From the NCBI GenBank assembly GCA_964017185.1, contig OZ024882.1:41141988-41205987 (forward strand): DNA of 64,000 nt. Reading direction: 5' to 3'. The notes beneath the pieces are model-generated. The model saw only the letters and a program-made list of their open reading frames with translations. It ran no database searches and was not told where the DNA came from. Every line of letters begins with the position of its first letter. Position 1 is the stretch's first letter. The stretch is from Rugalucina vietnamica (taxonomy: Eukaryota > Mollusca > Bivalvia > Lucinida > Lucinidae). A program made the translations under genes and the position numbers. Below, one piece after another: positions 1-64,000 of this stretch.

Positions 1-874
1 TGTCATCATTTAGGTAATAAAAATGCTGTTTTTGTGTAGAAAGGGTATTTTTTATAATGCTCTAAAACACTATGAAAAGGGATGGAGCGAGGTTATAGGA
101 TTAAGCTATTTATGGACCAAAATGAATGACAAAATGCAAACTTCGGAGCTTCGAGCATACCTGAGTAAACTATTGCTCCGTACATACTTTGAAGCTTCGA
201 GCATGAATGAGAAAACGGTTGCTCCGAGCATACTTCGATGCCCTGAGCATTATAGTCCCTTAGATGACCCAGGTAAAAATAAAATTCGCTGCACCCCCAG
301 AGGTACCAAGGTTGTTATGTACCAAATTGTAGGTATTTTTATGCTGAATTCAATGCACAATGTTGTCAGTCTGGCAAGCAGTGCAGAAAGGTTGTAGACA
401 CGATTTTGTGGCCAGGGTATGACAAAATCTATTTTTTCCACAAAATATGAAAACACGATCGTTTTGCTTTCATGTTTGTAAGTTACTGATAGTTCTTATG
501 ATAGGTCTGATGATTCTTAAATTATTAGAAGGGTGGTTATCTCTGGAGGAAGTTTGCAAACACAATGGCCAAGGTACGATAAAATCTAATTTTGTACCAA
601 ATATCAAAACTTGATCGTAGTATTTCTTTCTATCATGTCAATTGCTGATGGTTTTAATGACTCTAAAACATCTGAAGACGCATATTAGCACTTACGAAAG
701 TATATGGCAATGAGTTGTTATGTTTCAAGGTTGAACCATATTGGTTTTGGGGTGAAAATCGAAAATTATACAAAAATGGCTAACATATTTAAAACAATTT
801 ATGCCTTTATAGTTCATATATGTGGCTTTTCATTATGCATAAAATAACAAATAACATACTAGTCGATAATGACG

Positions 875-875
<1 letters not shown>

Positions 876-927
<52 letters not shown>

Positions 928-929
928 TA
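876..929. repeat. (TAA)n microsatellite
   Basis: About 17 uninterrupted AAT/TAA triplets inside the left foldback region. Confidence 0.95.
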
Positions 930-3306
930 AATGAACATAATTGCATGTATATTCAATACCTATAACAGGTTAATTAACACATGAATCATTGCAGTAATGA
1001 ATGGAATGTTTTGACAACCTCAATGACTACAAACAACTGTTCGAAACCGTTCTTAGTTTACCAAAATTCCAATATTTTTAAATGATTGAATTTGCATATT
1101 CATGAAAATTAACCCATGTTTTGAGAAATGGACTTCCCCACCATAATCATTTGGGTGAGCTCATTTCCAAGTTTAGGGTATCAGCAGTGATTTTGTTTTC
1201 ATTTTCAATGTAATTCCTTTAACAGAAAAGCCCCACACATGGGGTGGTACATTTGGGGCTATACTACTTGCATATGTCCCAATAGAAAAAGCAAGTTTTT
1301 ACTATATGAATTAATATACGAAATCGGAAAAGAGCAGCGGAAAATTAGGGGTACATACAAAATGGCATGTTTTTACTTGCTGCAAGGACATAGCAATTTT
1401 ACATTAATGCCTAACATTTTAAATCATTTAATTTGTAGATTCGTGAAAATTTGTATTAAAAATATGCAAATGGAGAATCATCTTGCCAAAAATAGGGGTA
1501 CTACTTACAAAAACACTTGTTCCCGGTCTGTTTATAGACCCGGGATGCTTAAAGTGGCATCAAATGAATCCTAAGGCAATGCACAATTGCCTTCAAATCT
1601 TGTACGAGAAGCCTCAGAATTTCAGTTCATGTATGCTAATGAGAACTATAGTAATTGGAGAAAAATAAGTAAGTTCAATGTTTTACCTACCAAATAACTT
1701 TTGTATCTAGACAAAGAAAAGCTGATAATTGCTGGAAATGGTATCAAGAGCTTGCTAGGGCAATATAATATCACCATGTGTGTCATTGGATGTTTCGATA
1801 CATGAATAAAATCTTAAGAAATCGGAGAAAAATGTGAAAGAATTAAAATGGTATACCTATAAAACCACATCTGTATCTTGGCTACCGATAATCATAGACA
1901 GCTTAAATTGCTATCAAACAAGTGCTAGGACAATGTACAATGATAGTGCTGTATAAAATCTGATTCTTTTTTCACAATTATTTATAAAAATTCTTTGAAG
2001 TAAGGGACGAATCACAAAAATATGAAGTCGATATACCAATAAAAGCATGTATAACATAACTACCAATATACCCAAGGAGCTAAAATTGGCATCAAATAAT
2101 TGCTTTGACAATATATCAATGCCATGTGGTCAAATATACACAGTTTGAAGGATAGCAACCAAGATATATGTTATTTTGACAAAGGATAATATCAAATTTT
2201 CTATATATACCCAAACATTTTGAAATTATATGCAATATTCACAAAACTTTATCTAGCGTGGTTTCTTTTATCATACAAATGATCCTAGTTTTTTTTTCAC
2301 CATTTTAGCCCTCTAATGCCATCGACAGTCGAAATCGGAGTGATCTTGTTAGTATACCCCCTTCATTTTTTGTGCGATTTTTTCAAGGTTCTCATTTATA
2401 TTCATCAAACAAAAAAGAGACAATCATATCAAATGCCATGGTTATATTTAATTGTCCAATTGTAAATAATAATTCTGCCTCTCTAGGACTATCATTTGCC
2501 AAGATACATGCGGTTTTATAGCTACACCACATTCTTCTGCATTTATTCTCCAGTTTCTATTTTTTTTTATATAAATATTCATGACACTAAAATCAAATGA
2601 CTTATATATTATAGCGTAAGGTGATACAATATAACCCAAGCACACTCTTGATACCATTTTCAGCCTTTTAGCATCTTAAAGCCTTTTAGAATCTTTTTTC
2701 CCCCAGATATAAGTTGTTTTGTAAGCGAAACTGTTAATATGTTCCATTTTCTTCTCAATTTCTTAAGCTTAATTAGCATTCATGAAACTAAAAACTAGAT
2801 ATGCATATGTCTGACTTGAAGGCAAAAGTGTTTTAAGACATAGTATTCATTTGAATCAACTTTAAGCATCCCCGGGTCTATTAACAGCCAGGAGCAAGTG
2901 ATTTTGTAAGTATAACCTCCATATTTACTATTTAGCAATATTTTCTCTGATTTCTTATGTTTTATAAATTCTCATGAATTTGCAAATTCAATTAATTCAA
3001 ATATAAGGCATGAATGTAAAATTGCTATGTCCTTGCATTACTATTGTACCACTTATAGTAATCCGGAGCATGTTGTTGCTTTGGATATGAGTAATTTGTA
3101 GGTATATTCCATTCTTTAGAATCACATTGCGGGTGACTGTGTAAAGTATTCAATTTTGCATCATGCATATGTTTTCATTGTTGAGGACAGTATTTGTTTT
3201 CATTTAGGTGGGCCCTCTGACCAATATCTGGCAGCCATAAATTTTGTGCTAGTTATATGTCTTATTATCCACTTGAAACCCTTCAATGGCAATAGTCTTT
3301 ACTTTG

Positions 3307-3309
<3 letters not shown>

Positions 3310-3370
<61 letters not shown>
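3310..3370. repeat. (TG)n followed by poly-T tract
   Basis: A short TG dinucleotide run followed by about 49 T. The tract creates poly-Phe/poly-Lys open frames that are not genes. Confidence 0.95.
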
Positions 3371-3373
<3 letters not shown>

Positions 3374-3956
3374 AAATTTAAATTAATTTTCCTCATTATG
3401 AAAATGAGAAAATATCCATTTAGGCCCTTGACATTGATGAATTTGTCAATGATATTACTGTTGTAATAACAATGTGTCACAGTGATAGTTTTGGCTCGAA
3501 ATTAGTTCATTAATGATTTTAATAATGTATCTGTTATTCTAATGATTTAACTTAATTCATGAATATGTAAATTGAATAAACTTACCATTGGCTTCTATAA
3601 TACCAAATAACACGGGTGCTAATTTAATCTTCCCTGCACACGGGGACAGTTTTTTTTTGTGGCAATCAAATTGTTCTTTGTCCATGTAATGCAAAATAGA
3701 TTTGTCGTCACACATGAACTGCACTATGTAAAAATGCATGATTTCCAAGACAACCATCAACACAATTCTCAATGATGGGGATATACCTACCAAAACTGAT
3801 CGTGCCTCCGTGGTTGCTTATCATAGTCCACTAAACGTGGTCTCACTTTGACATACTTAGTCATTTCGTTTTGTTAAGAATGGCATATCAATGAAGCAGT
3901 TCATAACTATACTGACAGAGTAACCGGCAAATACATTTTAGCAGACCGATGACACC

Positions 3957-3959
3957 AAA

Positions 3960-3994
<35 letters not shown>

Positions 3995-3996
3995 AT
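3957..3996. repeat. (AAAT)n microsatellite
   Basis: About ten AAAT tetramers in perfect tandem. Confidence 0.95.
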
Positions 3997-4764
3997 TATT
4001 TTATCAATTAATTAAGTTAAACGTTAAACGCTTACAAACAAAGTTCAATCCAGCAGACAAAACTATACACCGAATTTAATTCAAACATAGTCCCAATACT
4101 TACATGTAAATCCCGGAACAACGAACTTTACATATACAAATACAGGAGGTATATATGCATACCGACAAGACTTGTGAATATACCCTAGAGGGAGAAGTTG
4201 GTCAGTTTAGAAATAAGATTTAATGAACCAAAAGGCTGTTTCCATGTGTTAACAAGAACAAAAATGACAAATTAAAAATCCTATTTTATTGTGCACAAGT
4301 TACCCCACCCACCCAGAACAAATTACAGTATTTTGGTATGGTTTCTGAAATAAATCAATTGAAATGTGTTTCCTGTGTATTATCTAGCAATTATCATAAC
4401 ATTTTCTTAAATTTGAGTTCATACATCCAAAAGCACATTGTTTGAAATCAATTTTCGTTCAACCTTTGGAATTCACGGACTTTATTTTTTCTCGCACCCC
4501 TTCCCTGCATTTGCGTGTTTACATGGAACCTGCACAGGTTTACAGCTTGACAACATTGTGCATCGTGTTCAGCATGCTTCAAGCTTTAAAATGATGTATA
4601 GGAACCTTGGTACCTCGGGGGGTGAAGCGAACTCCGTAAATAGCCCTCGTATTTGATTTCATCTAAGGGACTATTAGTGAGTAAACGGTTGATCCGAGCC
4701 TTCTTCGATGCTAGGAGCATGACTTGAGTAAACGGTTGCTCTATGCAAACTTCGATGCTTCGAG

Positions 4765-5260
4765 TACAGTCAATAGACATAATTGTTCATCACTTTCGAA
4801 AATTCCATAGACTTCAGTGTATTTTCACTTTTACAATAAAAATATCCTGCCTCTTCTGGTCAACATATTTTTATGTTTTTGCTATCATTGGAAAGTTAAA
4901 TAAATCAAGCAATAAACAAATGTCATTTTGTGAAGTTTCGACTTTTCACTGTTGAAAAACAAAAGTTTAAAGTTTAGCGAAATTTTGAAAAAGACAGCTT
5001 CCCATTGACGTCCCAAAAATTGGCCCCCCAAAAATCTCGCGACTTTTTAAAAATTTGTAGCTTGAAAACGCATGCATGGAATTTAATGAAAAGACCTTTG
5101 TTCAGTGCGTTATTTATTTACCTTTTAAATGACACCAAAAACAATCAAATATGTTGACCAGAAGAAGCAGGATGATTTTTCTTGCAAACATGAAAAGACA
5201 TTGAAGTCTATGGAGTTTTCGAAGGTGACGAACATTTATAAATGTATCATGACTGTATTA
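4765..5260. repeat. Short foldback element, about 500 bp
   Basis: The left arm (acagtca, then ttccatagacttcagtgta, then cttctggtcaacatat) recurs inverted at 5150-5250 (atatgttgaccagaag, acattgaagtctatgga, tgactgta). The arms are about 150 bp around an axis near 5010. It abuts the larger foldback, and the gagtaaacg motif lies on both sides. No coding potential is seen. 5260-5665, to its right, holds nothing I recognise. Confidence 0.65.
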
Positions 5261-5666
5261 ACCGAGTAAACGATTGCTTTACGATTTTGGTATGGCGCGA
5301 CCCGATATCGAATCCATCTCAGATGATCTAACTTTAACATGTAGGCTATCCGGGACCTAGTGCAGCGATGATGCGATACAAAGACTGGTCCGGGTTCTAA
5401 TTCACTAGCAACTCAAACCCTGTTTAAACCACAAGTGATTCTATATTACTGACCGTTCAAAGGTGTTACATTCGATTCGAAATTGCACACCAAAAACATG
5501 AATTACTGAATAAGACCACAAACAGGTGGACACTCCGCCTCGGAACGATCAGTAGTATACAATTATGGGGGCTTAGTCCAATTTTACGGGACCAAGTTCG
5601 TCTTTTACTTCTGCATTTGTTGAAAACAATTAGTAAGTCTTTCGGTCATCAACATGAATCTCTTAC

Positions 5667-7102
5667 TAATAGGGCTGTCACACATTCGCGTATCGACTCA
5701 CGTATCTACGGCGTATCGAGATACGAAAGGTACGTCACACGTACGTCGTAGATACGTGGGCATACGTAGCTCATACTCTTCGATACGTAGCTCATACTCC
5801 TCATACGCCGAGGTGCTACGTTTTTTTATGTGTGCACTTAAAAATTCGTAGCACGTACGTAGCAGGTCCGATACGCCGTACATACGTCGCACATACGTGG
5901 TACATACGAAAGCAACGTGGCAGGTACGTCGTAGATACGTAGCTCATACTCCTGATACGCCACACGTACGTAGCGGTTAAAATGCCACGTAACCGTGACG
6001 TATGTACAGCGTACCTTTCGTATCTGCTACGTATGTGTGACGTATGTGTGGCGTATCCTCGAATGTCTTTTCGTATCTACGGCGTATCAGCGACGTACGT
6101 GTGGCGTATCTCGCGTATCAATGGCGTATGTGCTACGTATGTGCTACGTTCGTTTCGCTACTGTGGAGTATGTGTGACGTATTAGGAGTATTATGAATAT
6201 TTTGTGGCGTTCTAAGAGAATCTTAATGCTTCTATATGTTTTCGTTTTTCCGAAGTCATGGATCAAATGTTTCTCACGGTTCGGGGTGTCGTGCAGGGTT
6301 CTTTCGTGGCTACGCTTGGTGTAGCCTCCGTCTTTGTTCATGTGGTCTTACGACCAGGATGGAGAGCTTGAAGATGTTCCCACACCACCACCACCACCTC
6401 GGTTTTTTTTTTTTTTTTTTTTTTTTTTTCGGTGTTAATCTAGATTATCTAGATTTCTCCGGTGGCATCTTCGACCTCTTTTATGAGCCTGTGCATGAGA
6501 AAACCAACACTTTGGGTTCCGACCAGGTCTGACACAAACCGGCCTGTACAGTCTCAGAAGATGGTAAGAGGCTGGAAATTTGGATTTAGAAAGTAGAGGA
6601 ATTGTACTATCCATGTAGAAAAAAAACAAAGGCACTGATCAGCTCCGCAGTTAATGCGAAGCTGATCGGCGCCTTTGTTATTTTTGTTTTTTCTATGCGG
6701 CGGCTCATATTTGATAACTATAATGTGCGAATTGCATGAGCAAAGTGAACACAACCGTTTGTTCTCATAGGTATTAAAGCAATTGGTACAGAACAGATAC
6801 GCCGCAGATAAGAATGGAACGCAGTACATACGCCGTAGATACGTCACGCGTACACTTCATACGCCATACATACGTCACACGTACGTAGCACATACGCATT
6901 GATACGCCGTTCATACGAAAGTGAAATTCCATACGAATACAGATACGTCACGGATACGCCACGGGAACGTAGCAGGAACGTCACACGTACGTGGTACATA
7001 CGTCTCTCGAGCAAAATACGGCTCAGACCTCGGCGTATCGACATTTTCCTAGATACGTGAGCGATACGCCGCTGATACGTGAATGTGTGACAGTGCTATA
7101 AA
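5667..7102. mobile_element. ACGTA-rich TIR element, copy 1 (non-autonomous)
   Basis: The left end (ctgtcacacattcgcgtat at 5668) and right end (complement at 7060-7092) are inverted repeats of several hundred bp, built from degenerate CG-containing sub-repeats such as cgtatctacggcgtatc. The unique centre (6180-6480) contains tctagattatctaga. A hairpin MITE has inserted at 6483-6712. No transposase frame is present, so mobility would need a partner. Confidence 0.7.
6483..6712. mobile_element. Hairpin MITE family 2 (GAGCCGC ends)
   Basis: Family recognised by ends of the type gagccgc..catgagaaaaccaac and its complement, and by a central hairpin aacaaaggcgc..gatcagct/agctgatc..gcgcctttgtt. This copy is nested inside the ACGTA-rich element and has a diverged hairpin. 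Confidence 0.75.
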
Positions 7103-7219
7103 GAATTGGCTCACATGGTCGAAACATAATGGCCCGAGTGTTGACCATTTCTATTTTGGAAAAAAATAGATGCTGGCCATCTGTTTTCTTATCCACAGCT
7201 AACTTTCCTAATAAAGCCC

Positions 7220-7420
7220 CGTTCACACTGTCCCGGTTCTACCCCGATGAAGACAAGCCAGGTATACTGCTATAAACCGGGGAACTGTTCTTACCAAAAT
7301 TGATCATGTTCTCACAGTCACGGTGTTATCCCGGTGTTACCCAGGTCTTGTTCCCGGTTCTAACATGGTGTTGTCACGGTGCATGCCGGTGTGTCCCGGT
7401 TTTACTACGGTAATAGCTCT
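7220..7420. repeat. GC-richer interspersed segment with cccggt motifs
   Basis: Spacer between the two ACGTA-rich elements with repeated pieces such as cacggtgttatcccggtgtt and tcccggttctaac. It looks like a fragment of another short repeat; the family is not identified. Confidence 0.35.
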
Positions 7421-8025
7421 GTCACACATTTACGTTCCGGCGGCGTATCGCTCACGTATCTATGAGAATTTCGATACGCCGAGATCTGAGGCGTATTTTG
7501 TTCAAGCGACATATGTACCACGTACGAGTTACGTCACTGCTACGTTCACGTGGCGTGTCTGTGACGTATCTGTATTTGTATGGAATTTCTATTTTGTATG
7601 TATGGCGTATCAAGGCGTATGTGCTACGTACGTGTGTTGTATGTATGGCGTATGAAGTGTACGCATGACGTATCTACGGCATATGTACTTCGTTCCATTC
7701 TTATCTGCGGCGTACCTGTTCTGTACCAAATGTTTTTAATAACTACATGTATTAGAACAAACGGTTGTATTCACTTTGTTCATGCAATTCGCATATTATA
7801 CAGTAGAGGTCGAGGATGCCACCGAAGAAATCTAGATAATCTAGATTAACACCGAAGAAAACATTCCAAAGCTCCCCATCCTGGACGTGAGAACAATGAC
7901 AGAGGCTACATCGAGCGTAGCCCTGAAAGAACCCTGCACAAGACCCCGGACCGTGAGAATATCTGATCCCGGACTTCGGAAAAACGAAAATATTAATTTT
8001 ATATACTGAGTTCCACAGCCAACGC
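7420..8025. mobile_element. ACGTA-rich TIR element, copy 2 (truncated, inverted)
   Basis: From ctgtcacacatt onward it matches the reverse complement of copy 1 through the TIR, the tctagataatctaga centre and a diverged gcagggttctttc block. It stops near 8025 without the second TIR. It therefore sits head-to-head with copy 1 and is a one-ended truncated copy. Confidence 0.7.
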
Positions 8026-8129
8026 AACTTTATTTTATTTTCCTCTCATCTTTTAAATTGGTCAATAATGTGAAAACTTTTGTGCCCTATCATCATTTTA
8101 ATGGCTCGAAAATCTTTGTGTGATCAAAT

Positions 8130-8220
8130 ATGAGATTCCAGTGCGCATGCGCGGGAACACGCCCCAATGGTAATCCGAGATTTCAGTGCGCATGCGCGGA
8201 AACACGCCCAATGGTACAAA
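8130..8220. promoter_or_regulatory. Tandem 45-bp duplication with two NRF-1-like sites
   Basis: The sequence tgcgcatgcgcg at 8142-8153 and again at 8187-8198 matches the palindromic NRF-1 consensus YGCGCATGCGCR. Each lies in a near-identical 45-bp unit (cagtgcgcatgcgcg..aacacgccc..aatggta). This resembles CpG-type promoter content in an otherwise AT-rich area; no associated first exon could be proven. Confidence 0.4.
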
Positions 8221-8426
8221 AATGCATTTTCCGTACCCCACGCTCACGGACACGAATTCACACGTCAGTTGAAATCTTGGAAGGTCGTCCGCTGAGTGTG
8301 TTTAAACCCACGGCTCAACGCCAGGCCGAGGAGTCAGGGAAGATTTTTTCAGTGAGATTGCCCAAGAAAATTTCAAAATCTCAAGTTCCAGACACTTTAA
8401 TGGAGTTTATTGCAGTCGGAAAATAA
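8130..8426 (+). CDS. Unrecognised small ORF (98 aa), doubtful
   Basis: An open frame of 98 codons ending at TAA 8426. Its first 30 residues are encoded by a 45-bp tandem duplication (FQCACA repeated), so that part is repeat-derived. The C-terminal half is polar and basic, with no domain I recognise. It is not flanked by convincing splice sites. I list it because its base composition is less AT-rich than its surroundings, but it may not be coding. Confidence 0.15.
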   Translation: MRFQCACAGTRPNGNPRFQCACAETRPMVQKCIFRTPRSRTRIHTSVEILEGRPLSVFKPTAQRQAEESGKIFSVRLPKKISKSQVPDTLMEFIAVGK

Positions 8427-8544
8427 GTTTCTGTTGTATTTAGAGATGTAATGTTGTGTGTAAGTCAAAATGTGACTTCTTTAAAAATTGGACAAAATTT
8501 TTGAATTTAATATAAAACATATAGGAAAACAAGACCATGTCTCT

Positions 8545-8660
8545 CTCCCCCCCCCCCCCCCCCCCCCCTTGCCCAATCAAAATATTTTGAACACAACTGT
8601 ATCTTTGTAAATGACATATCAATTTTTTTTATTTTTTATTTTATTTATTATTATTATTTT

Positions 8661-8691
<31 letters not shown>

Positions 8692-8692
8692 G
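8545..8692. repeat. Poly-C and poly-T/poly-G runs
   Basis: About 21 C near 8548-8568, then T-rich sequence followed by about 22 G near 8671-8692. Lengths of such homopolymers are unreliable in assemblies. 8700-9450 beyond holds nothing I recognise. Confidence 0.9.
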
Positions 8693-9456
8693 AGGCTATC
8701 AAAATAAACGGGCTCAGCTCTATTATTTGCAATGTATCAAGGCTATGGGAATATACTGTATATGTATGTTCTACCTGAATGAACAGACTATCTGTCCTAT
8801 TTTAACAGGTAAACACATAAAGTGTACACTTATAATGCATATAAATATACTGTGCAAAATAGTTTCTCAATTTTTGATGGTTTATGTTTTATTTAAGATA
8901 TGCCTCGGTGGACTTAAAACCTTACGTTACTTCAGCACCACGCAACTATTGGTTTTACCTTCATTTGATACATGCAAGCCATTTTCAGAAGAACTTCCCT
9001 AATGAAGACAAAACATGTGGAGTCACTTTTCAAAGTGAAAGTTGCTTAATTTTTTGGAATAGTATATTTAATGTACAGGTTTTTGCAAAAGTGATGGACA
9101 GGGTTCTTTAGAATTATAAATCTGATAAAAATGATGTACCTGTTATTCGTGCATAAATAGTTTCTACCTAAAGTTTTAGGTTGCAATAAGCATACTGTAG
9201 TATTTTCTTGATAAATTATGGCAAAAAAGTTGTTTTCTGACAAAATAATTTTTGAAAAAATCTGATCCCCTCCCCCTTTGACACAGATTTATGCTGCAGG
9301 TATGTAACACCCAGAGGTTGCCAACATGTTGTTGCATTTACCAAACCTTTAATTTTACAGACAATGCAACATATATTCTAAAAGACTAACACAGAAGCTG
9401 CCAGAAACACTCAAACTTTGGGCTGAAACCTAGATCCTTGGCATTGATAGTAAGCG

Positions 9457-9692
9457 GCCACCGTGGCCGAGCGGTTTAGAGCGCTGTTTCTAATCACTCG
9501 ATCATCTCACCGCTGTGTCTGGTATGGGTTCGAGCCCCGCTCTGGCCACATGTGAGACAAGCCAAGTTCTGCTTGCGGGTGTGTCAGGTGTTTTTTCTCG
9601 GGATTCTCCGTTTTCGCCCACCTACTGATTGGCCCGTCTCATATGAGCTGAAATAATCTTGAAAGGGACGTAAAACTGAATTAAAAAAAAAA
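9457..9692 (+). mobile_element. tRNA-derived SINE, copy 1
   Basis: The head resembles a class II tRNA gene: A-box-like tggccgagcggtttagagc, B-box ggttcgagccc. A conserved body (acatgtgagacaagccaag, ctgattggcccgtctcat) ends in gggacgtaaaactgaatt and an A-rich tail. The same body recurs at 60521-60770 (+), 18253-18490 (-) and 42466-42620 (-), so this is a retroposon family and not a tRNA gene. 9700-10080 to its right holds nothing recognised. Confidence 0.85.
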
Positions 9693-10084
9693 AAAGATTT
9701 TCAGTACCCGAAAAATGCTTGTTTTTAGGCGTTCAACGCCACTTGGTTACACTGTCGACGTCACTGCAGATGTCAACCATATGCTTTATTTTGTGTTGGC
9801 AACCTAGCCCTATTGAATAAAGTGTATTGCAGCCATGGGAAAGTCGTTTTCAATGTGTTTCTCCGCTTTAGACTATGGTGGTTTGCACAGTTTAGCAAGC
9901 AATTCATCAAACTTTTTCAAAATGACCTCTTCGCAAGTTTTTACGTTATTGTATTCGATCGAAAATAGTCTGATGGCTGATTTTTACATGTCGTCCTTGA
10001 AAGTGGTTTGTCTAAATATAATTCTGTAATTCGTATGAATCGACTGAAACCACAAAAAGTTATTTCAAAATTTAATGAGTTGCG

Positions 10085-10316
10085 TTGGCTGTGAAACTGA
10101 CGAATGACATATGTTCGACTTATGCACGTCGTATCGTAGCTGCCACACACGTGCTACGTATTTTGAAGTGCACACACAAAAAAAAACTTAGCACCTCGGC
10201 GTTCGAGGAGTATGAGCTACGTACATTTATGCTCGCGTATGTACTACGTGTGACGAACGTTAAGTATCTTGATACGCCGTAGAGTCGATGCACAATAGTG
10301 TGGCAGTAGTGTAATG
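10085..10316. mobile_element. ACGTA-rich element, terminal fragment
   Basis: Contains gcacctcggcgttcgaggag, tgagctacgta and gatacgccgtagagtcgatg. These match, in reverse complement, the left end of the element at 5670-5900, including the A-run between arms. Only one terminus is present. Confidence 0.6.
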
Positions 10317-10319
10317 AAC

Positions 10320-12284
10320 GAGAACGATGGCTGTATAGATAATGCATCAGTCATTAGTATACATGTACATGGGCCTTTGGGGCCGATGAATTGCGGGGCT
10401 TTTTTAAAATGAGCTAAAAACCAGGCACTGCTGGGTCAAATTTGTTGTAAAGTCCATGCTAAAACCCTCGCCCCCTTGGAGGCTGACAACAATGAAGACC
10501 AACAGCTGCGTATTATTCTGATAAAAATATGAGAGAGTGGTGCGTGGGTACAAATGACTGGTGCAAAACTTTAAGTTGTAGGCAATTATAGATTCTGTCG
10601 CCCAACACATCAAACACAACCAAATAACACTTTTAAATGTTTATGCATATGGGTGAGATGAAGTAGAGAATCAAAATTACACAAATCATTGCTCCAGCAT
10701 CTCGTTAGTACATTTTCTGACAAAATCAGATCGAATTATGCATACGGTGATAATCACGGCGAATCGTACAGACAAAATAACAAGGCTGGAAGCGAAGCGT
10801 ACAGTCGCAAATTCTATGGTCCCATAACAAAACCGAACTTATTTTCACAAAAACACTATAACAACATTAAACGGATACTGATCTACATTGGTGAATAATC
10901 CTTCTTTAGGTAAGATATTTTTACAAATGCGTGAAACTAACGTGGAGATGATAAAATGCGAAAACATGACGCTCATCGTCAGCGAAAACGTAAAAAATCA
11001 CTGATGCAGCATCGAAATTGTTGTCTTGAACAAAAGGGGCCACCTTGTGAATCTAAATGGAAACAAATTTGAAGAGACAAATGTCTTACCTTTCAATACA
11101 TATGTCTTTCACGAAGTTTACATGATCGGATGTATCGATTTTTGCATTATTTAGAACACCTGTGTAAAGCAGCTAACGTGTTTTGTGCGTACAGTACTAG
11201 CGGCTTCCGATGTAAAAATCTGTACGATTCTCAACAGTGCTATCGATCTCCTAGCTGTTCAATATCTAGAGCGAATACGTGCCTGGATTTGTTGATATGA
11301 TGAAGGCCTTCACAATCAAGGTCTCTTTCATTGCCAAGGTCCCTACTTGACAAGTACTGACTTATCTAAAAGAAGGACGAAGTAGTTCTAATAGCAGCAC
11401 GCTATTGCTAGTCGAAGGCTTCGTGGGAAAATCATTCAGATCGTGAACGAGTACAGACTAGCCTTCAGAAGAAAAGGTCCAAGTAATATTCTATACTTGA
11501 AACCTGGTCAGAATTTTAAATGAATGATATTGACCGAAGGTAATCATGGTAATAAGATAGTGTCGCACTTCTGCATCACGTCGTCACCGATTTCGGTATT
11601 TCGTAGTATCTCACTTTGCTCTTGTGCAGGTTTGTTTATTAAGCATCGAGTGCAGGATAACTTAATGCATTCCGATCCTCCAATGCATTCCGATCATCTG
11701 GCATTTCGCTGTCCAAAGCAAGCTAAACCGATCGCCAGGAAGGAAGTCAAAATAAGTTTATTTTTATGTAAGGTCTCATTCGTTCTTTTGTGGAGTGGTT
11801 TAATCTTTAATCTTATGTGCCATTGCGTCAGAACGTTACACCCATGGTCTTTTGTGGTGGTATTTGTAATGCATAATCATCTTTTACTTATTTATACCAT
11901 TTTGTTCTATAAAATGATTAAAACCTTATTGTTCTGTTTTATCTCAAACTTTATCCGACTGAGCTCTGATGAAACGCCAAAATCACAGGTGGACCTAGTA
12001 TTCACGTTTATACCAGTCTGCACATCGATGACTCTTTATTGCATGGAAACCCACAAAATACACTAGTACACATTAAGATGATGAAATACATATCATACAT
12101 CGTTTGTTTTGGTGATTATTCAACAGATATGATGACATGGCGTGAACTTCAAATACACACATGTATTTGGAGTGTTTTCAAAACGCGAAAGTGTCCCTCT
12201 TACTTTTATCATTGCTGATTTTGTTTCAGGAACTCGTATTCTGATGGCAATTAAAGAAGTTTTATAACCCTCATATATTTTCAG
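10320..12284. other. No gene recognised
   Basis: Upstream of the first reductase exons. A 180-codon frame (11524-12066, +) is open but hydrophobic, with no family resemblance, and is probably chance. I searched here for a first exon like that of the downstream reductase and did not find one. Confidence 0.4.
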
Positions 12285-14452
12285 GACCAACCCTCAAAGT
12301 TGTTGCAACAATGTCGGAAGATACTGATCACATTGACACAGACGCTTGCAGTGACCGGAACATCCGGGTGATCAAGCTCAACCAGGTGCCGGTTCAGGTT
12401 GTCGCGGACCTGACCATTGGTCTGTTGATCCTCTGCACACTAAGATGGCTGCATGGTAAGTATTGGGCAGTTATCTGCCCACAAGTTTGCCAACCTCAGA
12501 GTTTGAATTGAACGGATGACATTCAGTTGGTTATCTCCCCTTACAGTAGGCTGAAGAAAGAACTGGTAAAAAGGTAACCCTATCTATGCTGTGGTGCAAA
12601 CTAACGTTTGATGAACTACACTAACACAAGAATCAAGATGTTGGTAAAAGGTAACCACCTTGGTCTATGAAGCTATGATTCAAAGGGTAAAAGGCAAAGG
12701 AACAAGTCACTGGCCATCATCTTGAAGATACGGGCAAGAATGTAAGTAATTTCAAAGGTGCCCAAAGATTTTTGTTTGTTTTGTTTTGTTTTTCTTGTGG
12801 AGACCATAAGTCGTTTGTTTTGTTCTGTGTTTCTAACTTAAGGCTTCAAGTCACAGTTTGAGCTTAAAATGCGATAACTTCCTTATGGGTTTGTCAAATA
12901 CTTTTTCATGGTTTATAGGCCTATTATGTTCATTGTGGATAGGATTTATTTTTGTAATTTGCAAGTCATACTTTAACTTATATATATGGTAAGATCAAAA
13001 TTAGTCATATTGACGATCAGAAATGAGCCGCTGCATAAGAAAACCAACAAAATGCTTAGGCAAAAACAAAGGCGCAGATCAGCTTCGCGGTAACCGCGAA
13101 GCTGATCTGTGCCTTTGTTTTCGCTACATGGATAGTACAATCCCTCTTGTACTTAAATCCAAAATTTCAAGCTTCTAGCTTGCATCTGTGTCTGTACAGG
13201 CTGGTTTGTGTCGGACCTAGTCGGAAACCCCAATTGTTGGTTTTCTCATGCACAGGCTCAAAAGTAAACGAAGGGTGGGTAAAAAGTAAAAGAAAATGTT
13301 GTTCATTAACTTCATTTGTTGTTTGTTTAGACACACCTTCATTCGAAAGTCGTTTGTCATTAAAAAGTCATAATCTATAACAGGTTTACTAATTCGGTGC
13401 ATAAAAATGTCAAATCTGTCTGCCGAATGACTAGTTTGTTTATCAGTCTAAAATCAAGTCAAGGCTACACGTTTAATAACGCTTACAAAAGCACAAAATG
13501 CAGATAAAAACCGGTTCGAACCGAATTTGCATTACACCTGTATGGTTTGGGGTTGAAATCGGTGCCAACAATCTTTCACAGCTCTCCAAGTACATTTTGG
13601 TGTAAGCATGCAGCGATTGCTGAGGTACAACAAAGAAATTATAACATTTGTTAATGAATATCATGACAAATGAGAAATCGAAAACATTGTGTGTCTTGCA
13701 TTTTCGTTGCAAATGTTTCTCACGCTTTTCAACTTAAATGTAGCAACGTTATTGAGTTATTTTTGCTTCTTTGCTTGTACGGCGCGGTTCCCTGCATCTA
13801 TAAGCACTTGCTTTGAATGACAGTTTGGTTTACACAACCGTGTTTATATGTTTCAGGCCAGAATGTAAACATCAACGTTCTTCTCCAACAAACGAACATT
13901 ATGTCCATCAAGAACATACAAAGTTACTGCGTTGAGATGAGTAACAGATCTGTTGGCATTCTGGGTATGGGTCCGCTTGGAATGAAAGTCGCGAAGATGT
14001 TGAAGGAAATCGGTGTCTCAGACATTTTGTACCATAACACCGGTCCTATAACGGAAACGGAAGTGGACGGAGCTAGGCACGTGTCCCTCGATGAACTTAC
14101 CAGATCTAGTGACGTCATTTGCATGTGCTCGACTGACAATAAGAAGAAATATGATTCGTCAAGGATTTTTAGGGCTGAAACCTTCAAAAAGATGAAGAGC
14201 AATGCAATTTTAATCGATGCAACAAAGGGACCTGCGATAGACTACAGTGACTTGTACGCGGCTCTGCGGCGGGGTGAAATCTCGGGGGCGGGGCTTGATG
14301 TCCGGGAATATGACGTCATACCCAACAGACATCCGCTACAGAGCCTCCAGAACTGTCACTTTCTGCCATTTCGGGAGTGTTATAAGTGGGATGGACGAGC
14401 TAAAATTTCGGACGATATCGCAAAGAAGATTCTGCAATACGTGGATGCCTAA
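12285..14452 (+). CDS. GRHPR-like D-2-hydroxyacid dehydrogenase, probable pseudoenzyme (5' exon not in window)
   Basis: Two exons, 12285-12455 and 13857-14452, join in phase with clean signals (tttcag acceptors, gtaagt donor). The first has the same length (171 nt) and phase as exon 2 of the intact GRHPR-type gene at 20834-24148, so the two are tandem paralogues. The Rossmann motif is kept (GILGMGPLG). All three catalytic positions of the family are changed: Arg of ARG is Lys (ATKG), Glu of PEP is Asp, and His of LPH is Phe (LPFRE). The substrate-loop glycine in SVGTDH is also lost (SEDTDH). The frame is open to TAA 14452, so it may be an expressed, non-catalytic NAD(P)-binding protein. No exon 1 equivalent is visible in the 12 kb upstream: it is lost, very distant or unrecognisable. 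Confidence 0.8.
13023..13261 (-). mobile_element. Hairpin MITE family 2, in the reductase-like intron
   Basis: Ends gagccgctgcataagaaaac and its imperfect complement ggttttctcatgcacaggctc. The perfect central hairpin gatcagcttcgcggtaaccgcgaagctgatc lies at 13078-13110. It lies in the intron between the two exons of the GRHPR-like gene. Confidence 0.85.
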
Positions 14453-14489
14453 AGCAATTTAATATTGTAGGACTAACATTCGCACTTGT

Positions 14490-14742
14490 CATTACGAAAA
14501 CTTGCCCATGCAATAAACATATATTTTTTGAGCTTTATAAATTGAAAATTTTTAGCTAAAAATTTTGATATAGATTGTGAGTACACGTTAGAACCGCCTC
14601 TGTGAGGCTGTTCTAACGAGTACCCACAGTCTATGTTTTGGAGCAAAAATAAGAAAAATAGGTATACCCCTGCATACCCCAGTTTTTCTATATAAAGTGG
14701 GGTTCAAGGGGGTATATATTACACGGACATGTTTTCGTGATG
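14490..14742 (-). mobile_element. Hairpin MITE family 1, copy 1, just past the reductase-like stop
   Basis: Ends of the type tcattacgaaaacttgcccatg / ggacatgttttcgtgatga and a central palindrome (gttagaaccgcctc..gaggc.gttctaac) flanked by tagattgtg/cacagtcta. It begins only about 38 bp after the stop codon at 14452. Confidence 0.85.
14512..14517 (+). promoter_or_regulatory. AATAAA poly(A) signal candidate inside MITE
   Basis: AATAAA lies about 60 bp after the TAA of the reductase-like gene, within the MITE terminal region. Other copies of this MITE read caatatacag at the same place, so the signal appears to have arisen within the insertion. Confidence 0.4.
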
Positions 14743-15375
14743 ATTCTTAACTATTCACATACATGAGCATGTATACTAAACTGTGTTTTTTCACACATTC
14801 ATTGGTTTAACATGTTTAAAACATTTTGTGTTTTGTTTTTGCTTTTAATATGTATATATATGTATAGACAAACGGGTTTTACTATATAATTATGTAAAGA
14901 CTATGATTTTTAAAAGTTAGACATCAATTCTGAATGAAAAAATAAGCAATGCATTTTAAATCGACAATTTTGATAATGATCTATTTTTATACAGATACCT
15001 TTTCTCATGTGCCATTATTTTATTTTAGATTGTGCAAAATGCTAGTCTCTCAGAAAGTCAGTTGCACGCAACCTCTATGTTGACATTAAAGCTGAAAAGG
15101 ACATTTTTTAGATGGGCTGATCGCTTTTGATTTAGGACAAAACAAGTATGTTTCGTGTTCTAAAATCATTATGAATTTGATACCTGTCTCATTATTACTT
15201 TTTAACCAGAAAACATGGGACGAGTGCATATAAAATGCAATGTTGAGCTACCAGTAGTTAGTTAAACTGCTTTTATACCCTGTAGAACGTCATAATACTA
15301 CATCTACTTATTTTCACTAAAACATGCTTTTCATGCATGTTGTACTCTGCAGTTTATTAGAACAAGGCCACCAAA

Positions 15376-15658
15376 CATCAGGAAAACATGCCCGTGCAAT
15401 GAATACCCCCGTAAACCCCATTTTTATATAGTAAAAGTGAGGTATGCAGGGGTATACCTATTTTTCTTATTTTTGTTCCAAAACATAGATTGTGGGTTCT
15501 CGTTAGAACCGCCTCGGCGAGGCGGTTCTAACGTGTACCCACAATCTATGTTTTGAGCAAAAATAAGAAAAATATCAATTTTTTTTTCTACTGAAAATTT
15601 TCATTTTTTTACAACTTAAAAAATCTCTGTATATTGTATGGGCGTGTTTTCGTAATGA
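15376..15658 (+). mobile_element. Hairpin MITE family 1, copy 2
   Basis: A near-consensus full-length copy of about 283 bp: left end catcaggaaaacatgcccgtg, aggggtataccta block, perfect 16-bp palindrome arms gttagaaccgcctcgg, and right end gtgttttcgtaatga. Confidence 0.9.
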
Positions 15659-16078
15659 AAAACCTCTCTGATCTTGCCATGACTGGTAGTGATACCCATC
15701 GTTGTCCTACTTACTTTAACTAAATTTGTAAAGTAATCATGATGTTATTATGATCTGTTTTTTTTATTTTGTCATACATGTATCATTTTCCACGTCAAAC
15801 GTGATCGTCGCATGAAATGTATCCACGTTTCCAAGTTTGTTTACAAAGCTCTTATTTACACTGTACATACAGAGACCCAATTTTTGCGTAATTAAGCTAT
15901 ATGTCATGCGCAAATAAAGTGGTACCGTATCCACACAACCTCAAGTTACCAGTGCATTCGTTGGTCGATACCCAATGTTTAAGGACACTTGGCTCATTCT
16001 AGTTGTCTCTGAATATGAGTTGGCTGGTTTGCGTCTAACCTGCTTCTCGACTTGTTAAAACAAAGACAAGGAAGATGT

Positions 16079-16320
16079 ATGAGTCTGTGCATATGAGGAA
16101 ACAAACACTTTGGGTTCCGACCAGGTCCGACACAAACCGGGTTGTACAGTGACAGAAGAAGGTTAGAAGCTTGAAATTTCGGATTTAAGAAGAAGAGGAA
16201 TTGTACTTTCCGAGCAGCGAAAACAAAGGCGCTGATCAGCTGTGCAGTTACTGCACAGCTGATCTGCGCCTTTGCTTTCGCTTAAGCTAATTGTTGGCTC
16301 TCTCATGCGACGGCTCATAT
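16079..16320 (+). mobile_element. Hairpin MITE family 2
   Basis: Left end atgagtctgtgcatatgagg, diagnostic ttccgaccaggtccgacac, central hairpin gatcagctgtgcagttactgcacagctgatc, and right end ctctcatgcgacggctcata. Confidence 0.85.
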
Positions 16321-16701
16321 GCATTTTTGCATTTGGGAAAAGTACATAAATTGGCAAACATGCTATTGCGTAGTTGTTATTAGGCGTAATTAGTTTCTGG
16401 CCCTCAAAATAAATTGTGTGAGACGCAAATTATAAAAGAGCTGTATACAGGTGCGCAGTAAATTGTTTTCTCTGTTTTAGTGTCATTTGTTACTTTTGTC
16501 AGCTCTTAAGTACACGAAGAAATGAAATATATGTTTAGAGGATAATCATGGTTTCATACAGTTTATTTCATTGCTCACGAAGGTGTAAGTTTCAGTTATC
16601 ATGAAAGTGTTTTAAATCTTGTAAATGCTGAAAATAGATTATTTCTTTTATGACTTGTACTTTACTTTGATTACCTCATCCACGTAATATCCTTTCATTA
16701 T

Positions 16702-16791
16702 AGAATAGAATAGAATGGAATAGAATAGAATAGAATAGAATAGAATAGAATAGAATAGAATAGAATAGAATAGAATAGAATAGAATAGAAT
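16702..16791. repeat. (TAGAA)n pentanucleotide microsatellite
   Basis: About 18 tandem TAGAA/ATAGA units with one variant (tggaa). Confidence 0.95.
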
Positions 16792-16944
16792 AATTATTAA
16801 TGCAAAAGAGAAGAGACCCAAACAAATATCTTTGAGCGAGTCACACTTAAATAATCCTTTATACAGGGCGCAGATCTTTAATAAAATTCTAAAAAAAAAT
16901 AATAAAATAAAAAATAAGTTTTAAATTTTATTTCGTATTAGCCC

Positions 16945-17135
16945 AGCTATAGTTCCAACCTAGTAGTACAGCTTAATATCCAAGAAGCGGTTGCTCTGTC
17001 CCGACTGACAGTGCCAGAAAATTGTTGACTGGGCCATAAAACCACAACATTAAACAATCTTACCATTGTTTTGGTCAATACCCAGGTAGCGGTTGCTTCG
17101 TCCCGACATGGCCGAGTTGATTGGGACGTTAAACC
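16945..17135 (-). repeat. Interspersed repeat with cgtcccgac motif (fragment)
   Basis: Contains cccgacatggccgagttgattgggacgtt and a duplicated block (aagcggttgctctgtcccgac / tagcggttgcttcgtcccgac). It resembles the dispersed repeat seen at 17701-18012, but degenerate. Confidence 0.4.
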
Positions 17136-17282
17136 ACCCAAAAGCATTTAGAGTCGCCAAATTTCCAGTATATGTGATACCATGGTATCTCACTAAACCT
17201 AATCAAACACACATTGTCACACAAATATAAATTCCACTTGGTACAATTTTAGCTCAAATTCGGCTCATAGGTGAGCGTTTAG

Positions 17283-17524
17283 AAGCCGCGACGCGAGAAA
17301 ACCGGTCTTCGGGGTTAGGTTTCCGACCAGGTCAGACACAAACCGCCGAGTACAGTCACAGAAAATGGCTAGAAACTTGAAATTTTGCATTTAAGAAGAG
17401 GGATAGAACTATCCGTATAGCGAAAACAAAGGCGCTCATGTTCAGCTGTGCAGTAACTGCACAGCTGATCTGCGCCTTTGTTTTCGCATTGTAAAAAAAT
17501 GCGGTTTTCTCACGGCGCGGCTTA
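17283..17524 (+). mobile_element. Hairpin MITE family 2
   Basis: Ends agccgcgacgcgagaaaacc and gcggttttctcacggcgcggct are inverted repeats. The hairpin aaaggcgc..cagctgtgcagtaactgcacagctg..gcgcctttg lies at 17427-17480. Confidence 0.85.
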
Positions 17525-17700
17525 TAGTATACCCGGTATACCCATGCTCAGTCGTTGTCCCCCTCCACAATGTTCAAACATCCCATCTGAAACCACTTGG
17601 CCAATCAAAGCCAAAATCCTTAGTAAGGAGAAACTTAAGTTTGCATAAATGGTTGAGGTCACATGACCAAGATGGCTGCCATGCCCCTAAAGTTTTTTGT

Positions 17701-18012
17701 TTGTTTGAATTGATGCTTTACGTCCCAGTCAACAGCAATGGTCATGTCGGGACGTTGCCTCCATTTTATGGGACTTTTACCCAACATTAGGATGTCATGA
17801 CACTCAAATGCGCTTCATAAATATAACCACCCAACTGACACTCAAAATGCGCTTCATAAATATAACCACCCAACTAAGCTATGTATGGATGGTTTGACTA
17901 AACCACTTTTCCTGGGCAGGCTCAGACAGTGAGCGGTTAATCAGTAATCAGATGGTCGGTCAGTAGATTAGAAGCTTTGCCTGGAGGCACAAGCAGCCCA
18001 TCTATTTCTCCT
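17701..18012 (+). repeat. Interspersed repeat 'tgctttacgtcccagtcaac', copy A
   Basis: Begins gtttgaattgatgctttacg and continues through aggatgtcatgaca, ttttcctgggcaggctcag and tggaggcacaagcagccca. The same order occurs at 19486-19762 (+) and inverted at 23205-23515. It is a retroposon- or MITE-like family of about 300 bp; class unknown. Confidence 0.65.
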
Positions 18013-18252
18013 ACGCCCCAATGCCCCCCCCCCCCTTAAAGTTTGCTTACATTGTCAAGGTCACATAACCAAGATAACCGCAATGCCCATATATGGTGAA
18101 AGCCTTAAAATCTTCTGTGGAACCAGTAGACTGAAATTTGGTATGTAGCATCGGGGATTCTGGCCCATCATAGTTTGTATAAATCATGACCTTAGGTTGA
18201 CCTTGAACTATTTTATGACATGGTCTAATTTGGTCACAGGTTTTTCAATGGA

Positions 18253-18490
18253 TTTTTTAAATCCTGTTTTACATCCCTTTCAAGATTATTTCAGCTCATA
18301 TGAGACGGACCAATCAGTAGGTGGGCGAAAACGGGAGAACCTCGAGAAAAACCACCTGGCACACCCGTAAGCAGAACTTCGTTTGTCTCATATGTGGCCA
18401 GTGCGGGGCTCGAACCCACATCAGACACAGCGGTGAGCTGATCAAGTGATTAAGAAACAGTGCTCTTATTCGCTCGGCCACGGGGGTGCA
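18253..18490 (-). mobile_element. tRNA-derived SINE, copy 2
   Basis: Reverse complement of the SINE at 9457: atttcagctcatatgagacg, then gggctcgaacccacatcaga (B-box complement) and ctcggccacgg (A-box end). Confidence 0.8.
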
Positions 18491-19485
18491 GTGGAATAAA
18501 GTGAAAACTTTGGATTTTTCAGGAAGTTTTATAGCCTGCGACCTTAAAGTTGGTAGATTGAGACAACATAAAATGTAGCTGAGTTAATGAAGTTATATGA
18601 GTATTCAAGGTCAAGATCATTTCTTCATCTTGGTCAAAGGTCATTTAAATACTAAAGTTCGAACTTAATTTTCTCTGAAACCACTTGACCAATCAAAGCC
18701 AAATGTTATTTATAGTACCCTTAGGATGGGTGGTATAACTGGTCTAGGTCACATGACCAAGTTGACCGCCGTATCCACATATGGTTAAAACCTTAAAACA
18801 TTTTTTTCTCTTGAACCGATGGACTCATTTCAAAATTTTCAATGAAACATGGTATGTAGCATCAGGGACTCTGGCCCATCATAGTTTATATAAATCGTGA
18901 CCTTCGGTTGACCTTCGTCTATTTTACGGCAAGGTCAACTATGATCACATAGGCTTTTCAATGGAAAAAAGGAAACATTGGATTTTCAAGGGTCAGAAAG
19001 TTTTGTAGCTTGTGACCGGAAAGAAGGTAGATCTTTACTACTGTCTTATTGAGTTAATGAAGTTATTTGAGTATTCATTGCCAAGATCATCTCTTGACCT
19101 TGGCCAATGGCCATTTACAATTAAAACCAAAACCTTATTTTTCTCTGAAACCACTGGACCAATCAAAGCTAACCTTCATGTAGAGTATCCGTAGGAAATG
19201 ATAATCAAAGTTTGTATAAATGGCCTTAGTCACATGGCCAAGGTGGCATGCATGCCAATATATGGACGGTAAAAACCTTTTTCTCTGGAACCGGTGGACT
19301 GATTTCAATGAAAGCTGGTATGAAGCATCGGGGACTCAAGGTCAAGGTTACTTTTACCTTTATGAACATGACCTTAGCTAAAGGTAATTTATCAGGTGGG
19401 CGTTCTATAAAGACCTTTTGTCTTCTGGGGTTTGTGATACGTAAAATGTAACCACGTCGGTACTGTAGGGTCAACTAGTACTTTG

Positions 19486-19762
19486 TTTGAATTGATGCTT
19501 TACGTCCCAGTCAACAGCTAAGATCATGTCGGGACTTTGTCTCAATTTTATTGGACTTTTACCGAAAATGAGGATGTCATGATAATCAACATAACAATCC
19601 AAGTAAGCCACAAAGCCTTATATGGAGTATGGACGGTTTGACTAGAACCGATTTTCCTGGGCAGAATCAAGAATGTTTTACCAGTAATCAGATGGTCAGT
19701 CAGCCGAGTATAAGCTTTGCTTGGAGGCACAAGCAGCCAATCTATTTCTTCAGGCCCCAACG
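19486..19762 (+). repeat. Interspersed repeat 'tgctttacgtcccagtcaac', copy B
   Basis: Same module order as copy A, with minor indels and a few mismatches. Confidence 0.65.
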
Positions 19763-19960
19763 GGCGGGGGTTATAGTACTTTGTAAGCTTGCGAGTAAAT
19801 GTTGTATAACTTCCTCATTGGTTTACTAGAACAAGTAGCTCCGCTCCGAGCTCCGAGTTTGAAAGAAAGTTTCCTGAAATTAACTTTGTGTTAAGATGAA
19901 GGCTGTACTTTTGTCGTTGTTCTCTTTGGTGTCTGCTTCGGTAGTGTTTCTGCTTTCAAT

Positions 19961-20168
19961 ATGAGCCGCTGCATCAGAAAACCAACAAAATGCATGCATA
20001 TGCGAAAAGCAGAGGCGCAGATCAGATCAGATCAGTAACTGCACAGCTGATCAGCTCCTTTGTCTTAAATCTGAAATTGCTAGCCTGCTTTTGTGAGTGT
20101 ACAGACTGCTTAGTGCCAGACCTAGTTGGAAACTCCGAAGATCGGTTTTCTCGCGTCGTGGTTCATAT
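19961..20168 (-). mobile_element. Hairpin MITE family 2, diverged
   Basis: Ends tgagccgctgcatcagaaaa and ggttttctcgcgtcgtggtt. The central hairpin is decayed, with an expanded gatcagatcagatcag run. Confidence 0.75.
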
Positions 20169-20833
20169 GTGTTTGTTTTATGATCTAGGCGGTACTTCTA
20201 TTATTATTATTATTTTTATGATTCTCTTGCATTAATTGTCGTTTTTAATGTTTTGCCTGAAGTTCGCCATTGTTTACTATCAGTGCAGAACCTTTGTTGT
20301 GGTTTTCTTTGTTTCTCGTCTTGGAGTCTCAGTAGTGTTTCGATCATGTTTTGCTGAATGGCAAACCTTGTTGGGAAAAAGCCACTCATTTTTCTTTTTT
20401 TTTTTTTTTTTTTTGTCAGTACTTTATCGTTTTTACTATTTCTTGCCATGTTTTTTGGGGCTAGAGTTTGGAGGTGCTAGTTTGGATTACCAGCGAGCTG
20501 ACTTCAAATATTTATAAATGATAACTAATAAGCTATGGATCCTTCACCATCCTGACCGAATAATGTTTGCGAGTGTTGCAATATGATAGGGGAGGGAACT
20601 GCAATTACTTGCTCTTTTTTATCATAGCGAGTCGTCCCCCATTTGCCACCTTATAAAATCAATCTGCATATGTCAAGGGCATCAGCTGAATCAATTTTTT
20701 CAGCATATGTGGTATTCATGCTTAACATATGAAAAAGAGATAAACATAAAAAGATACGCACAGTTGGATGGAAAAATTACTGCCAATAATCTGAGTGACA
20801 CCATTTTTGTTCCGTGTAGTTGAACATTGAGAA

Positions 20834-23800
20834 ATGGCGAAGCTTTTTGCAAAGCCGTTTGTTTTTGTGACCCGGAAAGTTCCTGAGGAAGGGGTAAATT
20901 TGCTGAAGGCGAGGTGCGAGGTTCGAGTCTGGGATGATGATGAGGTCATACCCCGGGACACGCTGCTGAATAAAGTGAGAGGGGCTAGCGGGATATTCTG
21001 TACAATAAATGACAAAATTGACGAGGCAGTATTAGATGCAGCAGGTATGTTCAGTCATGCATGTATTAATAAATTCTAACATGATTATAAGATGATGTAT
21101 AAGAGAACAACATGAACACACAGGTTTTGGGGTTTCCCACTACTTTCACTTTTGATATGGCTTTTCTTTGTGGGGGAAAAATGCAAAGCATCTCTCATAC
21201 ATGTATGTCAGAATAGAATTCTGGAGAAATGCTGTACATCGTATATTAGGTATAGTGACCGCAGTGTTTATTGTCTCCCCGTGATTGTCCCGTTTTGCGC
21301 CGGTTATTTGTATCCACGGCCCTCCTAATGCCGGGGAATAGTGGGGGTTTTAACTTTTCAATTTCAGAGTTTAAATCCTGGCAATTTAGCCCCGCTGTGT
21401 CCCCGCTATCCCCGGTCCTAGGGGTGCCGGAGATACAAATGACTGGTGCATATAAGACTCGTTTATACCCATTGTAGGTGTGACTGGTCAGTGGCCCTGT
21501 GGTCAACGACCATTTATAATAGACTATCAAGTTGACATAGATGCCTATAGCCTCGAATCATTATTTGAGCCGCTACATGGGAAAACAAACAATCTGCATA
21601 TGATATGCGAAAACAAAGGCGCAGATCAGCTTCGCAGTAACTGCGAAGCTGTTCAGCGCCTTTGTTTTCGCTATTCGGATAGTACAGTTCCTCTTCTACT
21701 TAAATCCGAAATTTCAAGATTCTAGCTCTTCTGTGACTGCACAGGTCGGTTTATGTCGGACCTGGTCGGAAACCACATTGTTGGTTTTTCCACGAGGTGG
21801 CTCATTTCACTGAAATTCCGTATCCCTGACCTTTTTCATTGCAAATGTTGTTAGTGCATTCAAGGGCTAACATTAACAAAAATCAAAATGTACTTTCTGA
21901 TATTTACATGAATGTTTACAGTTTGTTTGTTTTTTAGCTCACCTGAGCCGAAGGCTCACAGTGTGAGCTTATAGGATGGCCATGCTCCGGCGTCCGTCCG
22001 TCGTCGTCCACAAATCAAAGATCTTCTCCTCTGAAACCGCTCGGACAATCAAAGCCAAACTTCATGTGGAGCATCCTTAGGTATGGGAAAGGAAAGTTTA
22101 TATAAATAGGCCAGGCCACATGACCAAGATGGCCGCCATGGCTATAAATAGCAAAAACCTTTTTAAATTTTATCTTCTGCAGAACTAGAAGGCCTATGAT
22201 TTTGAAACTTGACATGAAGCATCAGGGAGAGCTCTACAAAGTTTATGTAAATCATGACCCTGGGATGACCGCGGCCTATTTTATGGCAAGGTCAACATAG
22301 GTGGCCCATGCATTTGAATGGGGAAAATTGTCAAAATCTCAGTTGAAGAGAAAAACTTGAAGACTGAAGATTTATGATTCTGAAAAAAATTGGACCCCAG
22401 GGGCTGGTCTAACCCCAGCCCGGAGCAATATCATGTATATCACCATAATATTCAAAGATCTTTTTCTCTGAAACCGCTTGGCCAATCAAAGCCAAATTGA
22501 TATGAAGCATCTATAGCTAGGGGAACCAATGTATACATAAAATAATCCAGGTCACATGACCAAGATGGCTGCCATGCCCATATATGGTAAAAACCCTTGA
22601 AGCATCTTCTCCGGAACCAGTGGACCAATTTCAACAAAACTTTGCATGTAGCATTGTAGACAAGAGTACTACAATATATACATAAATTATGAACATGTGA
22701 TGACCTTGACCCATTTTACGGCAAGGTCAATACATGCCAATTGTAATTCTTCACGTGCTTCCTAGTTGACTCATCCAATCTTTGACACGTCTTAGATAAG
22801 ACTCGGACTATAATTTTGTTTATTGTAAATTCAGGTGACGGTTTGAGAGTAATCGGTACCATGTCAGTGGGGACAGATCACATTGACCAGAGAAAATGTG
22901 AAGAACGTAACATTTACGTCGCCCGTACACCTGACGTAGCGTCTGACAGCGCCGCAGAACTGACAATCGCCTTGATTCTGATCACTGTACGGCGAATAGC
23001 AGAAGGTAATAATATGAAGTACGTGGTACATGTGTGAAGTTACTCAAGCTACTTTTCAAGCCTAATGATATTTCGAGAATGAAAACCTTTCTGTCGTATT
23101 AGTAGCCGAAACTATTCTCCCCAGATTAATATCGATTATAGCAAATCAAAATATCCCTTTAAAATACAAGGGTGGTCGGGTGGGAATATGGGCCCCACCC
23201 GCTGGGACCTATAAAAATAGATGGAATGCCTATTCTGCCTCCAGGTAATGCTTCTACGCTACTGACTGACCACAAGATTACTCGTTAACCGCTCAGGTCT
23301 GAGCTTGCCCAGAAAAAGTGGTTCCAAGTCAAACCATCCATATGAATAAGCCTTATTGGCTTACTTGGGTGGTTATAATTTGAAGCACTTTTTGGATGTC
23401 ATGACATCCTTCATTTTGGGTAAAAGACACTAAAGCCCCATAAAATGGGGACAACGTCTCGACATGACCATAGCTTTTGACTGTGACGTTAAGCATCAAT
23501 TCAAACAAACCATTAAAGTTTATAAATGTTTTCAGAGATTTGACATAAACTACCTCCGATATCTGTGTTTCAGGATTAGAGGCAGTCAAAGAAGGTGTGG
23601 TGAACTCCTGGAAACCGATGTGGTTACTTGGTCACACGGTCATGGGTAAAACACTCGGAATACTCGGTCTTGGTCGTGTTGGCTTTGGTATCGCCAGAAG
23701 AATGAAACCATTCGGACTCAGTCGGATAATTTACAATGATGTATTTCAAGCTAGCTATGCAGATGGAATCGCAAATTATGTCCCGTTTGAAGAACTTTTG

Positions 23801-24148
23801 AAAGAATCTGATATTTTATGCATTTGCTGTGCTGTTACCCCTCAGACGGCGGGTTTGTTTGATCTGGACACTTTCAAGAAAATGAAGAATCACGCCGTTC
23901 TGATCAACACGGCTCGTGGTGCCATTATTAATCATGACGACCTGTACGAGGCCCTGCAATCTAATGAGATTGGTGGAGCAGGTCTTGACGTCACAGATCC
24001 GGAACCACTTCCGGTAACGCACCCACTGAAAACGATGCATAACTGCGTCATTTTACCCCACCTAGGTACAAACACGTGGGAAGCCAGGACACTCATGAGT
24101 GTGAACACCGCCAAAAACATTCTTGCATCATTGAATCTGAATCACTAG
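20834..24148 (+). CDS. GRHPR: Glyoxylate/hydroxypyruvate reductase, complete (3 exons, 318 aa)
   Basis: Exons 20834-21044, 22835-23005 and 23574-24148 (211+171+575=957 nt) join in frame to 318 residues; human GRHPR is 328. Family: NAD(P)-dependent D-isomer-specific 2-hydroxyacid dehydrogenases, which reduce glyoxylate to glycolate and hydroxypyruvate to D-glycerate. Seen in the sequence: substrate loop SVGTDHID near residue 82, Rossmann motif GILGLGRVG (Gly159-Gly164), and catalytic Arg242 (NTARG), Glu271 (DPEP) and His290 (LPHLG). The start is the first ATG of an exon whose opening KPFVFVTRKVPEEG matches the family's N-terminus. Introns hold a MITE and other repeats. A catalytically altered tandem paralogue lies at 12285-14452. 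Cytosolic by default, as no clear targeting peptide is seen. Confidence 0.92.
21246..21455. mobile_element. MITE-like repeat with acaaatgactggtgca end, in reductase intron 1
   Basis: A GC-rich segment with ccccgctatccccggtccta and a terminus gatacaaatgactggtgcat. It is related to the elements at 31497-31793 and 47727-47894 by this terminus and the cccgctatcccc motif. Confidence 0.5.
21567..21806 (-). mobile_element. Hairpin MITE family 2, in reductase intron 1
   Basis: Ends gagccgctacatgggaaaac and gttggtttttccacgaggtggctc. The central hairpin gatcagcttcgcagtaactgcgaagctg lies at 21626-21653. Confidence 0.85.
21933..22740 (+). repeat. AGCTCACC-type repeat, truncated, in reductase intron 1
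   Basis: Starts with the family terminal hairpin ttagctcacctgagccgaag/gctcacagtgtgagctta and gtccgtccgtcgtcgtcc, then two diverged internal units (caagatggccgccatg; caagatggctgccatg). The distal end is missing. Confidence 0.75.
23205..23515 (-). repeat. Interspersed repeat 'tgctttacgtcccagtcaac', copy C, in reductase intron 2
   Basis: Reverse complement of copy A: ctgagcttgcccagaaaaag, ggatgtcatgacatcc, cgacatgaccatag and aagcatcaattcaaac. Confidence 0.6.
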
Positions 24149-24324
24149 AAACGTATTTGTGTTTCATTGATGATGTCGTGATTTTTTATTTGGTTTTCAA
24201 CATTATTTTGACAATCGTATGATAGATTTGAGCCTATAGAATACGATGCCAATGACATCAAGGATTGTTTATTCATCATTCACTCATTCGTCGAATTCAT
24301 CTGAGTATTTCTGTTGCCATATTA

Positions 24325-24330
24325 AATAAA
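24325..24330 (+). promoter_or_regulatory. AATAAA poly(A) signal candidate for the reductase
   Basis: First canonical AATAAA after the stop at 24148, giving a 3' UTR of roughly 200 bp. Confidence 0.5.
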
Positions 24331-26045
24331 TACAGAACGTTTATAATTACAGAGAAAGCATTAACATCACTACACATATCAAAATACATAACAATGCAAC
24401 AAAATGTAATAATAGTAAGCTTACTTTTGAAAAAAAGTTGCAGCTTGTAGATTGCCTAGAAAATCGTGGCTTGCCTAGAAAATCGCCACGGTATAATGAC
24501 ACACATGCATTCACTTGAATTGTCTCTAAATCTGCATACAGTGGTCAATAAAGCAGAGCACTTGTTTCGGGAGAAAATCATGTCATGATTTCTTTAATAT
24601 AAATCATGTGTTTCGAGAAGAATTCCATACATTAATCACACTGGTAAATGTAAAAGTACTGGAGCTGGTTGCAACGAACTGGTGCAGTCTAAATTACGCA
24701 CTGGAGTAAGATTAAAATGGCGAAAAAGGTAAATAAATCTTATACCTCTTTTCATTACCATTCCCTTATAAACTTGTGTGTATTTTATTTGTCATGTCAC
24801 CTAACGCAGAGAAGGGCGGAAACATTGCAGTTTATGATTTTATCACGCAATATGCGATTTATTTCATGGGTTATATGCCAAATCCGATACAGTTCTACCA
24901 GCATGACCGGTGGCATGTGTTTTCGTGCCGAAATTGAGAGGAAAATGCATGTTTGAGCATAGTTTTTGTAATATTGCCATATATTTATGAATAAACATTC
25001 AAGAAATACGATTTCCGATCGCCAATTTTTTTCTTGGTATCGAAGCAAATGTTTTATTGAGGATTTTCTATTACAAGGCACTGGGAGCATTTTTTGAATC
25101 ATTAGTACAACGCACTGGTGATTGCACAAACTTGCTTCAGGGTTGCTGATTTCACATAGGCAAAGCATCTAACTCGCCCAATCATTAAGCAATCTTATAT
25201 GAACATCAACGTGACAAAATGTACCTTCGGATATTCTGACTTTTCTAGTAGAAAACTGCCAAAAAGCAGGACAATCATGTAATATATGTTTTAGAAATAA
25301 AACTGTATTTGTAATCATTGAACACTGGGCTATCGAATAAATGGGGTTTAAAACATTTATTTTCAATATTTATTTGAAGTTATCTGCCCTTTTTTTTAGC
25401 ATATAATATACTTAATTTTCCTATATGCATCACCAAACAGTAACCATAGCAACCAGGATGTCACAATAATAGACAAAATAATTCCGACATATTGCTTGTA
25501 ATGATGAAATCTTTGTGCTGTTTGAGCCTTATGTACGTTTTCATATTTTAAGTTCAGTTCGGGTAACTGAGTGGCCGCCTATTGGGGAATAGCTGCTCAC
25601 TAGGCTTACGATATGTTTTCTTGGTACAAGTACCTTAGTGTCATTTTAGCTTTTTCCCAATCCTCGGTTTATTGAGTGGGAATTTCTTTCTGACTGCGCC
25701 ATTTCCTGATCATTGCGTACTTGTACCTTTCCATCCATAGTGCAGATTATAGTTTCCTTTTGGTCCTATGAGATCAGCGAGGGTATTCTGAGGATTCATG
25801 AATCAAAAATTCATTATCAGTTTAGATTAATTTTCTAACCAACGTTTTAAACATTTGGTCTGTTTGGATAATACCATCGTTTGTATCGACTTTCCTGTTG
25901 AAAATTGCAAAATTACAGTATTTGTCTTTGGCTCAATTTTGCCAAATTCAATGGGTCACTGAAGAGGCTTAAGTAGCCGAAACCGTGGTAGGGCCCATCC
26001 CTTTTCTCATTAACATACTCACTGCTCTTAAAGAATCTCACTTTT

Positions 26046-26067
26046 TATTATTATTATTATTATTATA

Positions 26068-26124
<57 letters not shown>
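26046..26124. repeat. (TTA)n microsatellite
   Basis: About 26 TTA triplets with one interruption, near the axis of the foldback. Confidence 0.95.
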
Positions 26125-26126
<2 letters not shown>

Positions 26127-26369
26127 AACTTACCAAATGTTTCCGGATAGTAATTGATTAATTTTAAGCGAATGTCTTGAGTTTTGTAGGCATGTCAAAC
26201 ATGCAGAAATGCATTACGCATGGGTCATTTACTAAATGTGTCATAACTAAAAAACTAACTTGATTAATCTTGTCAAATAAAGGGTATTAGACTCGAGAAA
26301 AAATATACATTCAAAGTAAAATTATTTTTTCTAATGCCCAAAATATTGCCCGAAGGTACATTTTCTCGC

Positions 26370-26622
26370 GTTGTGGCCGATATGCAAAGATTTATAAAAC
26401 TGTAAAAATGATAGTTGTTAGACGAAAATTTGATTTTTGTTCTATTTTCCTTAGAAAACATAGATGGTGGTTATATGTTGAGTCGATTCTTAGAGTACAG
26501 CCACTCTTATGTGTCGAGCAAAAATAAGAAAGAAAACAACAACAACTTCTACCCATGTACCACCCGTTTTGGTACATATAACATGGGGTGTAAGGTTCAC
26601 GGACATAATTTTATGAGGCATT
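26370..26622 (-). mobile_element. Hairpin MITE family 1, very diverged copy
   Basis: Contains aaaacatagatggtgg, gagcaaaaataagaaag and a degraded terminus (cacggacataattttatga) in the family order. The central palindrome is decayed. It lies near the axis of the 24.6-27.9 kb foldback. Confidence 0.45.
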
Positions 26623-27899
26623 TTCTTGCATTACTTTCCATGTTGTCAGACCTATATCCCGCTTATTATCTCACCAATCCGTGCACCCGATCAATCAGAA
26701 AAGAAAGGTACGAGTACGTACAAATGCAATTATGACCTATTTTTTTTAAAAATGGGTCCATCTATGTTTTCAATGAGTTTGTTTAGCTGGATATGGCGAA
26801 GACTGTGCCTTGTTTTAATTCTTACAAGTTACAACTAGCTCTTTTATTTTGGGGATTTCGGTTTGTCTGCTGATGCTCTGATCGTTTTACTTTTATTTAT
26901 ACAGATTCTTTACGATACGAATAGTGCTACAATCCAATTTACCCTCGCTGATCTCAAAGGACCAAAAGGAAAATATAATCTGCACTGTGGATGGAAACCT
27001 TTAATCATTACAAGCAATCTGTCGGAATTATTTTGTCTATTAGTGTGACATTCTGGTTGCTATGGTTACAGTTTGACAATATATATATATATAGGAAAAG
27101 TAAGTATATTTTGGGCTAAAACAAGGGCAGATAACTCCAAATATTGAATGTAAATATGTTTTAAAACTCATTTTTTCGATAGCCCGGTGTTCGATTATTA
27201 CAAATACAGTTTATTTCTGTTTCTAAAACATACATTACATGATTGTCCTGCTTTTTGGCAGTTTTCTACTAGAAACGTCAGAATGTCCAAAGGTACATTT
27301 GTCACGTTGGTGTTCATATAAGATTGCTTAATGATTGGGCGAGTTAGATGCTTTGCCTATGTGAAATCAGCAACCCTGAAGCAAGTTTGTGCAATCACCA
27401 GTGCGTTGTACTAATGATTCAAAAATGCTCCCAGTGCGTTGTAATAGAAAATCCTCAATAAAACATTTGCTTCGATACCAAGAAAAAAATTGGCGATCGG
27501 AAATCGTGTTTCTTGAATGTTTATTCATAAACATATAACAATATAACAAAAACTATGCTCAAACATGCATTTTCCTCTCAATTTTGGCACGAAAACACAT
27601 GCCACCGGTTATACTGGTAGAACTGTATCGGATTTGGCTTCTAACCCATGAAATAAATCGCACATTGCGTGATAAAATCATAAACTGCAATGATTCCGTC
27701 CTTCTCTGCGCTAGGTGACATAACAAATAAAATACACACAAGTTTATAAGGGAATGGTAATGAAAAGAGGCATAAGATTTATTTACCTTTTTCCGCCATT
27801 TTAATCTTACTCCAGTGCGTAATTAAGACGGCACCAGTGCGTTGCAACCAGCTCCAGTACTTTTAGATTTACCAGTGTGTTAATGTATTCAGAACTACA

Positions 27900-28840
27900 G
27901 CGGAGGAAGCATAAGTTTGGCCAGTATAACAAACGAGCTCATCTACTGCTGTTAGAAATGCATTGTGATAGACTGTTAACTTCTTTGCAAAATTATGATG
28001 ATTGCCCAATCATTTTGTAAACATAGAAAAATCTACTTAGCAATCTGTATGTAGTGATTGGGTTATAAAGCATGTGAGATTGGTACACAATTTGAATCAG
28101 CAGCTTTGGCTTATTGTTAGTTCTGTTCAGGGTTCACCACGGCAACTGGTAATTGTAATTAGTTGGAAGAATAAGTTTGGCAGCACTGATCAATTCTAAG
28201 ATAAAAAACAAAACAAAACAATCCAGTCACTTTGGCTAAGTTTGGGTTCTTTCGCTGTTATATTTGCAGAGTTTGTTCATTTTAGAAAGCATTAAAGAGT
28301 ATCCACATTATACATTATAATTTAACTTTAATTACGTCAATACCCACAGGCAAGAGCTCATGACATAAGCTACTTGCCACAGGACAATGCTCTTACATTC
28401 TGTTCATCATGATCATAATTATTCCAAAGGTAGTTGAGGTTTGTTTGTACATTTACAGCTTTCTGAAAACCAGATATAAATTTTGTATTGTGTCAAACAC
28501 ATTTAGGTTTTGCAATAAAGTTATGGTTTGTAATTTGTATTGTGCCTATCTGCTATTCTCTCGACACATTGCATCTACTTTAATGATACATGTACAACCT
28601 TCCAAGTTAGTGCTGTTGAGTTTGTTTCATAATTATGATATATACTAGCATTAATTTTATGGAGAAAATAATTTTCATCAATGGGAAAAAAAGGAGAACA
28701 GAACGTGGTTTGAAAATATTAGAAAAAAGGACAAATTATCAAGCTCTATAATATATAATACAAACAAAATTGTAATGACAAAAGTATAACTTTTTTATAG
28801 AAATTTTGAAATGATCAAACTCAAACATGCAGCCACACCC
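27900..28840. other. No gene recognised
   Basis: AT-rich spacer between the foldback and the 3' end of the transporter gene. Part of it (28840-28998) is probably transporter 3' UTR. No repeat family was recognised. Confidence 0.4.
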
Positions 28841-28998
28841 TGTTTTAAGGATATCTGTTAATGTACTTGTAAGTATATGGAGTACTACATGGTGACGGTT
28901 CAAGTTCCTGCACCTCAAGGACGTCGAGTTGTGTCCTGGAAATCGCTTGCAATTCGTGACAGTTGCGATTGACCGTAAATGTCACACACGTTATGATT

Positions 28999-31311
28999 TC
29001 AGTCGTTGTTAATGCTTTTTGAATCCCCGACAACATTTCTGAATTTCTTGTATTTACCTCTTCTTAATCGCGCTATTTCTGATTCCAGCACTGCGGCATT
29101 GAACAAAGTTGCACAAAAACTTAGCACCGCAGCCATTGCAAAACTCCATTCAAAACATTTAAGTCCGTAACAATATTTTCGACCAATGTAACCAATATTT
29201 GCATCGTAGATTTTACCAAACACCGTTTGGAATAAAAGTCCACCGAATGCGTTTCCAAATATAACGGTACCCCAGTTCCGTCCAAAATATTTTGTTCCAT
29301 AAAATTCACTCAAAATGGTGGGTGTAAGGCACCACAAAGCGCCATTTGGCATTCCGATGCCAATTAAAGCTAGAACGAGCACTCCCAAGTTGTTGGACCA
29401 AAATACACAGATAAGCATGACAACTGTTTGAAAAATGTTGAAACAGAACAGTACTGCTATTCTTGGAACCTTGTGAACAATGGCGTCGGATAAAAATCCA
29501 GCGAAGAATTTAGATATGACACCGAAAATGGGATTCAATGTCGTAAACAAAGTGCTGTAATCTTCCAAATAGTATGATCGAAGGTAAACAGCTATGTTCG
29601 TTTGAAACATGAGCTGCAATCCAGCACAGAAAATGTAAGCCCAGAAAATAAAATGAAAATTGTAAGATTTCAAAAGTGCAAATCCTGTCACATCTTTAAC
29701 TTCCGTTTCTGTTGTAACGTCACTTCCTTCAAAATTAGCATAATCTAATTCAGGTTCATTAGAGTTATCACTCGTTGCGTATGAATACTCTTTCAGAAAC
29801 AAAATTCCAAGAACAGCAATCACTCCAAATATGATGGCACTGGTGAGGTAAAATCCCTTTAAGTTTTGATTTTGTTCATCGTGTTCGTGGCCATTTTTGA
29901 AGGCGACGCCGTAGATAAGGGCAATTAGGGCAGGGCCACCACTGAACGAAGCGTCGAGGATGCCGATGACTTTGCCCCTGTGTTTTGGATGGAAGTTGTT
30001 GATGTTGGTCGTCATTGAAGCCATGTACAGGAAGATGGCACCGAATCCTAATAGAAATCATGAAATAAAATGAAAATAATTACATCACGAATACCAAAAA
30101 TCAATTTGAATGCACAGGCAACTTAAAAAGGACACATTCCTTAAAAAACTCATTTTTGTATATAAAAAGGGATGTAAAACAAAGCAATTAGATTACTGAA
30201 GTGAAAAGATTTGGCATTTTACTACAATGTATTATAATAGAAACAACTTATACTCGTAGTTTTGCCGTCAAAGCGGCCCATTCCACAATTTTAAACCAAA
30301 ATACGAGTATAAGTACTGACTTCGTAGAGGATTATTACCTTGGCAATTATTGAAATGGTCCAGAATGTGTCGGTCTGATATTTGAACTTCTCTGGTTAAA
30401 AACGTATACTCAGATGAATGCCTTACTATTGCATTTCTTACCAGCGATGAAATAGTAAATGTATTGCAGAAACACGTGGTCCTGGTAGAAATCCTTCATC
30501 AAACACGTGCTCCATAGTAACAGGAAACCAGTCACGGACAGGATTAGGCCACAAGCAGCAGCAACCCTGGCACCGAACCGTTCTTTTATGAAGCCACCAG
30601 GAAACCCCACTGAGATACCGAAGTTTCCGAGAGAGGCAATGACTTCAACTAGAAGAACATGATCAGTGGAAACTGTTGAAAACATGTAGCTATTCCTTGC
30701 AACAGCGTATTGAAGTGAAAGACAAAGACATTCATGCTTGTAATATGTAAGCCACTTCTCATGCAATGCAAGTAGATTACTTATACCAACCTTAGATAAT
30801 TGGATCGAAATAATTCGATCATGTTTTAGACATGACTGTTTTCATTCAAACGGAAGCCATATTCGAAAACATATTCGAATGGCTGAACTGAACATGGATC
30901 GTGGATTCCCCTTAGCGAAATGGCATCCATTCAGTGAACATATCCATACCAACCATGGTTGTTAAAGTCAGAAAGGGCTTGTGAATTGCCACAAGACAGT
31001 GCCTCTGCAAATGCGAAGAAGAGGAAATATGAAATCGTCGACTTACTTTCTGATTGTGAATAGTTAAACGTAGCCTTCACTGCATTTGCATACGCATTAA
31101 ACGCATAGATGGAACCAGCAATGCCCATGCCCAAACAGCCAACGGTGAGTGAGGCAATCCGGCCTACCATGTCACGTGATATTCGTCTCCTGACCCACTG
31201 TAGGGGGCCGGAGCTGACCCCGTCTATACCGTCCATATACTGTGTCGAGTGACCCTGCACTTCGGGAAAAGTGTCAAATTTTTCGACCACCCTGTCCTTA
31301 TCCAAGTTCAT
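28999..31311 (-). CDS. Nodulin-like MFS transporter (3 exons, 506 aa)
   Basis: On the minus strand, exons 31311-31047, 30648-30442 and 30047-28999 (265+207+1049=1521 nt) join exactly in frame to 506 residues, ending TGA at 28999-29001. Donors gtaagt/gtaaga and acceptors ctag/ttag are normal. The N-terminal half has nodulin-like MFS features: [20 protein letters not shown] in TM1, then an [20 protein letters not shown] loop with the MFS-type basic motif after TM2, and [10 protein letters not shown] after TM4. A polar loop with an acidic stretch precedes the C-terminal half ([15 protein letters not shown], then [18 protein letters not shown]). About 12 membrane segments are expected. Relatives are annotated as monocarboxylate/pyruvate or oxalate-formate type carriers; the substrate here is unknown. 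Confidence 0.88.
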
Positions 31312-31496
31312 TGTATATAATATGTCAATCGATCGTTCGTCCGTCTGTTTGTTCAGCTTGATAGTGATATGATTATGTTGTTAACCGAGATTATATGAAC
31401 GTATATCATTATTAAAATTTAATGTAGGGTCCAAAAAGCCTTTATTGATACGCATTGATGGATATTACGTGCGATTGCAAGCATTCATTTACTTAT

Positions 31497-31793
31497 GCAC
31501 CAGTCATTTTTAACCACTGCTCCCCCACCTACGGGGAAGGGCAGGGATTATGACTTTTCAGCTTCAGTGCCCTGCTATAAGCCCCACCCCAGGGGGCGAA
31601 CTGGAGGTCAAAACTTTGCTTTTTGCCCCGCCCATAGCAATAGAAAATCTCCCTTGGGTAAGGATCCTAATAATTTCCCCTGCACTGCGGGGACACTCGA
31701 AAAGTAATTGCTCCGCACTTTATCCCGGCTATCCCCCATCCTTCCACGTAGGTAGGGTGGGGGACAGTGGTTACAAATGACGGAACTTGCATG
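31497..31793. mobile_element. MITE family 3 (tgcaccagtcatt / aatgac..tgca ends), full length
   Basis: Left end tgcaccagtcatttttaacc, right end ggttacaaatgacggaac. Subterminal inverted pieces actgctcccccacctac and ggtagggtgggggacagt. The interior is GC-rich (ggcgaactggaggtcaaaac). Partial copies lie at 43296-43480 and 47727-47894. Confidence 0.75.
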
Positions 31794-31879
31794 TGCAATA
31801 TACAGAGTTTTTTTTTTTCAGCTGTATGCAATCAATTGAAAATTTCATCAGAAAAAAAAGAAAGATATTTTAATATTTT

Positions 31880-31945
31880 TGATCAGAACATTGACTGTGG
31901 GTACACGTTAGAACCTAACGGCGATGCGTTTTAACGTGTACCCCA
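31880..31945. mobile_element. Hairpin MITE family 1, central remnant
   Basis: Only the core tgactgtgggtacacgttag..ttttaacgtgtacccca is recognisable, with a shortened loop. Confidence 0.4.
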
Positions 31946-32056
31946 TATAATAATCTATAACCTAGCTGTTGTTCCACGAGCTTATGATACTAGTGAAAGA
32001 ATTTATGGGTACAATATCTAAGTTTCTGTAAGATTGCATTGGCAACGTCACAACGT

Positions 32057-32340
32057 AACATTACGAAAACATGCCCATTCAATATATACAGATATTTTTA
32101 AAGTTGCAAAAAGTGAAAATTTTTAGAAAATTTCTGACATTTTTCTTATTTTTGCTCAACCCATAGATTGTGGGTACACGTTAGAGTCGCCTCATCGAGG
32201 CGATTCTAACGATTACCCACAATCTGTCAGTTTTGTAGCAAAAATAATTAAAGTAGGTATATCCCTGTAAACCCCAGTTTTACTATATAGAAGTGGGATA
32301 TGAAGGGATATACATTTCACGGGCATGTTTTCCTGATGAC
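32057..32340 (-). mobile_element. Hairpin MITE family 1, copy
   Basis: Ends attacgaaaacatgcccatt and gggcatgttttcctgatgac. Palindrome cgttagagtcgcctc/gaggcgattctaac at 32179-32210. Compensating changes sit in both arms (agaGTCGC / GCGATTct) relative to the family consensus, although not all pairs are kept. Confidence 0.8.
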
Positions 32341-32655
32341 ATCAATGGGGCTTAACACATTTTGACCAGTTTACCTTCTCTTTGATAGTACATGCCTTAT
32401 CTGTTGATACCTGCATAAGAGCCATTGCATAGTATAAATGGTCCCATATAAATTGTTAAGGGGGGTTCAAGCATTTCTGTCAGTCACTTACGTCCAAGAC
32501 ATATGTTTGTGCACCAATGGATTTGGACTGAGTAAATGATATAGCTCATGTCTTTGTGTGGTTTTGGTGCAATAAACATGCATACAAACTGATTTGTGAT
32601 ATGTTTGGTAGACTCTTACACAATGGTTTACTTTGTCGTGACCGTGACCTGTACA

Positions 32656-32918
32656 ACTTTACGAAAACTTGCCCATGCAATATAGATCTACAGAGAATTT
32701 TTTTCAGCCGTAAAAACAGAAAATTTTGTTAGAAAATTTTTGATATTCTTCTTATTTTTGCTCAAAACATAGATGGTGGGTACACGTTAGAACCGCCTCG
32801 GTTTTGATTTGGAGCAAAAATAAGAAAAATGGGTATACCCCTGTATACCCCAGTTTTACTATATAAAAGTGGGGTTTAAGGGGGTATACATTACACGGAC
32901 ATGTTATCGTGATGATGT
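32656..32918 (-). mobile_element. Hairpin MITE family 1, one-armed deletion
   Basis: Both ends are present (acgaaaacttgcccatgcaa; ggacatgttatcgtgatga). The palindrome has lost its second arm: gttagaaccgcctcgg is followed directly by ttttgatttggagc. Confidence 0.75.
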
Positions 32919-32929
32919 GTCACTGTGTT

Positions 32930-33513
32930 AGACTGACTGTCTTTTCTATTGACATATGGATATTTTGGATTGAGCCTAGTCTTGCAGAGTACGTTTCTTT
33001 TACGTTTGGAAAGATTTATAGCCTGGCTTGAAGAAGTGTAAAATGACTTGCTACCAGTTGATTAAGTCTAGTATAACGCTATTTTATTATAATGTTCAGG
33101 AATTTGTTTCATAAATGTATAAACTAAGCTTATTTTATGCATTGAAAACAATATGTTAATTCTGATGTATGAAATGTTTGCATTAATATCAATATTAACG
33201 TGTTTTTACATAAACCAATAAGAAGACGAAACACTGTTGTTTTGAAAACAAAATGGTAATTATCAAAAATAATGCATGCTCATTTACAGTGAAAATACTT
33301 TATACATCAATAAATGCTATCTCTTCTTATCAGATGTTTGAGCCTTCAGAAGTATATTAGCTAAAAGTACTTGAAACAGACTATAGCGCTAAGACACTGT
33401 ATGAAAAAATGTTTCAAGGCTAACCATGCACAGCGCACGCTAATTGCTTAAGAACGCCTATCTGTATCTGAATATGTATATATGTATATATATTTTATAA
33501 TAACACATTTCAG
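32930..33513. other. No gene; upstream region of the amidohydrolase
   Basis: AT-rich, no repeat recognised. The last bases before the start codon are ttataataacacatttcag, a good 3' splice acceptor directly abutting the ATG at 33514. A 5' non-coding exon therefore probably lies upstream. Confidence 0.4.
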
Positions 33514-34497
33514 ATGACCACTGTTGACGTCTTAATCAGAAACGGTCACGTGATTGATCCGGAAAATGACGTCAACAAAATTGCTGACGTCGCAATTAAG
33601 GCCAACAAAATATTTGCCGTTGGTGAAAAACTGGAATTAATGTCCGCATCCATTTTCGATGCCACTGGTTGCATTGTCACTCCTGGTTTGATAGATGCGC
33701 ATGTGCATTGCTACGAGTACGCCACGCCCCTCGGTGTTAACCCGGATGCAACATGCTTGTCACGTGGTGTCACGACGGTAATTGACGCGGGAAGCGCAGG
33801 TGAGCTCCGGACTGCTTTGATTTTATGTATGGATGTTTGTTTTACGTCTGAAGATTTCCCTTTGTAAAAATAATAATCAGGACCCTGTTGCATTCTGTTT
33901 TAAAACTCTTGACTGACAGGTTAACTCATTTAAGCCTGGCGTCCCTTTTATGGGACATAGGCACAGTATAGCCCCAGATGTGACGCCGCAGAACGCGGCG
34001 TCCCATCTGGGGCTATTCTGTTTGCTTAAAGAAATTTCATCGAAAAATGAGATAAAAATTTAAAATCACACCTAACACCCCTAAAATGAAAGTGGACTCA
34101 TCCAAATGACAATGATGGGAAAATCCATTCGTCAAATATGGGTTAAAGCCAGTTATCCTAATGCCAGCTTTACAGTTATTGTATAAATGAGCCGCCTCGT
34201 GGGAAAACCAACAATGTGGGTTGAACAGGTCCGACACAAACCGGTCTGTACAGTCACAGAAAAGAGCTAGAATCTTGAAATTTCGAATTCAAGTAGAAGA
34301 GGAACTGTGCTATCCGAGTAGCGAAAACAAAGGCGCTGATCAGCTTGAAGCTGATCTGCGCCTTTGTTTTCGCCTAGGCAGATTGTTGGTTTTCCCATGT
34401 GGCGGCTCAAATGTCTATGAAAATAGATGTTTATGCATAAACTTAAAGCTGTCATTTGCTAATGTAACTCCGTAGGTACTTTGAAATTATTTTATGA

Positions 34498-34529
<32 letters not shown>

Positions 34530-37500
34530 TAATAATGATAATAATAATAATTCCATCTTAACTAATAGAGTTCATGAATTTAATGGCAGCTTAAGGTTAA
34601 CTGACAGCTGTAACAAGGCCCAGGAATTTAATAAGGGTCGAAACTCTTTGTCATAATCGAACTGCATGGGAAGAGAAATATTCCATAGAAATGAACACTT
34701 GAAACATGACAGTTTGTATCACATTTTGGTGTCGACAGACACCACCCACCACCGACAACAATCCAAACTCATTTTACACAAAACAACCCCCACTGAAAAT
34801 GTGTGGTTTGTACTTCCATCGTGCTTCAATCATGGCATTGGTTCTTTCTCTTTTAGGTGCCAGTACATTTCCAGGTCTAAGGAAATATATTATAGAGCCA
34901 TCTAAAACACGAGTTCGATGCCTTCTCCACATTGCATTGCATGGCTTGGCAGCTTCTTCTTGTGCTGGAGCAGGTAATTCTAGTGTTTTGTTGACGTATC
35001 GCTTTATCATCACGAAAACGTGTCCGTGTAATGTATGACCCCCTTGAACCCAAATTTTGTATAGCAAAACTGGGATATGCAGGGGTATACCTATTTTTTT
35101 CTTATTTTTTGCTTCAAAACATAGATTGTGGGTACTCTTTAGAACCGCCTCGACGAGGCGGTTCTAACGTGTACTCACAAACAATGTTTCGAGCAAAAGT
35201 ATTAAAAATATCAAAGTTTTTCCAGGAAATTTTCAATTTTTATTTTTTTCAAAACTGTCTGTATTTTGCATGGGTATGTCGTATGTGGCCAGTTTCTGAT
35301 CCGGCGCAAATTTCTAATACATGTACTTACTGATTCCATACACTTTGCACTGAACCTGCGTTTGCAATTTGATACCTGGGTCTACATTTTGGTCATTTTG
35401 AATATGTGGAATTTGTGAATGTTTATAATAATAAAATCTGAACACGAAGAAAAATGTTCGCGACATTTTAACATTCTCCTTACATGTACCTTCAGCACCA
35501 GGAGGAGAGTCCGACACATTCGCCATTTTGGATGAGGAGACATGCCGGAAGTGCGTCGAAGCGAATCGTGACGTTATAGTCGGGGTCAAGGTCAGGCTAC
35601 AAGCAGCTGTTTGTGGGGAAGGAAAAACAGAAGAAGAAGCCTTTAGGTAACTTTTTTTTTTTTGGGGGGGGGGGGGGGGGGTGGAGGGGGGTTATTTTGT
35701 TCCGTAGATCTCCTTGCTCGTACTAATATTCTGAAAAGTGACTGAAATAAGACTTGAAGACCCACTGTCACAGTCGCTTGATTCGATTTCTACAAACGTG
35801 TGTCTTTGTGTGTACGGTCTGTTCACTGGTTCTGAGTACCACCACCATAAAACAACTGTGTATAGACAGATAGATCTAGAAAATTAAGATGATGAGGCAT
35901 CGTTTTTTCTTACATACCTCTTTCATAAAGATAGAAAAATTCCGGTATTTTAGCGGTGGTAGACAAATCTATCTTACACTGCTCGCTTGGTTGCTCATGC
36001 AAGATAAGAAAAGCACGCGACTAAATTCGATCGTTTCTAGCCCAAAGCAGATTGTTCAACAAAACTAGACTACATTGGTGTGAATTCATAGGGTATATTC
36101 TTGATTCACACTCGTTTTCAACGAAAAACAAATCAAAACTGCATCTCTTTTCAATTTGACGATTTATTTACATTTGACGTCATATCCGCAATAAACACAA
36201 CGTCATCAGACTGAGTTAATTAAAGCACGGTACCAGGTGACGTTACCGGTAAAATGAATTTAGGCTTAATCGGGGTATGTAAGAAAAAGAATCGATCATG
36301 GGTCGTCAGTGGAGAAAGGAAAATCCCAACCCTCGGGTCCACCGTTCCGGTGGGAAACTCGGCGAGCCTCGTTTCCCACTGGAACGGGTGGACCCTCGGG
36401 TTGGGATTTTCCTATCTCCACTGACCACCCATGATGGATTCTATTTATCTCATATATTTTATATGTACCGCCACGTCCATCTTCCGAAGTCTTACATGTC
36501 TTATATTAATTTATAATGGCGGTCATTATCAGTGGCTCGCATGTGTTAGGTGCCGTTGATGGTACACCGCGGCATGTCAACTGTGACAACAGACAGTTCT
36601 CAAAGTACTTGTTAGCTCACCTGAGCCGAAGGCTCACAGGTGAGCTTATAGTATAGTGGTCGAGCCGGCGTCCGTGCGTCGTCCGTCGTCGTCGTCAACA
36701 TTTTCAAACGACTTCTCCTCTGAAGCTGCCAGGCCGAATCTTTTCATATTTCACATATAGCATCTACAGGTGGGGGGAACGAATATTTGTGTTTTTTATT
36801 TCGATCGGATAAGAACTCTGGTTGCTTTGGCAACTTATGCTTCCCATAGACTTATAATGGAGAAAAGTGAAAATTGCCTATTTTTGCTGTCTTGTTTGAG
36901 ATATTTGAATTTTGTTTTTGCAGAAATGTTTATTGAGAAGTCCTCTACGTTTCGTGTGACTTTTGTCCTAATCCTTCATTTTGATTGGTTGCGGGGGACC
37001 CATATAGGGCAAAATTTCGAAAAAAAAATAAAAAAATCTTCTTCTCAGAAACTGTCAAGGGGATGAAGCCTATACTTTGTATACATGTTCCTGACAGTGG
37101 CCTCTACATAATTTGTGTTTTTTATTGCAGACACTTGAATTTTGTTATTGCAGAAATGTTTATTGAGTAGTGTTTGACGTTTCTTGCGAGTTTTGTCCTA
37201 ATCCTTTATTTTGATTGGTTGCTGGGGCCCCATAAAGGACAAAATTTTGAGGAAAAAAAAAAAAAAAAAAAAAAAAAAAACATTCAAAAATCTTCTCCTC
37301 AGAAACTGTCAAGTGGATGAATCCTGTACTTTGTATACATGTTCCTGACAGTAGCCTATACATAATTTGTGTTTTTTATTCCAGCCGGATAAGAACTCTG
37401 GTTGCTATGGTAACTTTAAGTTTCCATAGACTTATAATGGGAAAAGTGGAAATTAGCTATTTTTTTAAAACTATTGCAGCCTGAGATATGAAAAGTGGTA

Positions 37501-39972
37501 GATACAAACAACTAATGGATTAGATGAAGGTATATGATTAATTTAGGTCAAGGTCATCTCTTGACCCTGGCCGGTCTGTCGTCCATACACACTTTTCAAA
37601 GATTTTTTTCTCTGAAACCACTTGGCCAGTCAAAGCCAAATTTTATATGAAGCATCTATAGGAAATGGGAACCAATGTGCATATAAATAATCCAGGTCAC
37701 ATGACCAATATGGCCGCCATGCCCATATATGGTAAAAACCATTAAAATATCTTCTTCTCCAGAACCGGTGAACTGATTTCAACGAAACTTTGCACGAAGT
37801 ATGGATGACTCAAGTACTACAATATATATATAAAACATGACCCTGTGGTGACCTTGACCTATTTTATGGCAAGGTCAACATAGGTCGTTAATGCATTTGA
37901 ATGGGAAAAACTTTTAAAATGTCATTTTAAGTGAAAGTCTTGCAGGATTCTGAAAAAAATGGACCCCAGGAGCCCATCTGCTTTTAATTATTTTTTGAAA
38001 ACTATTGCAGCCTGAGAACTGAAAAGTGATAGATGCAAACAACTGATAGAGTAGATGAAGGAATGTTATTAATGTAGGTAAAGGTCGATTTTGGAAACAT
38101 AGGCAAACATGGAAACATGGGAAAGAGTGACAACTAGGTCTCGGGTAAGCATTTACAGGACCAATGATCCTATGGAAACCATTGCAGCCATAGGCCTGAA
38201 ACTTGACCAAGATGACCGTCATACCCATATATGGAAAAAAACAACAACACTTTGTCCAGTGACTGTACTTGTTGACTCTCAGGTGAGCGATCGTTGCCCT
38301 TGGGCTACTTGTTTTTAAAATACTGACAATAATAGAAGACATCGTTTAACTTTGATATTGACGCGACTTCTCTCGTTTATTGAAGGAGATCTTTATCAGT
38401 GGCTCGCAAGTGTAAGATGCCGTTGATGGTCCACCACTCTGGGTCTACCGTGCCGACAGACAGATCTCAGGGTGAGTCTTGTAGTATCGCATAATACATA
38501 TAGGTCAGGAAGGAGCCATATTCGGTACACGTAGTTCACCGCGAAAAAATAGTCTGGGTTCAGTTTGGGTAAATTTTTTGGAAGTGTAAAATTCACCACC
38601 GAAGTTTCAAAACAATGTTCACGCAAAGCGTGGCGCAAGACTTTTAAGATAGTCACGTATACCGTTATCTCACAATTACTTTCACAGACCCTAAGGCAAA
38701 GATGGGCTGTCCAGCAGATCTACAACCAGGCGATATCTACACTCACACCTACCACGGCCACCGTTCATCTATCATAAACCCTGACACACGTGACATCTGG
38801 GGTGACGTCATCGACGCAAGATCACGTGGCGTTTTATTCGACGTAGGACATGGGCGGGGAGCGTTCTGTTGGACCGTGGCAGAGATCTGTGCAGCCAAGG
38901 GTTTCTGGCCCGATATGCTGGGTTCGGACCTGCACTCAGAGAACCAGGAAGGTCCTGCATATGACCTACTAACTGTCATGTCAAAGTTCTGGCATTTGGG
39001 TATGTTTGATTTTGTGAATCGTAAATGTGTAGGCCTAACGGTTCAATGTTTGCACTTAGCTAGGGTGGGTAGAAGCTTATACTACCTCCGTTTTGCCCCA
39101 CATGCAGGCGAATCCGTGATTAATAAGATGTCGTTGCAACACAATGTCTGGTTTTTAAACGTCTGATACGGAATACATGTTGGTGTATTTAGTTGTATGC
39201 ATATTGGCAAGGGAGTTTTCTTCATATTAATAGAAATTTTTGTTCGGTCCAAGTGGTGTGTAACAGAAAATAAAATGTATTTCTTATGTATGGTGGCCTG
39301 TCGACATAAGTGTCAAATCAGAATCAACTCAAAATCCGATTGTATGATGATACAATCAATTCATAGATCTGGCTATAACATGGTATTAAAATAACGGTAA
39401 ATAAATGCAATCAGTAGAGGCGAACTCTAAAACTTGGGATAGCGTTGCACATTGAAATAAGCAATAATATCTAAAAGTTTGCAGTGCCTGTAAACCCTAA
39501 TATACGCGGGTGAGTCGATAGTCTTTGTTTACAACGGTTTCCTTAGATCTATGAACGATTTATACTAACTACAAAACTTTTGATGTCATAATAATTTTCA
39601 TTTATACTGCTCAATTTAACAAAAACGCATCTTCCAGGCATGCCACTGTATGAAATAATAAAGGGATCAACCATAACGCCAGCTAAAGCTTACGGACTCG
39701 ATGACGTCATTGGTTCGCTAAGCACAGGAAGGGAAGCTGACGTCACTGTCTTGCGTATTGAAGACTGTGACGTTATGATGGAAGATTGTCAGGGGCAGAT
39801 AAGAAATCTCAGAAAGAGGATTGTTCCAGTTGCTGTTTGGCGCTCTGGTTCGTCATTTCCGGTCACAAGGTCACAGCCATGGCCGAATATGGAGTCGAGA
39901 AAGAAAGTTATATCATCATGGTATACAAACATGGTCGTCAAGGATGAAAAAGAACCAACGTTACAAGATTAA
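33514..39972 (+). CDS. Amidohydrolase-superfamily metal hydrolase, Atu3266/EF_0837 deacetylase type (6 exons, 428 aa)
   Basis: Exons 33514-33799, 34857-34973, 35496-35646, 38386-38471, 38688-38999 and 39638-39972 (1287 nt) join in phase to 428 residues. Metal ligands expected of the amidohydrolase superfamily are all present: His63/His65 (DAHVHC), probable carbamylated Lys166 (VGVKVRL), His201 (LMVHHS), His233 (YTHTYHG) and Asp294 (GSDLHSEN). The C-terminus returns to the composite beta-sandwich (IGSLSTGREADVTVLRIED). The bacterial relatives act on N-acetyl amino-acid or sugar-acid derivatives; the animal substrate is unknown. The fourth exon is the least certain boundary: its acceptor (ttgaag/gag) was chosen by phase, while a nearer ttatcag would break the frame. 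A decayed copy of this exon lies in the preceding intron. Confidence 0.88.
33968..34016. repeat. Near-perfect hairpin in amidohydrolase intron 1
   Basis: Arms atagccccagatgtgacgcc and its complement ggcgtcccatctggggctat around a short cgcagaacgc loop, with one mismatch. A probable tiny palindromic element. Confidence 0.7.
34187..34410 (+). mobile_element. Hairpin MITE family 2, in amidohydrolase intron 1
   Basis: Ends atgagccgcctcgtgggaaa and ttttcccatgtggcggctca. The central hairpin gcgaaaacaaaggcgc..gatcagctt/aagctgatc..gcgcctttgttttcgc has a shortened loop. Confidence 0.88.
34497..34549. repeat. (TAA)n microsatellite
   Basis: Imperfect TAA/TGA triplet run in amidohydrolase intron 1. Confidence 0.9.
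35006..35283 (+). mobile_element. Hairpin MITE family 1, in amidohydrolase intron 2
   Basis: Left end atcatcacgaaaacgtgtcc, 33 bp after the exon 2 donor. Palindrome agaaccgcctcgacgaggcggttct at 35140-35166. The right end has decayed (gcatgggtatgtcgtatg). Confidence 0.85.
36299..36432. repeat. Long hairpin in amidohydrolase intron 3
   Basis: The left arm (gtcagtggag, aggaaaatcccaaccc, tcgggtccaccgttcc, ggtgggaaac) is complementary in order to the right arm (gtttcccactggaacgg, gtggaccctcgggttggg, attttcct, ctccactgac). The stem is about 60 bp with few mismatches around a small cggcgagcc loop. Confidence 0.85.
36525..36605 (+). pseudogene. Decayed duplicate of amidohydrolase exon 4
   Basis: Closely matches 38392-38470: attatcagtggctcgc, then gtgccgttgatggtacacc (exon: atgccgttgatggtccacc), then a diverged tail tcaactgtgacaacagacag. 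In the exon's frame it carries a stop (TAG at 36547-36549, where the real exon has AAG) and has lost the gtgagt donor. It lies 6 bp before the start of an AGCTCACC-type repeat. Confidence 0.75.
36612..38311 (+). mobile_element. AGCTCACC-type repeat, in amidohydrolase intron 3
   Basis: Starts ttagctcacctgagccgaag with the terminal hairpin (gctcacaggtgagctta) and gtcgtccgtcgtcgtcg. It contains diverged internal units (ggtcacatgaccaatatgg, ccatatatgg) and ends ctctcaggtgagcgatcgtt..gggctacttg. The order matches the copies at 51.6-54.1 kb and 57.8-59.3 kb. No protein-coding capacity is evident. Confidence 0.75.
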
Positions 39973-40143
39973 CTCGAAGGGATGATGACTTGTTCTTGTT
40001 AGAAGGATATTTCCATCGGTGTTTGGTAAGACCTCTCCACACACGGAAGTGGAGCGAGGTCACGAAGTGTATCGGAGTGCATGTTAGCCAGCTGATCTAT
40101 GTTCTTCTTAGTTGGAATGGTCGTTCGTCTCTCTAGTTGGAAT

Positions 40144-40149
40144 AATAAA
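40144..40149 (+). promoter_or_regulatory. AATAAA poly(A) signal candidate (proximal) for the amidohydrolase
   Basis: AATAAA about 170 bp after the stop at 39972. A second candidate lies at 40629-40634. Confidence 0.45.
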
Positions 40150-40263
40150 TATTAAAGTGCACATAAACATTACATGATGCCGACATTTCTACATCTAGGT
40201 GTTTTCTTAGTCAGATGAATCAGCCGTTAAATTGATATGTTGGCACATGATTAGTTAACATTT

Positions 40264-40313
40264 TACCCAGCAGGCACATGACGTCATTATGACGCCATGT
40301 GCCCGTTGGGTAA
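40264..40313. mobile_element. Solo CCCAGCAGGCACATGACGTC palindrome
   Basis: tacccagcaggcacatgacg..atgtgcccgttgggta is a near-perfect hairpin of about 50 bp. It is a minimal version of the element at 40931-41040. Confidence 0.75.
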
Positions 40314-40628
40314 CGATTAACTTCCATCCATTGAAAAATACCAAGTAGACAGTACTGATGATGTCACTTGCAAACTGCTTTTAGAGTTGGTTTCTTATGA
40401 ACCCAAAATCTGATTGGTTGATGAGGTCACGAGATCTATGAAGACCAATCAGAGTTTATGGTTTGAATAGTCTCCCCTTCAGATTATATTTAGAAATGCC
40501 AGCAAATATAATGGATTTCCATTCTAGAAACAACAATGTACACAACGTTAGGATACATTTTATGCGTTTACAAATTTAAGTATGTATTTTACACCACTTG
40601 CTTTGTATGAAAAACTTGTTATTCTGAA

Positions 40629-40634
40629 AATAAA
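40629..40634 (+). promoter_or_regulatory. AATAAA poly(A) signal candidate (distal) for the amidohydrolase
   Basis: AATAAA followed within 30 bp by GT-rich tgtggttgatgttttt, typical of cleavage-site architecture. Confidence 0.5.
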
Positions 40635-40661
40635 AGCAGTCAAACAAATGTGGTTGATGTT

Positions 40662-40667
40662 TTTATT
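40662..40667 (-). promoter_or_regulatory. AATAAA poly(A) signal candidate for CD225 gene 1
   Basis: TTTATT on the + strand, i.e. AATAAA on the minus strand, about 480 bp after the stop of the minus-strand CD225 gene. It lies 30 bp from the convergent + strand signal at 40629. Confidence 0.4.
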
Positions 40668-40930
40668 ATGTACACGGTCCAGCCTTAATCAGTAACCCCA
40701 ATCTCCACGGAACAGTAGCTCGGTGTTTGTACATTGTACATATCGAGTGATACACTCAGAATACTTTTGAAAATAATGATAAGGTATGGGTATTTGCAAA
40801 GACGTTCCTTGCCTTATGAACCATATGATTTTTATAATTTTATATTTTGTCGCTTTTAATGATATCTAATGAGCTGATTTTGCTTTTGATTTTTATACAT
40901 GCCAACAAAATGACATTCTCGCAAACTACC

Positions 40931-41040
40931 TCCCAGCAGGCACATGACGTCATAATGACGTCAGATCGACGTCGATGTGACGTCATGACGTCGAATCAAC
41001 GTTGATATGACGTCATTTTGACGTCATGTGCCCGCTGGGA
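40931..41040. mobile_element. CRE-rich palindromic element (CCCAGCAGGCACATGACGTC ends)
   Basis: Ends tcccagcaggcacatgacgt and acgtcatgtgcccgctggga are inverted, and the interior is largely self-complementary. It carries five exact TGACGTCA octamers, plus gacgtcgatgtgacgtc variants. It lies in the presumed 3' UTR of CD225 gene 1. Confidence 0.85.
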
Positions 41041-41146
41041 GCTCACTTAATTACGCTACCGTACCCTGTATTAATCTCTCTGCCTGTCCTCAATAATGTT
41101 CGCACCGTGGTCAGTAGTCATACCCAACATACTGAATAAACCATGC

Positions 41147-42985
41147 TCAGTAATGCTCGCGCATTTGTTCCAACGTATTCATCATGTTATTCACCATCAC
41201 CGTGATCAGAATAATACAGATCAGGATCAACAGGAGCCCTAGGGCAATGCTAATTATTGTCAGGTACTTCGCCTTCTTGGTGTGTCTTAGTACTAGAGAG
41301 TCGTCTCGCTCCCAGTCAACAGCGTGGTTAGCCTACAAAGGAGGAAATAAACACAAAACTGACGAAACACCCTATAGAGACATTGTACTCCACAGAATCA
41401 TAGAACGCGTCAATCAATGCTCGTGGAATGAGCACATTGTTTTTTACAAAATTTTTGACATAGTGGCAAATAGTTTGCTTTTTTTTTCTAGTAATCAGTT
41501 TTGTTTCTGTTCCAGTTTTTTTCAGTTGGTTTCTTTTAAACATTCATCCATGCAATCGAGAGGGGGAAGTTGATCGGTTTCCGTCCAAAAACATATAAAG
41601 TAAATACAGCTAATGCTTTGCCGGTATCGAAGAGGGGAGTGTTATCGTGATCTGTTTATCATCAGGAAAACATGTCCGTGTCTTGAATACCCCCTTAAAC
41701 CCCACTTTTACATGGTAAAACTGGGGTATGCAGGGGTATACCTATTTTCTTATTCTTGCTCCAAAACATATATTGTGGGTACTCGTTAGAACCGCCTCGC
41801 CGAGGCGAATCTAACGCGTACCTACAATCTATGTTTTGAGCGAAAATACTAAAAAATATCATATTTTTTCCAATGAAATTTCCAATTTTTACAGCAGGTG
41901 TATATTGCATGGACAAGTTTTCTTATACACTTACCCGCACTGCATAGTATATAGCACAGATACCAGTACAAGGGCAGCACAGATATCCTAGAATAGAACA
42001 GATGAACCAATCAAATGGCTTTGGCTTTGGTGGTACTAGAACTGTTTCTTGGGGCTGAAAAGTTAATTATTAAAGCACATTCAAAGAAAAGATACAATTT
42101 TTATGCTGGGTCAATATTGTTTATTACAAAGTTTGAAAAACAAAAAGCTGTGCTCCATATCTACTAAGTCTAAAAAACTAATCGCCCACATTCTCAACCC
42201 TGATAACCTAAAAAGAATATGGAATTGATTGAAGCAGAACAAATCCCAAGTCGAGTGGGAAGCTATTTCTCCAAAGGTGATCACTTATTAAAATGATAAT
42301 TGTCCTTATAAAGGCACAAGCAGTGCAAAAATCGTCATCAAAAGATGAAACAAATGGAACGACAACAAAAGTACCGCCTTGGAACGGTATATTATATAAA
42401 GTTACAGAGGATGAAGGATACACCGTATTTTTTTCATTCCGTTTTATATCACTTTCAATAGTACTTTAGCTCATATGGGACTTGCCAGTAAGTAGGTCGG
42501 ACACAAACACGAGAATCCCGAGATAAAACACCTGGCACACCCGCAAGCAGAACTTGGTTAGTCATACCTGTGCCCCGTGTAGGACTCGACCCAACACCAG
42601 ACACAGCGGTGAAAAACCGGTCATCTTTGATGGTACGTAATTAACTTAACATCAGAAACACATGTCTGTGAAATGTATACCCCCTTAAACCCCACTTTTA
42701 TGTAGTAAAACAGGGGTTGCAGGGGGTATACATATTTTTCTTAATTTTGCTCCAAACAATAGATTGTGGGTACTCACGTGTGGGACTCGACCACGTGTAC
42801 ACACAATCTATGTTTTGAGCAAAAATAAGAAAAATAAAAAAAATCCATTGAAAATTTTCAATTTTTACAACTTTAGAAATTTTATTTGTATTACATGGGT
42901 GTGTTTTCGTATTAATACCGTACCATATTGACGAGTTCTGTGTCACTGTTGGTGTTGTATTGCCTGTTATACATCGTGGAAGATA
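41147..42985 (-). CDS. CD225/dispanin-family two-pass membrane protein, gene 1 (5' exon unresolved)
   Basis: Minus-strand exons 42985-42924, 42054-41935 and 41332-41147 join in phase; the last two are exact at 40 codons and 62 codons including TGA. Protein features: MYNRQYNTNSDTELVNM, a proline-rich spacer, then the CD225 pattern of hydrophobic segment 1 with cysteines (DWFICSILGYLCCPCTG), a conserved A..YYAVRANHAVDWERDD loop, LRHTKKAKYL, and hydrophobic segment 2 (SIALGLLLILICIILITVMV). Relatives include IFITM and SynDIG/PRRT proteins, membrane-curvature or trafficking factors; the role here is unknown. The first exon shown begins mid-codon, so translation may start upstream or at ATG 42974. 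Two MITEs and a SINE lie in its introns. Confidence 0.8.
41658..41926 (+). mobile_element. Hairpin MITE family 1, in CD225 gene 1, 9 bp from a splice donor
   Basis: Ends catcaggaaaacatgtccgt and gcatggacaagttttcttat. Palindrome gttagaaccgcctcgccgaggcg at 41786-41808. The exon donor is at 41934 on the minus strand, so the MITE begins almost at the 5' splice site. Confidence 0.85.
42466..42620 (-). mobile_element. tRNA-derived SINE, degenerate copy, in CD225 gene 1 intron
   Basis: Matches the complement of the SINE body (cctggcacacccgcaagcag, aacttgg) and a damaged head (ggactcgacccaacaccaga, cacagcggtg). Confidence 0.7.
42650..42915 (+). mobile_element. Hairpin MITE family 1, in CD225 gene 1, 8 bp from a splice donor
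   Basis: Ends catcagaaacacatgtctgt and gggtgtgttttcgtatta. The central palindrome is partly deleted (tactcacgtgtgggactcga). Its right end is 8 bp from the donor of the exon ending at 42924. Confidence 0.8.
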
Positions 42986-43295
42986 CTGAAAATAAAAGAG
43001 AACAAATACACACTGAAGATAGCAATTAATAAAATGATTAATTCATTTTAACCATTTTGATTCAGGGATGTAATATTGGCTTAATTATTGAAAGAAACCA
43101 CTTAGAGAGAAAACAAAAAAAATCTCATCTAGAAACACTACAGAGAAAAAACCATCTCATCTAGAAACAATATTCCCTATCTCCTTAGTTGATTCAAACG
43201 ACCCGTGCTTCAAAAATGAAGGTGCCATTTGGAAAAATAGAGGGCATTTTTGCCCATGGCCCCTTCCAAATCCTTGGTGATTATGAGGAAAGGGT

Positions 43296-43480
43296 CCAGT
43301 CATTTGTAACCACTGCTCCCCCATCTACAGGGAAGGGTAGAGATTCTGACCTTTCAGCTTTCAGTGCCCTGCTATAAGCCCCATCCCCCGGGGGGAGGGG
43401 GGCGAACTGGAGGTCAAAACTTTGCTCTTTGCTCCGCCCTAAGCAATAGACAAGTTTCTGCTGAACAGGTCTCATGAATA
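43296..43480. mobile_element. MITE family 3, partial copy
   Basis: ccagtcatttgtaaccactg, then gggcgaactggaggtcaaaa as in 31497-31620. The distal half is missing. Confidence 0.65.
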
Positions 43481-43746
43481 ATTTAGTGGGGGTAAAAGGA
43501 GGTCAAACCCCAGATAAACTACATTATCATAGAAACCCCCAGCATTAAAGTAAGCAGCAACTAGTAAAAACAAATATTATTGCTCTTCCAAAGTCTGATA
43601 AGGCTGCATCAAGGTGGATCTTTGTATATTCTTTACATAAACACTCAAGCGGCCTGTAGTAAGAATAGCTTTTATTCATAAGCATACCATGGCATATGAC
43701 CTTTCGCATATTTTCTTAACAGTATCAATTATTGAAAAAAGGAGAA

Positions 43747-43779
43747 ATTTTATTTATTTATTTATTTATTTATTTATAG
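43747..43779. repeat. (TTTA)n microsatellite
   Basis: About eight TTTA units. Confidence 0.9.
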
Positions 43780-44004
43780 ACAGACATGCATTAAGCAGTT
43801 AGTTTTTTATATGAATACGTTTAATGGCATTATTTAATGCCTGAAGTCTGGGTGGGATTTTAAATCTTAATCGAACCGCCTGGTCTGTATACTCATATGA
43901 TTCTTTCTTTTCATATAAAACAAAAGTTTATTATTTTTCCTGTTTTCGATTCATGAAATACAGTGTCCGTTCTAATTGCAAACCGACAAACATGTGCACA
44001 AGCT

Positions 44005-46125
44005 CATCACCTGATACACACCGTACATACGACTCGTCAAATTCCAACTGGTACGTCAAATTCCAGATGTTTATGTCAGCGCGTGCGTTTTGGCGGGTAA
44101 GTTATTTTGCTGTATTTTACACAGAATACCTAAACTTTTCATGGTATAATCTTATTGAGGCTTATATTTTTTCAATCTCCATCGGAAGGATCATTGATAA
44201 TCAACTTTTACAGTGTATTTATCCTTTTATTCTGTCGCTTGGCGACAAAAACAATACGCCAAAGTACAGACGGGCGAATGTCATATGATAAGTGAAATAA
44301 CAGACGGCCGATACGGAATGACCCAGACGGTAGATCAACATTTTATGATACGGGTCTACTAAAACACGTCTTTGTTATGCAATAGTCAATATATGGTTTA
44401 ATTTGCAGCGCTACTAACCATAAATTGCATAAAGAAAACATTACTTGGAAAGGAAATAAAGTGAAACGACTGTCTTTAAACGAGTTTATATGCCGTTTTT
44501 GTTTTGTTTTTTTTTTACTCAAGATGGCCAGTCGATGAACAAAAAGCTGATTGTACTTTTGACTATATAGACGTTTGGGAAAAAATGAAAGCAGATAGTG
44601 TGAACATTTGATAATATTCCACATAATTTAACTGATATATGGCTTCTGCAAATCAATTTTAAATATTCAAATAGAACACTACGCGACTCAGTACACGTAC
44701 ATGAGACGGGGAATTACGAATAGCGCATTGCTTCTAGCTTTACTTATATGAATACCCCTAATTTTGATTATAAATTCAGTATGGCATGGGCCGGAACTGA
44801 ACTTTGCGGTCTGTGCCTGGGCATACCAGGGTTCAAACTGATTGTTGGTTTCCTTATGCTCCAATGTCCAGGGGCGTTGTTAGGCATCAGGTGTCTTCAC
44901 GCATTCGCTCGGTTGAGTCTTCGCCCTAGAAACACCATGGCATAACCTGTGCTTTATTTGTTTGCCAATGTGCTTCTTTGATGGAATTTAATTTTAATAC
45001 CAACGGAACAAATACATGTGTTTTTGATTGTTTGAATTGATGCTTTACAACCTCTGGAGGATGACGGGCACTAACTACCCACTAGATCAAACGACCGCAC
45101 AACAGGCCGTGGTTAAGGTCGTTGACTATCAGCGCATTTAATATAAAATTAACCAAGGATCAAGAACTGAGACAATCAGGTTTCAAACCCCAACCACTAT
45201 ATCTCTCTCATAAAGTTATACTGTGTTTGAGTGGAAACAAAACAGCAGACACACAAAGTTGAAACAATTTCGAACCAACGTTGATTCAATCAACTTTGAA
45301 ACAATGTTGTAGAATCAATGTTGATTCAGTGAATCGAATTGATTCAACAATGTTTAAAGGTTGACCGAAACAACATTATTTCTTATATTATTTTAACAAT
45401 GTGTGTCTTAATGTTGATTCTACGGTTTCAACATTTTGTGCAAATGTTGATATAGTGAATCAACGTCGTGTGTCTTAAAGGTGGCCATTTTTGAACGTAT
45501 ACTTCCAAGTTGATCGCTTAAGAAGGCCAAACAATGCCAGGGTGCCATGGGTATTTGAAATAATCGCACTCAACACGTCTGATGCGACACGTATCCAAAG
45601 TCGTGTTTACGTCTGTTATTTGACGTATCAAAAGCTATTTTCCGTCTGGTCTTTCAAGTATAAAACGACTGTCGTGGTTCGTATCATGTAAAATCACACA
45701 TGGTGCAAAAGAAAGAGCTGCGCTATCAATAGTAGTGATTAATTTGAATAAAAGTTTAAATCAGGCTTTTAAATAGATACTAAGCTATATATATTCGAGC
45801 AAGCGACTTTCAATTATTTCTAGTTATGGAAATATTTGGCAAAAAGTATGGATGTTTTCTGAAAACGTGCCATTTTAAGACTTTCGTGCAATATTTTCGC
45901 CAATCCACTGATAAGCTGACCATGACACCTGTATGTACTGATGCATGGATGTCCACACAAGACTGCCGATTATTATTTTCTTTTGAAACCATTAGCTAAA
46001 CTATAATAAAACAAGAAAAACAACAAAAATAATTTACCCGCCAAAACGCACGCGCTGACATAAACATCTGGAATTTGACGTACCAGTTGGAATTTGACGA
46101 GCCGTATGTACGGTGTGTGATATGA
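44005..46125. mobile_element. 2.1-kb segment with about 90-bp terminal inverted repeats
   Basis: 44014-44105 (caccgtacatacgactcgtc, then ttatgtcagcgcgtgcgttt, then tggcgggtaagttatttt) recurs almost perfectly inverted at 46025-46121. The interior has no transposase-like frame and includes a short block of gttgatt/caacg sub-repeats (45240-45480). Probably a non-autonomous TIR element. Confidence 0.65.
45240..45480. repeat. Sub-repeat cluster with attgatt/aatcaacgttga motifs
   Basis: Motifs such as ttgaaacaat, aacgttgattcaa, atgttgattc and tgaatcaacg recur in both orientations, bounded by gacacacaa / ttgtgtgtc-like ends (cagacacacaaagttgaa; cgtcgtgtgtctta). Confidence 0.5.
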
Positions 46126-46697
46126 GGTCTGATATATTTTTTGCCCCTTTTACCACCCAAAACATAGCATCATGGCAGCATCTCCGTGTGGACCTTAACC
46201 CCTTCAAACCTATATAGTAAAATTGAGGTTTGACGGGGTCAAGAGAAAAAAAAATCAATGATTGATGTAATTATGTAATATAAAGGTCAAAAATGCTAAA
46301 TTCTAATACAAATCAATATAATAAACATTTTTTTTTTATGATAGGCAAGGTAAATATTTGTAAAATTAAAATTTAGTTTAATGTGTACTTAAAAGAAATT
46401 CCAAAGTAATCATGGAGAAGTTTCCGTAATGGTATATACAAAAGTCATGTAGGTGTAATAAAACAATATATTGGAATTACTAAACTGTATTATCTGTTAA
46501 ATTTCGGATATTGTTTGAGCAGTTTATATGTTACTTTCGATTTAAGTGTGGGTTTGCTTTGGTATTATACTGTATAAAGATTTGGAGGCAATTTCTAATG
46601 ATTTACTAAACACATTGTGTGCTAAATTGAACAAACACAGTATGCAACAGTTTGATAAATTGTTTATACAGTGCCTGGTAATGAAGAACAATTTTAT

Positions 46698-47083
46698 GGC
46701 CGGGGTGGGTACTCGCATATAAAATGGGTATGTATGTGCCGCTCTATGTTAAAAAGAAGGGGGCTTACCGCGCTGATCAAACTTAAAAAGTGGGGGCTTT
46801 CAGAGCTGATTGAACTGTAAAAGCTGTGCCTTTAGAGCTGATAGAACTGTAAAAGTTTTGCTTTTGTAAAAGTTTTGCTTCAAAGCTTTTAAAACTGTAA
46901 AAGTTACATCCCTTTAGAGTTGATTAAATGGGTACATTCAGAACAAAGTGGGTGCTTTTAGAGCTGATCGAACTGAAATAGTAGGCGCTTTCAGAGCTAA
47001 ACAACTCAAAGGGGGGGGGGGGTGCTGCAGGGCGGCACATACCCGTACTGCATTAATAATGGGAGTACCCACCCCGGGATTTT
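46698..47083. mobile_element. GGGGTGGGTACTC-ended MITE with internal tandem repeats
   Basis: Ends ggccggggtgggtactcgc and ggagtacccaccccggg, with subterminal ggtatgtatgtgccgc / gcggcacatacccgta, are inverted. The centre has about 45-bp imperfect repeats carrying agagctgat.gaactgtaaaag. Confidence 0.75.
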
Positions 47084-47099
47084 ATGTTATGGCTAAACG

Positions 47100-47260
47100 T
47101 TTATGTCAATAATTTTTCAGTTATGTGGGGATGAGACCACTTAAAGTGTATTGCTCGAGGGCACTACACAGTGTGGAAGAGTTATTGAAAGCAGGGCCTC
47201 TTGTTCCAGTGCTATACTCTAGCACTAGGCCACAGGGATTCTGTAGAATACTCTGACAAC
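47100..47260 (-). repeat. Possible tRNA-like SINE fragment
   Basis: On the minus strand, ctgtggcctagtgctagagt resembles an A-box head and the flanks are unremarkable. A short degenerate fragment with low support. Confidence 0.25.
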
Positions 47261-47726
47261 CCAACCAGAACAGAACTGTCAATCTTTTATTTTGATACAT
47301 TATAACATAGAAAACAAAATTATTAATTTATCATTATTATCATGATGCTGCAGGAGAAGGAACTATTGGACAGCGCATTCTGGTTAATGGTCTAACAACA
47401 TCTTAGCATTTCATCAACACAAAAACAGTTACATGATTGTACTTCATAAAGTCATATCAAAATTATCCCTTCAAATATCGTCAAATCAAACATCAGATGC
47501 ATCTTGAACTGTTAAATAATAGCATGCAAATAATCTTAAAGTATTTAACTCCTTTGATTAAATGAATTACTTTATTTCACTTGAAACATGTGTTGAAAGC
47601 ATTAGAAATATACGTTAAGCAGTGATTTGTTTACATTTTTCTACCCCCAGTCAATCAGCTGATCCCATGTGTTGGTCTGCTGTGCTATAAATAGTAACTC
47701 AGATATTGTCTTCAGAAAATCTCTCT

Positions 47727-47894
47727 GGGGTAAGGATCCTTATGTCAAAATCCCGTCATTTTCCCTGCCACTGCGGGGACACTCGAAAAGTAATTGTCCC
47801 GCACTTTAGCCCGGCTATCCCCCACCCTTCCCCGTAGGTGTGTGTGTGTGTGTGTGTGGGGGGGGGGCAGTGGTTACAAATGACTGGTGCATTA
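47727..47894. mobile_element. MITE family 3, partial copy with (TG)n
   Basis: Right-hand part of the family: ctgcggggacactcgaaaag, ccggctatcccccacccttc, acaaatgactggtgcatt. A TG/G run has expanded at 47838-47868. Confidence 0.7.
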
Positions 47895-48476
47895 CAGTGT
47901 AGTGAAACTTGTGGGGTTTTAATCACGTCAGCTGCTCCCCAACCTCACATCGGTTCTTTTCTTATGATTACGCATGAACCATTTACACTGAGGTAGCGTA
48001 GCGGTAGAGCATCGAGGTCCCACAGGCGACACGGTGTTGTGTCCATGGCAGGGCACATTAACTCTCCTGAGTACTGGTTAATATGCTTCGAAATAATTGT
48101 TGACTGTCCTGAGAATTAAAATTTCTCACAATAGAGCCAAGCCACAGGCGCAGGCGTCTGGTGAAGCTGACCGAACTGACATGCCCCACCCCCATTACAT
48201 ACAGGACCTTTAAAACACCAAAAAGACTCACCTGAATTTGAAACAGAAATTTAACTTGAAAATGTTGTTCCTTTGTATTCCTACTTGTGTGTTTTCTTTC
48301 CTTTTATATGCCGTTGATGCTGTTAAATGTGTTGGTGCTTGTTGTGCAAGCGTCAGCGTCAGCATTCTAAATTTAGATTCTTAAATAATTTCAATCGATT
48401 GCAGCAGACGATCAGTTCTATGAAATCCACTTGCATTTGCAAAAAATGGAAGGTAATATTGGACATTCTCAGTCCT

Positions 48477-48658
48477 CCCATGCGCGGATCCAGACATTTT
48501 CATGAGAGGGGGTCCAACGAAAATGGAAATTTTTGGTCACAGACGAGGGGGGGCCAACCTCTAAAAATACAGAAATTTACCTTTTTTTAGGTAAAATTTT
48601 CAGATTCCAGGGGGGGTCTGGACCCCCTGTCCCCCCCCTCTGGATCCGCGCATGCCTC
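48477..48658. mobile_element. MITE with ATGCGCGGATCCAG ends
   Basis: Left end cccatgcgcggatccagac and right end ctggatccgcgcatgcctcc are inverted. The interior is G/C-tract rich (gagggggtccaac; ggaccccctg). No coding capacity. Confidence 0.8.
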
Positions 48659-48792
48659 CTATAGAAAACAGAATACCGTGCTCAAGTTTGATGGTCTGTA
48701 TCTATAATTCTTTAGACATAATTATGAGTTTTATTATACACGAGAGTTTTAGTTGAAATAAAAGTGAACTCCGGATACTGTGCAGGTCCAGG

Positions 48793-49210
48793 GAGATAAG
48801 GCATATTGTCCAATTTGTGAAAGCTGATTTTGCGCTTTAATTAAAAGATATTTTCAAAGGTGTTTACTGAAAAAGTTTGGTGATTATGTTCCACTTTGTT
48901 GTTGATTTTTCTTGAAAGTGGCATATTGGTCTTTTTGTTCTGACACTACAGATGTCTGTCAAAAGCTGGTGTTTTGCAGATAACTTTCTATAGTTAAACA
49001 AGAGATAAGGCATATTGTCCAATTTGTGAAAGCTGATTTTGCGCTTTAATTAAAAGATATTTTCAAAGGTGTTTACTGAAAAAGTTTGGTGATTATGTTC
49101 CACTTTGTTGTTGATTTTTCTTGAAAGTGGCATATTGGTCTTTTTGTTCTGACACTACAGATGTCTGTCAAAAGCTGGTGTTTTGCAGATAACTTTCTAT
49201 AGTTAAACAA
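48793..49210. repeat. Perfect 209-bp tandem duplication
   Basis: 48793-49001 (gagataaggcatattgtcc to tagttaaaca) repeats as 49002-49210, and I see no differences by eye. Either very recent or an assembly effect. The rest of 49210-50200 holds only a poly-A run and no recognised gene. Confidence 0.85.
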
Positions 49211-50066
49211 AAATGGTGGGTGGGGAGAGTAGGCCTACTTGACTGTCTTGTAACTTTTGTAAGGGTTCAGATTTATTCATGCTTCTATATTATTTTTTTT
49301 GCATCATGTATATGGAATAGTTGTATGCAGAAGCATTGTATATGTTACAGCCAATCTGTGAAATCAGCCTTTTCATGAAATGGCTAAAGATTTTAGCCTT
49401 TTCGTGAAATGACTAATTCACTCAGCCGTCACGTGCGGCTCCGTATCATATCGGATCAAATCGCGGAGAGAACAACGTAAGTTTTCTATTTGTTGTCAAA
49501 GTTTGTTTTAATTGTATGTTTTAGCGGAAAAAAGGAGAATGTGGTCCCACGCGCTGGACGTTTGACTTACTTTTTTGTTTGTGGCTAATTCCAAACTTCT
49601 TATGGTTTTCTCTAAATCGATGAATAAAGTGACCACGTGACCGGAAAGGCCGACACAAGATTTTATTAACGGAGCCGATGGCTCCGATCGTGCAGTTTCC
49701 CAACCGTGTGTATGGCTTGTTTAAAAAACAGTCCTCCTTCATAAAGTTTAACAAAACATTTCGGATGCTTATTGTGTTTCCACTTCAACCATTTACACTT
49801 CGAACCACGAGAATCTAAGTTATTGCTAAAATTAAGATACTTTGTACACCGTAATCGTTCTGTTCAGCATGCACATGCGACATCTTTCTCAGTCCTCCAT
49901 AGAAAACAACCCCACCATTTTGATTCGCACTACACTAAGAAAGTTCCAAACGCACCCGAGCATAAGCGGGAGCATAAGTGCATCATCCGTTGCATGTTTG
50001 GTTTATTTTTTGTTTTTGTTTTAAAAACTAAAACATCACATGAAACGCATGTGATTTATGAATGGA

Positions 50067-50067
50067 G

Positions 50068-50099
<32 letters not shown>
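50067..50099. repeat. Poly-A run
   Basis: About 33 A. Confidence 0.95.
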
Positions 50100-50104
<5 letters not shown>

Positions 50105-50197
50105 CAACTTTTAATTTGAACGTTTTTATTTGCCCATATAGATATTTCAAAAACATTGCGCGACACTCTAATCATTAAATTTTGGCATGAATACATT

Positions 50198-50431
50198 TGA
50201 GCATGTGCGTGAGAAAACCAACAATTTTGGTGCCGACCAGGTCTGACAAAAACCGTCTTTTACAGCCATAGAAACAAGCTAGAATCTTGAAATTATGGGT
50301 TTAAGTAGGATTGTACTATCCGAGCAGCGAAATCAAAGGCGCTGATCAGCTATGCAGTTGCTGCACAGATGATATGCGGCTTTGTTTTCGCCTATATGCA
50401 AATTGTTGTTTTTCTCATGCAGTGGATCATT
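50198..50431 (+). mobile_element. Hairpin MITE family 2
   Basis: Ends gagcatgtgcgtgagaaaac and gtttttctcatgcagtggatc. Central tcaaaggcgctgatcagct..agatgatatgcggctttg with several mismatches. It lies just beyond the 3' end of CD225 gene 2. Confidence 0.8.
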
Positions 50432-50470
50432 TTATCTTCTCTTGGACCATTGCAAAATACAATTATGTAT

Positions 50471-53400
50471 CTACGAAAGACCATTATCAGAAGTTAGAAA
50501 CACACTTTTATAACCGTACGAGTGCCGATAAGAGTTTCCGCCGACAATGATGATAATCACACAGATGACGGTCAGGACTGCACCAATACTGATGCTGGTC
50601 AGGGTCAGACACTTGGCTCTTTTAGTGTGGCTTATGATCAACTCCTCGTCTCGCTCAAAATCCACGGCATGGTTGGCCTAGAAAATGGTAAAACTGAATA
50701 TAAAAATGATGATTTTTTGCTTAAGTGCATATAACAACTTTGCTCAGGCGTTTCTAACATGTCTGCACACTATCTTTCAGAAACTGCATTTTTCAAAATC
50801 TCACTTTTCTGAAAAGCCACAAGAAAAATAAGACCATGTCATTTTTTTGCAACCCAAAAGTCCTAATAAGTGCCGCAAATTTTTTGGAAAAGATAATTAC
50901 CCAAAAATTGTTTTGAATAGGCCTTTTGCATGTGCAAGGGAGGTAATCCAAACGCCTTAAAAATGAAAATCAAGCTTACCTGTGGAATAATTTTAAGAGT
51001 TTGGCACTCAGCTATCCATACATAGAATTTTGTTTTGGTTTGGTGCATTTTTATGAAAAAAAAATAACCAGTTTATATTTTTCCCGGGAAAATAGTTACT
51101 TCCCTTGCTGACATTTTTACAATGGAGAAAGCCCTATTCAAAACTATTTACTGGCATAAATTTTTTATTTGTTAACCGATTTTCAAAATTTTTGTGGCAC
51201 TGTTTAAGACTTTTGGAATGCAAAATGGTGACGTGGTAATATTTTTCTTGATGTCTTTCAGAAAAGTGAGATTTTGAAAAATGCAATTTTTGGAAGATGC
51301 TGTGCAGACAGTAGTTAATATTTGTTTTTCAGTCATGTTGCTGGAGACAGAGAACCATCACTTCCTGGGTGTAAAACGATCCTAATGTGGGGGTGTGGTG
51401 AAGTAGGTATCGCACCATACTTCCAAAAGGCCATTGCACTCTCCGCCTAGAAAATGACGAAAACTGGCATTAAAGCATTGGCCGTGAAGCACCATAGCCT
51501 TACTATAATTCAACCTAGATCGTGTTTGTGTATGTGTGTGTGTGGGGGGGATGGGGGGTAAATATGGAAGCAGTCGCATATTCAGAGCTGGACAACTAGC
51601 AACAAGCCTTCTCAGTCTGTGGAACATCACAAAACCAGAGGACCAATGGTCCTGTAAACGCTCACCTGAGATCAGCTGCATATACCAATAAACATGTTTG
51701 AATATTATGGTATTTAACTCCAGTGCAGGGGCAGATGAAGCCCTTGGGCCATTTTCTTTTTTCAGAATCTTCAATATTCTGTCCATTTGCCAATTTCCTG
51801 TTGGCTTTTTCCTTCAAATGACATTTTAACAGTTTTCCCAATTCAGATGCATAGGCAACCCATGTTGACCTTGCCATAAACTTGGTCAAGGTCATCACAG
51901 GGTCATGATTTATATATACATTGGAGTACTTTAGCCATCGATGCCTCACGCCAAGTTTCCTTGAAATCAGTCTATTGGTTTCAGAGAAGATGATTTTTGA
52001 TGGGTTTTTACCATATATGGGCATGGCGGCCATCTTGGTCATGTGACCTAGATTATTTATATACACATTGATTCCCCTATTCTATAGATGCTTCACATAA
52101 AATTTGGCTTTGTTTGGCCAAGCGGTTTCAGAGGAGAAGACGTTTGAATATTAAGGAAATATACATGTATATTGCCCCGGGGTGGGGGCACATGAGCCCC
52201 TGGGGTCCAATTTTTTCAGAATCATTAATATTCAGTCCTACTGCCCATTTCCTGCAAGACTTTCACTTTAAATGACATTTTAAAAGTTTTCCCCATTCAA
52301 ATGCATTCGCGACCTATGTTGACCTTGCCGTAAAATAGGTCAAGGTCATCACAGGGTCATGATTTATATACACATTGTAGTGCTTGAGCCATCGATGCTT
52401 CATGCCAAGTTTCGTTGAAATCGGTCAACCGGTTCTGGAGAAGAAGATTTTTGAAGGGTTTTTACCATATATGGGCATGGCGGCCATCTTGGTCATGTGA
52501 CCTGGATTTCTTATATACACATTGGTTCCCCCTTCCTATTGATGCTTCATATAAAGTTTGGCTTTGATTGACCAAGCGGTTTCAGAGGAGAAGATGTTTG
52601 AATATTATGGAGATATACATGTATATTGCCCCGGGGTGGGGGCACATGAGCCCCTGGGGTCCAATTTTTTTCAGAATCATTAATATTCAGTCCTACTGCC
52701 CATTTCCTGCAAGACTTTCACTTTAAATGACATTTTAAAAGTTTTCCCAATTCAAATGCATTCGCGACCTATGTTGACCTTGCCGTAAAATAGGTCAAGG
52801 TCATCACAGGGTCATAATTTATATACACATTGTAGTGCTTGAGCCATTAATGCTTCATGCCAAGTTTCGTTGAAATCGGTCTACCGGTTCTGGAGAAGAA
52901 GATTTTTGAAGGGTTTTTACCATATATGGGCATGGCGGCCATCTTGGTCATGTGACCTGGATTTCTTATATACATATTTGTTACCCCTTCCTATCGATGC
53001 TTCACATAAAATTTCGCTTTGATTGGCCAAGTGGTTTCAGAGGAGAAGATGTTTGAATATTATGGAGATATACATGTATACTGCCCCGGGGTGGGGGCAC
53101 ATGAGCCCCTGGGGTCCAATTTTTTTCAGAATCATTAATATCCAGCCCTACTGCCCATTTCCTGCAAGACTTTCACTTTAAATGACATTTTAAAAGTTTT
53201 CCCCATTCAAATGCATTCGCGACCTATGTTGACCTTGCCGTAAAATAGGTCAAGGTCATCACAGGGTCATGATTTATATACACATTGTAGTGCTTGAGCC
53301 ATTAATGCTTCATGCCAAGTTTCGTTGAAATCGGTCCACCGGTTCTGGAGAAGAAGATTTTTGAAGGGTTTTTACCATATATGGGCATGGCGGCCCTCTT

Positions 53401-56059
53401 GGTCATGTGATCTGGATTATTTATATATACATTGGTTCCCCCTTCCCATAGATGCTTCATGTAAAATTTCGCTTTGATTGGCCAAGCGGTTTCAGAGGAG
53501 AAGATGTTTGAATATTATGATAATATACATGTATATTGCCCCGGGGTGGGGGCGGATGAGCCCCTGGTGCCCAATTTTTTTCAGAATCATTAATATTCAG
53601 TCCTTCTGCTCATTTTCTGCAATATTTTTCCTTTAAATGACATTTTAACAATTTTTCCCATTCAAATGCAAAGGCGACCTATGTTGACCTTGCCGTAAAA
53701 TAGGTCAAGGTCACCGCAAGGTCATGATTTAAATACACATTGTAGTACTTGAGTCATCGATGCTTCATGCCAAGTTTCGTTGAAATCAGTCTATTGGTTC
53801 CGGAGAAGAAGATTTTTGAAGGGTTTTTACCATATATGGGCATGGCGGCCATCTTGGTCATGTGACCTGAATTATTTATATACACATTGGTTCCCCCTTC
53901 CCATAGATGCTTCATGTAAAATTTGGCTTTGATTGGCCAAGCTGTTTCAGAGAAGAAGATCTTTGAAAATGGTGGACGACGGACGGACGACGGACGGAGC
54001 ATGGGTATACTATAAGCTCACCTTGTGAGACTGACGGCTCAGGTGAGCTAATAAATACTTGTAGCAAACCAGCAAATTCAGAGATATCAGTATGGATAAC
54101 TACATGTATAGCATGCCCAAATATATTTTAAGAAAGCTTCCAAGCATTTCCTGGTATTGAACATGACACAAAAATACTGACATCAAAATGGTGTTTTACA
54201 TGGCGCAGTAAATACTGACTTACCCGAATGGTGTAGTATATGACACAGTGAATAATGGTTTACCCGTATGGCGTAGTATATGACACAGTAAATACTGACT
54301 TACCTGAATGGCATAGTACATGGCGCAGTGAATACCGGCTTACCCAAATCGCGTAGAGCATGGCATGGTAAATACTGATTTATTCGAATGGCGGAATACA
54401 TGAACAGTATATACTTACATTGTATTTACCCGTATGGCGCTTTACTTGGTACAGTAAATACTGACTTATCCGAATGGCGTATTACATGACTCAGTAAATA
54501 CCTACTTACCCGTATGTCGTAGTACACGGCAAAGAAAATACTGACTTACCCGTATGGCGTAGTACACGACAAAGTAAATACTGACTTACCCGTATGGCGT
54601 AGTACACGACAAAGTAAATACTGACTTACCCGTATGTCGTAGTGCATGGAACAGTAAATACTGACTTGCCTGTATGTCGTAGTACACGGCAAAGTAAATA
54701 TTGACTTACCCGTATGCGTAGTACACGACAAAGTAAATACTGACTTACCCGTATGGCGTTGTACACGAAAAAGGAAATACTGACTTACCCGTATTGCGTT
54801 GTACACGACAAAGTAAATACTGACTTACCCGTATGGCGTTGTACACGAAAAAATAAATACTGACTTACCCGTATGGCGTAGTACACGACAAAGTAAATAC
54901 TGACTTACCCGTATGGCGTTGTACACGAAAAAGTAAATACTGACTTACCCGTATGGCGTTGTACACGAAAAAGTAAATACTGACTTACCCGTATGGCGTA
55001 GTACACGACAAATTAAATACTGGCTTACCCGTATGGCATTGTACACGACAAAGTAAATACTGACTTACCCGTATGGCGTTGTACACGAAAAAATAAATAC
55101 TGACTTACCCGTATGGCGTAGTACACGACAAAGTAAATACTGACTTACCCGTATGGCGTTGTACACGAAAAAGTAAATACTGACTTACCCGTATGGCGTT
55201 GTACACGAAAAAGTAAATACTGACTTACCCGTATGGCGTAGTACAAGAAAAAGTAAATACTGACTTACCCGTATGGCGTAGTACATGGCACACATGCCTG
55301 GCCAACAGGCAAAGCACAACAGAGTCCATAAGTAGCCAAAGACAGAGCAGATCAGCCAATCATAGGGTCTGTTCTTGACTCGCACGGTATTTGACGCCTG
55401 GCCCTGGAATATAGTCAGCTATGATTTACAATGCAAGGCTTTGAAATGGTACGCCTAAAAATATAACCACACTTCTTATATTTTGAGAAAATCCATCCCT
55501 TTCGAAAGCATTGAAAGTCGTATGTTGACTATGAATTCATGTACTTGGGCTGCATCATTATGTCAATTTTTGGTCAAAGATACAATATATATACACACAC
55601 TGTAGACCTAGTGCTACAGTAACGTCTTAGTAGGGTTATTGAAAGATGACAGTAAGATGGTTCTACTCTTTCAAACTCACCAAATTTATCAATTCCGTAT
55701 CACTGTGCTGGTTGTAGTGTTGGTTGTACATATCTGTCCCAGAATATGACATTGGCCTCGTTCCATCTGGAAGTAATACACAGAAGTATAAGCTAACTCG
55801 CTTTTTCCGTGCATGTCATACCATATATACAATCGGATTATCGGTTCTATGAAGGATATCACTTTGAAAGTTTCAAAGGGGACGTCACTGTGCTGCAGTG
55901 GGCTGCGAGTGGAAAGCTGCCCGCTCTTATGGCAGTATTAAAAGTTTGCATTTTAATTTCATTTATTTGTTTGTGTGTTAAGATTTGTATTTTACGAAAT
56001 GGAACAGAACCTCGAAATGTGGACCTACCTTGGAAAGTAATAACGTGTCCCTGGCTCAT
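50471..56059 (-). CDS. CD225/dispanin-family two-pass membrane protein, gene 2 (4 exons, 152 aa)
   Basis: Minus-strand exons 56059-56029 (31 nt), 55766-55681 (86), 55403-55269 (135) and 50677-50471 (207) total 459 nt and close exactly in frame (152 aa plus TAG). The tiny first exon (MSQGHVITFQ) was chosen because its phase, gtaggt donor and position fit. The body shows the CD225 pattern: YDWLICSVFGYLWTLLC, CWPGMCAMYYAIR, ANHAVDFERDEEL, SHTKRAKCL, and membrane segment 2 LTSISIGAVLTVICVIIIIV. Its MYNQHYNQHSDTELINL segment matches MYNRQYNTNSDTELVNM of gene 1, so the two are tandem paralogues. The last intron (4.6 kb) begins with a 40-bp tandem array made of copies of the exon 3 end and its donor. 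Confidence 0.85.
50748..51323. repeat. Foldback element inside CD225 gene 2 last intron
   Basis: ctgcacactatctttcagaa..aaatctcacttttctgaaa (50763-50813) recurs inverted at 51258-51315 (ctttcagaaaagtgagattt..gcagac). Inner matches include ttgaataggcctttt against its complement near 51133. The axis is near 51035. Confidence 0.7.
51636..54053 (-). mobile_element. AGCTCACC-type repeat, long copy (about 2.4 kb)
   Basis: On the minus strand it starts ttagctcacctgagccgtca with terminal hairpin and gtccgtcgtccgtccgtcg. It then has about 4.5 tandem units of roughly 455 bp (tgccccggggtgggggc at about 52172, 52626, 53081 and 53536) and ends atctcaggtgagcgtttaca..ccattggtcctctg. The units carry the same phrases (aagatggccgccatgcccat, catatatggtaaaaaccc). 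No transposase is seen. It lies in the last intron of CD225 gene 2. Confidence 0.85.
54186..55268 (-). repeat. 40-bp tandem array of splice-donor/exon-end units
   Basis: The consensus on the minus strand is a 40-bp unit containing tactacgccatacgg|gtaagt, i.e. the last codons of CD225 gene 2 exon 3 (YYAIR) followed by its 5' splice site and 20 bp of intron. I count 26 units beyond the authentic donor at 55268/55269. Of these, 19 keep GTAAGT exactly. Units far from the exon (54.2-54.5 kb) are diverged, while those near it are almost identical, with some three-unit higher-order repetition (120-bp periodicity). Confidence 0.93.
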
Positions 56060-56139
56060 TTTGATGTTTCACTATATTCCTTTGTAATGATCGATTCTCC
56101 GTGACTTCGACGTCGAGATAGCATGCAATTTAATCTACA

Positions 56140-56437
56140 TCAGGATAACATATTCATATAATGTGTACCTTCTTATACCCCACTTTTACATAGTAAAATC
56201 GGGGTATACAGGGGTATACATTTGTCTTATTTTTGATTCAAAACATAGATTGTGGGTACTCGTTAGAACCGCCTCGAACTCGTTAGAACCGCCTCGTCGA
56301 GGCGGTTCTAACGTGTACACACAATCAATGTTTTTAGCAAAAATATTATACATATCAATTTTTTCTAATGGAATTTTCATTTTTACAGCTGAAAAAAAAA
56401 AGTCACTGTATATTGCATGGGCAAGTTTTCATAATGA
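56140..56437 (+). mobile_element. Hairpin MITE family 1, with duplicated arm
   Basis: Family ends and body. The palindrome reads cgttagaaccgcctcgaact then cgttagaaccgcctcgtcga, so the left arm is duplicated (56259-56298). It lies about 80 bp upstream of the CD225 gene 2 start codon. Confidence 0.85.
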
Positions 56438-56667
56438 TAGTTATATTTTGCAGTTTTATTTGCTATTTGCGGAGCTCAATAAATCTTGAAATGCCATAAA
56501 GGTCTTATCAGGAAGGATGTAAATAGAGGAGTGGTATTGTTTAAACAGTTTGTCCTTGCCGGATGACATAACGTGACACCCGTTTGTGAATTTCGAGCAT
56601 GTAAGCAATAGAGGGGAATCGTCTCGCTTTAGACACTTTAGACAAACCTGTCTTGTGAATTGCGTAG

Positions 56668-56749
56668 ACTTCGAGTATGTTTTGACTTTCAAAAGTCACA
56701 TGTCTAAAACCAGACATGTGACTTTTGTAAGTCAAAACATACTCGAAGT
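56668..56749. repeat. 38-bp-stem perfect-type hairpin
   Basis: acttcgagtatgttttgact..aaaagtcacatgtct, a short loop, then agacatgtgactttt..agtcaaaacatactcgaagt. One arm fragment recurs at 56903-56937 (catgtatgttttgacttaca, then aaaagtcacgtgtct). Confidence 0.85.
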
Positions 56750-57129
56750 GCCAGTGCGCTTTCAGATTGCCGTACACGCCCTTATTAGAATGAATTACCT
56801 AATTGTCCTGGTTTTAGTGCGATCAATGAGGGCATGTCAACAGCATAGTTAGGTCAGCAAGGTCAAGGAAAATGAACAGTAAAAAGCGCACTGGCTTTTC
56901 ATGTATGTTTTGACTTACAAAAGTCACGTGTCTGGTTTTATGACATAATTATGATATGATCTGTAAACTGTCTCATTTTGTATTATAACTGCGACAAGCG
57001 ACAAGCATGCCTTTAAAACGTTTTGTGTCAACAAAGCCTTATTGGATGATCAGATGGCTTAGCCATGCAGATTCGAATGCCACTGCCGACGCCGCTATTT
57101 TTTTTTTCGATTAAAATGCTGATAATCAT

Positions 57130-57454
57130 CCATCGCGAAAACATGTCCGTGTAATATCTACCCCCTTGAACCCCACTTTTATATAGCAAAACTGGGGTAT
57201 GCAGGGGTATACCTATTTTTCTTATTTTTGCTCGAAAACATAGATTGTGGGTACTCGTTAGAACCGCCTCGGCGAAAAACATAGATTGTGTGAACTCGTT
57301 AGAACCGCCTCAGCAGCGAGGCGGTTCTAACGTGTACCCACAATCTATGTTTTGAGCAAAAATAAGAAAAATATCAAAAATTTTCGGCTGAAAATGTTCA
57401 ATTTTTAAAGCTAAAAAAATCTCTGTTTATTGCATGGGCAAGTTTTCGTAATGA
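57130..57454 (+). mobile_element. Hairpin MITE family 1, with duplicated arm
   Basis: Full ends (catcgcgaaaacatgtccgt; ggcaagttttcgtaatga). The block acatagattgtgggtactcg/ttagaaccgcctcggcg is duplicated as acatagattgtgtgaactcg before the second palindrome arm. Confidence 0.88.
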
Positions 57455-57776
57455 AAACATTCAAAAACATGTTCAATTGCTTATGTTGAATTGTATAAGT
57501 CTGCCGTCTATTTCATGTTATTCGTTTCTTTTATAGTGAATTTCTTTCTTTCTGTTTGTTCTTATTGCTTTTCTTTTTCTTTTTTCATTTATTACGTTTG
57601 TTGGCAACAATTTATCAGTCATGTCAAGCTGCTTCATATTACTTTCTGTGCGGACGGAGAGAAAAACAGAATAAGAAAACTGAAGAGCGTTGTCATAAAA
57701 ATGGATACTGCAGCTGGTGTTGTGCCGTGCGGTGGCCCGAAAAAGTCTCTCCGTACATCATCCATAGTGCAGGTTA

Positions 57777-59302
57777 TTAGCTTACCTGAGCCGTCAGGCT
57801 CACAAGGTGAGCTTATAGTATACCCATGCTCCGTCGTCCGTCCGTCCGTCCGTCGTCCGTCCGTCGTCCACCATTTTCAAAGATCTTCTCCTCTGAAACC
57901 GCTTGGCCAATCAAAGCCAAATTTTACGTGAAGCATCTATGGGAAGGGGGAACTAATGTGTATATAAATAATCCAGGTCACATGACCAAGATGGCCGCCA
58001 TGCCCATATATGGTAAAAACCCTTCAAAAATCTTCTTCTCCGGAACCACTGGACCGATTTCAACGAAACTTGGCATGAAGCATCGATGGCTCAAGCACTA
58101 CAATGTATATATAAATCATGACCCTATGATGACCTTGACCTATTTTACGGCAAGGTCAACATAGGTCGCGAATGCATTTGAATGGGAAAAATTGTTAAAT
58201 TGTCATTTAAAGGAAAAATCTTGCAGAAAATGAGCAGTAGGACTGAATATTAATGATTCTGAAAAAAAAACTGGGCACCAGGGGCTCATCCGCCCCCACC
58301 CCGGGGCAATATACATGTATATCTCCATAATATTCAAACATCTTCTCCTCTGAAACCGCTTGGCCAATCAAAGCGAAATTTTATGTGAAGCATCAATAGG
58401 AAGGGGTAACAAATATGTATATAAAAAATCCAGGTCACATGACCAAGATGGCCGCCATGCCCATATATGGTAAAAACCGTTCAAAAATCTTCTTCTCCAG
58501 AACCGGTTGACCGAGTTCAACGAAACTTGGCACGAAGCATCGATGGCTCAAGCACTACAATGTGTATATAAATCATGACCCTGTGATGACCTTGACCTAT
58601 TTTACGGGAAGGTCAACATAGGTCACCAATGCATTTGAATGGGGAAAACTTTTAAAATGTCATTTAAAGTGAAAGTCTTGCAGGAAATGGGCAGTAGGAC
58701 TGGATATTAATGATTCTGAAAAAAATTGGACCCCAGGGGCTCATGTGCCCCCACCCCGGGGCAATATACATGTATATTTCCATAATATTCAAACGTCTTC
58801 TCCTCTGAAACCGCTTGGCCAAACAAAGCCAAATTTTAAGTGAAGCATCTATAGAATGGGGGAATCAATGTGTATATAAATAATCTAGGTCACATGACCA
58901 AGATGGCCGCCATGCCCATATATGGTAAAAACCCATCAAAAATCATCTTCTCTGAAACCAATCGACTGATTTCAAGGAAACTTGGCGTGAGGCATCGATG
59001 GCTAAAGTACTCCAATGTATATATAAATCATGACCCTGTGATGACCTTGACCAAGTTTATGGCAAGGTCAACATGGGTTGCCTGTGCATCTGAATTGGGA
59101 AAACTGTTAAAATGTCATTTGAAGGAAAAAGCCAACAGGAAATTGGCAAATGGACAGAATATTGAAGATTCTGAAAAAAGAAAATGGCCCAAGGGCTTAT
59201 CTGCCCCTGCACTGGAGTTAAATACCATAATATTCAAACATGTTTATTGACCAGTATATGCAGCTGATCTCAGGTGAGCGTTTACAGGACCATTGGTCCT
59301 CT
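57777..59302 (+). mobile_element. AGCTCACC-type repeat, copy inverted relative to 51.6-54.1 kb
   Basis: Starts ttagcttacctgagccgtca with gtccgtccgtccgtccgtcg, has three internal units, and ends atctcaggtgagcgtttaca..ccattggtcctctg. The last 400 bp are almost identical to 51650-52070 in reverse complement. Confidence 0.85.
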
Positions 59303-59307
59303 GTTAT

Positions 59308-59580
59308 TTTCTTTTTGATCCATTGAGATCAGCGAGGATATTCTGAGAAATCAGACATTTATTATCGGTTAAGATTCATTTTCTAACCAATGTTTATCAT
59401 ATTTGGTCCCATTTAGATAACACTAGTCTTTGTATCGACTACCCCGTTGAAAGTTGCAAAATTTCAGTAATTCTCGTTGGCTCCATGTTGCCAAATCTAA
59501 AGGATCACTGACGAGACTTTAATAGTCGAAACCGCGGTATGACCCATCCCCTTTCTCATTAATATGATCTCAGTTTTAAT
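59308..59580 (+). repeat. Fragment of the 24.6-27.9 kb foldback family
   Basis: gagatcagcgagg.tattctgag, ttttctaaccaa, tttgtatcgact..c.gttgaaa and gtcgaaaccg.ggta.g.cccatccc follow the same order as 25768-26030, at about 75-80 percent similarity by eye. Confidence 0.65.
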
Positions 59581-59869
59581 GTAAATTTCATATTAAGCTG
59601 CATCCACTGTGGCAACGTTTTCGAATAAGTTGTTGATGGCTGAAGGCGAAGTCAGAGGTAAGGATAGCAGTTATATTTATTACTTTAAAAGTTTTCTATA
59701 GTACTAGACCATAAACATGTTCTCTTTTTGTTCAGTTTTGTATAAAACAATTATAGGAAAACATAATAGAAATCATTTAGTGGTACGTGCACATGTAAGC
59801 TCCAATGGGCACTAACCAGTACTGTGGGGCTTTTAAAAGTACACAAATCTAGGGTCACTTCTTTTCGGA

Positions 59870-60147
59870 CATCAGGAAAACATGTCCGTGAAATGTATAC
59901 CCCCTTAAACCCCACTTTTATATAGTAAAACTGGGGTATGGAGGGGTATACCTATTTTTCTTATTTTTGCTCCAAAACATAGATTGTGGATACTCGTTAG
60001 AACCGCCTCGCCGAGGCGGTTCTAACGTGTACCCACAATTTATGTTTTGAGCAAAAATAAGAAAAGTATCAAACTTTTTCGGCTGAAAATTTTCAAGTTT
60101 AAAGCTAAAAAAATCTCTGTTTATTGCATGGGTAAGTTTTCATAATG
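59870..60147 (+). mobile_element. Hairpin MITE family 1, near-consensus copy
   Basis: About 278 bp: left end catcaggaaaacatgtccgt, palindrome cgttagaaccgcctcgccga/ggcggttctaacg, right end gcatgggtaagttttcataa. Confidence 0.9.
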
Positions 60148-60520
60148 GATGGCCAGTGCTCTACCACTGTGATGCCGGTCGTTTCACAATAATTATGATG
60201 TAACATTGTTTTCGAATATACAAAAATCCAGTGACGCTCTGGAGGGACCTTCGTTAATATGTGACGAGGCCTTATAACAGGAAAATAAATAATTGGCACA
60301 CCAAAATAAGTCATTAAAGTTTATTCTTCTTCAAACGAAAATGTAACTTTGAAATAATATTATGCACTTTATAGAAATATTTCAATTTTGCATTGATGTT
60401 CAATAGAAAGATATGCATAAACAAAGCCAGAATAAACATTGTAACAACAAATGCATTGAATGTTGCATAGCAGCCGATCTAATTACAACTACCGTAATAC
60501 TAAAACAAACTGTCCAAACT

Positions 60521-60770
60521 GCCCCGTGGCCGAGAGGTTAGGAGCGCTGTTTCTTAATCACTCGATCATCGCACCGCTGTGTCTGGTGTGGGTTCGAGCC
60601 CTGCTCTGGCCACATGTGAGACAAGCCAAGTTCTGCTTGCGGGTGTGTCAGGTGGTTTTTCTCGGGGTTCTCCCATTTTCGCCCCACCTACTGATTGGCC
60701 CGTCTCATATGAGCTGAAATAATCTCGAAAGGGACGTAAAACTGAATTTAAAAAACAAACAAACAAACAA
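60521..60770 (+). mobile_element. tRNA-derived SINE, copy 4
   Basis: Head ccccgtggccgagaggttag, B-box ggttcgagccc, body identical in order to the 9457 copy, tail aaactgaatttaaaaaac then (aaac)n. Confidence 0.88.
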
Positions 60771-61037
60771 CTTAGATGTTGAAAGTTCATTTGTTCTGAA
60801 TTTTCTCCCTCCAGCTTCTCAAGTGTAAAAATCACTTGTATGTGTTCTTATCCAATGTACTGTGTCCTGGTAAACTCCATATACCGCGGTAGAGATTTGC
60901 CAAGAAACAACGTAACTATCAACGCCAGCGTCCCGGCAAGGCCCCATTTCCTGACTATTATAATCCATTGTATGATAAACTCTCTTGACTTGTGTGGAGG
61001 CAACAGTTTCGAACGCTGACTTCGCTTTTACATCATC

Positions 61038-61066
61038 GACAAGTCAAGTCAAGTCAAGTCAAGTCA
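61038..61066. repeat. (AAGTC)n microsatellite
   Basis: Five to six tandem caagt/aagtc units. Confidence 0.9.
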
Positions 61067-61130
61067 AACGAATTCAGACGTTAACGTCGCACAAAGAGTA
61101 TCACCATCTGTGTGTGCTTCGGCCACTATT

Positions 61131-61367
61131 TGAGCCGCCCCATGGGAAAACCAACAATCTGCATAGGCGAAAACAAAGGCGCAGATCAGCTTCGCAGTAA
61201 CTGCGAAACTGATCAGCGCCTTTGTTTTCGCTACTCGGATAATACAATTCCACTTCTACTTAAATCCGAAACTTTAAGCTTCTAGCTCTTTTCTGTGCTT
61301 GTACAGGCTGGTTTATGACGGACCTGTTCAGAAACCACATTGTTGGTTTTCCCTCGAGGCGGCTCAG
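61131..61367 (-). mobile_element. Hairpin MITE family 2, near-consensus copy
   Basis: Ends gagccgccccatgggaaaac and gttttccctcgaggcggctc. Central gcgaaaacaaaggcgcagat..cagcttcgcagtaactgcgaaactg..gcgcctttgttttcgc. Confidence 0.9.
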
Positions 61368-61939
61368 CTGTCTTTCAATAGAGACCAACGTTAAACAACC
61401 ATCTTCTGAAGATTCGACCAAAGAAGTTTGGAATCTGCAAAAGAAAATAGAACATAAACGGAACATTGTACCCAAACCAGTAGTGGACATTCAAGTTTTT
61501 CTTTAAATCCCATAAATACTGCTGTACGTATGTGTAGGCCAGATGCAATGTAAGTTGCTTTTGCTGAATTAATTTTCTTTGTCTTTTCCTTTTTGTCAAA
61601 CTGTGTAAACAACTGAATGTCATTGACTGCACAGTTCAAATATTTGATTGTTTTTTCAAAGCCTTAAAAATTGTACTTAAAGAACTCGTCACACATAAGC
61701 GAAAATCTCTGGACGCAGACTTGCGTTTAATGGCGAAAAATAGTATTTGTTTGCTTGATTTATTGCTTTACGTCCCAGTCAACAGCTATGGTCATGTCGA
61801 CGATACGTTATCTGGTGCAAGTGACTTAAAGCAATGAATCAGTCGAACAAGAATTCCTTTTTGCAATAAAACGCAAGTCTACGTCGAGGGATTGTCACTT
61901 ATGTGTGGCGAGGCCTTAAACGTGCTAAAGAAAAATCAG

Positions 61940-63235
61940 GAATAATTCATACCGTAAACACATGGAGCAGTTTACATGCTTGAGAAGTGTCAACTCAATA
62001 AAAACCGAAAACATACGGAGCAGTGGTAAACGAGAACTCAGAGACTACCGAAAACATGTGTAGCAGGGGTAAATAAAAATAAATATATACCAAAAACATA
62101 CATAGAAAAAATTAGAGGCTATACATCTATGAGTAAAATACAACTACATATTTAAAACGTGCAGAAACATCTGAGGCTATGCATATTGAAAACAAGCGGA
62201 AATCAGTGTCTATACATACTGAAAACATGCGCAGTGGGGATTAAGAAAGATTCGAGGTTATACATACTGAAAACATGCATTGCAGGGGTTATAGAAAAAA
62301 ATAGAGGCTATGCATCATGACTGAAAACATACGTAGCAGGAGTAAAGAAACATCAGAAAATATGCATACTGAAAACATGCATAACAGGGGTATAGAAACA
62401 TTAGAGGCTATGCATACCGAAACATACGAAGCAGGAGTCAAGAAACATCGCAGAATACACATACCAAAAACATGCGTAAGTATGGGTTAAGAAAATTAGC
62501 TATACATACCGAAATCAGGCGTAGCAGGAATAAGAAACACCAGAGACTATACATACCGAAAACATGCGTAGCAGGGGTATTGAAACATCAAAGACTATAC
62601 ATGCAGTAAACATGCTCAGCATGGTTGAAGAAAAAACGAAAACATGCCTTGTAGGGTAAAGAAAAATCGGAGGCTATTCATACCGAAAACATGCCTTTCA
62701 TGTGTAAAGGAAAGTCGGAGACTATGCACACCGAAAACACGCCTTGCAGGTGAGACTTTACATACTGAAAGCATGCCTTGCATGTGTAAAGAAACATCAG
62801 AGACTATATATATACACCGAAAACACGCCTTGCATGTGTAAAGAAAAATCAGAGACTGTGCATACCGAAAACATGCCTTGCAGGTGTAAAGAAAAATCAG
62901 AGACTATGCATACACCGAAAACACGCCTTGCATGTGTAAAGAAAAATCAGAGACTTTGCATACCGAAACATGCCTTGCAGGTGTAAAGAAAAATCAGAGA
63001 CTTTGCATACCGAAACATGCCTTGCAGGTGTAAAGGTAAATCAGAGACTAAGCATACCGAAAATATGCCTTGCAGGTGTAAAGAAAAATCAGAGACTTTG
63101 CATACCGAAAACACGCCTTGCAGGTGTAAAGAAAAATGCTTTGCCTTGCAGGGGTAAAGAAAAAAATCAGAGGCTATATGAATACCAAAAACATGTGTGG
63201 AACAGATGTAAAAAAAACAACAACAACCAAAAACA
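61940..63235. repeat. 47-50-bp minisatellite downstream of the fucosyltransferase exon
   Basis: Units of the type accgaaaacatgccttgcag / gtgtaaagaaaaatcagaga / ctatgcat recur about 25 times. Left units are strongly diverged and those at 62.8-63.1 kb nearly uniform, with 47- and 50-bp length variants (for example starts at 62828, 62874, 62924, 62971). Open frames across it are by-products. Confidence 0.9.
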
Positions 63236-63265
63236 AAGGGGTGGGGATTCTGCTCTATTACCTAC

Positions 63266-64000
63266 CGTAAACATGCTACAGGTGTCCTGTGAAGCCCACG
63301 CCATAGGATCAGTTATAGTTTGTGCAGGCTGAGACTGGTCGTGAAGTTTATCACACAGTGCGCACCAATGACAACCGCAGTGACAATTCATCTTGTACTG
63401 TTTCGTCCAATCAAAATAGCTGTTATATAACGCTTCGTCTTTTGACACTTTTGTCATATAATCCGCAACTGACTTGATATCGTGAAAGTCAAAAATGTTG
63501 ATGTATGACTTTGGAAAGACTAGATTTGTTGGATCAGTTTTCCAGTTTACGACTGGTATAAGCTTTCTCATATGTGCCTCCCAATACTTTTCTGTTATAT
63601 AATCCTGGCAGTATGCATTTTCAAATGCTAGGTGGAATTTATAGTCCCGTATAGTCCTTTCACACCCCTCACCCCATTGGTGACACGATTTTGTGCCGCA
63701 GTAACCATAGATGTCTAATTCAATATATTTTTGTAGCTCATAAACATCTTTATATCTCTCAGCATCGTCATAGCAATCACTTATCGTTGCTATGGCAAAT
63801 TTAGTTTTGTTTGCCATGAAATTAACACGTTTTGGTGTTTCCGTAAGTGGTTCATAACCGTGATACGGACGGACGAACACGGTGGAATCCTGGCGATACG
63901 ACATAGTCCAGTTAAACGCATTTCTCCACACAGCCCCACCCATGTACCAGATCTGCCGCGTGGGTGGCTCTAGATTATATAAAACCCAAACCTGGTCTTG
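63266..64000 (-). CDS. GT10 alpha-1,3-fucosyltransferase, 3' part (gene runs off the right edge)
   Basis: The minus-strand frame is open from the window edge (64000) leftward. It contains hallmarks of the GT10 fucosyltransferase catalytic domain: WVLYNLEPPTR, FNWTMSYRQDSTV, then FENAYCQDYITEKYW (63589-63633), IPVVNW, FPKSYINIFDFHD, YNSYFDWTKQY and a C-terminal cysteine cluster CGCHWCALC. The family moves fucose from GDP-fucose to N-acetylglucosamine-type acceptors in the Golgi lumen. The N-terminal anchor is outside the window. A gtaggt donor after residue ..CSMFT (63266) probably ends the exon. Without splicing, the frame would run 33 more codons into minisatellite-like sequence to a stop at 63167. 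Confidence 0.85.

Follow-up and report, generated by a model that had tools for sequence, protein, structure and literature searches.

The window analysed here is a stretch of 64,000 nucleotides from the genome of the lucinid bivalve Rugalucina vietnamica (contig OZ024882.1), and positions below are counted along it unless stated otherwise. Two paralogous genes, gene 1 and gene 2, lie on its minus strand. Exon 2 of gene 2 was located by tblastn within the window and by sequence at about 55681-55767 (its 5' boundary being approximate), with the coding part DGTRPMSYSGTDMYNQHYNQHSDTELINL and a GTGAGT donor. Exon 3 (55269-55403), delimited by sequence, translation and protein homology, is 135 nt long and in phase 0, with the GT of intron 3 starting from 55268; its own donor, CGG/GTAAGT at 55263-55271 (a slash marks the splice junction), forms a U1 duplex of -11.4 kcal/mol (RNA.duplexfold). 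The coding part of exon 4 (50471-50677) follows the acceptor ...TTTTCTAG/GCC and holds the normal stop. Upon inspection of the sequence, the frames of exons 2-4 are intact and the splice sites consensus-like.

The spliced protein of gene 2 shows 55% identity to the product of gene 1 over 69 alignment columns and 60% identity over 78 columns to a database protein (P0001), with five alignment columns of additional residues in exon 3 compared with both. Furthermore, a database protein of 55 aa from an unknown species matches the exon 2 peptide at 22 of 24 residues. The preliminary description had presented gene 2 as a CD225 gene, and both the homology and an intron position common to CD225 paralogs agree with this, but gene 2 scores only 13.5 bits against Pfam CD225 (PF04505), under the cut-off of 27.1, and is outranked there by a weak DUF996 match (16.9 for a cut-off of 31.3). 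Given that its homologs gene 1 (30.3) and P0001 (35.7) both pass the CD225 cut-off, we term gene 2 CD225-related. A protein search of the genome with the gene 2 product returned at least nine exon matches, all on contig C14, which we read as at least four genes (exons 3 and 4 of gene 3, which lie 20 kb apart, being assumed to belong to one gene). In genes 1, 3 and 4 exon 3 likewise closes after YYA-V/I-R codons with a GT donor next to it, and this donor is single in each: CGG/GTAAGT in gene 1 (exon 3 region at 41929-42066, minus strand, devoid of any array and used as comparison locus), AGG/GTAGGT in gene 3 (L014) and AGA/GTAAGT in gene 4 (L016).

On the minus strand, exon 3 of gene 2 runs immediately into a tandem array whose majority 40-bp unit is GTACTACGCCATACGG/GTAAGTCAGTATTTACTTTGTCGT. 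The array adjoins exon 3 and takes in its authentic donor, the copy that belongs to the exon occupying 55284-55245. We recovered the 26 further copies that had been described past the exon, in register at 55244-54200 (24 of 40 bp, one of 39 and one of 46), followed by a decayed last copy without GT donor at 54163-54199; TRF reports a period of 40 and 26.9 copies. A GT is present in 23 of the 26 extra units and, in agreement with the earlier count, a perfect GTAAGT in 19. The 13 proximal extra units (54725-55244) carry 1-4 differences each from the majority and 12 of them a perfect GTAAGT, compared to 0-12 differences and 7 of 13 for the distal units (54200-54724). A 20th GTAAGT, out of register, sits within the insertion of the 46-bp unit (54445-54400). 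Altogether 20 GTAAGT are found in the 1045-bp extra-unit stretch versus 14 in the remaining 62.96 kb of the minus strand, and 0.3 in a mononucleotide shuffle of the same stretch. Individual units also show changes of their own: at 54379-54384 the donor region of one unit now reads GAATAAAT and contains AATAAA, a signal found just twice on the minus strand of intron 3, while the unit at 54298-54306 reads CAG/GTAAGT, the AG straight before the donor giving it the form of a recursive-splicing site, with no good pyrimidine tract visible by eye.

To place this array in its genomic context, 201 bases of exon end and units were searched against the genome (1.09 Gb, 47 contigs), the best candidates only being scored. 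All 13 matches fall within this array, and at the sensitivity of such a best-candidate search no unit was seen elsewhere in the genome. In the rest of the window only weak matches to the unit were obtained (E 0.07 to 0.83), two of which are the homologous exon end of gene 1, and outside the array neither strand of the window holds any two GTAAGT separated by 18-60 bp, nor a GGTAAGT triplet. The array was not found in viral contigs with an exact 29-base pattern. Other tandem repeats do occur in the window: a minisatellite with a 48-bp unit and about 19 copies at 62202-63137 (TRF), and a 209-bp tandem duplication at 48793-49210 whose copies match at 100% (TRF), a sign of very recent origin or of duplication in the assembly. 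A 455-bp tandem repeat occupies 51757-53976 within intron 3 of gene 2 (TRF, 4.9 copies) and is found again, inverted, upstream of exon 2 at 57867-59179 (2.9 copies, best identity 96%); base pairing in RNA between these inverted copies, which flank exons 2-3, might promote back-splicing or editing.

The origin of the unit can be read from its most distal copies. When the eight most distal units are reduced to a consensus, its last 8 and first 16 positions read TGTGCCATGTACTACGCCATTCGG, which is identical at 23 of 24 nt to the end of exon 3, TGTGCCATGTACTACGCCATACGG, the single mismatch being a synonymous third position of an Ile codon. Homology of the distal consensus to exon 3 ends upstream of those 24 nt, and therefore the founding duplication took 24 exonic and 16 intronic nt, which places the putative ancestral segment at 55253-55292 (minus strand; last 24 nt of exon 3 and first 16 nt of intron 3). 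The founding unit thus comprised eight codons (CAMYYAIR) plus 16 nt of intron 3, a true duplication of exon end and donor. That the exon end and its donor are what is repeated had been recognised beforehand, but the exonic part of the ancestral unit is 24 nt and not 16. The additional upstream 8 exonic nt are kept at 4-5 of 8 positions in proximal units versus 4-7 of 8 in distal ones, retention following unit order with the distal units better preserved (Spearman 0.72, P 3e-5, 26 junctions). The proximal units have since altered these 8 nt and then spread in altered form. In this comparison, as in the conservation test below, the insertion of the 46-bp unit was trimmed by hand to 40 columns.

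As for the growth of the array, the divergence of units from the exon copy increases with distance as had been noted (Spearman 0.80, P 9e-7, 26 units). Within the proximal half, 55244-55005 and 55004-54765 form a six-unit duplication, identical at 234 of 240 positions at an offset of 240 bp and including an exact run of 207 bp (55245 to 55039), which is the newest visible event of the array. The proposal of growth at the exon-proximal side is consequently kept for the recent expansion of the proximal half but not for a unit-by-unit growth at the exon border, the newest event being a block of six units. Such an exact run at a 240-bp offset could also be a misassembled duplicate, so that the length of the array would be inflated, or else collapsed, in the assembly; given that several units have private differences, that 6 of 240 positions distinguish the two six-unit blocks and that the array lies in a contig of 53.4 Mb, we consider this highly improbable. 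The sequence shows a minisatellite that arose when 24 nt of exon 3 and 16 nt of intron 3 were duplicated in tandem, and that then expanded and was homogenised, most lately in its exon-proximal half.

In order to assess whether the donors are maintained within the units, departures from the majority were counted column by column. The nine donor positions show 13 departures versus 23.4 on average in stretches of nine positions, with a column permutation P of 0.095 for the donor 9-mer against the rest of the unit; GTAAGT alone gives P 0.20 and the wider 13 positions CCATACGGGTAAG P 0.074. This is a hint that the donors are better kept than the remaining unit, with fewer changes than average but short of significance. 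Given that the excess is not significant, the donors probably persist through the copying of units rather than through selection on each of them. A hairpin hiding each donor, in which GTAAGT pairs with ATTTAC around a CAGT loop, was considered as well. It is complete in the consensus, and 90.4% of cells pair compared to 27-66% in six slid versions, a difference to be expected of a structure taken from the consensus. The pairing equals that of shuffles (mean 90.7%), and in a covariation test on 26 of the 27 units (19 distinct rows, the 46-bp unit at 54445-54400 omitted) no pair was changed on both sides; the hairpin was therefore rejected. Folding of the array did not differ significantly from shuffles for one, two or three units (z of -0.46, -1.34 and -1.46 respectively), and a stretch of gene 1 exon 3 gave z -1.20.

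To evaluate the consequences for the mRNA, each donor position was joined in silico to the acceptor at 50677 and codons were counted from the start of exon 3. Only the own donor of exon 3 keeps the frame to the normal stop, after 113 codons. The 26 alternative junctions (three of which are hypothetical, their GT being lost) all stop early, after 65, 84 or 72 codons, which confirms the expectation that the use of different units would shift the frame. Extensions 1 and 2 end within exon 4, after 65 and 84 codons respectively. From extension 3 onward the stop comes after 72 codons; its distance to the downstream junction is 36 nt in extension 3 and 76 nt in extension 4. The straight-through stop that had been placed near 55185 indeed lies there, as the 73rd codon from the exon 3 start. 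Nonsense-mediated decay (NMD) follows the usual 50-55 nt rule and, given these distances from stop to junction, extensions 1-3 would escape it whereas longer ones would be subject to it, provided that exon 4 is the final exon, as we assumed. No read-through isoform was found in the protein database, where the search returned one protein with the exon 2 peptide and no array residues.

The true site does not stand out by its pairing with U1. Its -11.4 kcal/mol is matched by many units and exceeded by those at 54303 (-12.1) and 54509 (-13.0), and 21 of the 26 extra donors pair at -9.2 kcal/mol or better; the choice of donor must therefore rest on position, exon length or other signals. Concerning position, a preference for the intron-proximal donor is commonly described as general. 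In PMC6002489, a natural ER-alpha case is described in which the intron-proximal one of two similar donors is used, and by this case and the general preference distal units of the array might win over the own donor of exon 3. The portion of PMC1877881 at hand gives no usable baseline for donor preference. Taken further, gene 2 could be a paralog that is decaying or yields little product, the intron-proximal donor winning and the array mostly wrecking the splicing of exon 3. Strong donors do lie at the intron-proximal end, at 54303 (CAG/GTAAGT) and 54223, and the low CD225 score (13.5 versus 27.1 bits) and the five extra alignment columns in exon 3 point the same way. However, the open frames and consensus-like splice sites of exons 2-4 and the near-identity of the exon 2 peptide (22/24) in the record of unknown species argue against decay, and we regard this explanation as unlikely.

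A different role would follow from U1 binding itself, the preliminary description having suggested a U1 platform or a dosage control. The U1 footprint is quoted as 23 + 12 nt, that is 35 nt, in PMC6002489 (citing Sharma 2011). The 40-nt pitch is just above this value, so that U1 could sit side by side, one per unit, and on this spacing alone a platform or dosage control is possible. In its full form, the array would load many U1 particles, shield the 4.6-kb repeat-rich intron 3 from premature polyadenylation or speed its splicing, and be kept for that purpose. The pitch and the good pairing of 21 of the 26 extra donors are in line with it. On the other hand, the excess conservation of the donors is not significant, the paralogs manage without an array, and the minus strand of intron 3 has two AATAAA and no ATTAAA, that is 0.44 AATAAA per kb compared to 1.30 per kb on the minus strand of the window as a whole. 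With so few poly(A) signals there is little needing protection, and telescripting was rejected for this reason; overall we hold a selected platform to be very unlikely. A related proposal, a U1 "rail" in which a U1 particle would occupy every unit, almost closely packed at the 40-nt pitch, about 24 donors would compete for one acceptor and array length would tune CD225-related output as a selected or at least heritable dial, is given equally little credence.

The array was next compared to known repeats. The preliminary description knew of no described case of this form, which does not hold, since human ABCA7 and CBS both have donor-including VNTRs. In ABCA7 (PMC5954066), a 25-bp VNTR of 23.7 reference units in intron 18 directly flanks exon 18 and includes its donor. 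Use of the donor one unit further in leads to a frameshift and a premature termination codon, and the same work lists two frameshifting isoforms, an exon 18 cryptic acceptor at 14% and, as a minor isoform, unit retention at 2%. With greater VNTR length expression falls, being 33% lower for the largest versus the smallest allele pair, and exon 19 is skipped more often (PMC5954066). The gene 2 array resembles this VNTR, as described there, in that it adjoins the exon, its first GT is the authentic donor and its unit is not a multiple of 3. It differs in that the ABCA7 unit is described as beginning at the GT without exon end, compared to 24 exonic nt here, and in that the ABCA7 VNTR is highly polymorphic (about 12 to 427 units) and disease-associated (PMC5954066). 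The gene 2 array, for its part, has GTAAGT in 19 of 26 extra units and is known from one assembly.

In CBS, the alternative donors of a 31-bp VNTR are reportedly used in mRNA, and the repeat is said to reduce activity, to judge by the title of the work cited for it, reportedly Lievers 2001. PMC2630376 gives this VNTR as c.1444_1467+7(16_21), with 16-21 units, and by these coordinates its unit holds 24 exonic and 7 intronic nt, so that exon end and donor are in every unit as in gene 2. CBS is an unrelated gene for which there are population data and its unit is 31 bp instead of 40 bp; PMC7277093, in the part available, does not mention the VNTR. The gene 2 array joins the type formed by ABCA7 and CBS, with many strong donors. 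No third donor-including VNTR was found among the matches listed in the open-licence literature, and both precedents being human, this array is probably the first outside mammals among those matches. Such repeats are a rare but already described kind, which in human genes can accompany disturbed splicing. The present locus shows an exon end and donor turning into a minisatellite without loss of the coding frame in the first copy, and its many near-equal, evenly spaced donors offer a clean natural test of the choice between tandem 5' splice sites, where intron-proximal preference and exon length compete as rules.

Together, these data are best explained, with reasonable though not high confidence, by a non-selected donor VNTR with a dominant first donor, some frameshifted mRNA and a mild loss of output. 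U1 may bind many units in the transcript, and the own donor of exon 3, whose use leaves the exon shortest (135 nt) and alone keeps the frame intact, would be the main choice. A small share of splicing would go to nearby units and yield frameshifted or stop-containing mRNA, extensions 1-3 possibly giving truncated protein and longer ones being predicted NMD targets. Much as in ABCA7, the array would be a mild brake on the yield of productive mRNA, one that is not under selection, its length possibly lowering output, an outcome we expect because ABCA7 is taken as the best guide. In PMC5954066, however, VNTR length had no effect on unit retention or NMD and the authors cite other causes for the expression drop, which counts against a simple brake in which more donors make more noise and slightly lowers our confidence in the non-selected brake. 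Among such causes, they proposed factor binding to the VNTR (PMC5954066). By analogy, and since the use of the array in splicing is itself inferred, the gene 2 array might act, if at all, at the DNA level through protein binding or recombination unrelated to splicing, which we consider extremely unlikely.

Duplicated splice junctions also occur on the acceptor side. In CBS 844_845ins68 (PMC2630376), a naturally occurring tandem duplication has produced an exon/intron junction whose splice sites compete, as in gene 2, but it concerns the acceptor side (intron 7/exon 8 junction) and adds one copy only. In the paralog gene 3 (L014:1386-1525; G000:C14, about 48.3626 Mb), the exon 3 acceptor and the first exon nucleotides are tandemly duplicated (TRF period 71, 2.0 copies), with AAG in the upstream copy and CAG in the exon-adjoining one. 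This arrangement mirrors the donor array of gene 2 and resembles CBS 844ins68. At the other end of the same exon, a degenerate pentanucleotide array, (ATAAC)n, begins 9 bases past the exon 3 end (L014:1629-1695).
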